From: Polytrichum commune
Lineage: Eukaryota > Streptophyta > Polytrichopsida > Polytrichales > Polytrichaceae
Length of the DNA: 64,000 bases
NCBI GenBank assembly: GCA_950295325.1
Contig: OX485805.1
Coordinates: forward strand, 23,919,501 to 23,983,500
Direction of reading: 5' to 3'
A program made the position numbers and the translations under genes. Shown here one piece after another: positions 1 to 64,000 of this stretch. Positions within the stretch are counted from its first letter, which is position 1, and each line of letters starts with the position of its first letter. The notes beneath the pieces were generated by a model. That model was not told the DNA's origin. It ran no database searches and saw only the letters and a list, made by a program, of their open reading frames with translations.

Positions 1-59
1 TTCGAACTACACTCAAGACTTGCATGTTGAGACGAAACCGCCCGCATGTGGATGTTATT

Positions 60-420
60 CGATTATGTGTCTTCATTGAACACATGTATTTCAATTGGTG
101 TGTGGTTAGGTGAGGATCAAAGAACAAACACCCATGAAAACTAATGTCTAAGAAAGACCATACTACATTTACAAATTTTATTAACTATTCCACGCTGAAC
201 AGTGAACACAATTGGAAAGACCTATGTAATTAGTTTAAAAAATCAACTAACATGCACTTCGATAATCATAACTAGTTAACAAATCACGTAATTAGGTTTG
301 ATTTTCAATCCAACTCTTGATGGTGCTTCGTCGTGGATTTGCTAATGCAACACAAGTTGTGGTGTTGTGAGAATCTAATCGGCAGAAGTTGGAGCATGAA
401 AAACAAACTGAATTACACCC
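60..420 (+). repeat. Dispersed repeat R1, copy 1
   Basis: The block opens around the motif GGTGTGTGGTTAGGTGAGG, then reads 'gatcaaagaacaaacac', an 'ggaagacctat'-like stretch and a 'cataactagttaac' stretch. The same ordered motifs recur at 22440-22740 and 24170-24490, and reversed at 880-1230 and 42850-43225. No coding capacity or clear terminal repeat is visible, so the element class is unknown. Boundaries are approximate. Confidence 0.6.
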
Positions 421-879
421 ACATTAACTTCACTTACACACACACACACATACAAGTAGTCCACTTCCTTGATCATCCAAGATTACGGATCAAAGACGCA
501 CAAGGTTTGATGCACAGGGAGAATAGAATAAGCTCCCTATTTCATGTGTGCGAACATTTTCATCATGTTGACTTGAAACTTAAGAGTCTGAGAAGTCACA
601 AAAGGATTCTCCAAGTGTAATGAGATCCTTGTGCTCTGACGTTGTTTTGTGTCGTGATGCCTGCCCACTCAATCACGTTGAAGCAAAAAGTGAAGTGAAG
701 TTTACTTTGTGTGCATCTTGACTCGAGATCCTTGCCACGATGAGATCGGAGCCAACATTAGGTATGTTATAAGTATATCACACAATTGGAAGGATCTATA
801 TCATCTATCTATATGTCTATATATATATATATATATAACTCTTGTATCTTAACTCATATTTTATAACTTGAAATGAAAA

Positions 880-1230
880 TAAGGTATGTGGGTATTAAGT
901 GGTTTCTTTTTCATGTTCTCCATCTTCTACTGCCTAGATTTACATGACAACACGCGTCTTGCATTAGCAAATCTCTACGATGAAACATTTGCAAAACTCG
1001 GATCTCCCATTATTTAGTTATGCTTATCGAAAGTGCACGTTTGCTGATTTCTTAATGAAATGCATAGGTCCACCCAGTTGTATGTATAGTTGAGTGTAGA
1101 GTAGTTGTTAATATTTGAAGACGTAGTCCAATCTCTTTCAAACATGTGTCTTTGTGTAGTTTGCTCTTTGATCCTCACGGAACCACGTATCAATCAAATC
1201 TAGGGGTCCGATTAAGAAAAGTGGCCGCTT
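880..1230 (-). repeat. Dispersed repeat R1, copy 2 (inverted to copy 1)
   Basis: Read on the minus strand this matches copy 1: the 'tcctcacggaaccac' motif near 1175 is the reverse of the R1 start. The sequence 'gcaaatctctacgatgaaacat' near 965 reverses the 'gcttcgtcgtggatttgctaatgc' part of copy 1. Together the two copies form a widely spaced inverted pair. Confidence 0.55.
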
Positions 1231-1489
1231 AAGACCCATCTATCTTATGGGTGATTTACAATCGCTAGCCGGACGAGACAATATCATTAGCCGATTCAAT
1301 GATCAAATTTGTTTGTAAAGTTGGAAGTGCCAACAATAGGGTCACATACCTTAAGACAAAACGTATGAATTTGGAGCAGATTTAGAGCATAAATGGAACG
1401 GCATGTGTGATCACTTGAGATAAACACGTGAAGAGAGTCCTAGAGAAACCCTACCACAACCCCACCCGATTACATTAAAGAGCCGTTCC

Positions 1490-1925
1490 AAGTTCGCTTC
1501 ACACTATGCTTGAGGGACCAACGGAGTATGTGAATCCAAGATGGATGTAAAGTCTACATGGATTCCTACATGGCATCGAATGGATCATGTTTCATGGTCA
1601 GTTGGACTATTTTCAAAAACCACCTCTTGGAGGTAGGCCTAGCACAAAACCAGGAAACCATGGCACTCCGAACGCTCACAACTGTTGATTTATTCTATTT
1701 GATCATGCGTGAGGACCCGGATGGATAGAAATTCATTGAAATAGCAGTTGGTTGAGGGCCTAGTCACATATGACTTCACACGACACTTGAGGGTCTGTGA
1801 CCACACTACATGATTTTGGAGGTGTCTTGGGACGACCTTTGGACACTTTCTTTTGGGCTCTCACAATTTCATGGTCACAGCTCATGGCTCGTGTGTGAAG
1901 TGGCCCTCAAAGCAAACAATGCAGA
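1490..1925 (-). repeat. Dispersed repeat R2, full-length copy, reversed
   Basis: This is the reverse complement of 25257-25680 over about 430 bp. Shared landmarks are 'cttcacactatgcttgaggg', 'tggattcctacatggcat', 'aaccacctcttggaggtag' and the end 'ctcgtgtgtgaagtggcc'. The ends are imperfect inverted repeats (GGCCACTTCACACACGAG against AAGTTCGCTTCACACTATG). That suggests a non-autonomous TIR transposon. No clear target-site duplication is visible. Confidence 0.6.
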
Positions 1926-2149
1926 CCCTTCGAAACATAAGATCCCCCCATGGGGTCCATTCAAATCAAATATAAACTATACTATCTACTTGAAATTTTC
2001 TTCTTTTGTTCCCATTGATGTGGGCCCTATCAACTTTGGACATCCTAAGCTAAACCTTCATCAAGTTTGAAAATTTCCTAATAGAAATCTGCGTGGAAAT
2101 CCAAATAGCATGCAACCATAAAGAAAAATGAAAATAGAAACACACGCAC

Positions 2150-3040
2150 ACTTGCACATCACCCAAATTCAATAAAAACACGGTTAGCAACATGAGTCAA
2201 TAAGCAACAACACCATAGATTTTTTTTAGAGAGTGGCCTGAAGCCTTTAAAAAACCCCACCTAATTCTCTAGCCCAGTATGCCACTAACGTAGTTTCTCG
2301 ATCATAAAACTATCGAGTGGGAAAGAACCAACGATAAAGGAACCATGATTTCTATAGTTGAGTTTGCTCAAACATGCGAGTTTGGAGTAGATTGTGCCAC
2401 GAGTCACGCTCATGTCACCCGAATTCAATCAAAACACAGTAGCAACAGGAGTCGGTGAGCAAAAACACCATAGATTTTTTCAGAGAGCGGCATGAAGCCT
2501 TTAAAAAAATCCACCTAATTCTCTAGCCAAGTATGCCACTCACGTAGTCTCTTGATCATAAAACTATCGAGAGGAAAAGAACCGAAGATACAGAAACCAC
2601 AATTTCCATAGCTGAAGTTTGCTCAAACATGCGAATTTGGAGTAAATTGTGCCACGAGTCACGCTCACATCACCCAAATTGAATCAAAACACAATAACAA
2701 CATGAATCGGTGAGCAACAACACCATAGATTATACAGAGAGCAACATGAAGCCTTTAAGAAATTCCACCTAATTCTCTAGCCAAGTATGCCATTCACGTA
2801 GTCTCTCAATCATAAAACTATCGAGAGGAAAAGAACCGACGATAAAGAAACCATGATTTCCATAGCCGAGTTTGCTCAAACATGCGAATTCGGAGTAGAT
2901 TGTGCCACGAGTCACGCTCACGTCACCCGAATTCAATCGAAACACAGTAGCAACAGGAGTCGGTGAGCAACAACACCATAGATTGTTTACAGAGCAGCAT
3001 GAATCCTTTTAAAAATTCCACCCAATTCTCTAGACAGTAG
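2150..3040 (+). repeat. Tandem array, unit about 256 bp, about 3.4 copies
   Basis: Units begin near 2160, 2416, 2674 and 2928 with 'cacccaaattcaat' or a variant. Each contains 'gcaacaacaccatagatt', 'gaagcctttaa', 'cataaaactatcgag' and 'attgtgccacgagtcacgctc'. The units have diverged by point changes and small indels. No gene is visible. Confidence 0.8.
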
Positions 3041-3494
3041 TCTCGAGTCCCCCACATTCATGACTCCTGGTTCTGATCGATCGATCAATGGATTCATTCT
3101 GAAAGTTCTTGCCTCGCTGCCTCACTGCCTCCACTTACAACTGACAGCCACAGTCACAGCTACTAAGTCGTTTGCGAACGAAGGAAGGGAAGTGATTGCA
3201 ATGTCAGAGAGTTTTGCCGCCGCCCAGCCGACAGTATTATGTAGTTGAATTTGTCTTGTTTTTCTTTTTTTTCATGATATTATACCGAGTCTCCTTAAAT
3301 AAACGATCGATTACATGTGCCCAGGTCCCGGTCGCATGCAAGTGAGATCCAAGCTTGCACTTAAAAATTGCAACTCAATCGTACTGTCTGATCGATCGAG
3401 CCAGTGAGTGGTGTACTTTGTGGGGCGGCACGCCTGACCCACTCCAAACACAAAGTGACTTGAGTTTCTTCTTTAAATTTCAAGAAATCGATCT
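3041..3494. other. Gene-free stretch
   Basis: No supportable gene or recognisable element. It contains several GATC/GATCGATCG motifs and short AT-rich runs only. Confidence 0.5.
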
Positions 3495-3664
3495 CATAAC
3501 ATCATTCAGATCCATAACAGTGTTATGTGGGACCAACATTATTCCACGGAATATTCCATGATGTTTCCCGATTTCGGATTGAATGTGGAGAGTATCAGGG
3601 AATATTTTGTGGAGAATTGTCAGTCCCACAGAACATTGTTATGGATCTGAATAATGTTGTGTTA
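3495..3664. mobile_element. Foldback MITE, about 170 bp
   Basis: The left arm starts 'cataacatcattcagatcc' and continues to 'gttatgtgggac'. It is mirrored by the right arm 'gtcccacagaacattgtta' through 'ctgaataatgttgtgtta'. Arms of about 40 bp flank an unpaired centre. This is the structure of a miniature inverted-repeat element. The superfamily is undetermined because no target duplication is obvious. Confidence 0.65.
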
Positions 3665-3727
3665 GTCGTTCATAACATAACCAACCTTCTTGTTCTCTTG
3701 CATAATAAGTTATGAGGTTGTGCATTA

Positions 3728-3745
3728 GGGGGGGGGGGGGGGGGG
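3728..3745. repeat. Homopolymer G run (18 G)
   Basis: An uninterrupted run of 18 G followed by 'cgcaagtatc'. Similar G or C runs occur near 28495, 34981 and 44503, and at the ends of the paired elements at 35 kb. Confidence 0.9.
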
Positions 3746-3796
3746 CGCAAGTATCAAGCATGAACTGCAGTACATATGATACTTAGTGTCGTTGAT

Positions 3797-4030
3797 TCTA
3801 AGGTCCACTTCACACACGAGCCAAGAGTTGTGACCATGAAATTGTGGGAGCCCAGAAGAAAGTGACCAAAGGCCGTCCCAAGGCACCTCCTACATCATGT
3901 AGTGTGGTCATGGACCCTCAAGTGTAGTGTGAAGCCATATGTGACCGGGCCCTCAACCAAATGCTATTTCAATAAATTTTTGTTCATGCGGGTCCTCACA
4001 CATGATAAAATAGAATAAATCAACGGTTGT
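3797..4030 (+). repeat. Dispersed repeat R2, 5' half
   Basis: Starts 'gtccacttcacacacgagcc', and the next 230 bp closely follow 25257-25480. It includes 'catcatgtagtgtggtca' and 'gataaaatagaataaatcaa'. The second half of R2 is missing. A related end-like motif 'agtgtgaagcggccct' lies at about 4568, so a larger rearranged element is possible. Confidence 0.6.
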
Positions 4031-5811
4031 GTTCAGTGTTCAAGATTGAAACTCTCGTATGAGTTTCATTTTGAAGGGCTCTCAAATTTTAGCTCTTCAG
4101 TTGAAGAGCTCGTTGAAATCCAAGACGTCAATCTAAGAATATAGAAATGTAATACAAAACTCATATTAAACTTGTGCATGAATTACATGTTACATGTTTC
4201 TAGTATAATGTGAAGAATTGAGGATCAACCATCTAACTCCACTTCTTGTAATGACAATGCCCTATGCTTGTTGGTTCTTGTGGTGGGCAAATTATATTGA
4301 GGACTTCAAGTGACATCTTCATTTTCAATTTGGGCCATATCGTGCTTGAAGGGCATTGAAGACTTCAGTCTTGAACACTGATCCTGTCCGACCCAAACTT
4401 CTTTCGAGAGTCCGTTGCCTGGGTCAAAAAATACTGCCATGTAGGCATTTTGGAGAGCGACGGCCTTTGGACTTTGGCCTCTAGTGTGAAGGGTCGAGAG
4501 GTTGGATTCTTGGTTTCTTGCAATCTGATTGGTGGAAATCGACGGCCTCTCGACCTTCAGCCATAGTGTGAAGCGGCCCTAAAACCCCACAAATCATATG
4601 AAACTCTAGATTGAATCAGGTTTTCATCACGAATATACATTAAATGTCCAAAAACATTTTTGGATTACATTGGAACCACTGAACTTCGGCATGAGGCCAA
4701 ACATGTTACAGGCTCAAAAACTATATATATCTCTAGAATAAGAGTGACGCGGGGTGTGTCAAGTGATTTTAGTAGCGTGAAAGATTCTCTATTTCAATGA
4801 AAGATTGTTCTCCTCACAAAATGATGCCAGGTGTCGTCTCTGTGTTGGCTGGGACACGTTAGAATCCAACATGGAACTACTGCGAGGATGAAATAGAGCG
4901 CCCAAGTCTACACAAGTTACGGGACGTGAATGCTAATTAAGTCACGGGAGTCTTATGACAATTTTGGGACTTTTTAATTAGCATGCACATTATGGGAGTT
5001 GCGGCCTCTTCAAGTTGAGTGCAATCTGTGCATGAGATATGGTGGAAAACATAAAGCATTAGGTTGCACTTAAAAATGCCCATTGATGTTGATACGATGG
5101 AGGGATGGATGGAAGCTGGGTTGAAGTAATTTTATAGAGCCCATCTTAATTCTCACAATGGGAGTTGATTTGGGCCACATTTCTTCTTAACTCACGGTAA
5201 GTTTCTAGTAGAAAATTAGTGTGGGTCATATTGATTATTTTTGTGGAAATTCATATGGGTGAATTATATTATTTTGTGCTATTTAAAAAAATCAATGTGT
5301 TTGTTAGAAGCCTTCATGAAGACTTAAGGGAAAGACCCAGGGTCCTGGACCGACATTAATTTTATCTTGACTAGATAATTAGTGTGGCCCATGCTAATTA
5401 TTGAGTTTAGTGTCACATAATGTTTGATAATAGTTTTTTTACTTAGAATATAATTTCCTAACAAACAAATTATTCTATGCCTTATTTCTATAATATGCTT
5501 AACACTCATTTAAATTTATTACAGAAAAAATTGGTCTAAAGGATACGAGTTGACGGTAAAGTCACCAAAAGTGGGGACCAACTCAGGTTTTTTGAAGGAT
5601 CTCCCATATTTGCCACTTCCAACACTTGTGTTAGTGAACTAAAAGAAACTAGGGAGGGAAGTCATTTTGCTCTCTTTCAAGGCAACAAAACTATAAGAAA
5701 GTTTCAAAATCTTTTTGTGAGCTTAATTCCATTTGGGGAGTCGCAAGTGCAAGAGGAGCAAGAAGATACATGTGCACACAGGTGACTCCCCCCCAGAACA
5801 TAACAAAACAC
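4031..5811. other. Gene-free stretch
   Basis: No open reading frame with recognisable protein similarity, RNA gene or clear transposon was found. Short inner repeats around 4440-4570 ('cgacggcctttgg', 'cgacggcctctcg') hint at decayed repeat sequence. Confidence 0.5.
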
Positions 5812-6455
5812 ACCACTCTTTGTCTACACAATGATTTAAGCTCAAGAAAAACTTGGGCAACTTTCTATTAATTCTCATGAACTTAGGGTTTTGGAACTAG
5901 AACCACAGCAGGTTTCACCTACTTTACTCCACAAATGACTCTAACACTTGGCAAACTCCCAAACCCATGGTGCATTGACCTACAACGAAGTAATGTTATG
6001 TAGTTGGAATCTTCATGCTTAAATCAAATGTACTCCAAATGAGTCGAGGAAAAGCTCAAACGTTGCTCGCCTGAATGCAAACAAACGATCAAGTTAGAGA
6101 AAATTCCAGTAGGACAAACTCGTCGAAAGCCTAGTTTCTAACAACCCAACATCACTCTTTATCTACACGATGATTTAAGCCTAAGAAAACTTTGGGTGTC
6201 TTTGTATTACTCCTCATAAACTTAGGGTTTGGGGACTAGACCCATAGTCACTTTCATCTACTTTACTCCACAAACGCGTGGCAAACTCCCGACCCCACCG
6301 CGCATTGACCTACAACCGAGCAATGTAACGTAGTGAAGATTCTTCACACTTAAAATTAAATGTATTCCAAACGAGTGGAGGCACGGCTCGAGCGCCGCTC
6401 GCGTGAATGGAGACAAACAAACCAAGTTGAAGAAAATTTCGGTGGTCGAGCTCAC
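5812..6455 (+). repeat. Tandem duplication, unit about 343 bp, two copies
   Basis: Copy one begins 'cactctttgtctacacaatg' near 5812. Copy two begins 'cactctttatctacacgatg' near 6153. Both continue through 'aagaaaactt', 'acttagggttt', 'ctactttactccacaaa', 'gcattgacctacaac' and a 'gctcgcgtgaatg' segment. The two units are clearly diverged, so the duplication is old. Confidence 0.75.
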
Positions 6456-6887
6456 AAGTCATGTGATGTCTTTAAGTAGGAAGAAGGTAGTAGTAGAAGT
6501 AGTAGTATACTTATATATAAGAACGTTTTTTAATTTAATATTCCGCATTTTTTTTAAATATATTCTTCTTCTTTGCTTCCGCCAGTTCAGTTAAACCGAG
6601 TCTTGGAAGGGGCCATGGAATCAGCTGACAGTGGAGCCGGTGCAGTTGGTAGGCTCCAAAGTGCACATGACTCACTCTGACTGACTCTTGCCACTTTTCG
6701 AGGCCCCACCCACTTCCAACATAAAAGGACTCCTCATCCACTTCGCCCCCCGGGCAAACCCTATTTTTTTTTGTTGTTGTTGTTGTCGTCGTTGGTGATG
6801 GTGGTGGTGGGGGGGAGGGTAAAATTAAAAGTTACGTTCAATGGGTGGTGGTGGTGTTGACCGGTGCCGATCGGCGGCATATATGTA
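6456..6887. other. Gene-free stretch with simple repeats
   Basis: Contains a (GTA)n-like tract near 6487-6510, a (TTG)n tract near 6768-6790 and GGTGGT-rich sequence near 6797-6855. No gene is recognised. Confidence 0.5.
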
Positions 6888-7275
6888 GCAAGGATGGTAA
6901 CGAAAGTGTTTGGAGTTCTCTACACCGTTTATATGTTACGTTGTTGTTCTTTTCAGCTTCTAGTAGTAGCTAGGATGGTAACGAAAGTGTTTGGAGTTCT
7001 CTACTCCGTTTATATGTTATGTTATGTTATGTTTGTTGCTCTCTGTAACTTTTAGTAGTAGCTAGGATGATAACGAAAGTGTTTGGAGTTCTCTATTCCG
7101 TTTATATGTTATGTTATGTTTGTTGCTCTCTGTAGTTTTTAGTAGTAGCTAGGATGGTAACGAAAGTGTTTGGAGTTCTCTAACTCCGTTTATATGTTGT
7201 GTTATGTTGTTGCTCTCTGTAACTTTTAGTAGTAGCTATGGATGGTAACAAAAGTGTTTGGAATTCTCTACATTG
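6888..7275 (+). repeat. Minisatellite, unit about 87 bp, five copies
   Basis: Each unit carries 'aggatggtaacgaaagtgtt' followed by 'tggagttctctac', 'ccgtttatatgtta', a (TTATG)n stretch and 'agtagtagctagg'. Units start near 6893, 6975, 7066, 7153 and 7241. Length differences come mostly from the 'gttat' pentamer tract. Confidence 0.85.
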
Positions 7276-7280
7276 TTTAC

Positions 7281-7979
7281 GGTATTTAGTGTCACGTACA
7301 CTACTTGCGCAAAGGGCTTAAACTAGATGCCTAGAGGTTTCAAAGTGTTCAATTTATTAATGGTCAATATGGTATTCTTTGTCGACGCAAGTAACTTTCT
7401 TAAAGTGAAAATTTTACTACTATTATGACCCTTTTTCCTTCTTTTTTTGGAACACAAGAGCCACTTGACCAATTGGCTAGATTTCCGTCAAGTAGAGAGA
7501 CGATTCCACGGTTGGGAGTCGAACCACCAACCACTCCGTTTGGTTTGGGTACCTTTCCACTATCATCTAGTAGTTTAGGGTCATCTTGGACCACACATTA
7601 TGACATTTAGGATGATAGCATATTGGGGTACTTCAGATGATAGTTTTGCGATTTAGTATGCAAGTGGAAGACATTGTTGAGCATATTGATGGCAAGTGTC
7701 ATGTGTTCATAATTTAGTATGAAAAAAGAAGATGTTCTTTGAGCATAGTAATGTCAAGTGTCATTTGCGTACACTTTAGTCAACGTGTAGACCATTGTGT
7801 AACATAGGCATACACCTCATAACACAATTGAACATACTCATGCCAAGATGTTAGTAAGTGCGCTTGAACTCCAAGTGTCATGAGGTGACACTAATGATGA
7901 AGTTGTTGATCATTGTAGCCTAATATAAGCCTCAAAATAGAGTAAGCAACATTATTACACATGTGACACTAAATACCGA
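7281..7979 (+). mobile_element. Dispersed element R3, full length, with a nested SINE
   Basis: The ends are inverted repeats: CGGTATTTAGTGTCAC at the left and GTGACACTAAATACCG at the right. Inner landmarks such as 'ttaaactagatgcctagagg' and 'attggggtacttcagat' recur in reverse order at 28905-29330. The element is about 520 bp once the inserted SINE (7430-7596) is removed. It has no transposase. The superfamily is undetermined since no target duplication is obvious. Confidence 0.7.
7430..7596 (-). mobile_element. tRNA-like SINE, copy 1, inserted in R3
   Basis: On the minus strand the 5' part has an A-box-like 'gatgatagtgg'. About 30 bases later comes a B-box GGTTCGACTCCC, as in RNA polymerase III promoters of tRNA-derived SINEs. 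The 3' end is an A-rich tail ('aaaaaaagaaggaaaaagg'). The copy is bounded by the 8-bp direct repeat ATTATGAC (7422-7429 and 7597-7604). The reversed R3 copy holds this sequence once, without the SINE, at 29203-29210. Which tRNA gave rise to it was not determined. Confidence 0.75.
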
Positions 7980-9786
7980 GTGCGATGTGCATATTGCACT
8001 CAAGTGTAGGGTAATGTGCCAACATGAATGTCCTTTCACATGCACCTACGGGGAGTTTCATATGGTGATGAGTTGGATTGCTTTGAGGTGGATTTTAAAG
8101 TCGGCCAAATGTCAAGCAATTCTCGGGTGTTGGAGGGTTGGGTATGTTGAGGTCTTCTATAAACACCCTCCCTAAAGTGGCTACCAATGTACAACCATCC
8201 TCAATTTGTCAAACATTGGAATAAGGAGACTTCCTTCCTTTCAGAAGGTGGGCTCAGTTTGAACAAACTAGGATTTAAACAAATATGGACAAAAGACTCA
8301 ACCAAAAATAATAGTGAATTTGAGAATTTTTTTGTGCACCATCAAGACATACACATTGCAAAAATATGTATACATTTGAGGAAAGAGACCCAAAGAATAT
8401 GACAATTTAAACCCTAATCATACACATTGTTGATTGCTATCCATTTGTATCTCAATCGATCATACCTAAAATCAACTTATTTCTTAAGTGTACTTCTAAA
8501 TTGGCTGAAATATACCTTTCAATTGTTGTCAAAGATTTAAGTCAAAATGCAAAGCATGAGTGTCATTAGATATAAATACATACATTGTTTCATCAATGTC
8601 ATATATGAGTGTGTTATTTTCAATCATCGACATAAGATGATGTACTAAATTCCAAAATTTATAACCCCTAAATTCCAAGATTTTGGTTTGAAGACTTGGT
8701 GAGGCTTGTAGTAATTGTGTATATGATATGTTGTACATTAAACCTCTATGTCTTTTAAGGCTCGAGTTACTTCGAGGAAGGAAGGAATTCAATTCCGGAG
8801 ACAGGCTAGAGACTAGGCATGCAGATCTTATAGAGGTTGTTATGAAGCCATGCCACGACTTATAACATCGATAGTGGAATCAATTGCCGCATGTAAGTTT
8901 GTCCTTTAGAGCCCGCGAATTTGGCTTCCTAAAGGCCCGGTGAGAATATTCAAGGGAAATTCCATGCGGTGAGAGTACATAAGATGTGTGGTGCTATTGT
9001 GGGGGCAATTTCACAAACAAAATTTGTGGCCATTGGATTGGATTGGGAATTACGTAGGGAGACTGTCATTTAAAGTTTCAGAATTGGAGTTGAGATGTGG
9101 AAGTTACAAGGAACATAGTAGTCGTAAAAATGTCATATTCACATGCAACTTTTTTTACCTTTTTTTATTTTTCAAGGCCGACTCAGTTTCTAGTCTTGCA
9201 GAGTGCACTTGAGCTTTGGAAAGAGTCGTAGTTGGCAAAAACTTGTGTAGTTTGGCAATGCCTGTCTCCAAAGACCAATTCTAGTTGGCCTTCCTTGTGT
9301 TCGAGGAAATGACACATGTGATTTTTTACATGCCATGTGATGTTTTCATGAATACCATGTTAAGAGACCAAAGCAAATGTTTTCTTTCGCTTGAAACAAT
9401 AAAATAATTCCTCTTGATTGGCGCCACCTATTCAACTTAAAATGGTTAACACATTTTGAACACATAGTCCAATCTCATCGTGACACATGTCTTTTGAGTG
9501 TTCATTCATATTTATAAGCCTTGTCATACATGTATCACTCAAAAATAAGGTTATGGTTAAGATGAGTGACCCTCAACAAATTTACAATGAGGTTAAACTC
9601 TAGTGGGTTAAACCTTGCGATCAAGTGACAAACACATAAATACTTGTCAATGTGGGCATGGTAAAGGGACACCAAGTGAATTATGTACTAAACAACAACC
9701 ATTGGGTGGACCTGGCCAAACAACGGATGGCCGCGAGTCAGGTGCAACCCATGACCATCATTGGGCCATTACCTAAGGTAATTCTC
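7980..9786. other. Gene-free stretch
   Basis: No recognisable coding exon, RNA gene or bounded transposon. A weak R1-like fragment in reverse orientation, with 'acacatagtccaatctcatc', lies near 9450-9540. Confidence 0.5.
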
Positions 9787-9800
9787 ATTGGGAAGATCTT

Positions 9801-9995
9801 ATTATTATTATTATTATTATTATTGACAGAAGACCGACAGGCCGACGCCAAAGCACATGAGGTAGTTGACCACCTGGCAAGTGTTATGTCAAGTAGAGAG
9901 GAGATTTCATAGCCAAGAATCGAACCGTCAACCTTTTCCTTGAGATTTGGATATCTCTCCACCATCATCCAATAGTTTAGGGTTGTTTCAGACCA
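9801..9995 (-). mobile_element. tRNA-like SINE, copy 2, with (TAA)n tail
   Basis: The layout matches copy 1 on the minus strand: 'taaactattggatgatggtgg', then the B box GGTTCGATTCTT, then 'tctctacttgac'. The tail is a run of eight to nine TAA units, read as ATT repeats at 9801-9824. Imperfect 14-bp direct repeats flank it: 'attgggaagatctt' (9787-9800) and 'attgagaagagatt' (9996-10009), 11 of 14 identical. This supports retrotransposition. Confidence 0.75.
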
Positions 9996-10009
9996 ATTGA
10001 GAAGAGATT

Positions 10010-12194
10010 ATGCACACCATTCAATACATTTGGAACCAATCTTTTTGTGCTTGAATGCCAGTGATTCACCCTAGAAAAAACTTTAGTGGAAAACATAATC
10101 TCTTCCCGATGGAAATCACATAATATGTAGCTTATGTTGATGTGTAAACATGGTGACGCTACAACTGTATGAATGTATTGGTGCTCAATTTTTGTGAGTG
10201 GAGGATGTCCAAATATAGCCCTTTTGTCGAGATTTGAGGTTCTCAATTATCGCTCCATGTAAGATTCAACTCTTGGTGTAATCCAAAATCACCGTTTGTC
10301 CTTCCAATGATGTAAACAATGATAAAAAGCAATGATGGTTCATGAAATGCTTTTTTCATAACGGAAAAGTGGCTTTTATATAATGAACTTTTATATCATC
10401 GGGCGCAAGTTAAATGAATGTCTTAAAAATTCTTTTAGCTGCGTTGACTTTTTAGGCACAAAATCATTTGGGGGAAGAGACAAACAGGAGGTGTTGTTTT
10501 GCGGTGCGGGGTTGGAGCTCGGTAAGTCCCTCCCAAATGATCAACCACTAGAAGAAAAGACTTGTTCATTATAATCATTTGTTGCATGTTTGCAACTTGT
10601 CCATTGTAACCTGTGGTGAGAAAACACATAAAATAAATAAAATCCAATTGTCAACTGGAAGTTTTTGAATGTGGTTTCTAGATAGTTGCAATAAGAAACC
10701 TTCAGTTGACAACCGAGATGATTTATTTATGCATTTTTCTCATCATCAGTTGTAGTGGGGAAGACATAAAAAAATAAAATTTCACGCATAATGTGGCTTT
10801 TGGGTAAAGTTTTGTGACACCTACATGGGGGAGGGTGAAAACAAAATGAAACATTGTATGACTAGGTTACATTGTATCAACTTCTAATCATGGAGGACAA
10901 GACCCCAAGAAAATAAATTAAAAAAAAGAAGAGCAGTAAAGTTTTCAACATATCATGTGAACTTTTAACATATATAAGCTACTTTCACAAAATTGGAGTT
11001 GGGCCAAAACCTGTGGAGTCGTGTGAGTGGAGACATGTGGAACCGTGTGAGTGGAGACATGTGGAACCGTGTGAGTGTGTCTTCAAGTGCTTATTCAATG
11101 CAACAAATTATTTTCTCTGGTAATTTTCATCCAACATAACAGTCACTATCATAGTAACATCGAATATTATAAATATTTACGATATGTTAGAGAAACTACA
11201 CTTACAAGGATATTCAATGTTTGATTATATTTAATGATGTTACCACCCTACCCTACTCAACATTAATTTTCCATTCCTTGATAATTAGTGTTAGACATAA
11301 ATGTGCCGTTACCTTCCCTACTACCACCTCCCTTCTTCTGAAGCATGGATTTCATTGGAATACCAACACTAAAATCAAACATGTAACTTCCACATATTAT
11401 CATATTTGATATTTAGTGTTTGAGTTTACATTCAATGTTACTTACTTTCATAGGGTTATCAACATTTAATGTATGCGTTCGTATTTAGTGTATCAAACAC
11501 TAAATATCCTTTTAAGTGTAGTGTTTAGTCATACTAATGACGCTATTTGATGTAGTATGAAAAACGAGGCTTCATTTTTCTAAGATACTCTTAGCTGAGT
11601 CATATATATATTTTTTCCCCCTGTTTGTACACATTTTTCAGTCTCAACAAAACGCTTCATCATGTGGCACGGCTCCAATACCTGCAAAACTCAAGATCGA
11701 CTTGGACATTTCCCACGCAAATGCAAACAAAAAAAAAACGCAAATCGCGGATAAGGCATTCCCATTGCTATCGAGAGGCACAAATTCCGTAAGATGCATG
11801 ATTGCTTGCATAGGAATGGAAAGCTTGTCAGTCCTAAGTTTTTGTACAAAGTTAGCTTTTAAAAATAGAGCTTGAATTGCACCTTGATGTACGTTATGTA
11901 TACTTATTGTAATTTGGTGTATGAAAAACCCTAGTGGCTCAGGGTTCGTGGTTGCCGTGTAACAAGGCCCGGTGTAAACTTGTTTTCTATAAGTTAGATT
12001 TGTGGTTGGTTCGAACTTCATCCCAACTTGATCTCACTACATTGATTTGGAATTTTTGAGGCTAATCACGGGGTCAATTTACCAAGTGCAAAAAAGTTCA
12101 AAGCATTAGGAGTTTCGATCCCAACGTTCTTGCCTTCAACCTACATGTCCACCATGAATCTATTACATGTCTTAGTAACCTAATACTCTGACAC
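10010..12194. other. Gene-free stretch with TTTAGTGT palindromes
   Basis: No gene is recognised. Around 11488-11515 there is an inverted motif 'gtatttagtgt...acactaaatatc', related to the ends of R3 and of the MITE at 28693. A 125-codon frame at 11644-12021 (-) shows no known domain and is likely fortuitous. Confidence 0.45.
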
Positions 12195-12640
12195 ACTAAA
12201 CTCCGTAACATCAACCCCCATAATGTCACTCACTCTCTAATATCCTGAAACCCTAGGGAACGGATGTTTGTAGTTTAAATCTCACTCCTTATTGTCACAT
12301 TTCTCTCCCTTATATCATAGATTTTGTCATTAATGCAACCAACCAAAGAAGTCAATCCACACCCTCGCATTGCGCCATGTGTCAGTATGTGGAGTGTCTT
12401 CTTCTTCTCCTTCTTCTTATGCCACTTGTTGAATGTTGGTGCATGCATATGCCACATCATCCAGGAAGGCCAAGTGGAGTGGACCACACCACGCCATTCA
12501 AATGTTGCACTTTGTGTTATTCCATAGTGTCACATGCTACACTAATTCTATAGTATCACACATGCACGTTACCACTACAAAACTCCGTAACATCACGTGC
12601 ACTTCGGTTGCCACATGTGTGATACGACGGAGGTTAGAAT
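12195..12640 (-). repeat. Dispersed repeat R4, reversed copy
   Basis: Reverse complement of the family seen at 17995-18545 and 46615-46945. Landmarks are 'ctctaatatcctgaaaccctagg', 'tagtgtcacatgctacacta', and the end 'aacatcacgtgcac' followed by 'ttcggttgccac'. The motif 'actccgtaacatca' occurs at both ends, suggesting a bounded element with similar termini. No coding capacity. Confidence 0.6.
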
Positions 12641-14088
12641 GTATCATGGAATGCTTTTCCGATTCAACACTTTGAATGCCAATGTGGATTGAACATACTC
12701 TTGACCAATGTGGATATGACACATGGCAATTTCATTCTTTTCCATTTTAGTTATTTATTGCATGTCGAACCAAAGACAACAGTCTACGATACTTGTGAAC
12801 CTGTATACCTATATTTATTTTTGGCTAGGGTAGTCTATTTGCCCTTTACTAATGTCGCAAATGCAGTTCCCGCATGTGGCGATTTCAGATGGCCTCAAGC
12901 AGTGGATTGACATGTGGCGAATTGTGAAGGGAAACAATTGTTTTTTTTTCGGGGTCAGAATGGATGAGAGCACCCTTTACAAATGGTGCACAAAGATAAG
13001 ATTTCCAATCATGGATTTCCGATCCCTACATTAATCATGTCCCGGTGCTATCGTGTTCAAATTCCAATATTTTTTTGCCACTTACTTCGTCACGGAACAT
13101 GAACTTCCAGTACACTTAACCTTCACGACGAGCTTATGAATGAGATTCAAAATCATTGCCAACAACAACTGTAGTCTCAAGTACGCTTCCATACAGATCA
13201 ATCTTAATCAGAAGACAAGCTAGGAATGTGTATGGAGTTTAATGGACAATGTACACCTTCTCAAGCGCTTGCTACTCTGATGATGGTAAATAGTGTGGGC
13301 AAATTTATAGTGTGACTTACCCTGGGCAATCTTATAGTGTGGCTCATGATATACATCATTATGTAGGACTGAAATAAAAATAAAAGTAACGTTGGGGTTT
13401 AGTTTATACACCGGTGTGAATGGGAGCCCGTTCTTCTATACCGTTTTTATGTGGGAAACTAATGTGTGACTGTAATCACAGTCTGTCATGTTCTTGTGGT
13501 ACACTTCTTGTTTTCTCTGGATTGGGATTCTCTCACATGCAAGTTCTTTTCAATCTAATGGAAATGTTGTAACCTACAACATGGATTTCAAATGTGACTA
13601 AATACTATGTTGCATTGTAGAGTCTCATCCTTGAGCCTGCTCGCGTGAGACCTCTCACAGCCTCCGCCATGGTGCATGCTCGAATGATGTGGTTCCCTGG
13701 ACAAGACGAGGATGAAATTTGTGAGCAACAAGTGCAAAGTCATTTGCTAGACCCCCTCCAATGCGCCAAATCGACGTGATGCGCAACGTTTAGAAACATG
13801 CATGTTGGATAATTATATGTTCCCCTCACCTCTTTCCCCCCACCACACACACATACTATGGCAGAGAATAATGCAACTTTGCCTCGACATGTGTGGGTCA
13901 CATTCCACTCATTTGACCGCTTCAATCTACTAGCCAACACAAACCCAACACAACCATGCCCTAAATATTATGGACTAGATAACCAATGAGAGGAGACTAG
14001 TAGATGACAAACTATGGGAGTGACGAGTCGTCCACTTGCTCAGAGTTGGTTGTTTGTCATAACCGCTCAACTCATGAACATAATCCAA
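12641..14088. other. Gene-free stretch
   Basis: No coding exon or RNA gene is recognised. A small local duplication ('tagtgtgacttaccctgggca' / 'tagtgtggctcatgat') lies near 13305-13355. Confidence 0.5.
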
Positions 14089-15690
14089 GAATAATGGATG
14101 ACATCGTGTCATCATGGATGAAAGAGTGCAACAATTTTTGATAACCTTGCAGCTCTTAGATGAACGATCGGTGATGGATTGTTAAATAATGTGCACCCAC
14201 AATACTATTCCCAATAAGACCCTAATGTTTTTTCTTTGGACATAAGTTCAATAGACTTGTAGCCCACAACATTTACCATCCATAATCAATGTAGTGATTC
14301 TTTATTTTTTGAGTGCTAGAAATTTGCTTATTATGAAGTTGTGTTATTGAATATATATATATACCTCACAACTTCCACACATGACTGCATGTGCATCATG
14401 TCACCGTGGATGAAAGAGTGCGACGATTTTTGATAACCATTCAACTCTTGGATGAGCGACTAGTTATGGATTGTTAAAGAATGCACACCCACAATATTAC
14501 TCCCAATGAGACGCCATTGTTTTTAACATGGACATAAGGTTGTGACCCACAATATTTACCATCCATAATCAATGTAGCGATTCACTTTTCTTCAAGTACT
14601 TGCTGCTAGATTTTCACTTGTTATGAGATTTTGAGTTAACAACCATATATTCTATTCCTCACGACCTCCACACATGACTGCATGTGCATCATGTCACCAT
14701 GAATGAAAGAGTGACAAATTTTTGATAACCATTCAACTCTTGGATGAGCAACCGTTTATGGACTGATAAATAAAGTGCACATAAGGTTGTGACCCACAAT
14801 ATTTACCATCCAAAATCAGTGTAGCGATTCACTTTTCTTCGAGTACATGTTGCTAGACTTTCACTTGTTATGAGAATTTGTGTTACCAACCATAGATTCT
14901 ATTCCTCACAACCTCCACACATGACTGCATGTGCATCATGTCATCATGAATGAAAGAGTGACAAAATTTTGATTACCACTCAACTCTTGGATGAGCGACC
15001 TTTTGTGGATTGATAAATAAAGTGCACATAAGATTGTGACCCACAATATTTACCATCCAAAATCAGTGTAGCGATTCACTTTTCTTCGAGTACATGTTGC
15101 TAGACTTTCACTTGTTATGAGAATTTGTGTTAACAACCATAGATTCTATTCCTCACAACTTCCACACATGACTGCACGTGCATCGTGTCACCATGAATGA
15201 AAGAGTGTGACAAATTTTGATCACCATTCAACTCTTGGATGAGCGACCGTTTATGGACTGATAAATAAAGTGCACATAAAATTGTGACCCACAATATTTA
15301 CCATCCAAAATCAGTGTAGCGATTCACTTTTCTTCGAATACATGTTGCTAGACTCTCAATTGTTATGAGATTTTGTGTTAACAACCATAGATTCTATTCC
15401 TCACAGCTTCCACACATGACTGCATGTGCATCGTGTCATCGTGAATGAAAGAATGTGACAAATTTTGATTACCATTCAACTCTTGGATGAGCGACCGTTT
15501 ATGAATTGATAAATAAAATGCACATAAGATTGTGACCCACAATATTTACCATCCAAAATCAGTGTAGCGATTCACTATTCTTCGAGTACTTGCTGCTAGA
15601 CTTTCACTTGTTATGAGAATTTGTGTTAACAACCATAGATTCTATTCCTCACAACTTCCACACATGACTACATGTGCAGGTTGCGTTGAT
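14089..15690 (+). repeat. Tandem array, unit about 248 bp, six copies
   Basis: Each unit contains 'gaatgaaagagtg', 'caactcttggatgagcgacc', 'tgacccacaatatttaccat', 'gtagcgattcacttttcttc' and 'cctcacaacttccacacatg'. The 'cacatgactgcatgtgcat' landmark falls near 14378, 14670, 14919, 15163, 15413 and 15661. Spacing is therefore 292, 249, 244, 250 and 248. The outer units are most diverged and the inner ones most alike, as expected from unequal exchange. Confidence 0.85.
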
Positions 15691-17991
15691 GTAGCGTGGT
15701 GTGAAATCAGACACCCATATACGATAGCAATGGGAGGTGTGGATTCCCGGTGAGGTAAAGTACAGATCCAACCTCTCCACGTCTTCCACAAAAAACTTTC
15801 ACCGATCGATTCAATTGCGAAATTCCCTCAAGTTGTTTCTCACATGCACGACCGCATGTGCGGAGGACTCAGCAGCCAATCTGTGTCGACTCAGACATCT
15901 ACATAAAAGTTGGACCACCTGTAGCTAGCTAGCAGAACCCGAGGTGACTTCTAACTCAACTTTCTTACTTACACACACACACACACACACACAGACCCCA
16001 TGCGACCAGTGTTTCTGGGCAGATATCTGGGCACAATCGGTCGAGATCCTGTTGTTTTCAACCTCAACCGGTTACCTGTTGACATCTGTTGGTTTCTCTT
16101 TATTAAAATGAGGAATATTCTGTAACTTCCTCTAACTTGATCGATAATTTTCCTGAAGTTGTTTTGAATTTGACCTGCTTACTTCTCAAACTCGACCGGT
16201 TCATCTGTAACTACACTGAAACTGTTCTATAGGTGTGGGTTACCATTCTGAGTTACGTGTTGCTATAACTTATTACCGACATTATCCTTCTTTTTTATCA
16301 AGTAAGTTGTATCGTGTTCGTTGATGTGGATACTAACTGTTTATGTCGAATGATCATACTGTTGAGTAAAATGTTATAGGAATGCGTAACTCTGAATGAT
16401 GACCCACACTAATTGGACAATTCAGTGTATCTGTCGGTTCTCCCCGTCCACTGCGTTCGACTATCTCCACATTTTTGGCCGTCTATTGTGGTTCCTGGCA
16501 TTTTTTTACGACTGGATAATACATGTGTTGTTATTATGTGAATTAAATCTCCACACATGAATGCAGTTGCAGGTGGGGCGAATGATCAGTGTGATATCAG
16601 ACACCCACAAAAGTTAAGTTGATGTTAGGCTAAGCTAGTGGAGGTGACCTCTACACATTATGGAGGTTTGTGGGCCTTATGTGGTCGCTCTTCTTAATTG
16701 GACACATATATTTGAGTGGTAAAATATTTGCAAGGCCTACAATTGGTGAAAGGACGTAAGTAAGTCACGGATTACGATATCATTTTAACATTTAAAAGAA
16801 AAGAAAAGATAGACACCATTCTAAGTTCAAGAGTTGACACAATTGGGAGGACTTAACTTATGTGATTGTTCACGGAGAAAATGAAGAATCTTCACTTTGA
16901 CCTCGCATATTAAACTTCAAACTTTTGACCCTGAAAATTGACGTGACAAACTTCGTGATCTGGAATTGGTAGCCAAATGAGTCACTTCCCCATTGCAAAC
17001 AAATGGATAAAATTGTTTGTGGGGTTGGTAGCGCCCACAATAAGATTACATATCTTATGGGTATCTTACACCATTTGATAATCTCTACGATTATGTTGAT
17101 CGTCATGGAATCTATCGTATAGGGATATATCCTAAAGGGGAAAAGGAGAAGTAAAACAATTGTCATAATAGGCCATCTATGATTTGCAAGTTTCACTTCA
17201 AGAATCCAAAACACATCTGTCTTGAATCTTGAAATGACATGCTCAAGTTTCATGTTCCTCATTTGAATTTGCTTATGTGTTCATGTAATTCATCTCATAA
17301 AATTACTTAACAACAGGATGTTGCACTGTGGGCAGGGGTGGCCCATGAATTTTGTGAGAAGAATTTCTCTTTTATGCTTGGGCCAAATGATGGATCCCTT
17401 ACAAAATGATCAACACTCATCTTGAGCATTGTTCATTGTGTGCCCTTGAATTGACAAATGGGATTTTTCTAGGCTTCCCTTACTAGAGATGAATAGTCTA
17501 CATATCAATTTAATCAATGAGGATCGTTTCCAGGGGTTCACTTGTGTCGGGACACCTACTAAACATCTTTGCATCAAGCCATGTGATTAGTTGCGACCTG
17601 GTATTCCCAATCATCATGAGTTGGTCTGATTGGGAGCCTCACATCGCAATTCCCTTTTCAAAAGGAAGGCCGAACAATGTTATGCTTACGGTAATCTTAC
17701 CTACACTGTTTGATAATCCCCATGATTCTCTCGATGAGTTGTGGAAGCAAACGCAAAAGTACACATACATTCATAAATATATAATTTTTTTTTCAAATCT
17801 TAAAAAAAAAAACACTAAAAACATTTATAGATTATCTATGACATTCACCTCAAGAATTCAAAAGATATTCATCTCGACTCTAAAAGTAGCAAATTCAACT
17901 CTCATGTTCCTCATTCAAACTTGATCTTGTTTGATGAGCCATACATGGTAATTCCGGGCAACATAATGTCCAACCAGATAACATATCCATT
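15691..17991. other. Gene-free stretch with (CA)n
   Basis: A (CA)n tract lies at about 15973-15993. The motif 'cacatga-tgca-gtgcagg ... atcagacacccac' at the array end (15661-15715) recurs at 16550-16610 and at 18601-18650. A loose direct repeat ('catgttcctcattt') links 17240-17265 and 17905-17920. No gene is recognised. Confidence 0.5.
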
Positions 17992-17994
17992 CTA

Positions 17995-18545
17995 AACTCC
18001 GTACACTTGTGCCAACCAAAGTGCACGTGATATTAAGGAGTACTGTACTGTTAACATGGATGTCCGATAAAAGAGAATTAGTGTAGCACGCGACGCTATG
18101 AAAGAACACAGAATCAACACGGCAACAATGGCAATAGTAACAATGATGACAACGTGAAGTGTACAAGCGCGTTGCTTGAACTCTTTGGTGAACTTATTAT
18201 GATGTCAAAACCCGTGACATATGGGAGGAAATCGTGATAACAAGGAGAGAGATGTAAACTGAGAAGTTAGAACACCCGGTCCCTAGGATTTCGGGATATT
18301 ATAAAAGGAGGAGTGACGTTAAGGAGGTTGATATATAAGAGGAAATCTTGATAACAAGGAGAGGGATGTAAACTGAGAAGTTAGAACATCCGGTCCCTGG
18401 GATTTCGGGATATTATAAGAGGAAATTGTGATAACAAGGAGAGAGATGTAAACTGAGAAGTTAGGACATCCGGTTTCTGGGATTTCGGGATATTACAAGA
18501 GGAGGAGCGACGTCAAGGAGGATGTTGATATTACGGAGTTTAGAG
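17995..18545 (+). repeat. Dispersed repeat R4 with inner tandem expansion
   Basis: Begins near 'aaagtgcacgtgatattaag' and ends near 'gatattacggagttt'. Inside, a segment with 'gataacaaggagagagatgt', 'aaactgagaagttag' and 'atttcgggatattat' is repeated three times, near 18235, 18351 and 18430. That makes this copy longer than those at 12.2 and 46.6 kb. Confidence 0.65.
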
Positions 18546-19111
18546 AGAGTGTACTAATCACCTGCTTGCCTGGAGGGAAAGGAAAGGAAAGAGAGTCTCG
18601 ACACATGAATGCATGTGCAGAGGTGATCAGTTGTCATATCAGACACCCACATAAGTTAGCTGAGAGTGCGACGGCTTGGCTCGCGGCCAGAACACAAGAA
18701 GCCGGCCTTCCTGGGTGCACTCGCTTGCTCGAGAGGCCGTGGCACTCACTGCGGTAGCTAGGCAGCTAGCATCCCTTCCCGCTACTAGCTACAAGCTACC
18801 TGGCGAGCAAGAAGCCGGGAACCGAATTGACTGATCTACTTACCCACACAGCCAGCCAAGGGTTGATCGCGATCCGAGGCCCACCTACTTTACCTAATCG
18901 CTTTCGTAGCCGCTCGCAGTGGGCCTCTAGCTACATCTACAACTTAGTAATAAAGTTAGCGCTGCACACAGGCTCCTCCCAACATGATATTAGCCAACAC
19001 AAACTTGCATCCCAGTCAGTCAGTCCCTTCACTTCACTTCCCAGCCTGATCAGTGTGCCTTCAGTCTCCACCTCCAGCAGCAGCTGCTAACGCAAGCTAG
19101 CACAGCCAACC
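18546..19111 (+). promoter_or_regulatory. Upstream region of the expansin gene
   Basis: This is the promoter and 5' leader territory of the expansin gene, starting just after R4. It is less AT-rich than its surroundings. The last 110 bases are pyrimidine-rich ('cccttcacttcacttccc'), which suits a plant 5' untranslated leader. No convincing TATA box could be fixed, so the transcription start is not assigned. Confidence 0.4.
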
Positions 19112-21729
19112 ATGGCAACCTCAGGAGGAGCTTGCAATGGCTCGGCAAGGGATTTGCTAACTTTAGTACTCATACTGGGGATTAGTTCTAGTGCTACTGC
19201 TGGGGGCTATGGTGGTGGAGCTTGGGGTCAGGCCCATGCGACCTTCTATGGCGGGGCTGATGCTTCTGGCACTCAAGGTGAGTGAGTGGGTGGGTGGGTG
19301 GTTCAACATTTTTTGGGTGAGGGCTTGCACTGGCTTTTCAGGGATTTTGAGAGGCACATTGGCAATTGGTCATGCATGGCAGCTCTGGTCATAGAGTTAT
19401 GATATTACTGGAGTGTGGTATAGAGTTGTGGCTGGAAAGATGATAATTTTCAAGGGATCATCTTCCTTGGCAAGATGCAGACATCCCGAATTATATTTTG
19501 GGGGCACAAACTTTGGGGTATAAATGGGGGTGTTGGTCTTCCTGCGAAGTGTGTTCTGTGTTGTAGAGCTGCTCGCCGTCTCCCTGCAGGAGTACCATAA
19601 GGTTTGGTATGAGGCAGGCTCATGTGTGGGTGGTGAATTTTATTCCCAGTTTGAGAGTTGTCATTACAGTGTTAACTGCACTGGTCACCTTCTGCAGGAA
19701 TGATTAGCTGGGCTCATGTCACTTGCAGCATTGGCTGATGAATTTTGCGTATGTGATCAATCCATGTGTTAGAGCTCACCCAGGCTGATGTTTTCGCTAC
19801 AGGGAGGGCTGGCTGGTTGATGATTTGGCAGAGTCTCAATGTCACATTTGCGCAATTGAACTTCTATCGGCCTCAGTGTAGTCGGATTTCTGTAGTTTCA
19901 GAGTTCCGTAGTTAGCTGTGATGGACTCAAATATCGAGTCTGTGCTACAGAGAGTTCTGGCAGAGTACTCCACCCTGTTCTGTACAGGGAGGGGTGGTCG
20001 TGATATGTGCCAGACACGTCTCGATGTCACATTTTTGCAAGTCAATTTGCACCAGGCTAAATATATTGTTGTGGCGGATTTCCTTTAGTTTTAGACTTCT
20101 CCGAATATAAGCTTTGGACCTTTGGTAGAATAAGAAGTCTCTGTGCTACAGGGAGCTCGTGGTTGCAGAGTGCACCATGTTTCTGAATGTGTTCTTGGCA
20201 GCGTTGATCATCCTGGTTTCTCCTACAGGGAGAGGGGTATAAGTTGTTATGGCCGAAGAGTCTGAATGTCATATTTGTGCAATTGAATTGATTATTTCAG
20301 TCTCAATGGGGTCTCCCGAAAGCTTTGGTGGACTTTAAAAATAATTCTGTATAATTCACTACAGGGAGGGCGGCTCGTCTGCAAATGTGGCAGAAGAGTC
20401 CTAATGCCACATTTGCGCAACACCAAGTAAACTGTCTCGGTCGAAATGTGGTGGATTGTCCCGAGCGCTCATGTTGTTGCAATATAATGTCACATGTGCA
20501 GGCGGGGCATGTGGGTTCGGAAACCTGTACAGCACCGGCTATGGAACCAACACGGCGGCCCTGAGCTCCGCGCTCTTCAACACGGGCCTCACATGCGGCG
20601 CGTGCTTCGAGCTCATGTGCGACTCCAGCGGATCCAAGTATTGTGTCGGGGGAGGCACTGTGGTCGTCACGGCCACCAACTTCTGCCCCACGGGCTCCAA
20701 TGGTGGATGGTGCGACCCCCCCAAGGAGCACTTTGATCTTGCACAACCCGTCTTTACGCAGATCGCACAGGAGGTCGGAGGCGTCATCCCCATCAACTAC
20801 CGGAGGTTAGTGGGCCACTGACTCAAACCAATCACTGGTTTTGTCACATCAATAACAATTCGATCGGAGTGGGTTTTCAAGTCTCTGGACACATAGCTTT
20901 TTGTCTCATAAGGACTGGGGTACAATGCGAGATGCCTTTTTTGGTTAATGGGGCTAGAAGTGGCGGAAAAACAAAGTCATGTTGGTTGTGGGTTCCTTTA
21001 ACTATGTGAATGTTAACTATGTAGGGAGGACGCCGTCACTTGCCGGTGAACTTGAATTGGTTTGGATAGTTGCCCGTAGCCGCGTAGTAGGTTGGCGTAG
21101 GTCAGTCCGGGTAACACTTAGATGGTTCAGAAATGGAAAGCAGTCACTGTGCCAACATATACGAGAGCATTCAAACTAACGTGTAAGAATTTACAAAATC
21201 TCTCGGAATGTGTAGTCTTAAAAAATGCTTACCACAAAAACCTAGTGAACATAGGTAATGTGCTTCTTAAGAATGTTTCAGTACGTTTGAACCAGGTTAA
21301 CTAAAGACATGAACAGTTACAGATGGTTGTTGCCACCCTCATGGAGAGAGATGCATCATCATCAGCATTGTGATTAATTCTTAATTGAAGCTGATGTTAA
21401 TTGCTTAAATTTGCAGGGTGGCATGCACAAAGACCGGAGGGATTAGGTTCACCATCAATGGAAACCCTTACTTCTTGCTCGTCCTTATCACCAATGTGGG
21501 GGGTGCCGGTGACGTTCAGCAGCTGTATGTGAAGGGCTCCAACACGGACGCATATCAAGCCATGACCCGAAACTGGGGTGAAATGTGGCAGTTTACGGGA
21601 AACAGCAAGATGCAAGGCCAAGCACTCTCCTTCAAGGTGGTCACGAGCGACGGCAACGCGTGCGAGTCCATTGACGCCGCCCCTGCCGGCTGGGTGTTCG
21701 GACAAACCTTCGAGGGATCCAACTTCTAA
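19112..21729 (+). CDS. Alpha-expansin (EXPA family)
   Basis: Three exons, 19112-19277, 20502-20805 and 21417-21729, join in phase with GT-AG introns to give 260 aa. Expansins are secreted wall proteins that loosen cellulose-xyloglucan contacts without hydrolysis. Residues 1-32 are a hydrophobic signal peptide. '[14 protein letters not shown]' (about 42-55) opens the six-stranded barrel (GH45-like) domain, followed by 'GACGFGNLY'. Paired cysteines appear in 'TCGACFEL', and the conserved HFD motif sits in '[10 protein letters not shown]'. '[10 protein letters not shown]', '[13 protein letters not shown]', '[10 protein letters not shown]' and '[11 protein letters not shown]' belong to the C-terminal cellulose-binding domain. 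Length is normal for EXPA. The start is the first ATG before the signal peptide. The first intron (1.2 kb) holds tandem repeats. The subfamily number cannot be assigned. Confidence 0.95.
19797..20500 (+). repeat. Degenerate tandem repeats in expansin intron 1
   Basis: The pair of motifs 'ctacaggga' and, about 40-60 bases later, 'tgtcacatttgcgcaa' recurs four times, with the second motif near 19837, 20024, 20266 and 20405. The intron's own 3' end, 'aatgtcacatgtgcag' at 20486-20501, resembles the same motif. Units are about 130-240 bp and diverged. Confidence 0.65.
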
Positions 21730-22435
21730 CTTACTCCAAACAGAAAAGAAAAGAAAAGAAAAGGAAAGAAAACATAACCCCAAAATCTTCATCATCATGG
21801 TAAGGTTTAAAATTTTTATGTATCCAGCAGAGGCGTGCAACTGACGAATTTATATTACCCGCCCGCTTGCGCGTCCGAAACCAAATTTTTGCGACGACGT
21901 ATAGGTTTATAAGCTGTGTGAGTTTGCATGATCATCATCAAAAAAATGTTTAGTGCATCAGTTATCATCAGCCAAATGATCGAGAGTTTGCTTTAGTCAA
22001 TGCACTTGATCGTGATCGTGCTCCAGCTTAAGCTAGGAGAAGTTGCTAGCTGCTGGAAGTGGTGATGGTTGTATTGAAGAGGTTGCCGAGGTGTGTGCTT
22101 ATCTGTGCATTCAATTATAAACACCACCCGCTCCTTGCATGTATTTTTACGAACATGACTATGAGGGTATTGTACGAGAATCCCGCCTGTGTCCTATAGT
22201 AGTGCGAATCACCACCAGTAGCTGAAAGGATTGGGTCGTCCAAATGTATGTGGCAATACCCAGTTTCAATCATTGGTGGTGTTTAAGATGGCCAATGCTG
22301 TGACTCTTATTAATAAAGTGAGCAATGGGCACAAGCACATTGCTTAATTTGTACCAATTGATATCTTGAACTTGTTGAAATGTCATCTTAAGGTATGCAG
22401 GTGTTTTTTGCTTACTTTTTCCTTATTGATCACCT
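21730..22435 (+). other. 3' flank of the expansin gene
   Basis: Starts with an A/G-rich stretch ('gaaaagaaaagaaaagg') just after the stop codon and probably includes the 3' untranslated region. No clear polyadenylation signal could be chosen among several AT-rich candidates. No further gene is seen. Confidence 0.4.
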
Positions 22436-22439
22436 ACAT

Positions 22440-22740
22440 TTGATTGGTGTGTGGTTAGGTGAGGATCGAAGAACAAACATTGTCAACACTCTCGTTTAAA
22501 GAGATTGGATTATGTCTTCAAACTTAATTACCTGCACATTCAACAGTGAACACAATTGAGAGGACCTATGTATTCAGTTAAGAAATCCACAAAGAAATCA
22601 TGCACTTCTGATTACTACAACTAAGTTAGAGGAGGCCTAACTGTCAATACGATCATTGGTAATGCTTGATCATAGACTTGCTAATGCAGCACATATTTGA
22701 AGGTATAAATCTGATCAATAGAAAATACAGAACAAGAGAA
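22440..22740 (+). repeat. Dispersed repeat R1, copy 3
   Basis: Carries the R1 start 'ttggtgtgtggttaggtgag', 'cgaagaacaaac', 'gattggattatgtcttcaaa', 'gaacacaattgagaggacct' and 'acttgctaatgcagcaca' in the same order as copy 1. Confidence 0.65.
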
Positions 22741-23123
22741 ACAAACGGATACCATCTGTATACCTTACCTGATCATATTGTTATGTGCTCCATGGACTGG
22801 CTACATATAATATGGGTGTAGTACTATAGCCGACTAATGTCATTGTAGTTTTATCATGCCATGTAGCAAGTGACACGAATAGAATTAGTATGTCAACCTT
22901 AGTTAAAGAGGTTGACAATAATGTTAAGGTATGATCATTAATGTTCACCTACTTTCATATATATTTCATTTACTCCTTGCCAATACTATGTCACACAGCA
23001 CAGTACCCAGATTCTCAACGAGTTAATGGAAGCTCTTCAACGACGTCCGTGAAACCTATCGAAACAGCCCATGATCATCATTTATTGTACAGCAGTAATC
23101 ACCAGCAACTGTTTTCCACTCTT
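22741..23123. other. Gene-free stretch
   Basis: No coding exon, RNA gene or bounded element is visible in this AT-rich stretch. Confidence 0.4.
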
Positions 23124-23210
23124 CTCTGAGAAGTCTCATTAAAAACCCCCTCTGAGAAGACTCATTAAAACCCCCTCTGAGAAGATTTATTAAAAAACCC
23201 CTCTGAGAAC
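23124..23210 (+). repeat. Minisatellite, unit about 26 bp, four starts
   Basis: 'ctctgagaag' followed by 'tctcattaaaaacccc' or a close variant starts at 23124, 23150 and 23175, with a last partial unit at 23201. Confidence 0.8.
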
Positions 23211-24169
23211 ATCATTCAAGTTGCACACTTGATTAAGTTAGTTAGGTTAGCTAACTATACCGTAGAACTTGACCTGGTATCTATATACGTTTGACTCTGC
23301 GCACAACCCAATCCATCGGGTGCATGTCATTCTGTAGAAAGGGCCCCTGGCATTTGAGGTGACATGACTGTCAAATTTCCAACATTGGCATAAGCTTATT
23401 ACCTGTGGCAGGAGACATCATGTCAGTCTTCCAAGAAAAAAAATTCCAGATTTGTGACTTGTTTACTGAATTAGTTACTGAAGCATGTCAGATGCACGAG
23501 ACTAGATTGCCAATGCAACGTACTAACTATATATGCATCAATAGAAGCCTAGTGAGCAGGTCGGTCACAGCTTAGCGTCCACGGTAGGCTAGCATTTTGT
23601 TTACACTCCAGCACTGTACAAGCATGTGGCTCCTGCACATTCACAGCTAGATTTGTGGGCACTGGGAGTTATTTACTTTGGGATTATAATGTCATGCTGA
23701 AACAACCGACTAAGGGCCACTAATTAAGTTGAACACTGTGCACATATATAATAGCCAAGGTCCATGACCTGCATGACATTGTGAGGGCCCTTGACACTCA
23801 ACCAAGGGCCATGATGCCATGAACAATAATTGAAATTGAATTCCGTGTGGCCACAGGTCCTTCAGTACAGTATACAGACATTCGTGGCTACCGAGGCTCT
23901 CAATTGAATGCTGCTATAGTATGATCCTATTCATGTGGACTTTTCTATACATCAGGTTATGATAAATCAAAGGTTATGAGCTTTTGAGGTGTCATGGTTT
24001 GTTGGTTTTGTGTTAGGCCCACATCTTTGACATGGGTTTGAAACATAATTGAGTCTAAGACCATGAAACATTATCCATTGCATGTCGTGCAGAGAGCTTC
24101 ATGTCAGTTTACTCATTCACTCAAACTTTCTTGGTCGCTTTGGCCCTCAAACTCTAAGACATGCGGGTG
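23211..24169. other. Gene-free stretch
   Basis: No gene is recognised. Near 23985-24070 a weak R2-like fragment is present ('tgtcatggtttgttggtttt', 'gtgttaggcccac'). Confidence 0.45.
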
Positions 24170-24490
24170 TAATTTGATTACTATCCTTAATCGGACACTA
24201 TATACATTTAATCGGTGTGTGCTTTGGTGAGGATCAACGAACTAACACCATAAACACACACTTTTGAAAAAAGATTGGACCACCACTTCACACCCAACAA
24301 TGAACGCTATCGGAAGGACCTATAAATCCAATCAACGAATCAATAAACGTACACCTCCAACAACCATAACTAAATAAAGAAAGGTCCGATTCTCAATCTA
24401 ATTTTCGTGGAAGTCTACTACGTAAATCTAATCAGTAGATGGAGTGCAAGAGAAACAAAACCGAAGAACACCCGCATACCTCGTTACTGT
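24170..24490 (+). repeat. Dispersed repeat R1, copy 4
   Basis: Contains 'atcggtgtgtgctttggtga', 'gatcaacgaactaacacc', 'gattggaccaccactt', 'ggaaggacctataaatcc' and 'tagatggagtgcaagagaaa', in R1 order. Confidence 0.65.
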
Positions 24491-24589
24491 AAAGTGATGG
24501 GGAAAGTGACGATGTGGGGGCAGGCTCAGCAATTTTCCACCGATGCAAATATTATACATTTCAATATGAAGATCCAGTGTACAAAGCAG

Positions 24590-24800
24590 TGATCGGGAGA
24601 ACCGGCAGTTGGTTACAAATGAACTGGTTGAGTTTGAGAAAGAACCGGTTGAAGTGCAAGACTGCAGGAAAATTACCGATCATTTTTGAGGAATTTATAG
24701 AATATACCCCTAATTTAATAAAGGAAAACCGGGAGGATGTCAACATGTAACCGGTTGGACTTGCAAACACTAGGATCTCAACTGGTTATGCCCAAGAATC
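24590..24800 (+). repeat. Dispersed repeat R5, single unit
   Basis: The block from 'gaaccggttgaagtgcaaga' to 'acatgtaaccggttggactt' resembles 32710-32890 and the 'acatgtaaccggtg' part of the 355-bp array at 30.5-31.9 kb. All share 'atcaaggaaaccc'-like, 'catgtaaccggt' and 'gactcggaaacac'-like motifs in order. Confidence 0.5.
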
Positions 24801-25256
24801 TCCCCGATCACTGGTACAAAGTGCCCTGGAGTTTCTCACTGGGTCCTCTCCTAGTGCCTGCACAAAAGGGAGGGAAGTGAGAGCAATCATGGACGATCAG
24901 CCTTGCAGCTGAGCTAGCCGGCCGCCCAGCCTCTCCCACGGCTGGGCCTTCTGAATTATGTCTGTCTGTGTGCTTGCCAGTTTCTGCAGATCGGTGTCCC
25001 TTCCACCACCTCTTGGAGGTGCAACAAGATTACATACAACCGGCCTGCACACAAAAGGGGCAGGCATCCATCCATCCGAGACCCTGTCTGTGTGTGTGAG
25101 TGTGTGTGTACAATATGCGGAGGTTCTGGCGACCAGAGCCATAAGAGACTCGAGAGAGCAACACTAAATCTCACTTCATGCAAAGGCACTGACACACCTG
25201 GCATCGTCAATCTTGCAATCTTAGGAGGGTAGTAGTAGTAGTAGTAGGCTTAGGCA
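24801..25256. other. Gene-free stretch
   Basis: Includes a (TG)n-like run near 25084-25110 and a (TAG)n run near 25229-25247. No gene is recognised. Confidence 0.45.
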
Positions 25257-25762
25257 GGGCCACTTCACACACGAGCCAAGAGCCGTGACCATGAAATTGG
25301 GAGAGCCCAAAAGAAAGTGTCGGAAGGTTGTTCCAACACACCTCCAACATCATGTAGTGTGGTCACAGACCTTCAAGTGTAGTGTGAAGTCGTATGTGAC
25401 TGGGCCCTCAACCAAAGGCTATTTCAATGAATATTTTATTCATGCGGGTTCTCATGCATGATAAAATAGAATAAATCAACGGTTATGAACGTGCGGAGTG
25501 CCATGGTCTCCCGGTTTTTGTGTTAGGCCTACCTTCAAGAGGTGGTTTTTTAAAAACAATCTAAGTGACCATGAAACATGATCCATTTGATGCCATGTAG
25601 GAATCCATGTAGACTTTACATCCATCCATCTTGCGTTCACATACTCCGTTGGTCCCTCAAGCGTAGTGTGAAGCCAACTTGGAGCAGCTGCGCCTTTTCC
25701 ACCAACGAGAGTGCTTGAAGTGCAATGAACATAGGCACTCGGTCTCATGTGTGAAGTGGCCC
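25257..25762 (+). mobile_element. Dispersed repeat R2, forward copy with TIR-like ends
   Basis: The left end AGGGCCACTTCACACACGAG is mirrored by the right end 'tcatgtgtgaagtggccct' at about 25744-25762. The inner 430 bp match 1490-1925 in reverse. No transposase is encoded. A convincing target duplication was not found, so this is called a non-autonomous TIR element on end structure alone. Confidence 0.6.
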
Positions 25763-27504
25763 TTACACTGAGGTCCAAGATCAAAGGATACTCAAACCCT
25801 GAGTGATCTTGTTGGTTGAGAGCCAAAAAATTGGACCCCCAAGGAGTTTACACTAGAGTCTGGGGACTGGGTCTAATCCTCCTAGTTTTAGAAACCAATC
25901 TTCTAGCTTGCATTTGATTTTGAGTCCAAACTCCAAAAATGAAATCCATCAAGGGGTGGTGTTTTGAACCCCAATATTTTTAAACATAGACCTTAATGTA
26001 AACCCACCCTTTGTGTCTAATATGGAAAGCTTGACATCATACTATGAGTTGGAGTATATTTCCAACCTCATTTATACCACGCCCACTTGTCACAATTTCT
26101 TACACACATTGTAAGCATTAAAGACATGTGCCAAAGGGCCATAGGCATTGGATGGATGGGTGCCCTCATGTTGGCGCATACCTATATATATCCGTACATT
26201 AAAATGTGCAAGGTATCATGGCCAACAAAGGAGAATATATTGTAATCTACTAATTGAGGTAAATGAGCCTGTTATGGTTAAATTTTCAAATGGTTTGGCC
26301 TCTTCTGATGTGGCAAATAAATACATGAAATAAACCCGGTCGATTATTGGGGAGGGGAGGATGAAAAGCTGATTATTAGTGTAGACAATAGAGTATTGGT
26401 TTTCTACTTTTTAACCAATTCAACTCCTAAATATAGAACTGGGAGCCTGCACCAATCAAGGAATCTTGATGGATCAGCAACCACCTCTATAGGGGGTAGG
26501 TTTTTCCTATTACTCCTGGGTGCAAGCATGGTCAAGTACACAACTCCATTACCCTCTTGCATAGATTTCAGTGGAAGTGTTTCAAAACTATATACTAACT
26601 TTGAATTTCGTGAAGGAAAAAATCATAAACTTTTGATACACACATTGATCTACAAAGCCAAGCAATTTATGTTGACAAATGTTTTCTCAAGAAAAGTCTA
26701 CATATTTTAGGAGACAATGCAAGCAGTGTGCAAGCAGGTAAATTGAACATGTAATTGTCTAAAACTTGTTTAAAATATGATAAAATTACATCAAATTGAT
26801 GTCTTTCTACCAAAAAAATTAAAAAAAATTAATGTTGCCTTCAAGTTTATAATGAATGCAAGGAACATGAAAGAATAAATCCAACTTCAAAATATTTAAG
26901 GTCATGAAACCTATCTCCAAAACCAAATTCAACCATTACCTTTTAAGCAATACTTTTAATGATAAGTTTTGAAGATCTCATCTTGATAATCTATATTGGA
27001 GTACCTAACACCACAACATAAGATGTCAAGAAAACAAAATCCAATTCAACCAACACCTTGCTACTACTTTTAGGCGTTTGACCTGAAAAATCATGGTTTT
27101 AGTATAGCGGACCATACACTTGACCGTGCTTGCTCGCTCGCTCCCTCTCTCCCTCCGTCCTTAAGTGTTAGGAAACCAAACCGCTAAAGTGGGTCAAAAG
27201 ACATTCAAAGGATAGAAACATCTCGTACTCCAATAGTGTGTGAAGTGTGCACTCAGTTAAAAGTGTCATCAATAAATAAAGTGCTCCAGTCATTACCACC
27301 CTCAAACTAGCCAGGCCTGCCAACTATGAGCAGGTTCCTTGATACTTTTGCATCTCACGTACTCAAATCAATTAAGTGTCCTATCCATCTGTCTGTCTGT
27401 CAGTCAGAATCCGCACGTTCTGATCAGGGCTGTGTGGATGGACTTTTCTTTTGCGAGGCTTTTAAGGAACGTGAAATGTTTTTGAGGGCCCGCAAATCTC
27501 GCCC
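25763..27504. other. Gene-free stretch
   Basis: AT-rich sequence with no recognisable exon, RNA gene or bounded element. Confidence 0.5.
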
Positions 27505-27950
27505 AAATGTGAAGGTGATACTAAATTTCTTTACGCTATGAAATTAGTGTCACCGAAAGGTCTGAGAAGAATTGTTCATCTTGGCATTGTTCATTGAAAT
27601 GTTGTTCATTGTTCATAGTAGCACTATTCGTTGAAAGTAGCGATACTATTCATCTTAGCATTGTTTTGTGATAAGCATGTGATTGCATATAGTTTTATTT
27701 TTTTATCGCTCTGCAATATCAAGTGAGTGTGGGAAACTAGTGAAGGTGATACTAAATTTCTTTACGCGATGAAATTAGTGTCATCAAAAGATCTGGAAGA
27801 ATTGCTCATCTAGTCATTGTTCATTGAAAATATTGTTCATAGCAGCACTATTCGTTGAAAGTACACACAGTTCATCTTGGCACTATTTCGTGACAAACAT
27901 GTGTTTGCATATGATTTTTTATTCTATTGCTTTACAATAACCTTAGAGCA
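27505..27950 (+). repeat. Tandem duplication, unit about 232 bp, two copies
   Basis: Both copies start with 'gtgaaggtgatactaaattt' and 'ctttacgc-atgaaattagtg'. They go on through 'gttcattgttcat', 'cactattcgttgaaagta' and 'gtgatttgcatat'-type sequence. Starts are at about 27509 and 27741. Confidence 0.75.
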
Positions 27951-28692
27951 CACATTTATTTTCTTGAAATGTATGATAAACGAGCATGTATACGTGAATT
28001 TTAGAATCACTCAATGATAATTTCAACCCTCACTAATTTTGAGACTTGGCAAATTAGTGCGTGTTTCGGTTATTAATACACATGCACTAATCGGGATAAT
28101 TGGTGTAGTATTCATCACCGACCCAATGCCATAAATGATCTTGTGATAAGGAAAGGTGGTATGGTTAAGTATTTGTTGTTATGTCATGCACTACAAACAT
28201 GTGAGTCTTAGATAATTGACTTGCATCACTGAAACATTATTCTGCACCATTGAAAAATATGAAAAAGCTATCACAGTAGTAGATTTACATTATTCTTCTA
28301 GTGATATGGAACGATTGTCGAGGACTCATATGCTGGTGGTGATAACATATCACTATGGAGATCACATGATCTTACTTTCCAACCATTGAGCTGGTTTACA
28401 TTAGAGACTAGTGATCAACGTTCTTATACATTTATTATACATATTATCTAAATCATCTATTTGTGGGAACTTCTTCTTTAACTAGAAGTGCATGGGGGGG
28501 GGGGGGGGCTGAGATGTAAAACTAGTTCCTTGAAGTGTTAGGGTACAACTAGTTCAACTAGCTAGAAGTGGTAAAAGTTTGAGTGCGATTAACGCAACTA
28601 TCTAGAAGTGCTAGAGGTTTGACTCCAACTAGTTTGACAATTAGTTGGAACTACTAGAAGAAGGGTACAACTAGTTTAACAACTACGCTAAA
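27951..28692. other. Gene-free stretch with a G run
   Basis: A run of about 15 G lies near 28494-28508. Short repeats of 'actagttcaactagctagaa' type follow at 28530-28690. No gene is recognised. Confidence 0.5.
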
Positions 28693-28864
28693 TCTGATAT
28701 TTAGTGTCACTCACTATTTGGAGTACTATATCTTTTTTACTACACCAAGTAAGTTTGTTAATGTTCGAACAATCAATTTGACATTCGTTGGTAAAACAAA
28801 GAAGAGATACATAGTAAATAGATATAGCATTTTGTAATTCCAAATAGTAAATGACACTAAATAT
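28693..28864. mobile_element. MITE, about 172 bp
   Basis: Terminal inverted repeats of about 28 bp: left 'gatatttagtgtcactcact' plus 'atttgga', right 'ttccaaatag' plus 'taaatgacactaaatatc'. The outer 14 bp resemble the R3 ends. A solo left end of the same type is at about 29816-29845. No coding capacity. Confidence 0.7.
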
Positions 28865-28904
28865 CATATTTAGTGTAGTTTGAACTACACCATTTCTGGT
28901 ATTT

Positions 28905-29330
28905 AGTGTCAAATGCGTAATAGTGTCACTTACCCTATTTTGAGGTGTACGTTAGGTTACACTAATGATCAATGACTTCATCATTAGTGTCAACTCATGT
29001 AAACTTGGCTATTCATGTGTGCTTACTAATATCTTGGCATGTGAGTATGTTCAATAGCGTTATTAGGTGTACACCAATGATCTACAACTTGACTAGATTG
29101 TACACGAATGACCCTTGACATTGGTAGGCTCAAGAATACCTTCCCTTTGCATACCAAAACGCAAAACTATTATCTCAAGCACCCCAATGTGCTACACTAA
29201 ATGTCATAATATAAATCATCTCTCACTTTAAAACGTTATGTATTGTGACAAATAGTGTCATCCTGATAAGTACTAGATGTGACACTTTGAGACCTCTAGG
29301 CATCTAGTTTAAGCCTTCACAAATCTATTA
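28905..29330 (-). mobile_element. Dispersed element R3, reversed and truncated
   Basis: Starts with the R3 end 'ggtatttagtgtcaaatgcg' and follows 7281-7979 in reverse through 'ctctaggcatctagtttaag'. It then stops about 30 bp before the expected second end. It lacks the SINE found in the other copy, and the un-duplicated target (GTCATAAT) lies at 29203-29210. Confidence 0.7.
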
Positions 29331-29333
29331 AAC

Positions 29334-29408
29334 ATGGAGGGGCGGTGTTTTTTTGTCTACGACCGAAAGACAATTCCAGCCGTAGAAAAGCCCGCCCCTC
29401 CCATGCAT
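29334..29408. repeat. GC-rich palindrome, about 75 bp
   Basis: 'catggaggggcgg' at the left is mirrored by 'ccgcccctcccatg' at the right. Between them 'ctacgaccgaaagac' pairs loosely with 'ccagccgtag'. A compact hairpin directly next to the truncated end of R3. Confidence 0.6.
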
Positions 29409-30479
29409 GCAGCATTGCTCCTCTCAAGAACTTCATAATGTTGCACCCAGTCTACATATAAGGAGAGTAGCCCAAGTTAGCTACATAGTTCCCCATTGAG
29501 AGAAGCTTGGAAGGGCTAATATTACATGTTCCCAATGGGTGTTTTCCAAATAGCCTCCTATTTTGGGTTCTCAAAAATAGCCATTCCAAAAGGAAAGGTT
29601 AACCCAAGTTCCCATCAATATTTCCCAATATAGGTGCCCATTGAAAATTGACTGCATCCTTCAGTACATATAAATATGTCTTGCTATCTAGCGAACATGA
29701 ATAAAAACAAGATACTCCAAAAAGTAAACTTGCATGTCTCATTGTTATCCCTGAATTTTATCCATTCATTTGTCTTCTATGAACTTTTCAACTAGAATAT
29801 GACTGCATTGAATGTTATATTTAGCGTCACTTACTATTTGGAATTATGCCAAATTAAAACTAACTTAACCCAACATTACACATGCAACATCAAAAATAAG
29901 AAGATTGAAGTGCTTTTAGAATTGTCGTCACATGAGCTTTATTCTCAAGAAGAGATTTAAAGTATCATTGACAATCATTAATGTAAAATGAACAATCCAC
30001 CGTATTTTTTTAGAAATTCAACGGATTTTGCAACATGGCAGTGACATGGAATTTCGCATGTCCAGAAATCGATAATGTTTGGTGGTTAGCCGGACTTTGT
30101 GGTGAGAGTACCCAAAGAGATTGTCTCAATGGAAAATAACGGTGGCCACGTCATAAAAAAGTCCATTGTCAACCAATCTTATTTCTAGAAATACATCAAT
30201 GCGCTCTATATTTATCCATCAAAATTCTAACTAGACATTTATTAAATTATGTCCATTAAAAACAACTACGTCTAGGTGTAAGTTCGCTTTATACTATGAC
30301 GCTTTAAAAATGTGACATGGATTTCTCTCCTTCATGGTCTTTGGATGCTGACCATGACGATGATAAGTGACAACCCAATTTCTTCTCGTGATCACTGGTC
30401 ACGTGTGTAAAATCACCCTTAGATGGTTACAAAAGCTACGAAGATGGATATAAAAGTGATAAACAGTTTAATAGTTGTC
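29409..30479. other. Gene-free stretch with a short R2-like relic
   Basis: Around 30275-30422 the ends 'aagttcgctttatactatg' and 'cacgtgtgtaaaatcaccct' resemble the R2 ends, enclosing only about 110 bp. Otherwise nothing is recognised. Confidence 0.45.
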
Positions 30480-31890
30480 CTAGAGTTTCAAAAGCTCCTT
30501 GACACATGTTTATGGCCCCACACATAAATTAGTAATGCTTCAAACCTTTGTTTCCGATCGGAGTTAATTATGCAATAACTGAAAAGTACCATGGAATCTA
30601 TGGAACATTTTTTTTTCTTTCTAATCAATCAAGAAACCCTGTAAAAGGTCAGAACATGTAACCGGTGCAACTCCGAAACACATGGATTGTGACTAGGATC
30701 ATGCCTGAAAATCTACCCAGGACACTGAGATGAGGAACAGAGACGGAAGTGATGGCAGAAAAACATCATGATTTTGCACAGGCGAAAAAAGCGTCGTCTG
30801 CGAAGCTGATCCACTTCCCTCCTGTATTGGGATTTGCAATTTGCTCCTTGACACAGGTTTATGGCCCCACACAAAGTTTGGTAATGCTTAAAACCCTTGT
30901 TTCCTATCGGAGTTAAGAATGCAATAACTGAAAGATTACCATGGAATCTATGGAACACATTTTTCTTCTTCTAATCAATCAAGAAACCCCGTAAAAGGTC
31001 AGAACATGTAACCGGTGCGACTCGGAAACACATGGATCGTGACTACGGTGGTGCTCAGAAACCTACCCTGGGACTCTGAGATGGGGAACCGAGACAGAAG
31101 TGGTGGCAGAGGAGAAACACCATCATAATTTCGCACAGGTGAAAAAAAGCATCTGCTGCGAAGCTGATCCACTTCCCTCCTGCATTGGGATTTGCAATTT
31201 GCTCCTTGACACAGGTTTATGGCCCCACACAAAGTTTGGTAATGCTGAAAACCCTTGTTTCCGATCGGAGATAATAATGCAACAACTGAAAAATTACCAT
31301 GGAATCTATGGAACATTTTTTCTTCTTCTAATCAATCAAGAAATCCCGGAAAAGATCAGAACACGTCACCAGTGGGACTCGGAAACACACGGATTGTGAC
31401 TAAGGTGGTGCCCAGAAATCTACCCTGGAACAATGAGACGAGGACCAGAGACGGAAGTGGTGGCAGAGGAGAACAACCATCATAATTTCGCACAGGCAAA
31501 AATAAGCGTCTGCTGTGAAGCTGATCCACTTCCTCCTGTATTGGGATTTGCAATCTGCTCCTTGACACAGGTTTGTGGCCCCACAATGCTCAAAACCTTT
31601 GTTTCCGATCGGAGTTAAACTGAAAAATTACCATGGAATCTATGGAACCTATTTTTTCTTTCTAATCAATCAAGAAACCCTGGCAAAGGTCAGAACATGT
31701 AACCGGTGGGACTCGGAAACACACGGATCGTGACTAGGGTGGTGCCCAGATATCTACCCTGGAACACTGAGACGAGGACCGGAGACGGAAGTGATGGCAG
31801 AGGAGAAACACCATCATAATTTCGCACAGGCGCAAAAAAGCGTCTGCTGCGAAGCTGATCCACTTCCTCCTGCATTGGGATTTGCGATTT
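30480..31890 (+). repeat. Tandem array, unit about 355 bp, nearly four copies
   Basis: Units share 'ctccttgacacaggtttatg', 'gccccacacaaagtttggta', 'tttccgatcggagttaa', 'ttaccatggaatctatggaa', 'aacatgtaaccggtgg' and 'gaagctgatccacttcc'. The last motif falls near 30806, 31161, 31517 and 31855. Short frames persist on both strands because the units are similar. None resembles a known protein. It is followed by a CTG-rich run (31898-31925). Confidence 0.8.
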
Positions 31891-32076
31891 GCACCGCCGG
31901 CTGCTGCTGCTGCTCCTGCTGCTCGTGGTGTCAGGGTGCAGGCGATCGAGCTTCACTGCCTCACTGCCTCACTGCCCCTGATGCCCTGCCATTGTCGGTT
32001 GCCAGGATGTGCATTGCGCTGGCAGAGGAGTCCGCACTTGCAGGCCCCGCACTCACTAAAGTTAGGTAGTGCCCAC

Positions 32077-32607
32077 ACGAATGAAGAACGGGAAGAATCG
32101 AGCGCTACACTAACGATTACCAATTAGTGAGGGAGGGTGGTACCCAATTCAAGTCACACGCACAATCTAGCCGAATCTTAAAGTTACCGAGGGCTGAAAA
32201 GTTGCTACCAAGTGACACTAAGTTCACGAATACATGCCGGTTTATCATAGGTTTCAAGAAAGTTAATGTGTGCTTGTGATTAGTGCGTGCCACATCCTTG
32301 TCAGTGAATCATGCCAAGTGCCAGTACTTTCAATTAATAATGTTGAGTGAATGAAGAATGGGAAGAATCGAGCACTACACTAATGATACCAATTAGTGAG
32401 GGTGGGTGGTACCAAATTCAAGTCACACGCACAATCTAGCCGAATCTGAAAGTTTTCAAGGGCTGGTAGTTGCTACTAAGTGACACTAAGTTCATGAATA
32501 CATGTTGGTTTACCATAGGTTTCAAGAAAGTTAATGTGTGCTTGTGATTAGTGCGTGCCACATCCTTGTCAGTGAATCGTGCCAAGTGCCAGTACTCTCA
32601 ATTAATA
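32077..32607 (+). repeat. Tandem duplication, unit about 266 bp, two copies
   Basis: Both copies hold 'gaatgaagaa-gggaagaatc', 'ccaattagtgaggg', 'tcaagtcacacgcacaatct', 'aagtgacactaagttca' and 'gtgcgtgccacatccttgtc'. They start near 32079 and 32348. Similarity is high, so the event is relatively recent. Confidence 0.8.
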
Positions 32608-32709
32608 GTGCCAAGTGCAGGGATAAACAATGCTTCCTAGATCTTTTGGTGGCACTAGTTTCCCACGCTCGCTATTTCCCACTCTCAAATAATTCGTATG
32701 TTTAGTGCA

Positions 32710-32890
32710 GTTACAGATGAACCGGTTGAAGTTCAAGGCGTCATGAAAATTACTGATCATTCTAGAGGAATCTACAGGAACACGCCTCAAACTAATCAAG
32801 GAAACCCCGAAAGATCGCAACATGTAACCGGTGGGACTTGGAAATTACACTCGGATCGCGACCGATGATGCCCGAAAATCTCCCCGGGCA
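32710..32890 (+). repeat. Dispersed repeat R5, second unit
   Basis: Runs from 'gatgaaccggttgaagttca' to 'catgtaaccggtgggacttg' and 'gcccgaaaatctcccc'. It matches 24600-24800 in the same orientation. Confidence 0.55.
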
Positions 32891-34752
32891 TGGCATGGTG
32901 GCCAACATGGCCGGCAACTGAACTGCGGCGATCTCTCATATCTTAGCTTTATACATTCGAATTGCATGCTTCTGCCAGCACTTGGTCTGATGGGCAGAGA
33001 GATTTTGTCAGAACTGCTTCCCGAGGTCCATGATTGGGGGAATTTGTCCCCGGTTCTTTATATTCGCTCACACTTATATCAAAGCCCTGCCCCCCCGCCA
33101 CTTGCAGCACAGTTGCTACATAACATTCTTCAGCTCATGTCCACCAGTTGGTGGGGGCTGGACCCGTGGATTGATATTCTAGGATCGATGGTGCATGGTT
33201 TGCATCTTGCAGGAGTTTTGTATTGACGCTGAAGCCACTTGGGACAAATGAGGTGCAAATGTCGTGACTTCATTCATTGTCGCTACTCATCAGATTTGTT
33301 GATTTCGTTGGTCGACACTTTAACAAGCCGCAAAATCATTATTCATTATGAGCCAGCAAACGGTTGTGTGTTACTGAAAGATGTTGTGACAGCAAGGTCA
33401 TCTTGACCTTGAGCCTGACCTCATCTCTGATCTCAATACCCCGATATCTCAATATGAGATGATAAGGTAAGTTGAGGTCGGGAGGCATTCCCATCCCCAC
33501 CTCAATAGGTTCAATGGGATTGATGTCGGTTTGATTAGCCTCCTCTAGCTTCGGTTTGGACGAACGAACGTATATTTGTTCTTTGTTGGATGTTTAAACT
33601 CTTGCTAGGAACCAGTGTACAGGTTGGTTCGCCCCAGTACTCTAGCTTCAATAGAAGGTACAATTCTTCATCTCAAAGCGATCTTGGGGGTGGTCTTGGA
33701 TCAGCAACACAAATGGCTAGGGTGGGAGGGTGTTTTGTGAAGCCCAACTTGTAGTCATTAAACATCCATGGCGATGAGCCCCAACAACAGTCACGTATCG
33801 GCACGGCAACCAATCTATTCATAGTGCATGCAGTTGGACATGTTTACTCTAGTGCCTGACATTTATTAATCCAATGCATTCAGCCGCACCGGAGCCGGAA
33901 ATTGATGCACAAAACTTGCTAGAATTATCGGAGTTGGAGAGGCTATATGCATGCACTAGTAGGTGGTACCGGACAACTAGTGGGGTGTATTTGGCAGGTT
34001 CAAGTCAACACTTTCCATGGGATCATGTTGGGGTCACCGTCAGAGCGCTCAATGGGAATGCACTAAGTGAACAACTAACCCCAAAGTGTGAACCTACCTT
34101 ATGGTGGGTTTACATTAGGGTCCAACTTCAAAAAACTTGGTGTCCAAAACGGGCCCTTTGTGGACCTTATTTACAGACTAAAGATTCGACCCAACTTGAA
34201 CTTAGAATAGTTTTTTTTTATTCAATGAGAGTGTGATACAAATTTTTGGTCATGATGTATAACTTTTTGAATTTTGACAAAATTTGTGCTCCAAATGGAA
34301 GTTAGAATGCCGAATGAATGAGAAAATAGGAAGTTAGTGACTAATTAGTAGAAATGAGTAAGAAGTGAATTCTTTTCACCCACCTAAACTAAATATTAGG
34401 ACGGGAGAGTCGAATGGGCGGGGCCATATACATGTGATCAAAATAAAGAGACTCAGAAGATCAGGATATGGGCAGACCTACTAGCAAGGGAGATTTGTCT
34501 AATTGATAAGGACCATAGGCAGTGTGTGTGTGTGCAGAATCTCATTCACCTCTCGGGAAGAGAGTACATTTTGGGCCTTCTTCAAGGGATGTTTCAGGTG
34601 TATAAAGAGAGCATTTTCTGGGTGTGAAACCCTAGTTCTGTAAACAACACCCCTTTATGATATAAAAGTGTGATGTACATTTCCACATCTCTCAATGTGT
34701 GTCTTATTCTTGTGACTTGCAAGGTTCTTAGTGAGGACAGTCCATTCAATAA
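32891..34752. other. Gene-free stretch
   Basis: No exon of a known family is recognised. A 131-codon frame (32831-33226, +) and a 120-codon frame (33874-34236, +) show no domain, splice context or codon pattern that would support a gene. Confidence 0.45.
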
Positions 34753-34914
34753 ACACCATATTCGAAATTTTGGGAAAATTCCATGATTTTGGGAAAATAC
34801 AGTGTAGGTTGAGTCGACCTAAAATGTACCCACTGGGTACATTTTAGATCGACTCCACCTAAACTGTCATCAAATTGGGAGACTGGAAATCTCCCAAAAT
34901 TTCGAATATGGTGT
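34753..34914. mobile_element. Foldback MITE with TAA target duplication
   Basis: The left arm ACACCATATTCGAAATTTTG and the right arm, mirrored, are nearly identical at the tips. The inner arms 'gagtcgacctaaaatgtacc' and 'ggtacattttagatcgactc' also pair. It is flanked by TAA on both sides (34750-34752 and 34915-34917), which suits the PIF/Harbinger (Tourist-like) class. Length is 162 bp. No coding capacity. Confidence 0.75.
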
Positions 34915-34977
34915 TAATACCATTCAGAGGATATTGTGTAAGTGTTGGTTAGTGGCTAAATCACAAGGGAAATTATG

Positions 34978-35325
34978 CTCGGGGGGGGGGGGGGGGGTAG
35001 TCATTGGTTGGAGTAGCAATATACGTGCGAACAAATGATAGGGTATTTTAAAAACATGGGGGCAAAAAATTATAATTGGACTTAAGAGTAATATAGGGTA
35101 TCAAAAATGACACTGGACATCTTTAAAGTACTATAGGGTATGGAATAATAGGTAATTTGGAATTATAAGTAATGCAAGCCATTTTTTTATTAACCCAAAG
35201 TAGAAATTTACATAATGATAGCATGTGAAAAAAAGAAGAGAATTGAAAGTAATACCCCCCTATAAAATAGTGGTTGTTCGCACCTATATCCTTAACTTTT
35301 TAACACACTGCCCCCCCCCCCCGAG
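34978..35325. mobile_element. Non-autonomous TIR element with G-run/C-run ends, copy 1
   Basis: The left end is CTC followed by 17 G; the right end is a run of 12 C followed by GAG. The 8-bp direct repeat AAATTATG flanks it (34970-34977 and 35326-35333). An 8-bp duplication suggests hAT-like mobilisation. The inside has 'tcattggttggagtagcaat' and 'tagggtatcaaaaatg' and no coding capacity. It is nearly identical to the copy at 35595-35931. Confidence 0.8.
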
Positions 35326-35333
35326 AAATTATG

Positions 35334-35594
35334 CCATATACCTTGCTCGTGAAGAGTAAGAGTTTCCTTATTTCTACATGTGTCAAGTTGTGAGAGAAAG
35401 GAGTGAAATCCCATAATTCTTATGCATTACCAGAGTAGGAACCAACGTTGTGCATATTCTTCATCCTTGGTTGATATGTCGGAGGACATGAAATAGGATG
35501 ACATGTTCAGTGCAACCTCCTTCTAATAATTCACCTCAACATTTTGATGAGTTTATTTAACCTGTGAAAGGAATGAATCTGTATGTGGCACCCA
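35334..35594. other. Spacer between the two G-run elements
   Basis: About 260 bp with no recognisable feature. Confidence 0.4.
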
Positions 35595-35931
35595 CTCGGG
35601 GGGGTAGTCATTGGTTGGAGTAGCAATATACGTGCGAACAAATGATAGGGTATTTTAAAAACATGAGGGCAAAAAATTATAAACGGACTTAAGAGTAATA
35701 TAGGGTATCAAAAATGGCACTGGACATCTTTAAAGTACTATAGGGTATGGAAAAATAGGTAATTTGGAATTATAAGTAATGCAAGATATTTTTCTATTAA
35801 CCCAAAGTAGAAATTTACATAATGATAGCATGTGAAAAAAAGAAGAGAATTGAAAGTAATACCCCCCTATAAAATAGTGGTTGTTCGCACCTATATTCTT
35901 AACTTTTTAACACACTGCCCCCCCCCCCGAG
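35595..35931. mobile_element. Non-autonomous TIR element with G-run/C-run ends, copy 2
   Basis: Same inner sequence and orientation as 34978-35325, with only a few substitutions. The left end is CTC plus 7 G and the right end 11 C plus GAG. Flanked by GCACCCA (35588-35594 and 35932-35938). The different target repeat shows independent insertion rather than tandem duplication. Confidence 0.8.
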
Positions 35932-35938
35932 GCACCCA

Positions 35939-38500
35939 ATCGATGTCAACTTGTCAGAAGGACAATACATGCAACTGTGAGAGAAGAAGTGTAATTTTGA
36001 CACCTTTAAAGTGCGATAATTCCTGGTAGAGAGTTGAGTAGCACGGCTAATTACATGTCTATTCTCGACATGATTAGAGCAAATTGTGTTAGTTGAGATA
36101 TCTTTCTGTCAATTCCCCAGGCATTGAGTAATTTTACCACTAGGGGAGATGTAGGTGAAATGTCCTTTCTGAGAGAGGAACACAACTCTCTCTTTCGTGT
36201 GAAGAATGTGGTGTGCACCGTGAAGTTGAGAATTGAGATAACTCAACAAAATTGAGAATCGGGCGGCGGAGTGAAGCTCGTGACCAAGTTTTGTGAGGTC
36301 CATCGTCTAAGTAACTATCTCAGAAGGCGACCATAATCTTTAATGTTGGGACCATAGTCTGTAGTGACGGCGAAAGGTCGGGAAGATTGAGGAGCTTGAT
36401 CACATGAGGTGAATCGTGTAGAAGAAGGGAGACACCATTGTCCCATAAAGCTTGGCAGAAGGCCTGAGAGCCAGCATAAAGGGAGTAAGGGCTAGATATG
36501 TCTTTGAGAACTTGATGCTTACTTGTGATTGTTACTAAGACTATGGCCCACTCTATGAGACTCGATACTTGGAATTGATTATTGGTTGTTGAGATTATGG
36601 CCAACACTCAAACCACTATGGACTTGGGGATTTAGACTCGATCGGTTTGCTTAGGGTCCGATACTAGTTTTCGTCACTTGTAACTAAATTTTTGTGAATT
36701 ACAACAACTAATTTTAAAATAATTAAGCCCAATATTGGCTAATTAATCTAGAAGAGGAAAAAAATATTGAATATAGAATTACCAGCTTTGATTAGATAAT
36801 CCGAAAGCTTGAGGGGTATAATGGAGATAAATTGTGAATGGATGCTAACTTGTGACATGGCCTATAGTTACTGGATACTTAAGGAAGAGACTATGGACTA
36901 AAACAAGGGGCCTTGGCCTTGGGTGTATGAGACTATTGCTCACTCAAACGGCTATGGTTGAGTTGTGACTCCCTGAATTGTAAAATCATAATAAGAGGGA
37001 TGATATTAGCAAGAGTGTGTTGTAAGGGAGTGACTAAGCAATTGTATGTACTACATTGAGTGACCTTGAATACCCAATCCTCAATCTAATAAGACCCAAA
37101 TCTTATCTAAGAAGATGTTTACCCTGGGATTGTCATACTAATTTCATTTCATAATCCTTGTAATCTATCAATCAACCTAATAGTGATACCTAGATGTAAG
37201 TCTGACACTCATTTAGTCTTCCTTGTGTGGTTTTCTTAATTGGAACCCAATCTCAAAAACTATCTATAGAGAGCAACTAAGTTTGGGCAAGAACGTGATG
37301 CCACATTAGTGTCACTTTTCCATGCCTTGGACTCATATCCTACTGTACACTCTTTGGTGTCCGGATTGCTACTCTTGACCAATAAGATCGCTTGATTTTA
37401 AAATTTCTTTGGTCTCGGACCCTAATGTAAACCCACCCTAACTTAAAGTATGCAAGACTTAATTGAACACTAATCTTATGCATATTCCTATAGTGAGTGA
37501 TATATGACAAGCATTGTAGATAAGAATGGAAATGTGTATATATATATATATATATATATGACACTTAAGTTCAGTATATATTTGAACAAAAACATATAAA
37601 TACTTGTGGTAGATTCTATGCAATTGGTAAGCTTTAACCATAGGTTCTAGAATCTAACTTTGTCATGGGTTCTAAAATCACCTTTTGATCTTCGTCATAT
37701 TACTTTGGTTGCTCAAGCCTTACAAAGTCTTGATTGTAGATACCAATATGAGGACATATAACTATACATAACTACACATAACAACATAAGCTTGCTAGAT
37801 AACTTGCCACTCATACTTTATATCATACCTGAACCCCCTTCGAAGTGTCATGTTTATTCCATAGTGAAATATAGTAGTTTATGTCTTCAGTATGGTAGAA
37901 TTTCAAGGATTTTATTTTAAGGAAAGAATAAAAATAAAAAGACGAAATCGTTGCCTTAATTGAACATGAATCTTTGCCCACATAATAACAAAAAAACACT
38001 CTTCTCTAGGAAGAGTGTTATAGTACTCCTTGTAAACTTCAACGATCGCAATTTCCTTTCCTTAAGCCATGTGCCAAAAAAACTTAAGTGTTGTGGATCT
38101 TTATTTTAAGAAAGTAGTAGGGTAGGGCTTTATGCACATTTTTGATTTGGGAACCTACCACTATTACCCAAGGTGAAAATGCATGCAATTTTATTATAGT
38201 ATATGGGTTTTTTTTGAACAATTTGACCCCAAATTAGTCTAGAGGGATTCACTTGAGATGAATAAAGTACAAACACTACGGAGATCATGTTTTTACCATA
38301 CCTCTTTTAGGCTTTACCTCTTGTGGGTACTAAACTCAAAGAGGTGGGTGTCTAGAATCTAGCCCACATTGCATAGAATCCCTTATCACAAGAAATTTTT
38401 ACACTAAAATCAGTTTTAAAAGCGATTGGTTCACTCGGAATACCAGCTTCTTTTGCTCCGCATCAATAAATATCACTTATTATATAGAAATCATTATATT
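35939..38500. other. Gene-free stretch
   Basis: No exon of a known family, RNA gene or bounded element is recognised. A (TA)n tract lies at about 37536-37559. Confidence 0.5.
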
Positions 38501-39640
38501 TGTTAGGAAGTGCAGTGTCACGCATGTCAAATAAGATTTTAAATTGTAAGTTGTTGAAGGATCGGACATCGTAGGAAACACTTTGGTGTGTGTCTCTTTT
38601 ATTCTATAACATTTGATATTATTTCAGGTTTCAAGATGCACATGCTCATGTTCTTTTGTGGTTGCTCAAACGTTATCAAATATTTATTGAAAAAATGATT
38701 GCTATGCATATTTTGTATTAGAAGTGGACCAACGTTTAAATACAATTCTCCAAGCGGTGTTATTTTGTGTGTCGTGCCATCCCAACTTAAGAAAGGATGC
38801 CCCAATTTCAGTAAGCTTGTCCCAAGCAGTTGACCAATTGAGAAGCCTCAATTTCTTGATTGAATGTGCAAACCAATGTCCATAAGTGACAACAAGTGGA
38901 CCTATAGAGGGTGCGTCGATACAATGGAGTTTAAGTATGATGGTGAGTGATATACAACATATGGGGCATTTGCAGGTTTAGTTTGGTTAGTGTAATATTC
39001 ATGCACAAGTGCATTGCGTCTTCTTTTGCGTTGGTAGTGTATTCTGCCAAATACACGTTAGCAAGTCTACTTTATTGTATAACGTGTATTTGGCAGAATA
39101 CACTACCAACGCAAAAGAATATGTAATGCACTTGTGCATGAATATTACACAAACCAAACTAAACCCACAAATGCCCCATATGTTGTATATCACTCACCAT
39201 CGTACTCAAACTCCATTGTATTCACACACCCTCTACATGTCCACTTGTTGTCACTTATGGACATTGGTTTGCACATTCAATCAAGAAATTGGGGCTTCTC
39301 AATTGGTTAACTACTTAGGACAAGCTTACTAAAATTGGGACATCCTTTGTTAAGTTTGGATGGCACGACACACAAAACTACAACGTTTGGAGAATTGTCT
39401 TTAAATGTTGGTGTACTTCTAATACAAAATATGCATAGCAATCCTTTGCTCAATAAATATTTGATAATGTTTGAGCAACCACAAAAGAACACGAGCATGT
39501 GCATCTCGACACTTGAAATAATATCAAAATGTTATAGAATAAAAGAGACACACACTAAAATGTTTCCTACGATGTCCGTTCCTTCAACAATTTACAATTT
39601 AAAATCTTATTTGACATGCGTGACACTGCACTTCATAACA
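38501..39640. repeat. Long inverted repeat, 560-bp arms, 19-base loop
   Basis: The left arm 38501-39060 starts 'tgttaggaagtgcagtgtca'. It is mirrored end to end by the right arm 39080-39640, which ends 'tgacactgcacttcataaca'. The loop 39061-39079 is only 19 bases. Next to the loop about 40 bases pair perfectly ('gcgttggtagtgtattctgc' and its complement). Farther out the arms differ by scattered changes. A transcript would fold into one long double-stranded RNA stem. Each arm contains an outward-reading frame (38805-38599 on -, 39335-39655 on +) with the same peptide character. That peptide is not recognised. No target duplication is seen. Confidence 0.85.
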
Positions 39641-42600
39641 GACTTGAAGGTGTGAGCTACCAATGAACATGGGGAATGTAAGACGACATGGCCGCCTCAG
39701 AGGGCACCAATTCTGGACGGCACTTCAAACCTCCTCTTTGAAATCCATGACTACCATAATATACTTCATCATTTGCTTCTTGTTGCAATTATGGATATAT
39801 TACAAAAGATATTAAAAATACCACAAATGATATGCCACGAACCCTTCAAAAACAATAATAACTTTTACACAAAAGAAAAAGGTTGTGAACTTACAATGTA
39901 AACTAGCTTCACAACCTAATAACGACATTGTGATTCGTTAAACTATCCAATTTGTTATAGAAAAGTGAACAAATGTTAAATCTCATTCCTCGATCTATTT
40001 TTATGGTAGAATTAGACTTTAACTTTTTAAATTCAAAAGTAAAAAATCCTTTCATTCATGATTCTACTTTTGGTTCTATTTTGAATAGTGTAGTTCTACT
40101 ACTACTCACTATGAGTATTTTGATCTTCTTTCATCATTTACTAGTGAATGTTGGATATCCATCTTCTCGGAGCACTTCACCTTAAGTCCTGCGAATCATT
40201 TTAATATAGATTTGCATCAAATTGATAACTTTCACACAATTTAGTGTTGAATTAGATTTATACATGATAATTTCAACCTATTAAAAAATGTCAATGTCTT
40301 CAATGAAACATGATCTTGGTTTCATGAGGCTTCATTATCAAAATAAAGTCTTCATTCAATCAAGAATCTTATAAAAGATCTGCAATTGTTGTGAGACAAC
40401 TTGCAATATCTTTTATTTTTTGTAATTATTCAATCATGATTTTCATAATAATATATGTATCCTTCCAAAGTTTATTAAAGGGCAAGCTTGACATAATGTG
40501 GCATTACGTGAATTGGACAGGTTAGAAATTCTTCTCCGATTTAAGTAATCTCCTATAGTGCTTTGTCCTTAGTTTGGGATATCAATATGGACTTAAAATA
40601 TGCTAAGAATTTTTTATTATTATAGCCGTTGTCAAAAGAATAATACTACAATCTCAAATGTCAAGCAATACTTGAAAATTTGAGGTGAAGAGAAGAAATA
40701 AGAGGTGGGATAAGACAAGGGATGTTACTACGACCTAGGCTTAACAATTGTTGATTCATAAAAAAAAGTACCCTCAAGTTCTAGATAGTCATAATAATTA
40801 TACTACATATATTTTCAGATTAATATGATAATATCTAACGGGTGGAGGCCTTACCATTCCTAAACTTGTTGTTTTTGGGCCCCATTTTTTTCATTCATAA
40901 TTTTTTTCTCTTCAAGTTTGTCATATTTTTTTTACTCTTTCATTATGTAGCCTTCAAAATTTTATCTTTGATGATTTCTAGTTTTTTTAGCCTTCGGATC
41001 CAATTTGGATCTTGGTTGAAGGAGTTAATTGTTGTTCCCCCCCCCCTCACCAAGGTGGCCATAGATGGTTCAGTAGTTAGTGTTTCGGCTCTCCATTATG
41101 ATTTCTTGCATGGTCATAGCCATCCATTTTATTGCTTCAAAAATTTGGCATTAGATGGGGTAAGAATTTATTTGACTTTAAAATGATACAATATATTGAA
41201 ACACTAGTTAAATTTATGGTTATAATAATATTGATCAAAACAAATAAATGGTCCTCCTATTTGAGCTTATAACACTCTAGGTTTTTTTTAGCATGATGAG
41301 ATGGCTCTTTTGGACTTTAACGCATTTGATTCAATTTGTTGAATAAACCAAGCTAGATCATTGTCTCGTATGGATTGTGCTTCAAGATCTTCAACTTGAA
41401 AATTTGAGGTTTTGTGTCAAATGAATGAAAATTTGTCTCTTCTTCTTTAGTGGGCATGACATTGTAATGAAATTTGATATTTTACATGTTGTTATCCTTG
41501 TTGTTTGAAATTTTTGATAGATCTTTTAATAGACTCTAAAGATGTGAAGGCATACATATTTCCCAATCCAATGCAATTTCATGTAGAAGGTGAAAGGACC
41601 CACGTCATTGCTAGGGTGTTATGTCATATTAGCAAGTTTAAAATTTTAAAATAAAATAAAATAAAAATTATTATTATTATTACAAGGCCAAAAAAATCCC
41701 ACATATGTAAAGAATGGTTACAAGATCATGGGTTTCATGATTGAAAAAACTCACAATAGATATCCAAATAATACTTCAATTAGGTCCTGAGATAAAATTC
41801 TCATAAATTGTTTTTAAAAAATTACTTAGAAAATGCACAGTTTTGCACAAGTTTTTAGATGAATATGTAATCTTGATTAGCATATCTGTAAAAGCCAATC
41901 TTGTGCATTTAATCAAGGTCATAAAAAATATTGCAACAAATTTTGACTCAATTGAAAAACCTATATGTTGGTCCTCGGTAAAAATGCTTTAACCTTCAAT
42001 ACAAAACTTGGAAGGGATTTCCATATAAGGTCGTCAACAAGAATTTTAGATTAGTAAAGAGCAAGGTCATAACCATAATCCATGTGATCAATTTTATATA
42101 AACACATAGGATAATTGGTGTGAACAAATATTTTCTCTCAAGCTACAAAGCTTACTTAAAAAGAATTGCGCATTGAAATCATGTTTACTTTTCATATGTT
42201 TTTTCTATGATTAATGGAGAATAGATAAGCTTCAAACAATATGATTTTTTTCAAATAAAATAGATACACACCATTTTATCTTTAGGAGAGATTCATACCT
42301 ACCTTATAAAGAGCCCTGGAAATACCTAAAATTGAAGATGCCTTCTCCAGTTGCAAATCATCTAGTCAAGAGGATTAAAAAGAACCACCATGTTTGAGAC
42401 TTAGCAAGCTCAGAGACTTAAGACTACACACAAATCTACATGGAGTCCTACATGGCAACAAATAGACAATGATTCATGGTCTACTAAAATTTGTTGTTAG
42501 GGCTTACCTCAAAGAGGTAAAGCCAGATGCGATATCCACTAGACCATGGCTTATAAATAAAGTGTTATTGGTTCCTAAAAATATTTAATTGTCTTGGTGG

Positions 42601-42845
42601 GATTTCAAACTCCATAACTCCAGATTTTTGCCAAACATCTCTAAAGAGGGAGCTTGGACTACACCACCTAAATGTCTAATTTGTGATCTGATTGTTTGGT
42701 AGATAGTGATAGTGTATTGTCTTACAAGGTGGTTGTTCTTAACACCCAAACAAAATAACTTGGGAAGAGGGTTTGATGAAGATTTCATATCTTCCAGTAT
42801 AAAGAGACCACCCAATTAGTACAAGCATGCTAAAAGCGTTTGAGA
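39641..42845. other. Gene-free AT-rich stretch
   Basis: Long AT-rich region without a recognisable exon or bounded element. Around 42425-42520 a weak R2-like fragment occurs ('catggagtcctacatggcaa'). A 114-codon frame at 40842-41186 (+) is hydrophobic, low in complexity and probably fortuitous. Confidence 0.5.
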
Positions 42846-42849
42846 TATA

Positions 42850-43225
42850 TGGGTGTTTTTCAGTTTGTATTTCATGCTCTCCAACTTCTACCGATTAGAT
42901 ATACACAACAAAATATGTGTTGCATTAGCAAATCTACAATGAAGCATCAACAAAAATTGGATTGAAAATTAGACTCCTTGTGATTTAGTTATGGATATTG
43001 GAAGTACGTGGTTGTTGATTCCTTAATTGAATACATTAGTCCTCCCATGGTGCTCACCATTGAGCATGGAGTAGTTGATAAAAATTGAAGACATTGTCCA
43101 ATCTCTTTTGAAACATGTGTCTTAATGATGTTTGTTCTTTGACCCTCACCGAACCACACTCCAATCAAATCTAGATGCCCAATTTAAAAAGGTAACCCAT
43201 TAACACCCACACACCTTATACAAGC
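42850..43225 (-). repeat. Dispersed repeat R1, copy 5 (reversed)
   Basis: On the minus strand it follows copies 3 and 4. Landmarks are 'accctcaccgaaccacac', 'agacattgtccaatctcttt', 'tgcattagcaaatctacaat' and 'caacttctaccgattagat'. Confidence 0.65.
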
Positions 43226-43590
43226 ATTTGCCAATAATTTGTGTGTAATTTACAAGGGAGAGATGTTACCCTCCTTAAACTGCTTGTGTATAGTCAATTC
43301 ATCCATGCACAGAAGTCATGAAGCTTCATTTTCCAACACCTAGTTATAACTTCATTTTCCAACACCTAGTTCCTCCATCTTCTTTACCTTCGCCTATAAA
43401 TGGTTTGGTTGTTAGGTTCTTCAACCTTCAGAAGCTCCAACAACATTTCATCAAAAGTGGCTTCCTGCTGTTACGGTGCCATTTAAAAAATGGAGACAAA
43501 AATAGATTATGTAGATTGTGGAAAATGCAAAACTGTGGGCAGATTTAAGCATTTGCTTATCAAGATATTGACTTGGGTCATCTTATCAAC

Positions 43591-43734
43591 AAACTCCAAA
43601 TCTGGAAGAGCTGAAGTATGGCATAACTTTTATCTCTTCCAAAATTTCCATGCGCATGCTAAATCTGCTCAAGGTACTTTTGTAGGAGAGAAATCTATCC
43701 CATACTGCATAGAACTCTTCCAGATTTGGAGTTT
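43591..43734. other. Short hairpin, about 144 nt, microRNA-precursor-like
   Basis: AAACTCCAAATCTGGAAGAG (43591-43610) is matched perfectly by its reverse complement at 43715-43734. The next 25-30 bases of each arm also pair with few mismatches ('gtatggcata' against 'tatcccatac'). Size and arm length fit a plant microRNA precursor or a small MITE. No mature species can be named. The strand is unknown. Confidence 0.5.
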
Positions 43735-44135
43735 CCTGGTAAGTCATTTTCTTTCTCACTCATTTAAAAGATTGCACGTTGCCGGTTTCTGCAAGGAAAA
43801 AGAGGAGCCCCTGACAAAGATAGTCATTGGAGATTGATCAGGCATGTGACAGTAGGCCAAAAATCCTTGAAATAGAACAGCACATGCAGTCACCTGGTAT
43901 ACATCCAAAATGAACTCCACTTAGTGTAGAGGGTTCACGCTGAGAAAGTCTCTTGTGTGGAAAATCTGGATAGAATAAAGGAGTCCTGTATAGCAAAAAG
44001 ACACAGAATTTTCGGCAAATTTCACCTGGATTGCGAGAGACGCCTGGGCAATGTGTGGAGCACCAACTTTATCACTGTTGTAAAATGAGTGTCAGACTAC
44101 ACAGAAAGAATACTAAAAGGATTGAAAGAAAGAGT
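43735..44135. other. 3' flank of bL29c
   Basis: About 400 bp downstream of the bL29c stop codon on its strand. Probably includes its 3' untranslated region. No other feature. Confidence 0.35.
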
Positions 44136-46023
44136 CTACTTCTTTTCTTGCTCGGCCAATGAGGCAGCATATGATGGAGGTGGTCTAGTGACAATGCTGC
44201 GCTTCCATTGTCGGTCAAGTTTCCTGGATTCCCTAAGAGTCACGCCCCTCTCAAGTTCCCGTTCACGTCGGATAGTCAGCATCCTTGCAATCTGCCAATG
44301 CCAGCAAACAATTGACTCTTTAGAAACAGCTGCTAGGTGAACAATCAGTTCATGACGAGGTCTCAGTTCTTGCCGACCTTGTCCAGAATAAGAAAGATGA
44401 CTCCGATGTTGCCACCAGTGTGGATTATTGTGTTGCTTCATCTTTGAGTTGGTCTAAGTCTATACATAAACCCAGAACATGCATCAAGAGAATTAGAGTG
44501 CCCCCCCCCCCCCGGAACATTTTTTCAAAGGTGAACACCTTGAACAGGTGCAAGCTATCTTCCCACGTGGTTTGTTGAAGTTACCTGGTTCACCCGTATA
44601 CCCCCACTATGGGTGGACCATAGGTGGTAGGGTGCAACACAAATTAAGTGATAGAGAGGTTACCCATCCAAATACTATTCTGGCCTTCGGCAGCTTAATC
44701 TCAGAGTTCCCATGGGATGCCTAAGGCTTTGGAATTAAGCCATCCTTTACCATATCCAGTAACTCAAACATGCATTCATCTATGACAACATATGCCCCAG
44801 ACAACACCAATTACAAACAAACAAGAATTCAGTGGCTTAACCTCAGAGTTCCCATTGGGATCCAGGTTTAGGCCTTGGATTTAAGCCACCCTCTACCATA
44901 TCCAGCAACTCAAACACACATTCATCTATAACGACATATGCTCCAGAAAACACCAACTGAAAGAAACAAGATTTCAGCAGCTTAACCTTGGAGGTCCCAT
45001 GGGATCAGGGTTAAAGCCTTGGGTTTAAGCCACCCTTTATCATATCCAGTAACTCAAACAGGCATTCATCTATGACGACATATGCTCCAGACAACACCAA
45101 TTTGGAATTCACACGGGATCCGGGTAAAGCCCTTAGGTTTAAGCCACCCTATACCACATCCAGTATCTCGAACAGGCTTTCATTCAACTATGAAGACATG
45201 TGCTCCAGACATCAACACCAATTGAATTCCAGAAACAAGAATTCATCAGCAATAAGGAGAAGCAAGAACCAACCTGTTTGCGGATGCGGCGAAACTCGCT
45301 GCTCTTGTACTCCTGTCGAGTAGCCTGCTTAGACCGAAGCAAGAAGAGCTCTCCCTTCAAATCCACCACAGTCTGATTGATGTCCTCGTCGCTCATCTTC
45401 CTAATACCTACCAGCTCCTCCTCCCGCTTCGCCATCGATACAACCTTCAAAGAAGGTGCTCCTGAGACTGTCTGTGCCTCAGGCATAGCGACGGACCGCA
45501 TGCGTACACTGCCATTGTTCGAACTGCTCACGCTTCCCAACCTCTCTGGCTACAAAACCAAACCAAAAAAAATAGGTTAAACAAACACACACGCACACAC
45601 ACACACTCCCTCGCCATTCAAGCACCCATAGCATCATTCCACTTCCACCATCCCTAAATTCACCAATGCAGTCATTCCTTACAAAAAAAAACGCAAGCTT
45701 GTAACCCTAATGCGAGTCCTTCCTGAGGTAAAGGATAAGGTTAGATAGAATCTAAATTCTGATCATTAGATACAGAAAAATGACAAAATCATTCAGGTAC
45801 TTCCTTAGCTAGTGATAGAGCTGCGAGAACCGGAGATAGTTGGTGGAACATGTGATAATGTTGAAGTCACATTGCTTGGTGACGAAAAATCGTACAGTGT
45901 GCAGAGTGATTTTGTTGTTTTGGAATTGCAAGAGGGGAGAGGGACAGAGGGAGGTTCAGGTTGGTTGCTTACCAGCTTGAGGGAGGTGGCGAGGGAGGAG
46001 AGGTTGAAGGCCAGGGACGCCAT
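44136..46023 (-). CDS. Plastid ribosomal protein bL29 (nuclear-encoded)
   Basis: Three exons on the minus strand, 46023-45973, 45549-45274 and 44291-44136, join in frame with GT-AG introns to give 160 aa. bL29 is part of the large subunit of the chloroplast ribosome, near the exit of the nascent-chain tunnel. Residues 1-45 are rich in Ser/Ala/Leu and poor in acids, as in a plastid transit peptide. The L29 core follows: 'LVGIRKMSDEDINQTVVDLK' then 'GELFLLRSKQATRQEY'. The helix goes on across the intron ('RRIRKQ' to 'IARMLTIRRERE'). The C-terminal extension 'RKLDRQWKRSIVTRPPPS' is typical of plant plastid L29. The start is the first ATG, and its 17-codon exon ends at a good donor (gtaagc). A (GA)n tract lies in the leader. 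Confidence 0.92.
44292..44682 (-). other. bL29c intron 2, 3' part, with C run
   Basis: Intronic sequence. Includes a run of about 14 C near 44502-44515, read as G on the transcribed strand. Confidence 0.5.
44683..45235 (-). repeat. Tandem repeats in bL29c intron 2, unit about 146 bp, four copies
   Basis: Each unit has 'cagcttaaccttggaggtcc', 'ttaagccaccct', 'accatatccagtaactcaaa', 'cattcatctatgacgacata' and 'tgctccagacaacaccaa' or variants. Units start near 44688, 44832, 44978 and 45100. The array reaches to within about 40 bases of the exon 2 donor site. Confidence 0.8.
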
Positions 46024-46085
46024 GGTCGCGGAGGCTGTCTGTCCTGTGCAAGATGCGAAGAGTTCCTGAAGCTGAGAGAAGTCTG

Positions 46086-46089
<4 letters not shown>

Positions 46090-46129
<40 letters not shown>
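46090..46129 (-). repeat. (GA)20 microsatellite in the bL29c leader
   Basis: About 20 GA units lie 67-107 bases upstream of the bL29c ATG, giving a (CT)n leader on the coding strand. A 7-8 base G run follows. CT-rich leaders are common in plant genes, so a regulatory role is possible but not shown. Confidence 0.8.
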
Positions 46130-46135
<6 letters not shown>

Positions 46136-46614
46136 CAGTGGATAAGGCTGCAACGGGTCGCCCGGAGGGGCCCAGCTTCCGCCCGGCGAAACGGCGGGTG
46201 GGACGACAGTCCTATTCACACCAGTTAAAGGGATGATGAATAAACCAAGTTGGAGAGAGGGAATTGCTGTAAAGGGGCGTATTTCTCATCCATTCAACAT
46301 AAAAACTCGACCCCCTTATAGTTTGTTACCAATTCATCTCAATTAACCTTAGAGTATACTAATTTGGGATCTTTAAAACTAATTCCGATGCCGAATCAAC
46401 TTTAAAGAATAACATGTGGGTTGCATGCTATTTCAGGGATTCTATGTTGGATGAATGAGGGGTACACTCGTCCACGATAATTCCCTCTGTCCAACAAAGT
46501 TTTGAGTTTTGTGATATGATTTTGACCTAATGTAGTTTTTATGGGTAAAGAGGCACCTCAAACGCGCATATCAACTAAGTATCAAGCATTTGATAGGCAG
46601 TGCACTCTAACCTC
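46130..46614. promoter_or_regulatory. Probable promoter region of bL29c
   Basis: Upstream of the (CT)n leader on the minus strand. The first 100 bases are GC-rich, then the sequence becomes AT-rich. No TATA box or other element could be fixed. Confidence 0.3.
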
Positions 46615-46945
46615 CCTAATATCATGCCTGTGGCAACTAAAGTGCACGTGATATTAAGGAGGTTTGTAGTGGTAACATGGATGCATGATAATAAAGAATT
46701 AGTGTAGTATGTGACATTATGGAATAACACAAAGTCAACATTGTAATAATAGCAATGATAACAACATGATGCATGTGAACATGTGGTTTGAATTTCTTTG
46801 GTGGATTTATTTTTTTGATGTCAAAACTTGTGATATATGGGAGGGAAATTTAGACTGAGCACATCAGTTCCCTAGGGTTTTGGGATATAAGAGAGGGAGT
46901 GGCATTACAGAGTGTGACATCACGGAGGTTATGATGTATTGAAGG
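46615..46945 (+). repeat. Dispersed repeat R4, copy 3
   Basis: Starts 'gtggcaactaaagtgcacgt' and goes through 'aattagtgtagtatgtgaca', 'ggaataacacaaagtcaac', 'gatgtcaaaacttgtgata' and 'ttccctagggttttgggata' to 'gtgacatcacggagg'. The right part of this copy is included in the 1.2-kb duplication that follows. Confidence 0.65.
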
Positions 46946-48075
46946 CATTTATGAAATGCCCAAGAATACAAGCTAAACATTTTTTTGGAAGGTAAGTTTC
47001 TGTTATTTACCATAGTTCTCAACTTGGAGTTCAGAGTTTGCATTTCCTTGGATCAGCATCTGGAATGTGAGATTTTAGCAACAATCTGTAGATTTTTCTG
47101 ATTCTCCATGTTGCTATATTTTTCTAAGTGTCGTGATGCAAGGTCCAAGAGTTCACACTCTTAGAAAATTTTCCAAAAATCTTTCATAAGAGATTCCAAT
47201 GGAGATTATGAGCTTTCAACATCATGTAATTCAGAGTCAACAAATCTTTCATAAGAGATTCCAATGGAGATTATTGATCAAAGTCAAGGTTACTTTACAA
47301 TCTAAAGTGGTTATGCATCCCCTGTGGTTTAAGTAATCGAGATTAGTAGGTACACTGTAGTTTTGTAAAAGATTTATACAAGGTTCAAATAAATTAGTTC
47401 AATTGGTGTTTCTTCTTCGAATCACCTTTAGGACTCATCAAAGTTCACTCAAAGAGGCCCACCTAGACTGACCCAACACCTGAACACCATAATCGTTCAA
47501 GCATACCTACCAATGAATTACATTAACTACAATGTTATTCCATAATCCACTGTTAAGGGTTTACATAGGTGTGCCAGGCCATTCTCTACCATGGACCACA
47601 ACCGGTCCTTGTGTATTCCAAATGCAAGAATCCCTTGGGCATCATACTGTACAAACATAGTCATGAATTTGTACAGGCTATCAGGTTTCAGAAAAGCCAC
47701 ATTGCACCTCATCTGTATGACCGAAATGAAAAAAAACTGCAAATGTTGAAGGAAGTAAATGAAAACAACTAAAAGATTGACAAGGCAGTGAAATTCCATC
47801 CATTGTTGTGAAGAAACTGGTTACAAAGACCCATGACCATCTCCACCAATAGTGCTGACAAAATTGTATTAATCTAGCTTCACAAACAAGTATGTGTGTC
47901 AAATAACACTACAAATAGTATGTAGGGTCTTCAACTCCTATTCTGATGCAAACCACGACCGTTGTGCTGAGAATACAAGCAGAGGAGGGACATAGATTAA
48001 TGGATTGTTGCTTGAAGTCCTTGTGGGATCCCACCTTGTTGTGCCTTTGCAGTAGCAATGATTATTGAAACATTG
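46848..48075 (-). repeat. Duplicated eIF3m 3' region (copy 1 of a 1.2-kb direct duplication)
   Basis: Nearly identical to 55642-56853 in the same orientation, with scattered substitutions and a few small indels. It begins inside R4 ('atttagactgagcacatcag'). It ends inside the last coding exon of eIF3m ('ttgaaacattg'), a few bases from that exon's acceptor. It therefore carries the gene's 3' flank and most of its last exon. Confidence 0.85.
47997..48075 (-). pseudogene. Duplicated last exon of eIF3m
   Basis: On the minus strand it reads through 'IIATAKAQQGGIPQGLQA' to the same stop position as the intact gene. Two or three residues differ from the intact exon. The splice acceptor and all earlier exons are absent, so it cannot make eIF3m. 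Confidence 0.8.
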
Positions 48076-48300
48076 GTAATTGTTTATTTATGAGTTGAAC
48101 ACTCATGCAACATATGCAATCCTTTCAAAGCAATTTTTAAAAACAAACTCGTATATTTTAAAATTAACAAAAAAAACTCTTGTATCAAAAGGATGCAATT
48201 CTTTTCCTCTCTATATGGCTAAGGAAATCTTTCCACACAAAAAAAGTAAAATCCACAAATATGCATTTTCTATAAATTTATGAATAGAACTCTATCAAAT

Positions 48301-49650
48301 ACTCCCTCTATTCCAAAATGATTGTTCTAAGTCCCGGACTTTTTTTCCCAAAATGAATGTTTGATTTATCTGCCCGGTTAGAAATTTGAGGCTCAAAGTC
48401 AAATATTTTCACGCCAAACTTTCATCATCAAGAAGTCTTTTGACACCACAACTTCGGGGGGGCGTTTCGGAGTAGTTGTTGTATTTTATTTAAAGAGTCA
48501 TACTTACAACTACTCGGTCAATGGTTAGCAGGCCTTAATCTCACCAAAGTTAAGAACACAGACACACGGGGAGGTCACTTAGTGCATTTTAAAAACGACG
48601 TGCGGCATAATATAGGGAGGATTAAAATCATTTGACATAAAAATTATAAAAGAATTCCAAATAATGAAGGGTCAATTAAAAGTACATAAGCCCATTACAA
48701 GTAAAATAGATAGGTATAAAATATGGGCCATTCCCTTTTAGTAAAAATAATATAGGGGTTGAAAATAAGGATCTTAGGATGTATGTTTAGTATAATCAAT
48801 TTCGTACGCATGCCTCACGAGGGATGGATGAAAAATTACTCATCATTCACCCAAAAATGGATGAAATTGGAAGCCTAACTCTATGCCCGACTTCTCTTGG
48901 TGGTTTTTCTCCCCTTCTCTTTTGAAACTCTTCAACCCGATTGTAGGGCGCCCGTTTGTGCACAACATTTGAGCCTCACCGTTGTGTTTAGGGTTTAGGA
49001 TTGCTTGTCGTCATCCTCTTCTCCAATCTTGTGTAGAGTTTTTTAGCCAGGCTGCGTGATCTGATGCGGAAACCTTGAAGAGCAGGTCTGAAACGATCCA
49101 CAGAGATTAGTGATCATTGAGTGTCGTGGTTATTATGATTGTTAGTCAGTTTCTGCTCCCGAGCTTTGCAGGAACTAAGCATAGCGCAGGCAGAGAGTAC
49201 CAATATCGCGTTGCTTGTTGTCCTCCTATTCTCCAATCTTGTGTCGATATTTTCATTAGGCTGAATTTTATGATGCGAAAGCTCGCTTGCCTCGCCCTCC
49301 CACTTTTGTAAAGGAGAGTAGTGATTACCTTCAATACTTGAGTTTGCGCTTTTTGGCCCTTCAATCACTGACGCCCCGGCCCTCCCTCTCATCAGTCCCT
49401 CTCCTTTCAGTTTTTTTTAATTAAAAGGAATATAGACTACAAAAAATTTCAATGACATGGGCATTATAAGTAATGGTAGGGTACAAAAAAATAGGCCATT
49501 TTAGAATATTATGTAATTATAGGGAGCTTTTAATTTGTGCCTTGGAGGTAAATAGCCCCTAAACAAATACCCCTCCGCCGCACGTGGTACACAAAAATCC
49601 TACTGAGTGACCTCCCCGTGCACAGACAATCATTTTGGGACGGAGAGAGT
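48301..49650. mobile_element. Stowaway-like MITE interrupted by a hAT-like element
   Basis: The left end CTCCCTCTATTCCAAAATGA is mirrored by the right end 'tcattttgggacggagag'. The dinucleotide TA borders both ends (48300-48301 and 49650-49651). 'CTCCCTC.GT.CC' ends with TA duplication are the signature of Stowaway (Tc1/mariner) MITEs. Without the nested insertion it would be about 290 bp. Confidence 0.7.
48565..49620. mobile_element. hAT-like non-autonomous element, about 1.06 kb
   Basis: The left terminus CACGGGGAGGTCACTTAGTG is mirrored at the right by 'actgagtgacctccccgtg'. It is flanked exactly by the 8-bp repeat CACAGACA (48557-48564 and 49621-49628). An 8-bp duplication with CA-GGGG-type ends suits hAT. 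The inner part (about 48890-49320) is less AT-rich and contains a diverged direct repeat of 'cctcttctccaatcttgtgt' about 200 bp apart. That part may be captured host sequence. No transposase. Confidence 0.75.
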
Positions 49651-49651
49651 A

Positions 49652-50404
49652 TTCAAGTGAATGTTTCAATAAAAAAAATGTTTTATCCTCTTTATTATCC
49701 AAATTCGGACAATGAGAAAATTAAAAGTGTGCTCTATCTTAGCCTCTACTAGAGGCATCAAAAAACTATGAACAAAACAAATATGTTCCACATCACCAAC
49801 AAGAAGCTCATTAGTCAATAATGGTGAATCAAAAATTCTTCTTTGCTTTAAACTTAACCTTGTCAGAATGTTCTCCACCATCTTTAATCTCCCCCTTGCA
49901 GTCCTTAGGTTTATACCCCTTTTGAGCACCAAGGAAACATTTTCCTTTGATTCGAAATCCATTTGTCGTCTTGAAATCTAGGAATGATAAATTCATAGTG
50001 CTCATCCATGTTCCTAGATGAATCCTTAGTGCTCATCCTCACGCCAATTCTTCAAGATAAGAGGAGTTAAAAGGAGTTACAAGTAATTACCAAGATTGCC
50101 ACTAGGAGTTAGAAGGAGTTAACTAAATTGCCACTAATCCATTCTTATCCCTGATTTCATAATAGCCTACTTGAGTTCACCCTCGACGCTTCATAATAGC
50201 TTAGTTGATACTACGAACACGTGACACAGGAAGTCAATGTTTCCCAAGTTACATACATACTAATCCAATTCTCCCAAGGAAAGAGCATTTATAAATTGAC
50301 AACCAATTTCTCATGTTTGGTCTAAAGTATTTCTATGAGTAAACCCAAATCTAACTTGTCATGAGTTACTCAACATTGAACACTAAAATTTTGAGCTTGA
50401 GGCA
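49652..50404. other. Gene-free stretch
   Basis: AT-rich. A 98-codon frame (49666-49962, -) has no recognisable domain. Confidence 0.45.
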
Positions 50405-51150
50405 TCTATAATTGATAAATTAAGAGATTTTTCATTTGTTTAGGAGGAGTAATAATGAGGAATCATTTTTTCTCTTGCAAAGAGAAACAAAATTTAAGGA
50501 GAATGCAATTTTATCATATTTTTCCATGAATATGGAAATTGCCACAAATTTAGAAGCGATAGACTTTAGGATAATACACAGTCGATCTAGAGGTTGACTC
50601 ATAACTGCTCATCCAAATGCTAATTTTTGGCTACAACAATTGTCAAAGTTTCTACAAGGGCAAGGTTGAGGCATCCCTAGTTGACTAGATCCATTTAACC
50701 GCTCACTAGGGCATATAATGCTGACATAGATGAGATCTATATTTTTTTAGGCGAACGAAGTTAAAGGTCATGTGGTAGTGGCTTGTGATTGATTATTTTC
50801 ATAAGAGTTTTGACAACTGTCATAGTCAAGGAGTAGCATTGCGATGAGAAAATATGGGTTAACCTATAGATCAACTATGTGTAACCCTCAAATTTATGCT
50901 TCGAAATTTGTAGCAATTTCCATATTCATGAATTTTTAAAAAAATGCATTCTCCTTAGAGTTTATTTTTTTTGCAAGAAAAATGATTCCCCGCTATTACT
51001 CCTCCTTTAAACTCTCTTCTTTTATCAGTTATAGATGCCTCAACCTTAATCAATCACAAGCCACCACCAAATAAACCTTAACTCTATTTGCCTAAAAATA
51101 TAAACTTAACCTCATCCAAGTCAGCATTACATGATCCTAGTGATCAATTA
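50405..51150. repeat. Imperfect long inverted repeat
   Basis: 'aggaggagtaata' and 'aggagaatgcaattttatca' near 50440-50520 are mirrored near 50955-51010 ('tgcattctcctta', 'ctattactcctcct'). A second pair, 'caaggttgaggcat' near 50660 and 'atgcctcaaccttaatcaat' near 51030, is also inverted. 'gcttgtgattgatta' near 50788 mirrors 'atcaatcacaagccacc' at 51050. Arms are diverged and unequal. Confidence 0.55.
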
Positions 51151-52241
51151 AATGGACATAGTCAGCTATGGATCCTTGGCGTATATTTATTGTCAGTGCC
51201 ATTCGATAGTGGGAATGAGAATGAGAATGAGAAACAAAAATACTATATATAGTTTAGAAAGATCAAATACTTGTAGAGTATCATACTCCTTTGGTAAGAT
51301 GACTTTCATAGAAGTACAAACTCAATTTCATGAACCTTCCAACCAATTGTACTAGAGTTAACTACTAATTTCATGACCTTCTAATTTAATTCATGATTCA
51401 TCTAAACTGACTTGACATGTGGAGCACCTCAATTTCATGCTAGTGGACCTTTACCTCTAGCAACTTCGTGAATCTTCCAAACCAATTTCATAAAAAGAAC
51501 CACACTCTGTGGTTTTCATATTCTCAACTTCTCAACTTCTTGCATCCTCATTTCACATTCTTTGCCTACTCATTATTCATTGGTTTCTCTTTGTTATGTT
51601 TACATGGAAGCCTCTAACCTTGATGTTAATTTTTATTTGGTCTTTCATTACACTACCTCAAAGTCGGAAGCAAGCAGTGTTGGTTTTTCTCTGGTCTTCC
51701 ATACCATACATCAAAGCAAGCAACACAAACCCAATGTAGTTGGAGTGTGCAATCTCGTGGATTTGAGAGTGTTAGTGTGGTTGTGGATTTGATTATGGGA
51801 AAAGGGTTGGAATCATGAGAAAAATACATAACGTGTCCAGTTGTGCAGCGTCTAATTGTTGCAGCATCTAGTTGTTGGTGAGAGATTCCAAACATTGTCT
51901 TCATACTAGGTTGGATAAGAGAGATCGATCGAAATTTTGGTAGAGCTAGTCGTGGGGTGCGATTAGGAGAATCTTATATATGATGTACCGGTTTTTGTGA
52001 AATAAATTTACACAATTCATGAAATTGAGTTTGTGAACTTGTGAACATGGACACCAAATCATTAAATTTTCACAACATGTAGTAAAATTGATTGAAAGTT
52101 CAAATCAAATCGGTTGTCTACATAGTGAACTTAGTTCATGATTCCACTGGAATTGGTAGAACCTATCACTAAATTGGTTTGTGAAATCATGAAATTGAGG
52201 TTGCAATTCTGTGAAATCATCTTACCAAAGGAGTATATTAT
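51151..52241. other. Gene-free stretch with shuffled short motifs
   Basis: Short motifs such as 'caatttcatgaaccttcca' and 'aaattgaggttg' recur in both orientations (51330-51500 and 52010-52220), giving a scrambled repeat pattern. No gene is recognised. Confidence 0.4.
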
Positions 52242-52712
52242 GTGTATATTGTGGCAGAAGTTCCACCTATGCCCAGATTTTTGACTCAATTGAATCTATT
52301 AATCCAGTTTGAGAAACTAGCTAGTAACGAAACTCATGAATCCTACTCTAGCTGGAGACAAACTTGTCAAGTAGAAACTCAATGCCCAATTTGTTCTCAA
52401 GTAAGGTTGAATCGTGAAACAGGAAACTTGTGTTTCAAATCACCCTTAGAAGTTAATAATCTGAGTCTCATACTATTGTTTCATATTACGTTTTCAGACA
52501 ATTTGATGTGCAAATTAGCAATTTCATACGAAGCCCCAAAACTTGCCTTCATTACATCACCTGTCCCACCCCCTATATTAACCAGTGTTGGTTGGGTATT
52601 TGATTTTCTTACAAACCTCCGGTTCTGGTCTTTTGAAGACAAATTTGAGGCAAAGAACCTTCGGTGCAAGGGTTTTGGGAGTTTTACAGTAAAAAAAACC
52701 TCCAGGCTCTGA
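52242..52712 (+). other. Unidentified open reading frame, 156 codons
   Basis: The longest uninterrupted frame outside the known genes. The predicted protein has a 'CPICSQVR' pair of cysteines near residue 48 and a hydrophobic stretch near residues 75-90. It resembles no family I recognise. No promoter, splice context or partner exon supports it. It could be a decayed exon or chance. An 87-base T/A-rich run follows it. Confidence 0.2.
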
Positions 52713-53068
52713 TACTTTCAAAGAATAGTAACACAATCGTCATTGATGTACCATTTGTGATGCCCCGTGTGATAATGTTCACTATGATGTTTAATCAAGC
52801 TCCAAAAACAGTGAGAAGAATGGCAACAAGTACAATTTTGATACACTAATCATCTTGCATTCGAGTTTCATATCTTACGAGAATTGGGTTCAGAGATAAA
52901 AGTATCCATTTAGGGCTTGGTTGCGTTGTGTGTGAGCATGAAGAGGTTCAGAAACGCAGCAGGAGAAGTGGTAGGAGCCCAGGATGACCCGAAGGGAAGA
53001 CCATTTAACCCACATCGAATGCGGGCGCACCTCGAACAACCAATATATTTGCGAGAGAAAAGATCACT
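52713..53068. other. Gene-free stretch
   Basis: No recognisable exon. Lies just beyond the 3' end of the reductase pseudogene and may hold its decayed 3' part. Confidence 0.35.
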
Positions 53069-54240
<1,172 letters not shown>

Positions 54241-54599
54241 CTGATAAGCTGCAAACAATCAACCAAAATTTCAAAACCTCCAATTCCGATTCAAATCGAT
54301 GAGAAGCTTACAATTCGTAGAACCACCAATAACCCAAAATGGTCAACAACTTCCGCTTTCACCAAGCTTGAGATGTGCAGGAATTGACATTGAATCTGAA
54401 ATAGACTTTCCCTTGATAAACTTCTGAAAGGTTTTGAAGAGTGGGAGGGACGACTTCCGTTATCTTCCTTGCATTTTGGATACAGTTCTCACATTTGCTA
54501 CTCCCTTGCATGAGCACAGGGAAGAAGGGAGCTCGACCCCATAAGCTTTGTGAAATAATGAGGGAGCAGGATTATAAGTACAGGTGGTAAGTGCACTGG

Positions 54600-55015
54600 T
54601 ACGACTATACTTGAACAGGATCTGTTCTATAGTGCGTACCTTTGATCTGTGTTTTCCAATGCAGACAAGATCTTCATCCTGGACGATGAGATGTGACTCT
54701 TCCTCCTGAGCGCGAATACCAAGGCCCTCTTAACCAGAAATGGCTGGAGGAGGTTTGCTTGATGAACGTCCCGCCTGCACATTCCGCAGGCGGTGATGGA
54801 CGGAGAGTGTTCTGACGGGTGTTCCATTTTGTTTGTTGTGGTTTTCCTGTGATGTTCAATTCACCGTTGCCTGGCCTCTATCCCTTCTATCTACCGAGTT
54901 ATCAGTGCAAAACCTTGAAGCTCTCGCTCCATTTCATGCAGAAGCGAGGACATTGGCAATGGCTCTGGTCAATATGTGTGAATCTGTGGCTGCCCGTTTG
55001 AATGCGCCTGCTTTA
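54600..55015 (-). pseudogene. Second copy of the reductase pseudogene 3' part
   Basis: About 220 bp at 54602-54820 closely match 53075-53295 ('cttgaacaggatctgttcta', 'gacgatgagatgtgactct', 'gaacgtcccgcctgc'). Farther up, 'gtgtgaatctgtggctgcc' matches the exon around 'EATDS' in the first copy. The catalytic exon is absent. It abuts the RuvB-like fragment on the same strand. Confidence 0.6.
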
Positions 55016-55039
55016 GTCTCAGACCTGGATGAAGGACAA

Positions 55040-55626
<587 letters not shown>

Positions 55627-55641
55627 TCAACAAAGAGCGAG

Positions 55642-56853
55642 ATTTAGACTGAGCACATCAGTTCCCTAGGACTTTGGGATATAAGAGAGGGAGTGGCATT
55701 ACAGAGTGTGACATCATGGAGGTTATGATGTATTGAAGGCATTTATGAAATGCCCAAGAATACAAGCTAAACACTTTTTTGGAAGATAAGTTTTTGTTAT
55801 TTGCCATAGTTCTCAACTTGGAGTTCAGAGTTTGCATTTCCTTGGATCAGCATCTGGAATGTGAGATTTTAGCAACAATCTGTAGAGTTTTCTGATTCCC
55901 CATGTTGCTATATTTTTCAATGTGTCGTGATGCAAGGTCCAAGAGTTCACACTCTTAGAAAAATTTCCATAAAGAAAAAAAATCTTTCGTAAGAGATTCC
56001 AATGGAGATTATGATCTTTCAACATCATGTAATTCAGAAATTATTGATGAAAGTCAAGGTTACTTTACAATCTAAAGTGGTTATGCATCCCCTGTGGTTT
56101 AAGTAATCGAGATTAGTAGGTACACTGTAGTTTTGTAAAAGATTTATACAAGGTTCGAATAAATTAGCTCAATTGGTGTTTCTTCTTCGAATCACCTATA
56201 GGACTCATCAAAGTTCACTCAAAGAGGCCCACCTAGACTGACCCAACACCTGAACACCATAATCTTTCAAGCATACCTACCAATGAACATTACATTAACT
56301 ACAACGTTATTCCATAATCCACTCTTAATGTTTACATAGGTGTGCCAGGCCATTCTCTACCATGGACTGCAACCGGTCCTTGTGTATTCCAAATGCAAGA
56401 ATCCCTTGGGCATCATACTGTACAAACATAGTCATGAATTTGTACAGGCTGTCAGGTTTCCGATAAGGGAAAGACCACACTGCACCTCATATGTATGACC
56501 GAAATGAAAAAAAAACTGCAAATATTGAAGAAAATAAATGAAAACAACTAAAAGGTTGACAAGGCAGTGAAATTCCATCCATTGCTGTGAAGAAACTGGT
56601 TACAAAGACCCATGACCATCTCCACAATAGTGCTGACAAAATTGTATTAATCTAGCTTCGCAAACGAGTATGTGTGTCAAATAACACTACAAATAGTATG
56701 TAGGGTCTTCAACTCCTAATCTGATGCAAACCACGACCGCTGTGCGGAGAACACAAGGAGAGGAGGGACACAGATTAATGGACTGCTGCTTGAAGTCCTT
56801 GTGGGATCCCACCTTGTTGTGCCTTTGCAGTAGCAATGATCCTTGAAACATTG
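55642..56853 (-). repeat. eIF3m 3' region (copy 2 of the 1.2-kb direct duplication)
   Basis: Partner of 46848-48075. This copy is attached to the intact eIF3m gene and contains its last exon and downstream flank. At its far end it holds only the terminal piece of repeat R4 (55642-55725), joined abruptly to the RuvB-like fragment. A minus-strand frame around 56340-56460 is conserved in both copies but matches no family I know. It probably lies in the 3' untranslated region. Confidence 0.8.
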
Positions 56854-59800
56854 TTGATATTTTCCTGTACACAAGCGCAAACCCTCATAAGTATCAAACC
56901 AGAAGTTAACTAATAGTTCGATTTATATTCCTCCTGTCAGCTTGTACCTCAAAAAACAGTTAGAAAGTTTCTGGGAACTCCAATGCACACACTATATTCC
57001 CAAACCCCAACGCCCTCTACTCCAGCCATAACTTGTCTTTCAACAAGGGTAAATCTGCGCTTACCTTCCAGACAGCAAGCTTTCGTCGCAACTCTTGCCA
57101 TTGTGATGGTCCAAAAACCCTTTCAGTGCAACGTCTGCAAAATACCAGCCGTGTAAGCAGAAGTAGAACCTCCACAAAAATTCTTCATGGTGCACATAAA
57201 TCGGAGGAAGTCACTGTCCATACTAAGTGGATGGCATATATGAACTTCAAAGATCTTAATGAAGCAGGTAGCTACCAGTGCTCTAAAGCAGGTAAGAACT
57301 ACTTAAGATAATTATTCCATGCTACAATTTCTCCCCAAGTTGCAATTATTTGGTGTAAAGGGCAGGTACATTAGTTCTGGTCTTAAATCCTTGTGCGAGA
57401 ATGACTTATGAATGTTCCAGACCCTACTTCTCAGAGAAGCTCCCACGAGGCCTGAATCTAATAAAGTGTTGATGTCCCCACTTGTGTTTGAAAAATGAAA
57501 GTGACTCTTGAAATAGCTTCAGGCATTTCTGCTTAACAAAAACAAATTCCTGAATGAACGTTATTACTTGATGTGATTCATCTTTATCAGGTCCCTACCA
57601 AAAGACTAGGAAATTGTGACAGCCAAAAAATCTTGGACAATATTGACACTCACCCAATGATCACAACTTGTCTCAGTTGATCCATCTTTGCCTCCAAAAG
57701 CTTTGCTGCAATAGCCCTCACTATCCAGTACTCCACCTCGTCATCACCAACCTAAGAGAAAATTACAAAAATTAAATTCCAGTTGGTCATGAACTGCACA
57801 ATTAACTACACAGATAAAGTGAGAGTAGTCCAGTTCGTATTGAGAAACTAGGAGGAGACACAAGGCATGTCAGGGACCACTTACAAGTCAGCATCTCAGA
57901 ATAAAGAACCTACTAACACTCAGAAAAATCACCGCTTTGAGGTTTATTATGCTTCTGGACATTGTAGTAACAAAAACACTTCACAGCTCTTTCAAGAACT
58001 GACATAAGCCCCAAACAATGTCTACAATGAACACACTTTCAGCTGGTTTGATAACATAGCATTCAGCATTATACAAGCATTTGCAGATCAAGGGCAGTTT
58101 GAAACTTGCAACAAGATGTCAAATGCAAACTCCTAGATACTAGTGTGAAAGCTGCGATATGCTTCATAACCATACCTTGAGGGTATCTCTAATTAGTGCA
58201 TAAGAAACTTCGTTGGATCCTGTGGTGGCAAGACCTACTAATGACATCAGCCTCATCTTGGTGATACATTCCTCGTGTCCAAGCCCTGTATGCAAAACTC
58301 CCCCCATTGGTAAAATTGTCCCTCCTGTATATGTCATGCAAAATGAAGGACAAGAATTTGTGGTGCAACCTTGAGACAGCATCTAAGATCACTAGAAAAT
58401 CAAAGTATCTCACCATAGCTTTTCAAGAATGCTTCATTTGCAGGTTGGAATTCAAGGTATGCATTCAGTCGGCCAGTGAGAAAGATTTCTAGCAGGCGGT
58501 ACACTGGTGCATATTTGGCGTCCCTCTCCAGCTGCTGGATGGCTGGCATCTCCAGTAAGTCACACTGTGAAACCCAGGCTCAAACTTAGAGATCAATTAT
58601 TGGATACAAATCCAATTTACGATAAACTCCAAACCAAATCTTGTTAACAAAAGTAGGGTACACAAACACTCACAAGGTAGATGCTCTGGTCACCAGACCT
58701 GTGTTTCTGCAATCAACAATTCATGTTAGAACAGAATTTTGGCCAAGTACAGCATAATTGGTGTCTGCACTGCAATGTCAATCTAATATTTATTGTTAAA
58801 AATGTCCAGATCACATTTAGGAAGCATAAAAACCTGGAACATGTCTGGAGACTTGACGAATTCAATGACTGCTCTGACAGCTTCCTCTTTTGCTTCATTG
58901 AGGGTGCTAGCATCCTCTTCAGCAAAAGTTGCCAAGTACTTCACCAAGAATGTGTAGGAGTCCTTTGCATACCTGCATTAAGTCAACATACTCAGTAACA
59001 AACAGAAATAAGCTACGCTCAATTCTCTATATGCCTTAGACCTCAACATGATAAACAACCAGGTCTCCACCTGATTACAAATAAAACCAGTCTGTGAACA
59101 TAAATACCTTACTTGAAACCTTCCTCCACCTCCATTACTAAAGACAACTTTCACCAAACACAAGGATCAAGAGTTTACAAGGTCTGTCATAAGTCGGCTA
59201 GTTCGTAAGAACTTGATGAGAAAAACATGGATGAGCAAAATGTATGGCAATGTCAGTAGCAGCCTTGTACTGAATAACTCGTTGTAGTTCTGTTGTGTAT
59301 ATCCTATTCAAATCATTTATCCTCTGGATTAGACAACTAAAATAATAACAGGATCTCCAGCTTGAAACTGAGCCTCCCCTCCCCAATTAAGAGCTCAAGA
59401 CGTGGAATGTGGGAAATTCGAAGCCACCCAGATGCGGCAAGCAAGAAAGGCTGCTGACCCTATAGCTCATAAATTAAGACACCCCCATACGATTGGGCAT
59501 AGACCAGTGATGGTTGTGCAGCAGACTAAGCCATACCCTTTGTGGTCCTTCAAAATATTAGTAGCAGAGAGGAAGATGTCACGCTTGTCAGTCTCAGTAA
59601 TATTCCACTCCTGTAGGAATGCATCCATGCGCTTGAAAGAGGGCACAATAAGATCAGTCACCTTCCCGGCAACAGCCAGCTTGATCACTCTCTTGAAGAT
59701 CAAAAACCGACCATAAGGGTGATTTATAACGTTGTACAAGTGAAATAAGCTGCATGCACCAAACGACAATTAGACTTCAATTAAAATCAACTTCTTTAGA

Positions 59801-60495
59801 CAAGGACCACCAGTTATGGTTCAATACAATCCGAACAAATTGCAGTCTGCAATGCAGAAATCCCTCTAACACATGCCCTTTAAACGATGAACATGGCATA
59901 CATTTTGAGGCGAATAGCCGGCTTCTCAATGGGTTGAGCAGTGAGCTTGTTAGCAATCTGATCTGCCATTGCTTGGGCGTCATCTGGACTTTGTGCCTTT
60001 GATACCAAGTTCGAAATAACTGTGAAGATACATTCCATATCTGCACATAAAAAGAGAAAGAGAGAGATTCATATCTCAAGGAAGTCCACCAGAAGTGAAG
60101 AGAGACTAAATGTTGAGAAACATCATAATTCAGCCATTAACCAGGAAAACCCTTCCAATTTGAGTCCAGGTATACCTTTCTCAGAAGCATTGGCGAGAAC
60201 AAGGTCCGCAGATGTCAGCAACAGATTGGCAAGATCCGGGAACCGGCCTTCGATCAAGAACGACTGAGCCTCCTTGCAGAACTGTGCCACTGCTGGCTCG
60301 GCAATCTGTACACAAGCCCATTCGCATCAGGTTTGGTTGTGAGGAATTGTTGGAGAGAGAAAGAGAGAGAGAGAATAAAAGGATTTAGAACCCTAAACTG
60401 ACCTCAGGACCGCCTTGAGACCAAGCGAGCTCCGCGATGACGCGTGCGACGGCCATCGTCGGCTCCTCCTCCGAAGTCTCTACCAGAGTCGTCAT
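56775..60495 (-). CDS. eIF3m: Eukaryotic translation initiation factor 3 subunit M
   Basis: Ten exons on the minus strand (60495-60403, 60305-60176, 60040-59902, 59749-59537, 58972-58834, 58564-58414, 58285-58176, 57751-57654, 57134-57065, 56864-56775) join with GT-AG sites and consistent phase to give 410 aa, close to the usual plant length. eIF3m is a PCI-domain subunit of eIF3, which binds the 40S ribosome during initiation in the cytosol. Diagnostic segments are 'VARVIAELAWSQGGPE' (about 17-31), 'LYNVINHPYGRF' (124-135), 'VPSFKRMDAFLQEWNI', 'EEAVRAVIEFVKSPDMF', and the PCI winged helix from 'YALIRDTLK' through 'VEYWIVRAIAAKLLEAKMDQ' to 'RVFGPSQWQELRRKL'. The start fits the family N-terminus (MTT-V-TSEE). 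The last exon is duplicated at 48.0 kb. No defect seen. Confidence 0.95.
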
Positions 60496-60780
60496 GTTGT
60501 GTAGCGGCTGGCTTCAATCAGTCCGCTCCTATCTATTCGTGAGTGTAAGCAACGACAATGGTCGCTGTGAGAGCAACAGGGCGAGCGCGGAGCGTGAGAG
60601 CGTCCGGGGAGGAGAAAGAACCAAACCCTAGGGCTGGGCTGCAAAGGAGCTTCACAGAGGTGGGGGAGAGAGAAGGGGTGACGTCAGCCCTACATGGGGC
60701 CCTCTTCACATTTCTTACAGAGTCTTCCTTGAGAATCATCAAGCCAACACAAGGGTCAATGTTACTATGGGGCTGTTAAC
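60496..60780 (-). promoter_or_regulatory. eIF3m leader and promoter with a telo-box
   Basis: GC-richer sequence upstream of the eIF3m ATG. AAACCCTA at 60623-60630 matches the telo-box, which is frequent near transcription starts of plant translation-machinery genes. A second 'gaaccctaaac' lies in intron 1. The transcription start is not fixed. Confidence 0.5.
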
Positions 60781-62504
60781 ATCATGGACCATGAAGTTGT
60801 CCCATGCCAGAGGCCATTTTTCATGGTCACACTTCCATGGTCCGATTTCTAAAAATGCATTTTCAAGGCCTTTGGGCCTCTGACTAAGTGTAAATTGAAC
60901 GTGAACCCAAAGAAGTGATCATGCACCAAAAAATGAATGTGTTGAATTTTTTTAATATATCTGCAAAAAGGGTAGTTTAGGGAATTTTCTTCATGTTTAA
61001 CCTTCTCCCCTACTTCTTCCCTTCTCTTCCTCTCAACTATGGAAAGGTTTGGCAAAAATATGTACATATATAGTTTTTTTTCTTAAACAACGTTTCTTTG
61101 TTATGGTCCCACCATAAAACCCATTGAGCCATGACAATGGATGATATAGGCATGAAAATAGGCCTTTTGGGGACCTCAAGTTCCATGGTCACTCTTTTAT
61201 TTTATTTTTCTTGATGTAAAACGAAGTGAACCCGGGATGAATTTAACTGCCAATCACATATTCTAGAGGAGCAAGGGACGACTTCATGGTCCATGATGTA
61301 AATATCCATTTTGGGCACTATAGGTTTATAATGTTGCAATTATTGTCCCTTACTAAGTGATTTTCCATCCAAGTTTCAATCATCCATGGCAATATTTCAA
61401 GCACAAGGGTCAATGTTACTACAAACATTGGACTAGTATATAGATAAATGCATAGTGTCAATGATCAACATCAATAACAATATCAAAGGACCTACTTGTG
61501 GATATCATAATTTTAATATTAATCAAATATCGATATTTGGTCCGGATCTTTATATATCCGAGTTGTTATTTGGGTCAATGCCATTCTAAACCTTGTTGAC
61601 ACTAAGGCAATTTCAACTAGATAGGAAAGTTATTGTGTGGGATATAGCCCAGATGGTACCCAAAATGGGAATCATCTTCATATGTCCATACCTTATTAAC
61701 ATCAACACATATGAAATACTCATTATAAATACTCAAATGGTATTAAAAAAAACAATATTGTTCCACCATTGGCTACTACTTCCATTGACAATTTCATGGT
61801 TATAATGGTATTGTGGTACCATGGGGAGTGCAATAGAAACATGCCCCTCCCAAATGTGTTGTTCCTTCATTCTAATTGGGTTTCATTAGACTATGCAGGG
61901 GTCATTTCAACTTAAAATAGAAACAATCATGCCTTACAAAGTTTCTCTACGATTTCACACTCCCTCATGGCAAGTATCATGAGACTTTACCTCGTTTGTT
62001 TAGCTGGAGCTTTGTGGAAGGAGGGGATTATTTCTAATAAAATTCAGAATTTGATGGAGATTGCGCATGCATATTGTTGCAATCCACTTGGAATGTTGGG
62101 CATATGAGAGGGATTTAAGACTTGCATATTAGGCAACACAAGAAAAGCAACTTGCCTTGATTAATCAATTATTTGCGCACATGTCATTGCAAATGAATTG
62201 CTTCTGGCACCTATTATGTAGATATTTTTCATGGAGAAAGTGTGATTTATCCTCATCACTAAAGAATGTCATTGGTGAAATTCCACACTAATCAAAAAAT
62301 TGGATGCGTAATGAAGTTTGAAATAGAAGGCAACCTTGCAATAAATCATAGTTCCAAAAAGGCATGAGCAATTATTTGTCCTAATTTTTGCACACCTGTT
62401 GTAACTCTAAACATGTGATACACAAAGAGAATTACCAATCGATCTTTGCAACCAATATGATTGTTTATTATAGCTTAAAAAATGAAGGTGCAAATTTTGA
62501 TTTT
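60781..62504. other. Gene-free stretch
   Basis: No recognisable exon. In particular no upstream exon of the callose synthase fragment was found here. 'tccatggtcactcttttat' and 'ttcatggtccatgatgta' near 61180-61300 are weakly R2-like. Confidence 0.5.
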
Positions 62505-62660
62505 ATTATTTTTCTTTTTCATTGAGCACAAGAGGTGTGTGGCCACCAAGCTAGTCTCTATGTCAAATAGAGAGAAGATTTCATAATCAAGAACTAAACT
62601 GTCAACCACCTCCATTTGGTTTTAGGGACCTCTCCATTATCAACCATGAACATATGAATT
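62505..62660 (-). mobile_element. tRNA-like SINE, copy 3, decayed
   Basis: On the minus strand it follows copies 1 and 2: 'taatggagaggtccctaaaa', a mutated B box ('ggttgacagtttagttcttg'), 'tttgacatagagac', 'ggccacacacctcttgtgct' and an A/T-rich tail. The 5' end is replaced by a short palindrome ('aaccatgaac...gttcatggtt'). No target duplication was found. Confidence 0.55.
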
Positions 62661-63072
62661 GTTCATGGTTGTCCGTTGAAGATGTGTCCCTTCGAAGTGT
62701 ACTCAATTTTGTTCGTAATTGTATGTAGATGTTGAGTACTTGTAAACATGAAGTGCCAAAATTCATAATTATTTTAGAAAACTATTTATGCATGTCATGC
62801 AAGGAGGAAATCTAGTGCTATGATGATCTCTTCACCCAATAATCTTTCCAAATGTACCGCACTTGGTTTCTAACCCATCATATAAAATAATGTTGTATCG
62901 TATGTGGAGTTTTGGAGACCAAATTGGATTTCGAACGGAGTCTTGGACTTCCAAAAAAAGTTAACCCATTCTTTATTGGACACTACACAAGTTGGTTGGA
63001 TTCCATGTCAATCCATTTTCTAGCTTACCATTAATAATTGTACATTGGTTAAATTCCTTTATAAAACTCTAG
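62661..63072. other. Gene-free stretch before the callose synthase fragment
   Basis: No exon is recognised. If the callose synthase piece belongs to a longer gene, this would be intron. Confidence 0.4.
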
Positions 63073-64000
63073 TACATTTGTTTGAGGCTAAAATTGCAAA
63101 TGGCAACGGTGAACAATCCCTGAGCAGAGACATTTATCGACTTGGCCATCGTTTTGACTTCTTCCGCATGCTATCATGCTATTTCACAACAGTTGGTTAT
63201 TATTTCAGCACCATGGTAATTAATGCACTAAAAGTCAAGAATATAGTATGTTGAATAGTGATGAATTTTCAGCTCATTGCAATAACAAGATTACATGTGT
63301 GAACAAGCCCAGAGATTAGGGATACAAATGGACAATCCCTACAAGAATCGTATTCAATTATATAGATGCATTTCCATGATATTATTTGTTTGTATACTTC
63401 TGAGCATATAGATAATTTCTGACCTGTATTGTTGCACCTGTGCAGATTGTGCTTCTCACAGTGTATGTATTTTTGTATGGACGTATGTATCTTGCCCTCA
63501 GTGGAGTAGACAATTCACTAGTCCATCTTGCAAACAATAAAGCTCTTACGGCAGCTTTAGCATCACAATCACTTGTTCAGCTAGGGCTGCTCATGGCTTT
63601 ACCTAATGGTAATGGAGATTGGGCTGGAGAGAGGCTTCCGCACAGCCATGAGTGACTTCTTGACTATGCAGCTTCAGCTTGCGTCTGTCTTTTTCACTTT
63701 CTCCTTGGGAACAAAGACTCATCACTACTTTGGTCGGACAATTTTCCACGGTGGTGCCAAATATCGTCCAACTGGTCGTGGGTTTGTTGTAAGGCATGAA
63801 CGCTTTGCTGAGAACTACAGACTATATTCACGGTCTCACTTCACAAAAGGGATTGAGCTTCTTTTACTGCTCATTGTATACACGCACCATATACGTGTCC
63901 CGCTCTGCAAGTGGAGCAGTTACGTACATTTTGATCACCGTTTCAATGTGGTTCCTGGTAGCATCATGGTTATTTGCACCTTTCTTGTTCAATCCGTCGG
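63073..64000 (+). pseudogene. Callose synthase (1,3-beta-glucan synthase, GT48) fragment, frameshifted
   Basis: Exon 63073-63215 encodes 'FEAKIANGNGEQSLSRDIYR' and 'RFDFFRMLSCYFTTVGYYFS'. After an intron (63216-63445) comes 'VLLTVYVFLYGRMYLALSGV' and 'NNKALTAALASQSLVQLG', then 'FLTMQLQLASVFFTF', 'THYFGRTIFHGGAKYRPTGR' and 'GFVVRHERFAENYRLYSRSH', and toward the edge 'WFLVASWLFAPFLFNPS'. This is the late catalytic part and following membrane helices of callose synthase, which makes wall callose at the plasma membrane. One extra base near 63605 (after 'LLMALP') and a second indel near 63884 break the frame. No earlier exons are seen in the preceding 2.5 kb. A 5'-truncated pseudogene is most likely. 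Base-calling errors in a real gene with long introns remain possible. It continues past the window. Confidence 0.85.

Follow-up and report, generated by a model that had tools for sequence, protein, structure and literature searches.

Long hairpin transcripts are diced in plants. In foldback elements, long inverted repeats at the termini flank a very short middle. Other inverted structures have been described in plants and yeast. For example, Mu killer of maize is a partial inverted duplication of mudrA (MuDR), and the portion of PMC3440606 used here proposes that read-through yields its hairpin RNA. In yeast, foldback inversions that pass through single-stranded DNA hairpins have been documented, with loops of fewer than 15 bases termed 'short' and those of 15 or more termed 'large' in the relevant section of that study (PMC7467729). 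Inverted duplication also appears as a source of young plant MIR genes in the part of the review PMC10004981 that treats Allen et al. 2004. Hairpin-prone regions of maize genes and of several transposon classes, Helitrons included, have raised CHH methylation, according to the excerpt of PMC10760457 considered here.

Here we describe a near-palindrome of about 1.1 kb in Polytrichum commune. We regard it as very probably an inverted duplication, confined to one locus, of part of a dead Helitron, now drifting without detectable constraint. It lies in a 64-kb window, the whole stretch of DNA that was analysed. An earlier sequence-only reading had placed two arms around a 19-base spacer, and this geometry was borne out by a repeat search and a global alignment of the arms. 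The features are as follows.

38412-39067, minus strand: left Helitron fragment, the longer copy, with its coding sense on the minus strand, outward from the loop (alignment to eight relatives)
38412-38500, minus strand: outermost part of the left Helitron fragment, lacking a right-side counterpart beyond 39643 (alignment to relatives)
38501-39060, minus strand: left arm of the palindrome, 560 bases (repeat search and global arm alignment)
39061-39079, no strand: spacer, 19 bases (repeat search, alignment to relatives and RNA fold)
39080-39640, plus strand: right arm, 561 bases, an inverted copy within the extent of the left fragment, with its coding sense on the plus strand, outward (repeat search, global arm alignment and alignment to relatives)

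The global alignment of the arms runs over 561 columns with 42 substitutions and one gap, a total of 43 differences (92.3% identity). A single 1-base gap makes the repeat search split the arms into two adjoining pairs. When inverted pairs of at least 60 bases with at most 3 kb between the arms were listed for the window, five rows resulted. Two of these rows are the palindrome, which is the longest inverted pair listed under these limits. A chimeric-read artefact is unlikely, given 43 columns of difference between the arms and a left copy that continues past the mirror (38412-38500).

The surroundings hold repeats of several kinds. A short repeat directly to the right of the palindrome (39655-39746) recurs at 18 further places in the genome, at 77-90% identity over 49-106 bases. 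Twelve of these 18 copies were retrieved, and every one of them aligns over about 65-130 bases; the 12 have no flank in common, though certain pairs resemble each other further. Across the repeat core, one frame stays open in 9 of 13 sequences (the window and the 12 copies), and the window ORF that holds the core has no Pfam family. On the left, a high-copy dispersed repeat (36400-37270, 1230 first-look candidates, 40 of them scored) ends about 1.1 kb from the Helitron fragment and may begin earlier than 36400, where the query started. Farther out are two direct repeats of 331 bases (34991-35321 and 35598-35928, 97.3% identical, 276 bases apart), which we take from their look to be a miniature LTR retroelement (TRIM). 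The 170 bases at 34749-34918 match their own reverse complement at 77% and are possibly a small inverted-repeat element. A tandem array with a period of 334 occupies 30494-31892 (4 copies, 86% matches). Inverted repeats of 231 bases at 1677-1907 and 3801-4031 (89% complementary, 1.9 kb apart) enclose a 254-base tandem array, and the unit is possibly a terminal-inverted-repeat transposon. Among ten ORFs around the palindrome, Pfam gave one match above cut-off, a Ribosomal_L29 domain (E 1e-9) in an ORF at 45184-45549 on the minus strand, which points toward the palindrome from 5.5 kb away. This ORF may be one exon of a gene for ribosomal protein L29, perhaps of the plastid type, which is a guess. 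Two tandem U3 snoRNA genes about 1.5 kb apart (53072-53292 and 54601-54821, plus strand) are the only Rfam matches at gathering score in the whole window (Plant_U3, 110 and 124 bits), and they also identify the genome as that of a plant.

The parent of the arms was sought with each arm as a DNA query against the window's own genome (408 Mb, 64 contigs). The left arm returned 11 matches, comprising the two arms, eight nearly full-length loci (75-79% identity) and one short match; the right arm returned 12, namely the two arms, the same eight loci and two short matches. All first-look candidates were scored (10 of 10 for the left arm, 11 of 11 for the right), and assembly gaps may hide further copies. 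The genome search proposed by the sequence-only reading as a route to a parent locus ended in eight nearly end-to-end matches, all linked to Helitrons. Both arms match one and the same place in each relative. The relatives were taken as stretches of ∼8.6 kb; none of the eight is palindromic, and self-comparison gave no inverted self-match at E 1e-20. They are alike over stretches of at least 2 kb that span the arm-like part and beyond.

Listing the ORFs of three relatives (L006, L003 and L001) placed the arms within the element. In L006, the minus-strand ORF adjoining the arm-like stretch matches PF14214 (Helitron_like_N, E 3.1e-28) and the next ORF after it matches PF05970 (PIF1 helicase, E 9.6e-21). 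The arms correspond to about 3940-4578 of L006, immediately upstream of the Helitron_like_N part. With the Rep-domain ORF of L006 as protein query, matches appeared in all eight arm-related loci; the search gave 51 rows in total, several per element for some elements, and 14 rows contain no internal stop. Two less closely related Helitron loci, L021 and L022, align with the arms at 60-63%. For the arms and their relatives, the Pfam searches covered five ORFs of L006, one of L003 and two of the window arms. No domain above the curated cut-off lies in the arm stretch itself (two window, two L006 and one L003 ORFs), so its Helitron identity comes from its position within the relatives.

By homology to elements that encode Helitron_like_N and PIF1, then, the arms derive from a Helitron coding region and not from a host gene. 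The parent gene that had been left unidentified does exist, but it belongs to a Helitron instead of the host. Likewise, the earlier remark that no intact transposon surrounds the arms fits what was seen, except that the arms are themselves transposon sequence. The outward peptides common to both arms, also noticed before, are Helitron protein remnants broken by shared frameshifts. The Rep and helicase of a functional Helitron were not found at the palindrome, where similarity to the eight relatives ends at 38409-38418 and 39637-39643, the arm ORFs have no Pfam family and the frames are broken. L001 is the nearest relative by identity (79%) and is still 21% diverged; the true source copy was not found among the matches.

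Alignment to the relatives also reveals how the two copies relate to one another. The left fragment aligns with 3975-4627 of L001 at 78.8% and with the seven further loci at 75-76%, and the outer ends of these alignments fall between 38409 and 38418. On the right, the eight relatives align from 39080-39087 to 39637-39643. The right copy is nested in the left, which is about 89 bases longer at the outer end and 7 bases longer at the inner end. The first 7 bases of the spacer (39061-39067) match the Helitron relatives; the other 12 have no clear match. No exact 5- to 8-mer common to both outer borders was seen in the 45 bases around each, and no target-site duplication flanking the palindrome was seen when the borders were compared for exact direct repeats of 5-8 bases.

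The order of events can be read from shared changes. The arms are sisters in two trees (UFBoot 100; FastTree local support 0.999), and L001 stands beside them with weak support (0.777 in FastTree and 73 in UFBoot). Three single-base deletions and one 6-base insertion are common to both arms and absent from all eight relatives; the right arm has one private single-base insertion. Because of the shared indels, the fragment was probably already broken and frameshifted when it was duplicated. Later conversion between the arms, spreading indels from one to the other, could mimic this order. K2P distance is 0.083 between the arms and 0.25-0.31 from the arms to the eight relatives. For dating, substitution rates of 1.3e-8 to 4e-9 per site per year were assumed, and under these rates a K2P of 0.083 places the split of the arms about 3-10 million years ago. 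The description of the locus as an inverted duplication that has aged thus holds, given the sister arms, the shared indels absent in the eight relatives and the distance between the arms.

Within the arms, the earlier description of perfect pairing next to the loop with changes farther out was correct in part. A perfect run of 40 columns does adjoin the loop, and a loop-side run of 40 columns occurred in 3.6% of trials under random scatter. This run might point to some conversion close to the tip of the hairpin. However, longer perfect runs (53 and 43 columns) lie farther out, of which the 53-column run, the longest in the arms, is unremarkable (P 0.44). Counted in 40-column bins that start at the loop and run outward, the differences between the arms number 0, 4, 2, 7, 0, 4, 4, 5, 3, 4, 4, 2, 3 and 1, with 0 in a last bin of one column. 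Bins without a trend, together with the long outer runs, led us to reject a gradient of divergence outward from the loop.

The region is predicted to fold into a long and almost continuous hairpin on either strand, with predicted energies of -873.1 kcal/mol (plus) and -866.5 kcal/mol (minus) that have no shuffle control at such length. The predicted plus-strand fold adds 4 pairs within the spacer and leaves a 10-base loop. On this modelled structure, siRNA production from a transcript of the palindrome is possible. The substitutions between the arms gave no indication of selection for RNA pairing: for a plus-strand transcript, the transitions comprise 13 G-U and 14 A-C cases (p = 1.0), so pairing has not been preferentially kept. 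Polarising the 42 arm substitutions against the relatives left 23 polarised, 15 ambiguous and 4 matching no relative; 14 of the 15 ambiguous substitutions are transitions, and 3 of the 4 without a matching relative are C/T or G/A differences. We saw no excess of C-to-T or G-to-A changes (1 of 15 changes private to the left arm and 2 of 8 private to the right), and hence no mark of heavy methylation, in a test of little power because 19 of the 42 substitutions are unpolarised. A methylation-type mutation bias was rejected on these counts. The sequence tests for constraint on the palindrome are negative or weak and give no sign of upkeep for a function, and as far as mutation patterns go, the siRNA and young-MIRNA readings gain no support.

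We propose that the palindrome arose as follows. A Helitron copy would have been cut down to a fragment of ∼0.65 kb and would have gathered frameshifts, as the shared indels support. An internal 560-base part of this fragment would then have been copied in reverse about 19 bases from the fragment's own end. The most likely cause is an episode of DNA repair or replication, with a 3′ end folding back to prime synthesis on the strand it belonged to. We infer foldback priming from the short spacer, the nesting of one copy's extent in the other's and the fact that no target-site duplication is visible. Either foldback or template-switch repair acting on the left fragment is thus the likely maker of the inverted copy. 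The arms appear to have drifted apart since, at a K2P of 0.083, under no constraint that we could detect. If either strand were transcribed, the RNA would form a nearly unbroken hairpin of about 560 bp, and Dicer-like proteins would be expected to cut it into siRNAs. Given general knowledge of plant inverted repeats, the most likely consequence would be local methylation of the palindrome, with at most weak action on related Helitrons. By analogy with hairpin-prone maize sequences, raised CHH methylation is the mildest expectation for the locus.

The alternative that survives best is a silencing locus of the Mu killer type, in which the inverted Helitron fragment would be transcribed, for example by read-through, and its siRNAs would silence related Helitrons in trans. 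The palindrome has the architecture of Mu killer, itself a partial inverted duplication of a transposase gene in the portion of PMC3440606 cited above, and the long hairpin predicted on either strand would suit this role. Sequence matches allow some reach as well. Between 5 and 35 of the 1120 21-mers of the palindrome match perfectly in the aligned stretch of seven of the eight relatives, and 80-190 of 1120 fit relatives with no more than two mismatches, which makes weak action in trans on the relatives possible. Nonetheless, the inverted duplication of transposon coding sequence is here combined with an identity of only 75-79% to all eight relatives found, far from near-identity to a target, although assembly gaps may hide a closer copy. 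Most siRNAs would mismatch, and L007 has no perfect 21-mer in common with the palindrome. The fragment was probably frameshifted by the time of duplication, and the ratio of 13:14 reveals no bias toward keeping RNA pairing. We therefore consider such a locus improbable. A more specific version, a 'Helitron killer' near the ribosomal protein L29 gene that was transcribed at some stage and whose siRNAs helped to silence the Helitron lineage, would by the same analogy be marginally less probable again.

Less credible still, and in our judgement quite unlikely, is a proto-MIRNA locus from which a young microRNA gene would be emerging. That young MIR genes can arise by inverted duplication is accepted (Model 1 and Model 3 in the part of PMC10004981 on their origins). 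Here a transposon is the source, rather than a host gene destined to be the target, and mismatches run along the whole arms where one precise foldback would be left in a MIRNA. Rfam assigns no family at gathering score in the palindrome. MIR6135 (E 1.9e-9, 58.3 bits against a gathering score of 99) was considered and dropped, as a narrower search of the loop region gave 25 rows from 18 families, all below gathering score and several on both strands. Sixteen of the 18 families are listed as miRNA and two as sRNA, and these matches are best explained by the hairpin itself.

Two further explanations are very unlikely indeed. A chance head-to-head insertion of two independent Helitron fragments might be entertained in a genome where the group is multi-copy (the 51 Rep-domain ORF rows), but it is contradicted by the sisterhood of the arms (100 and 0.999) and by the 6-base insertion and three deletions that both arms have and none of the eight relatives has, and it sits poorly with arms that join within a few bases of one parental position. 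A mobile foldback element, moving as a unit with very long terminal repeats, would look similar, with long inverted repeats around a tiny middle, but we rejected it since the window locus is the single palindromic copy among nine full-length matches, no target-site duplication was seen and the arms are internal Helitron coding sequence; several palindromic copies with target-site duplications would mark such an element.

With these alternatives weighed, the palindrome is best read as one old inverted duplication, at a single locus, of what remained of a Helitron. It offers a case in which the order of decay and then duplication is readable from sequence. It also illustrates that one inverted duplication can turn a transposon relic into a potential source of long double-stranded RNA. 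If siRNAs were found, a Helitron would be silenced by its own inverted debris, a combination for which the literature searches showed no case. Without such siRNA evidence, the palindrome is ordinary genome debris.

How does the locus compare with described systems? Helitrons are rolling-circle elements with Rep/HUH and PIF1-like helicase functions. The arms represent part of such an element's coding region, whereas the stretch that matches contains no Rep or helicase domain, and to our knowledge a palindromic arrangement is not a Helitron feature. The likeness to yeast foldback inversions, in the section of PMC7467729 cited above, lies in an inverted copy joined through a short spacer. By the size classes given there, the 19-base spacer would count as 'large-loop' and the 10-base loop of the predicted fold as 'short-loop'. 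The palindrome differs in being interstitial in a plant chromosome, and its founding event is reconstructed from sequence. Young MIRNA genes, as far as the part of PMC10004981 in question describes them, share the inverted duplicate arms and extended foldback, while the founder here is a transposon fragment and not a host gene.

By analogy, the closest functional parallel of the palindrome would be Mu killer of maize. The palindrome derives from a Helitron and not from MuDR. Mu killer has two TIRA copies in the portion of PMC3440606 used here, whereas the similarity of the palindrome to its relatives breaks off within coding sequence, which leaves no transposon ends in view. The palindrome fragment was probably broken when duplicated, and its arms differ by 8% from each other and by 21-25% from the closest relatives recovered. 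Mu killer is proposed in that source to give hairpin RNA, and the palindrome is known here from its sequence alone. What the two have in common, on the same partial account (PMC3440606), is a partial inverted duplication, at one locus, of a transposon's protein-coding region that could in principle form a hairpin.
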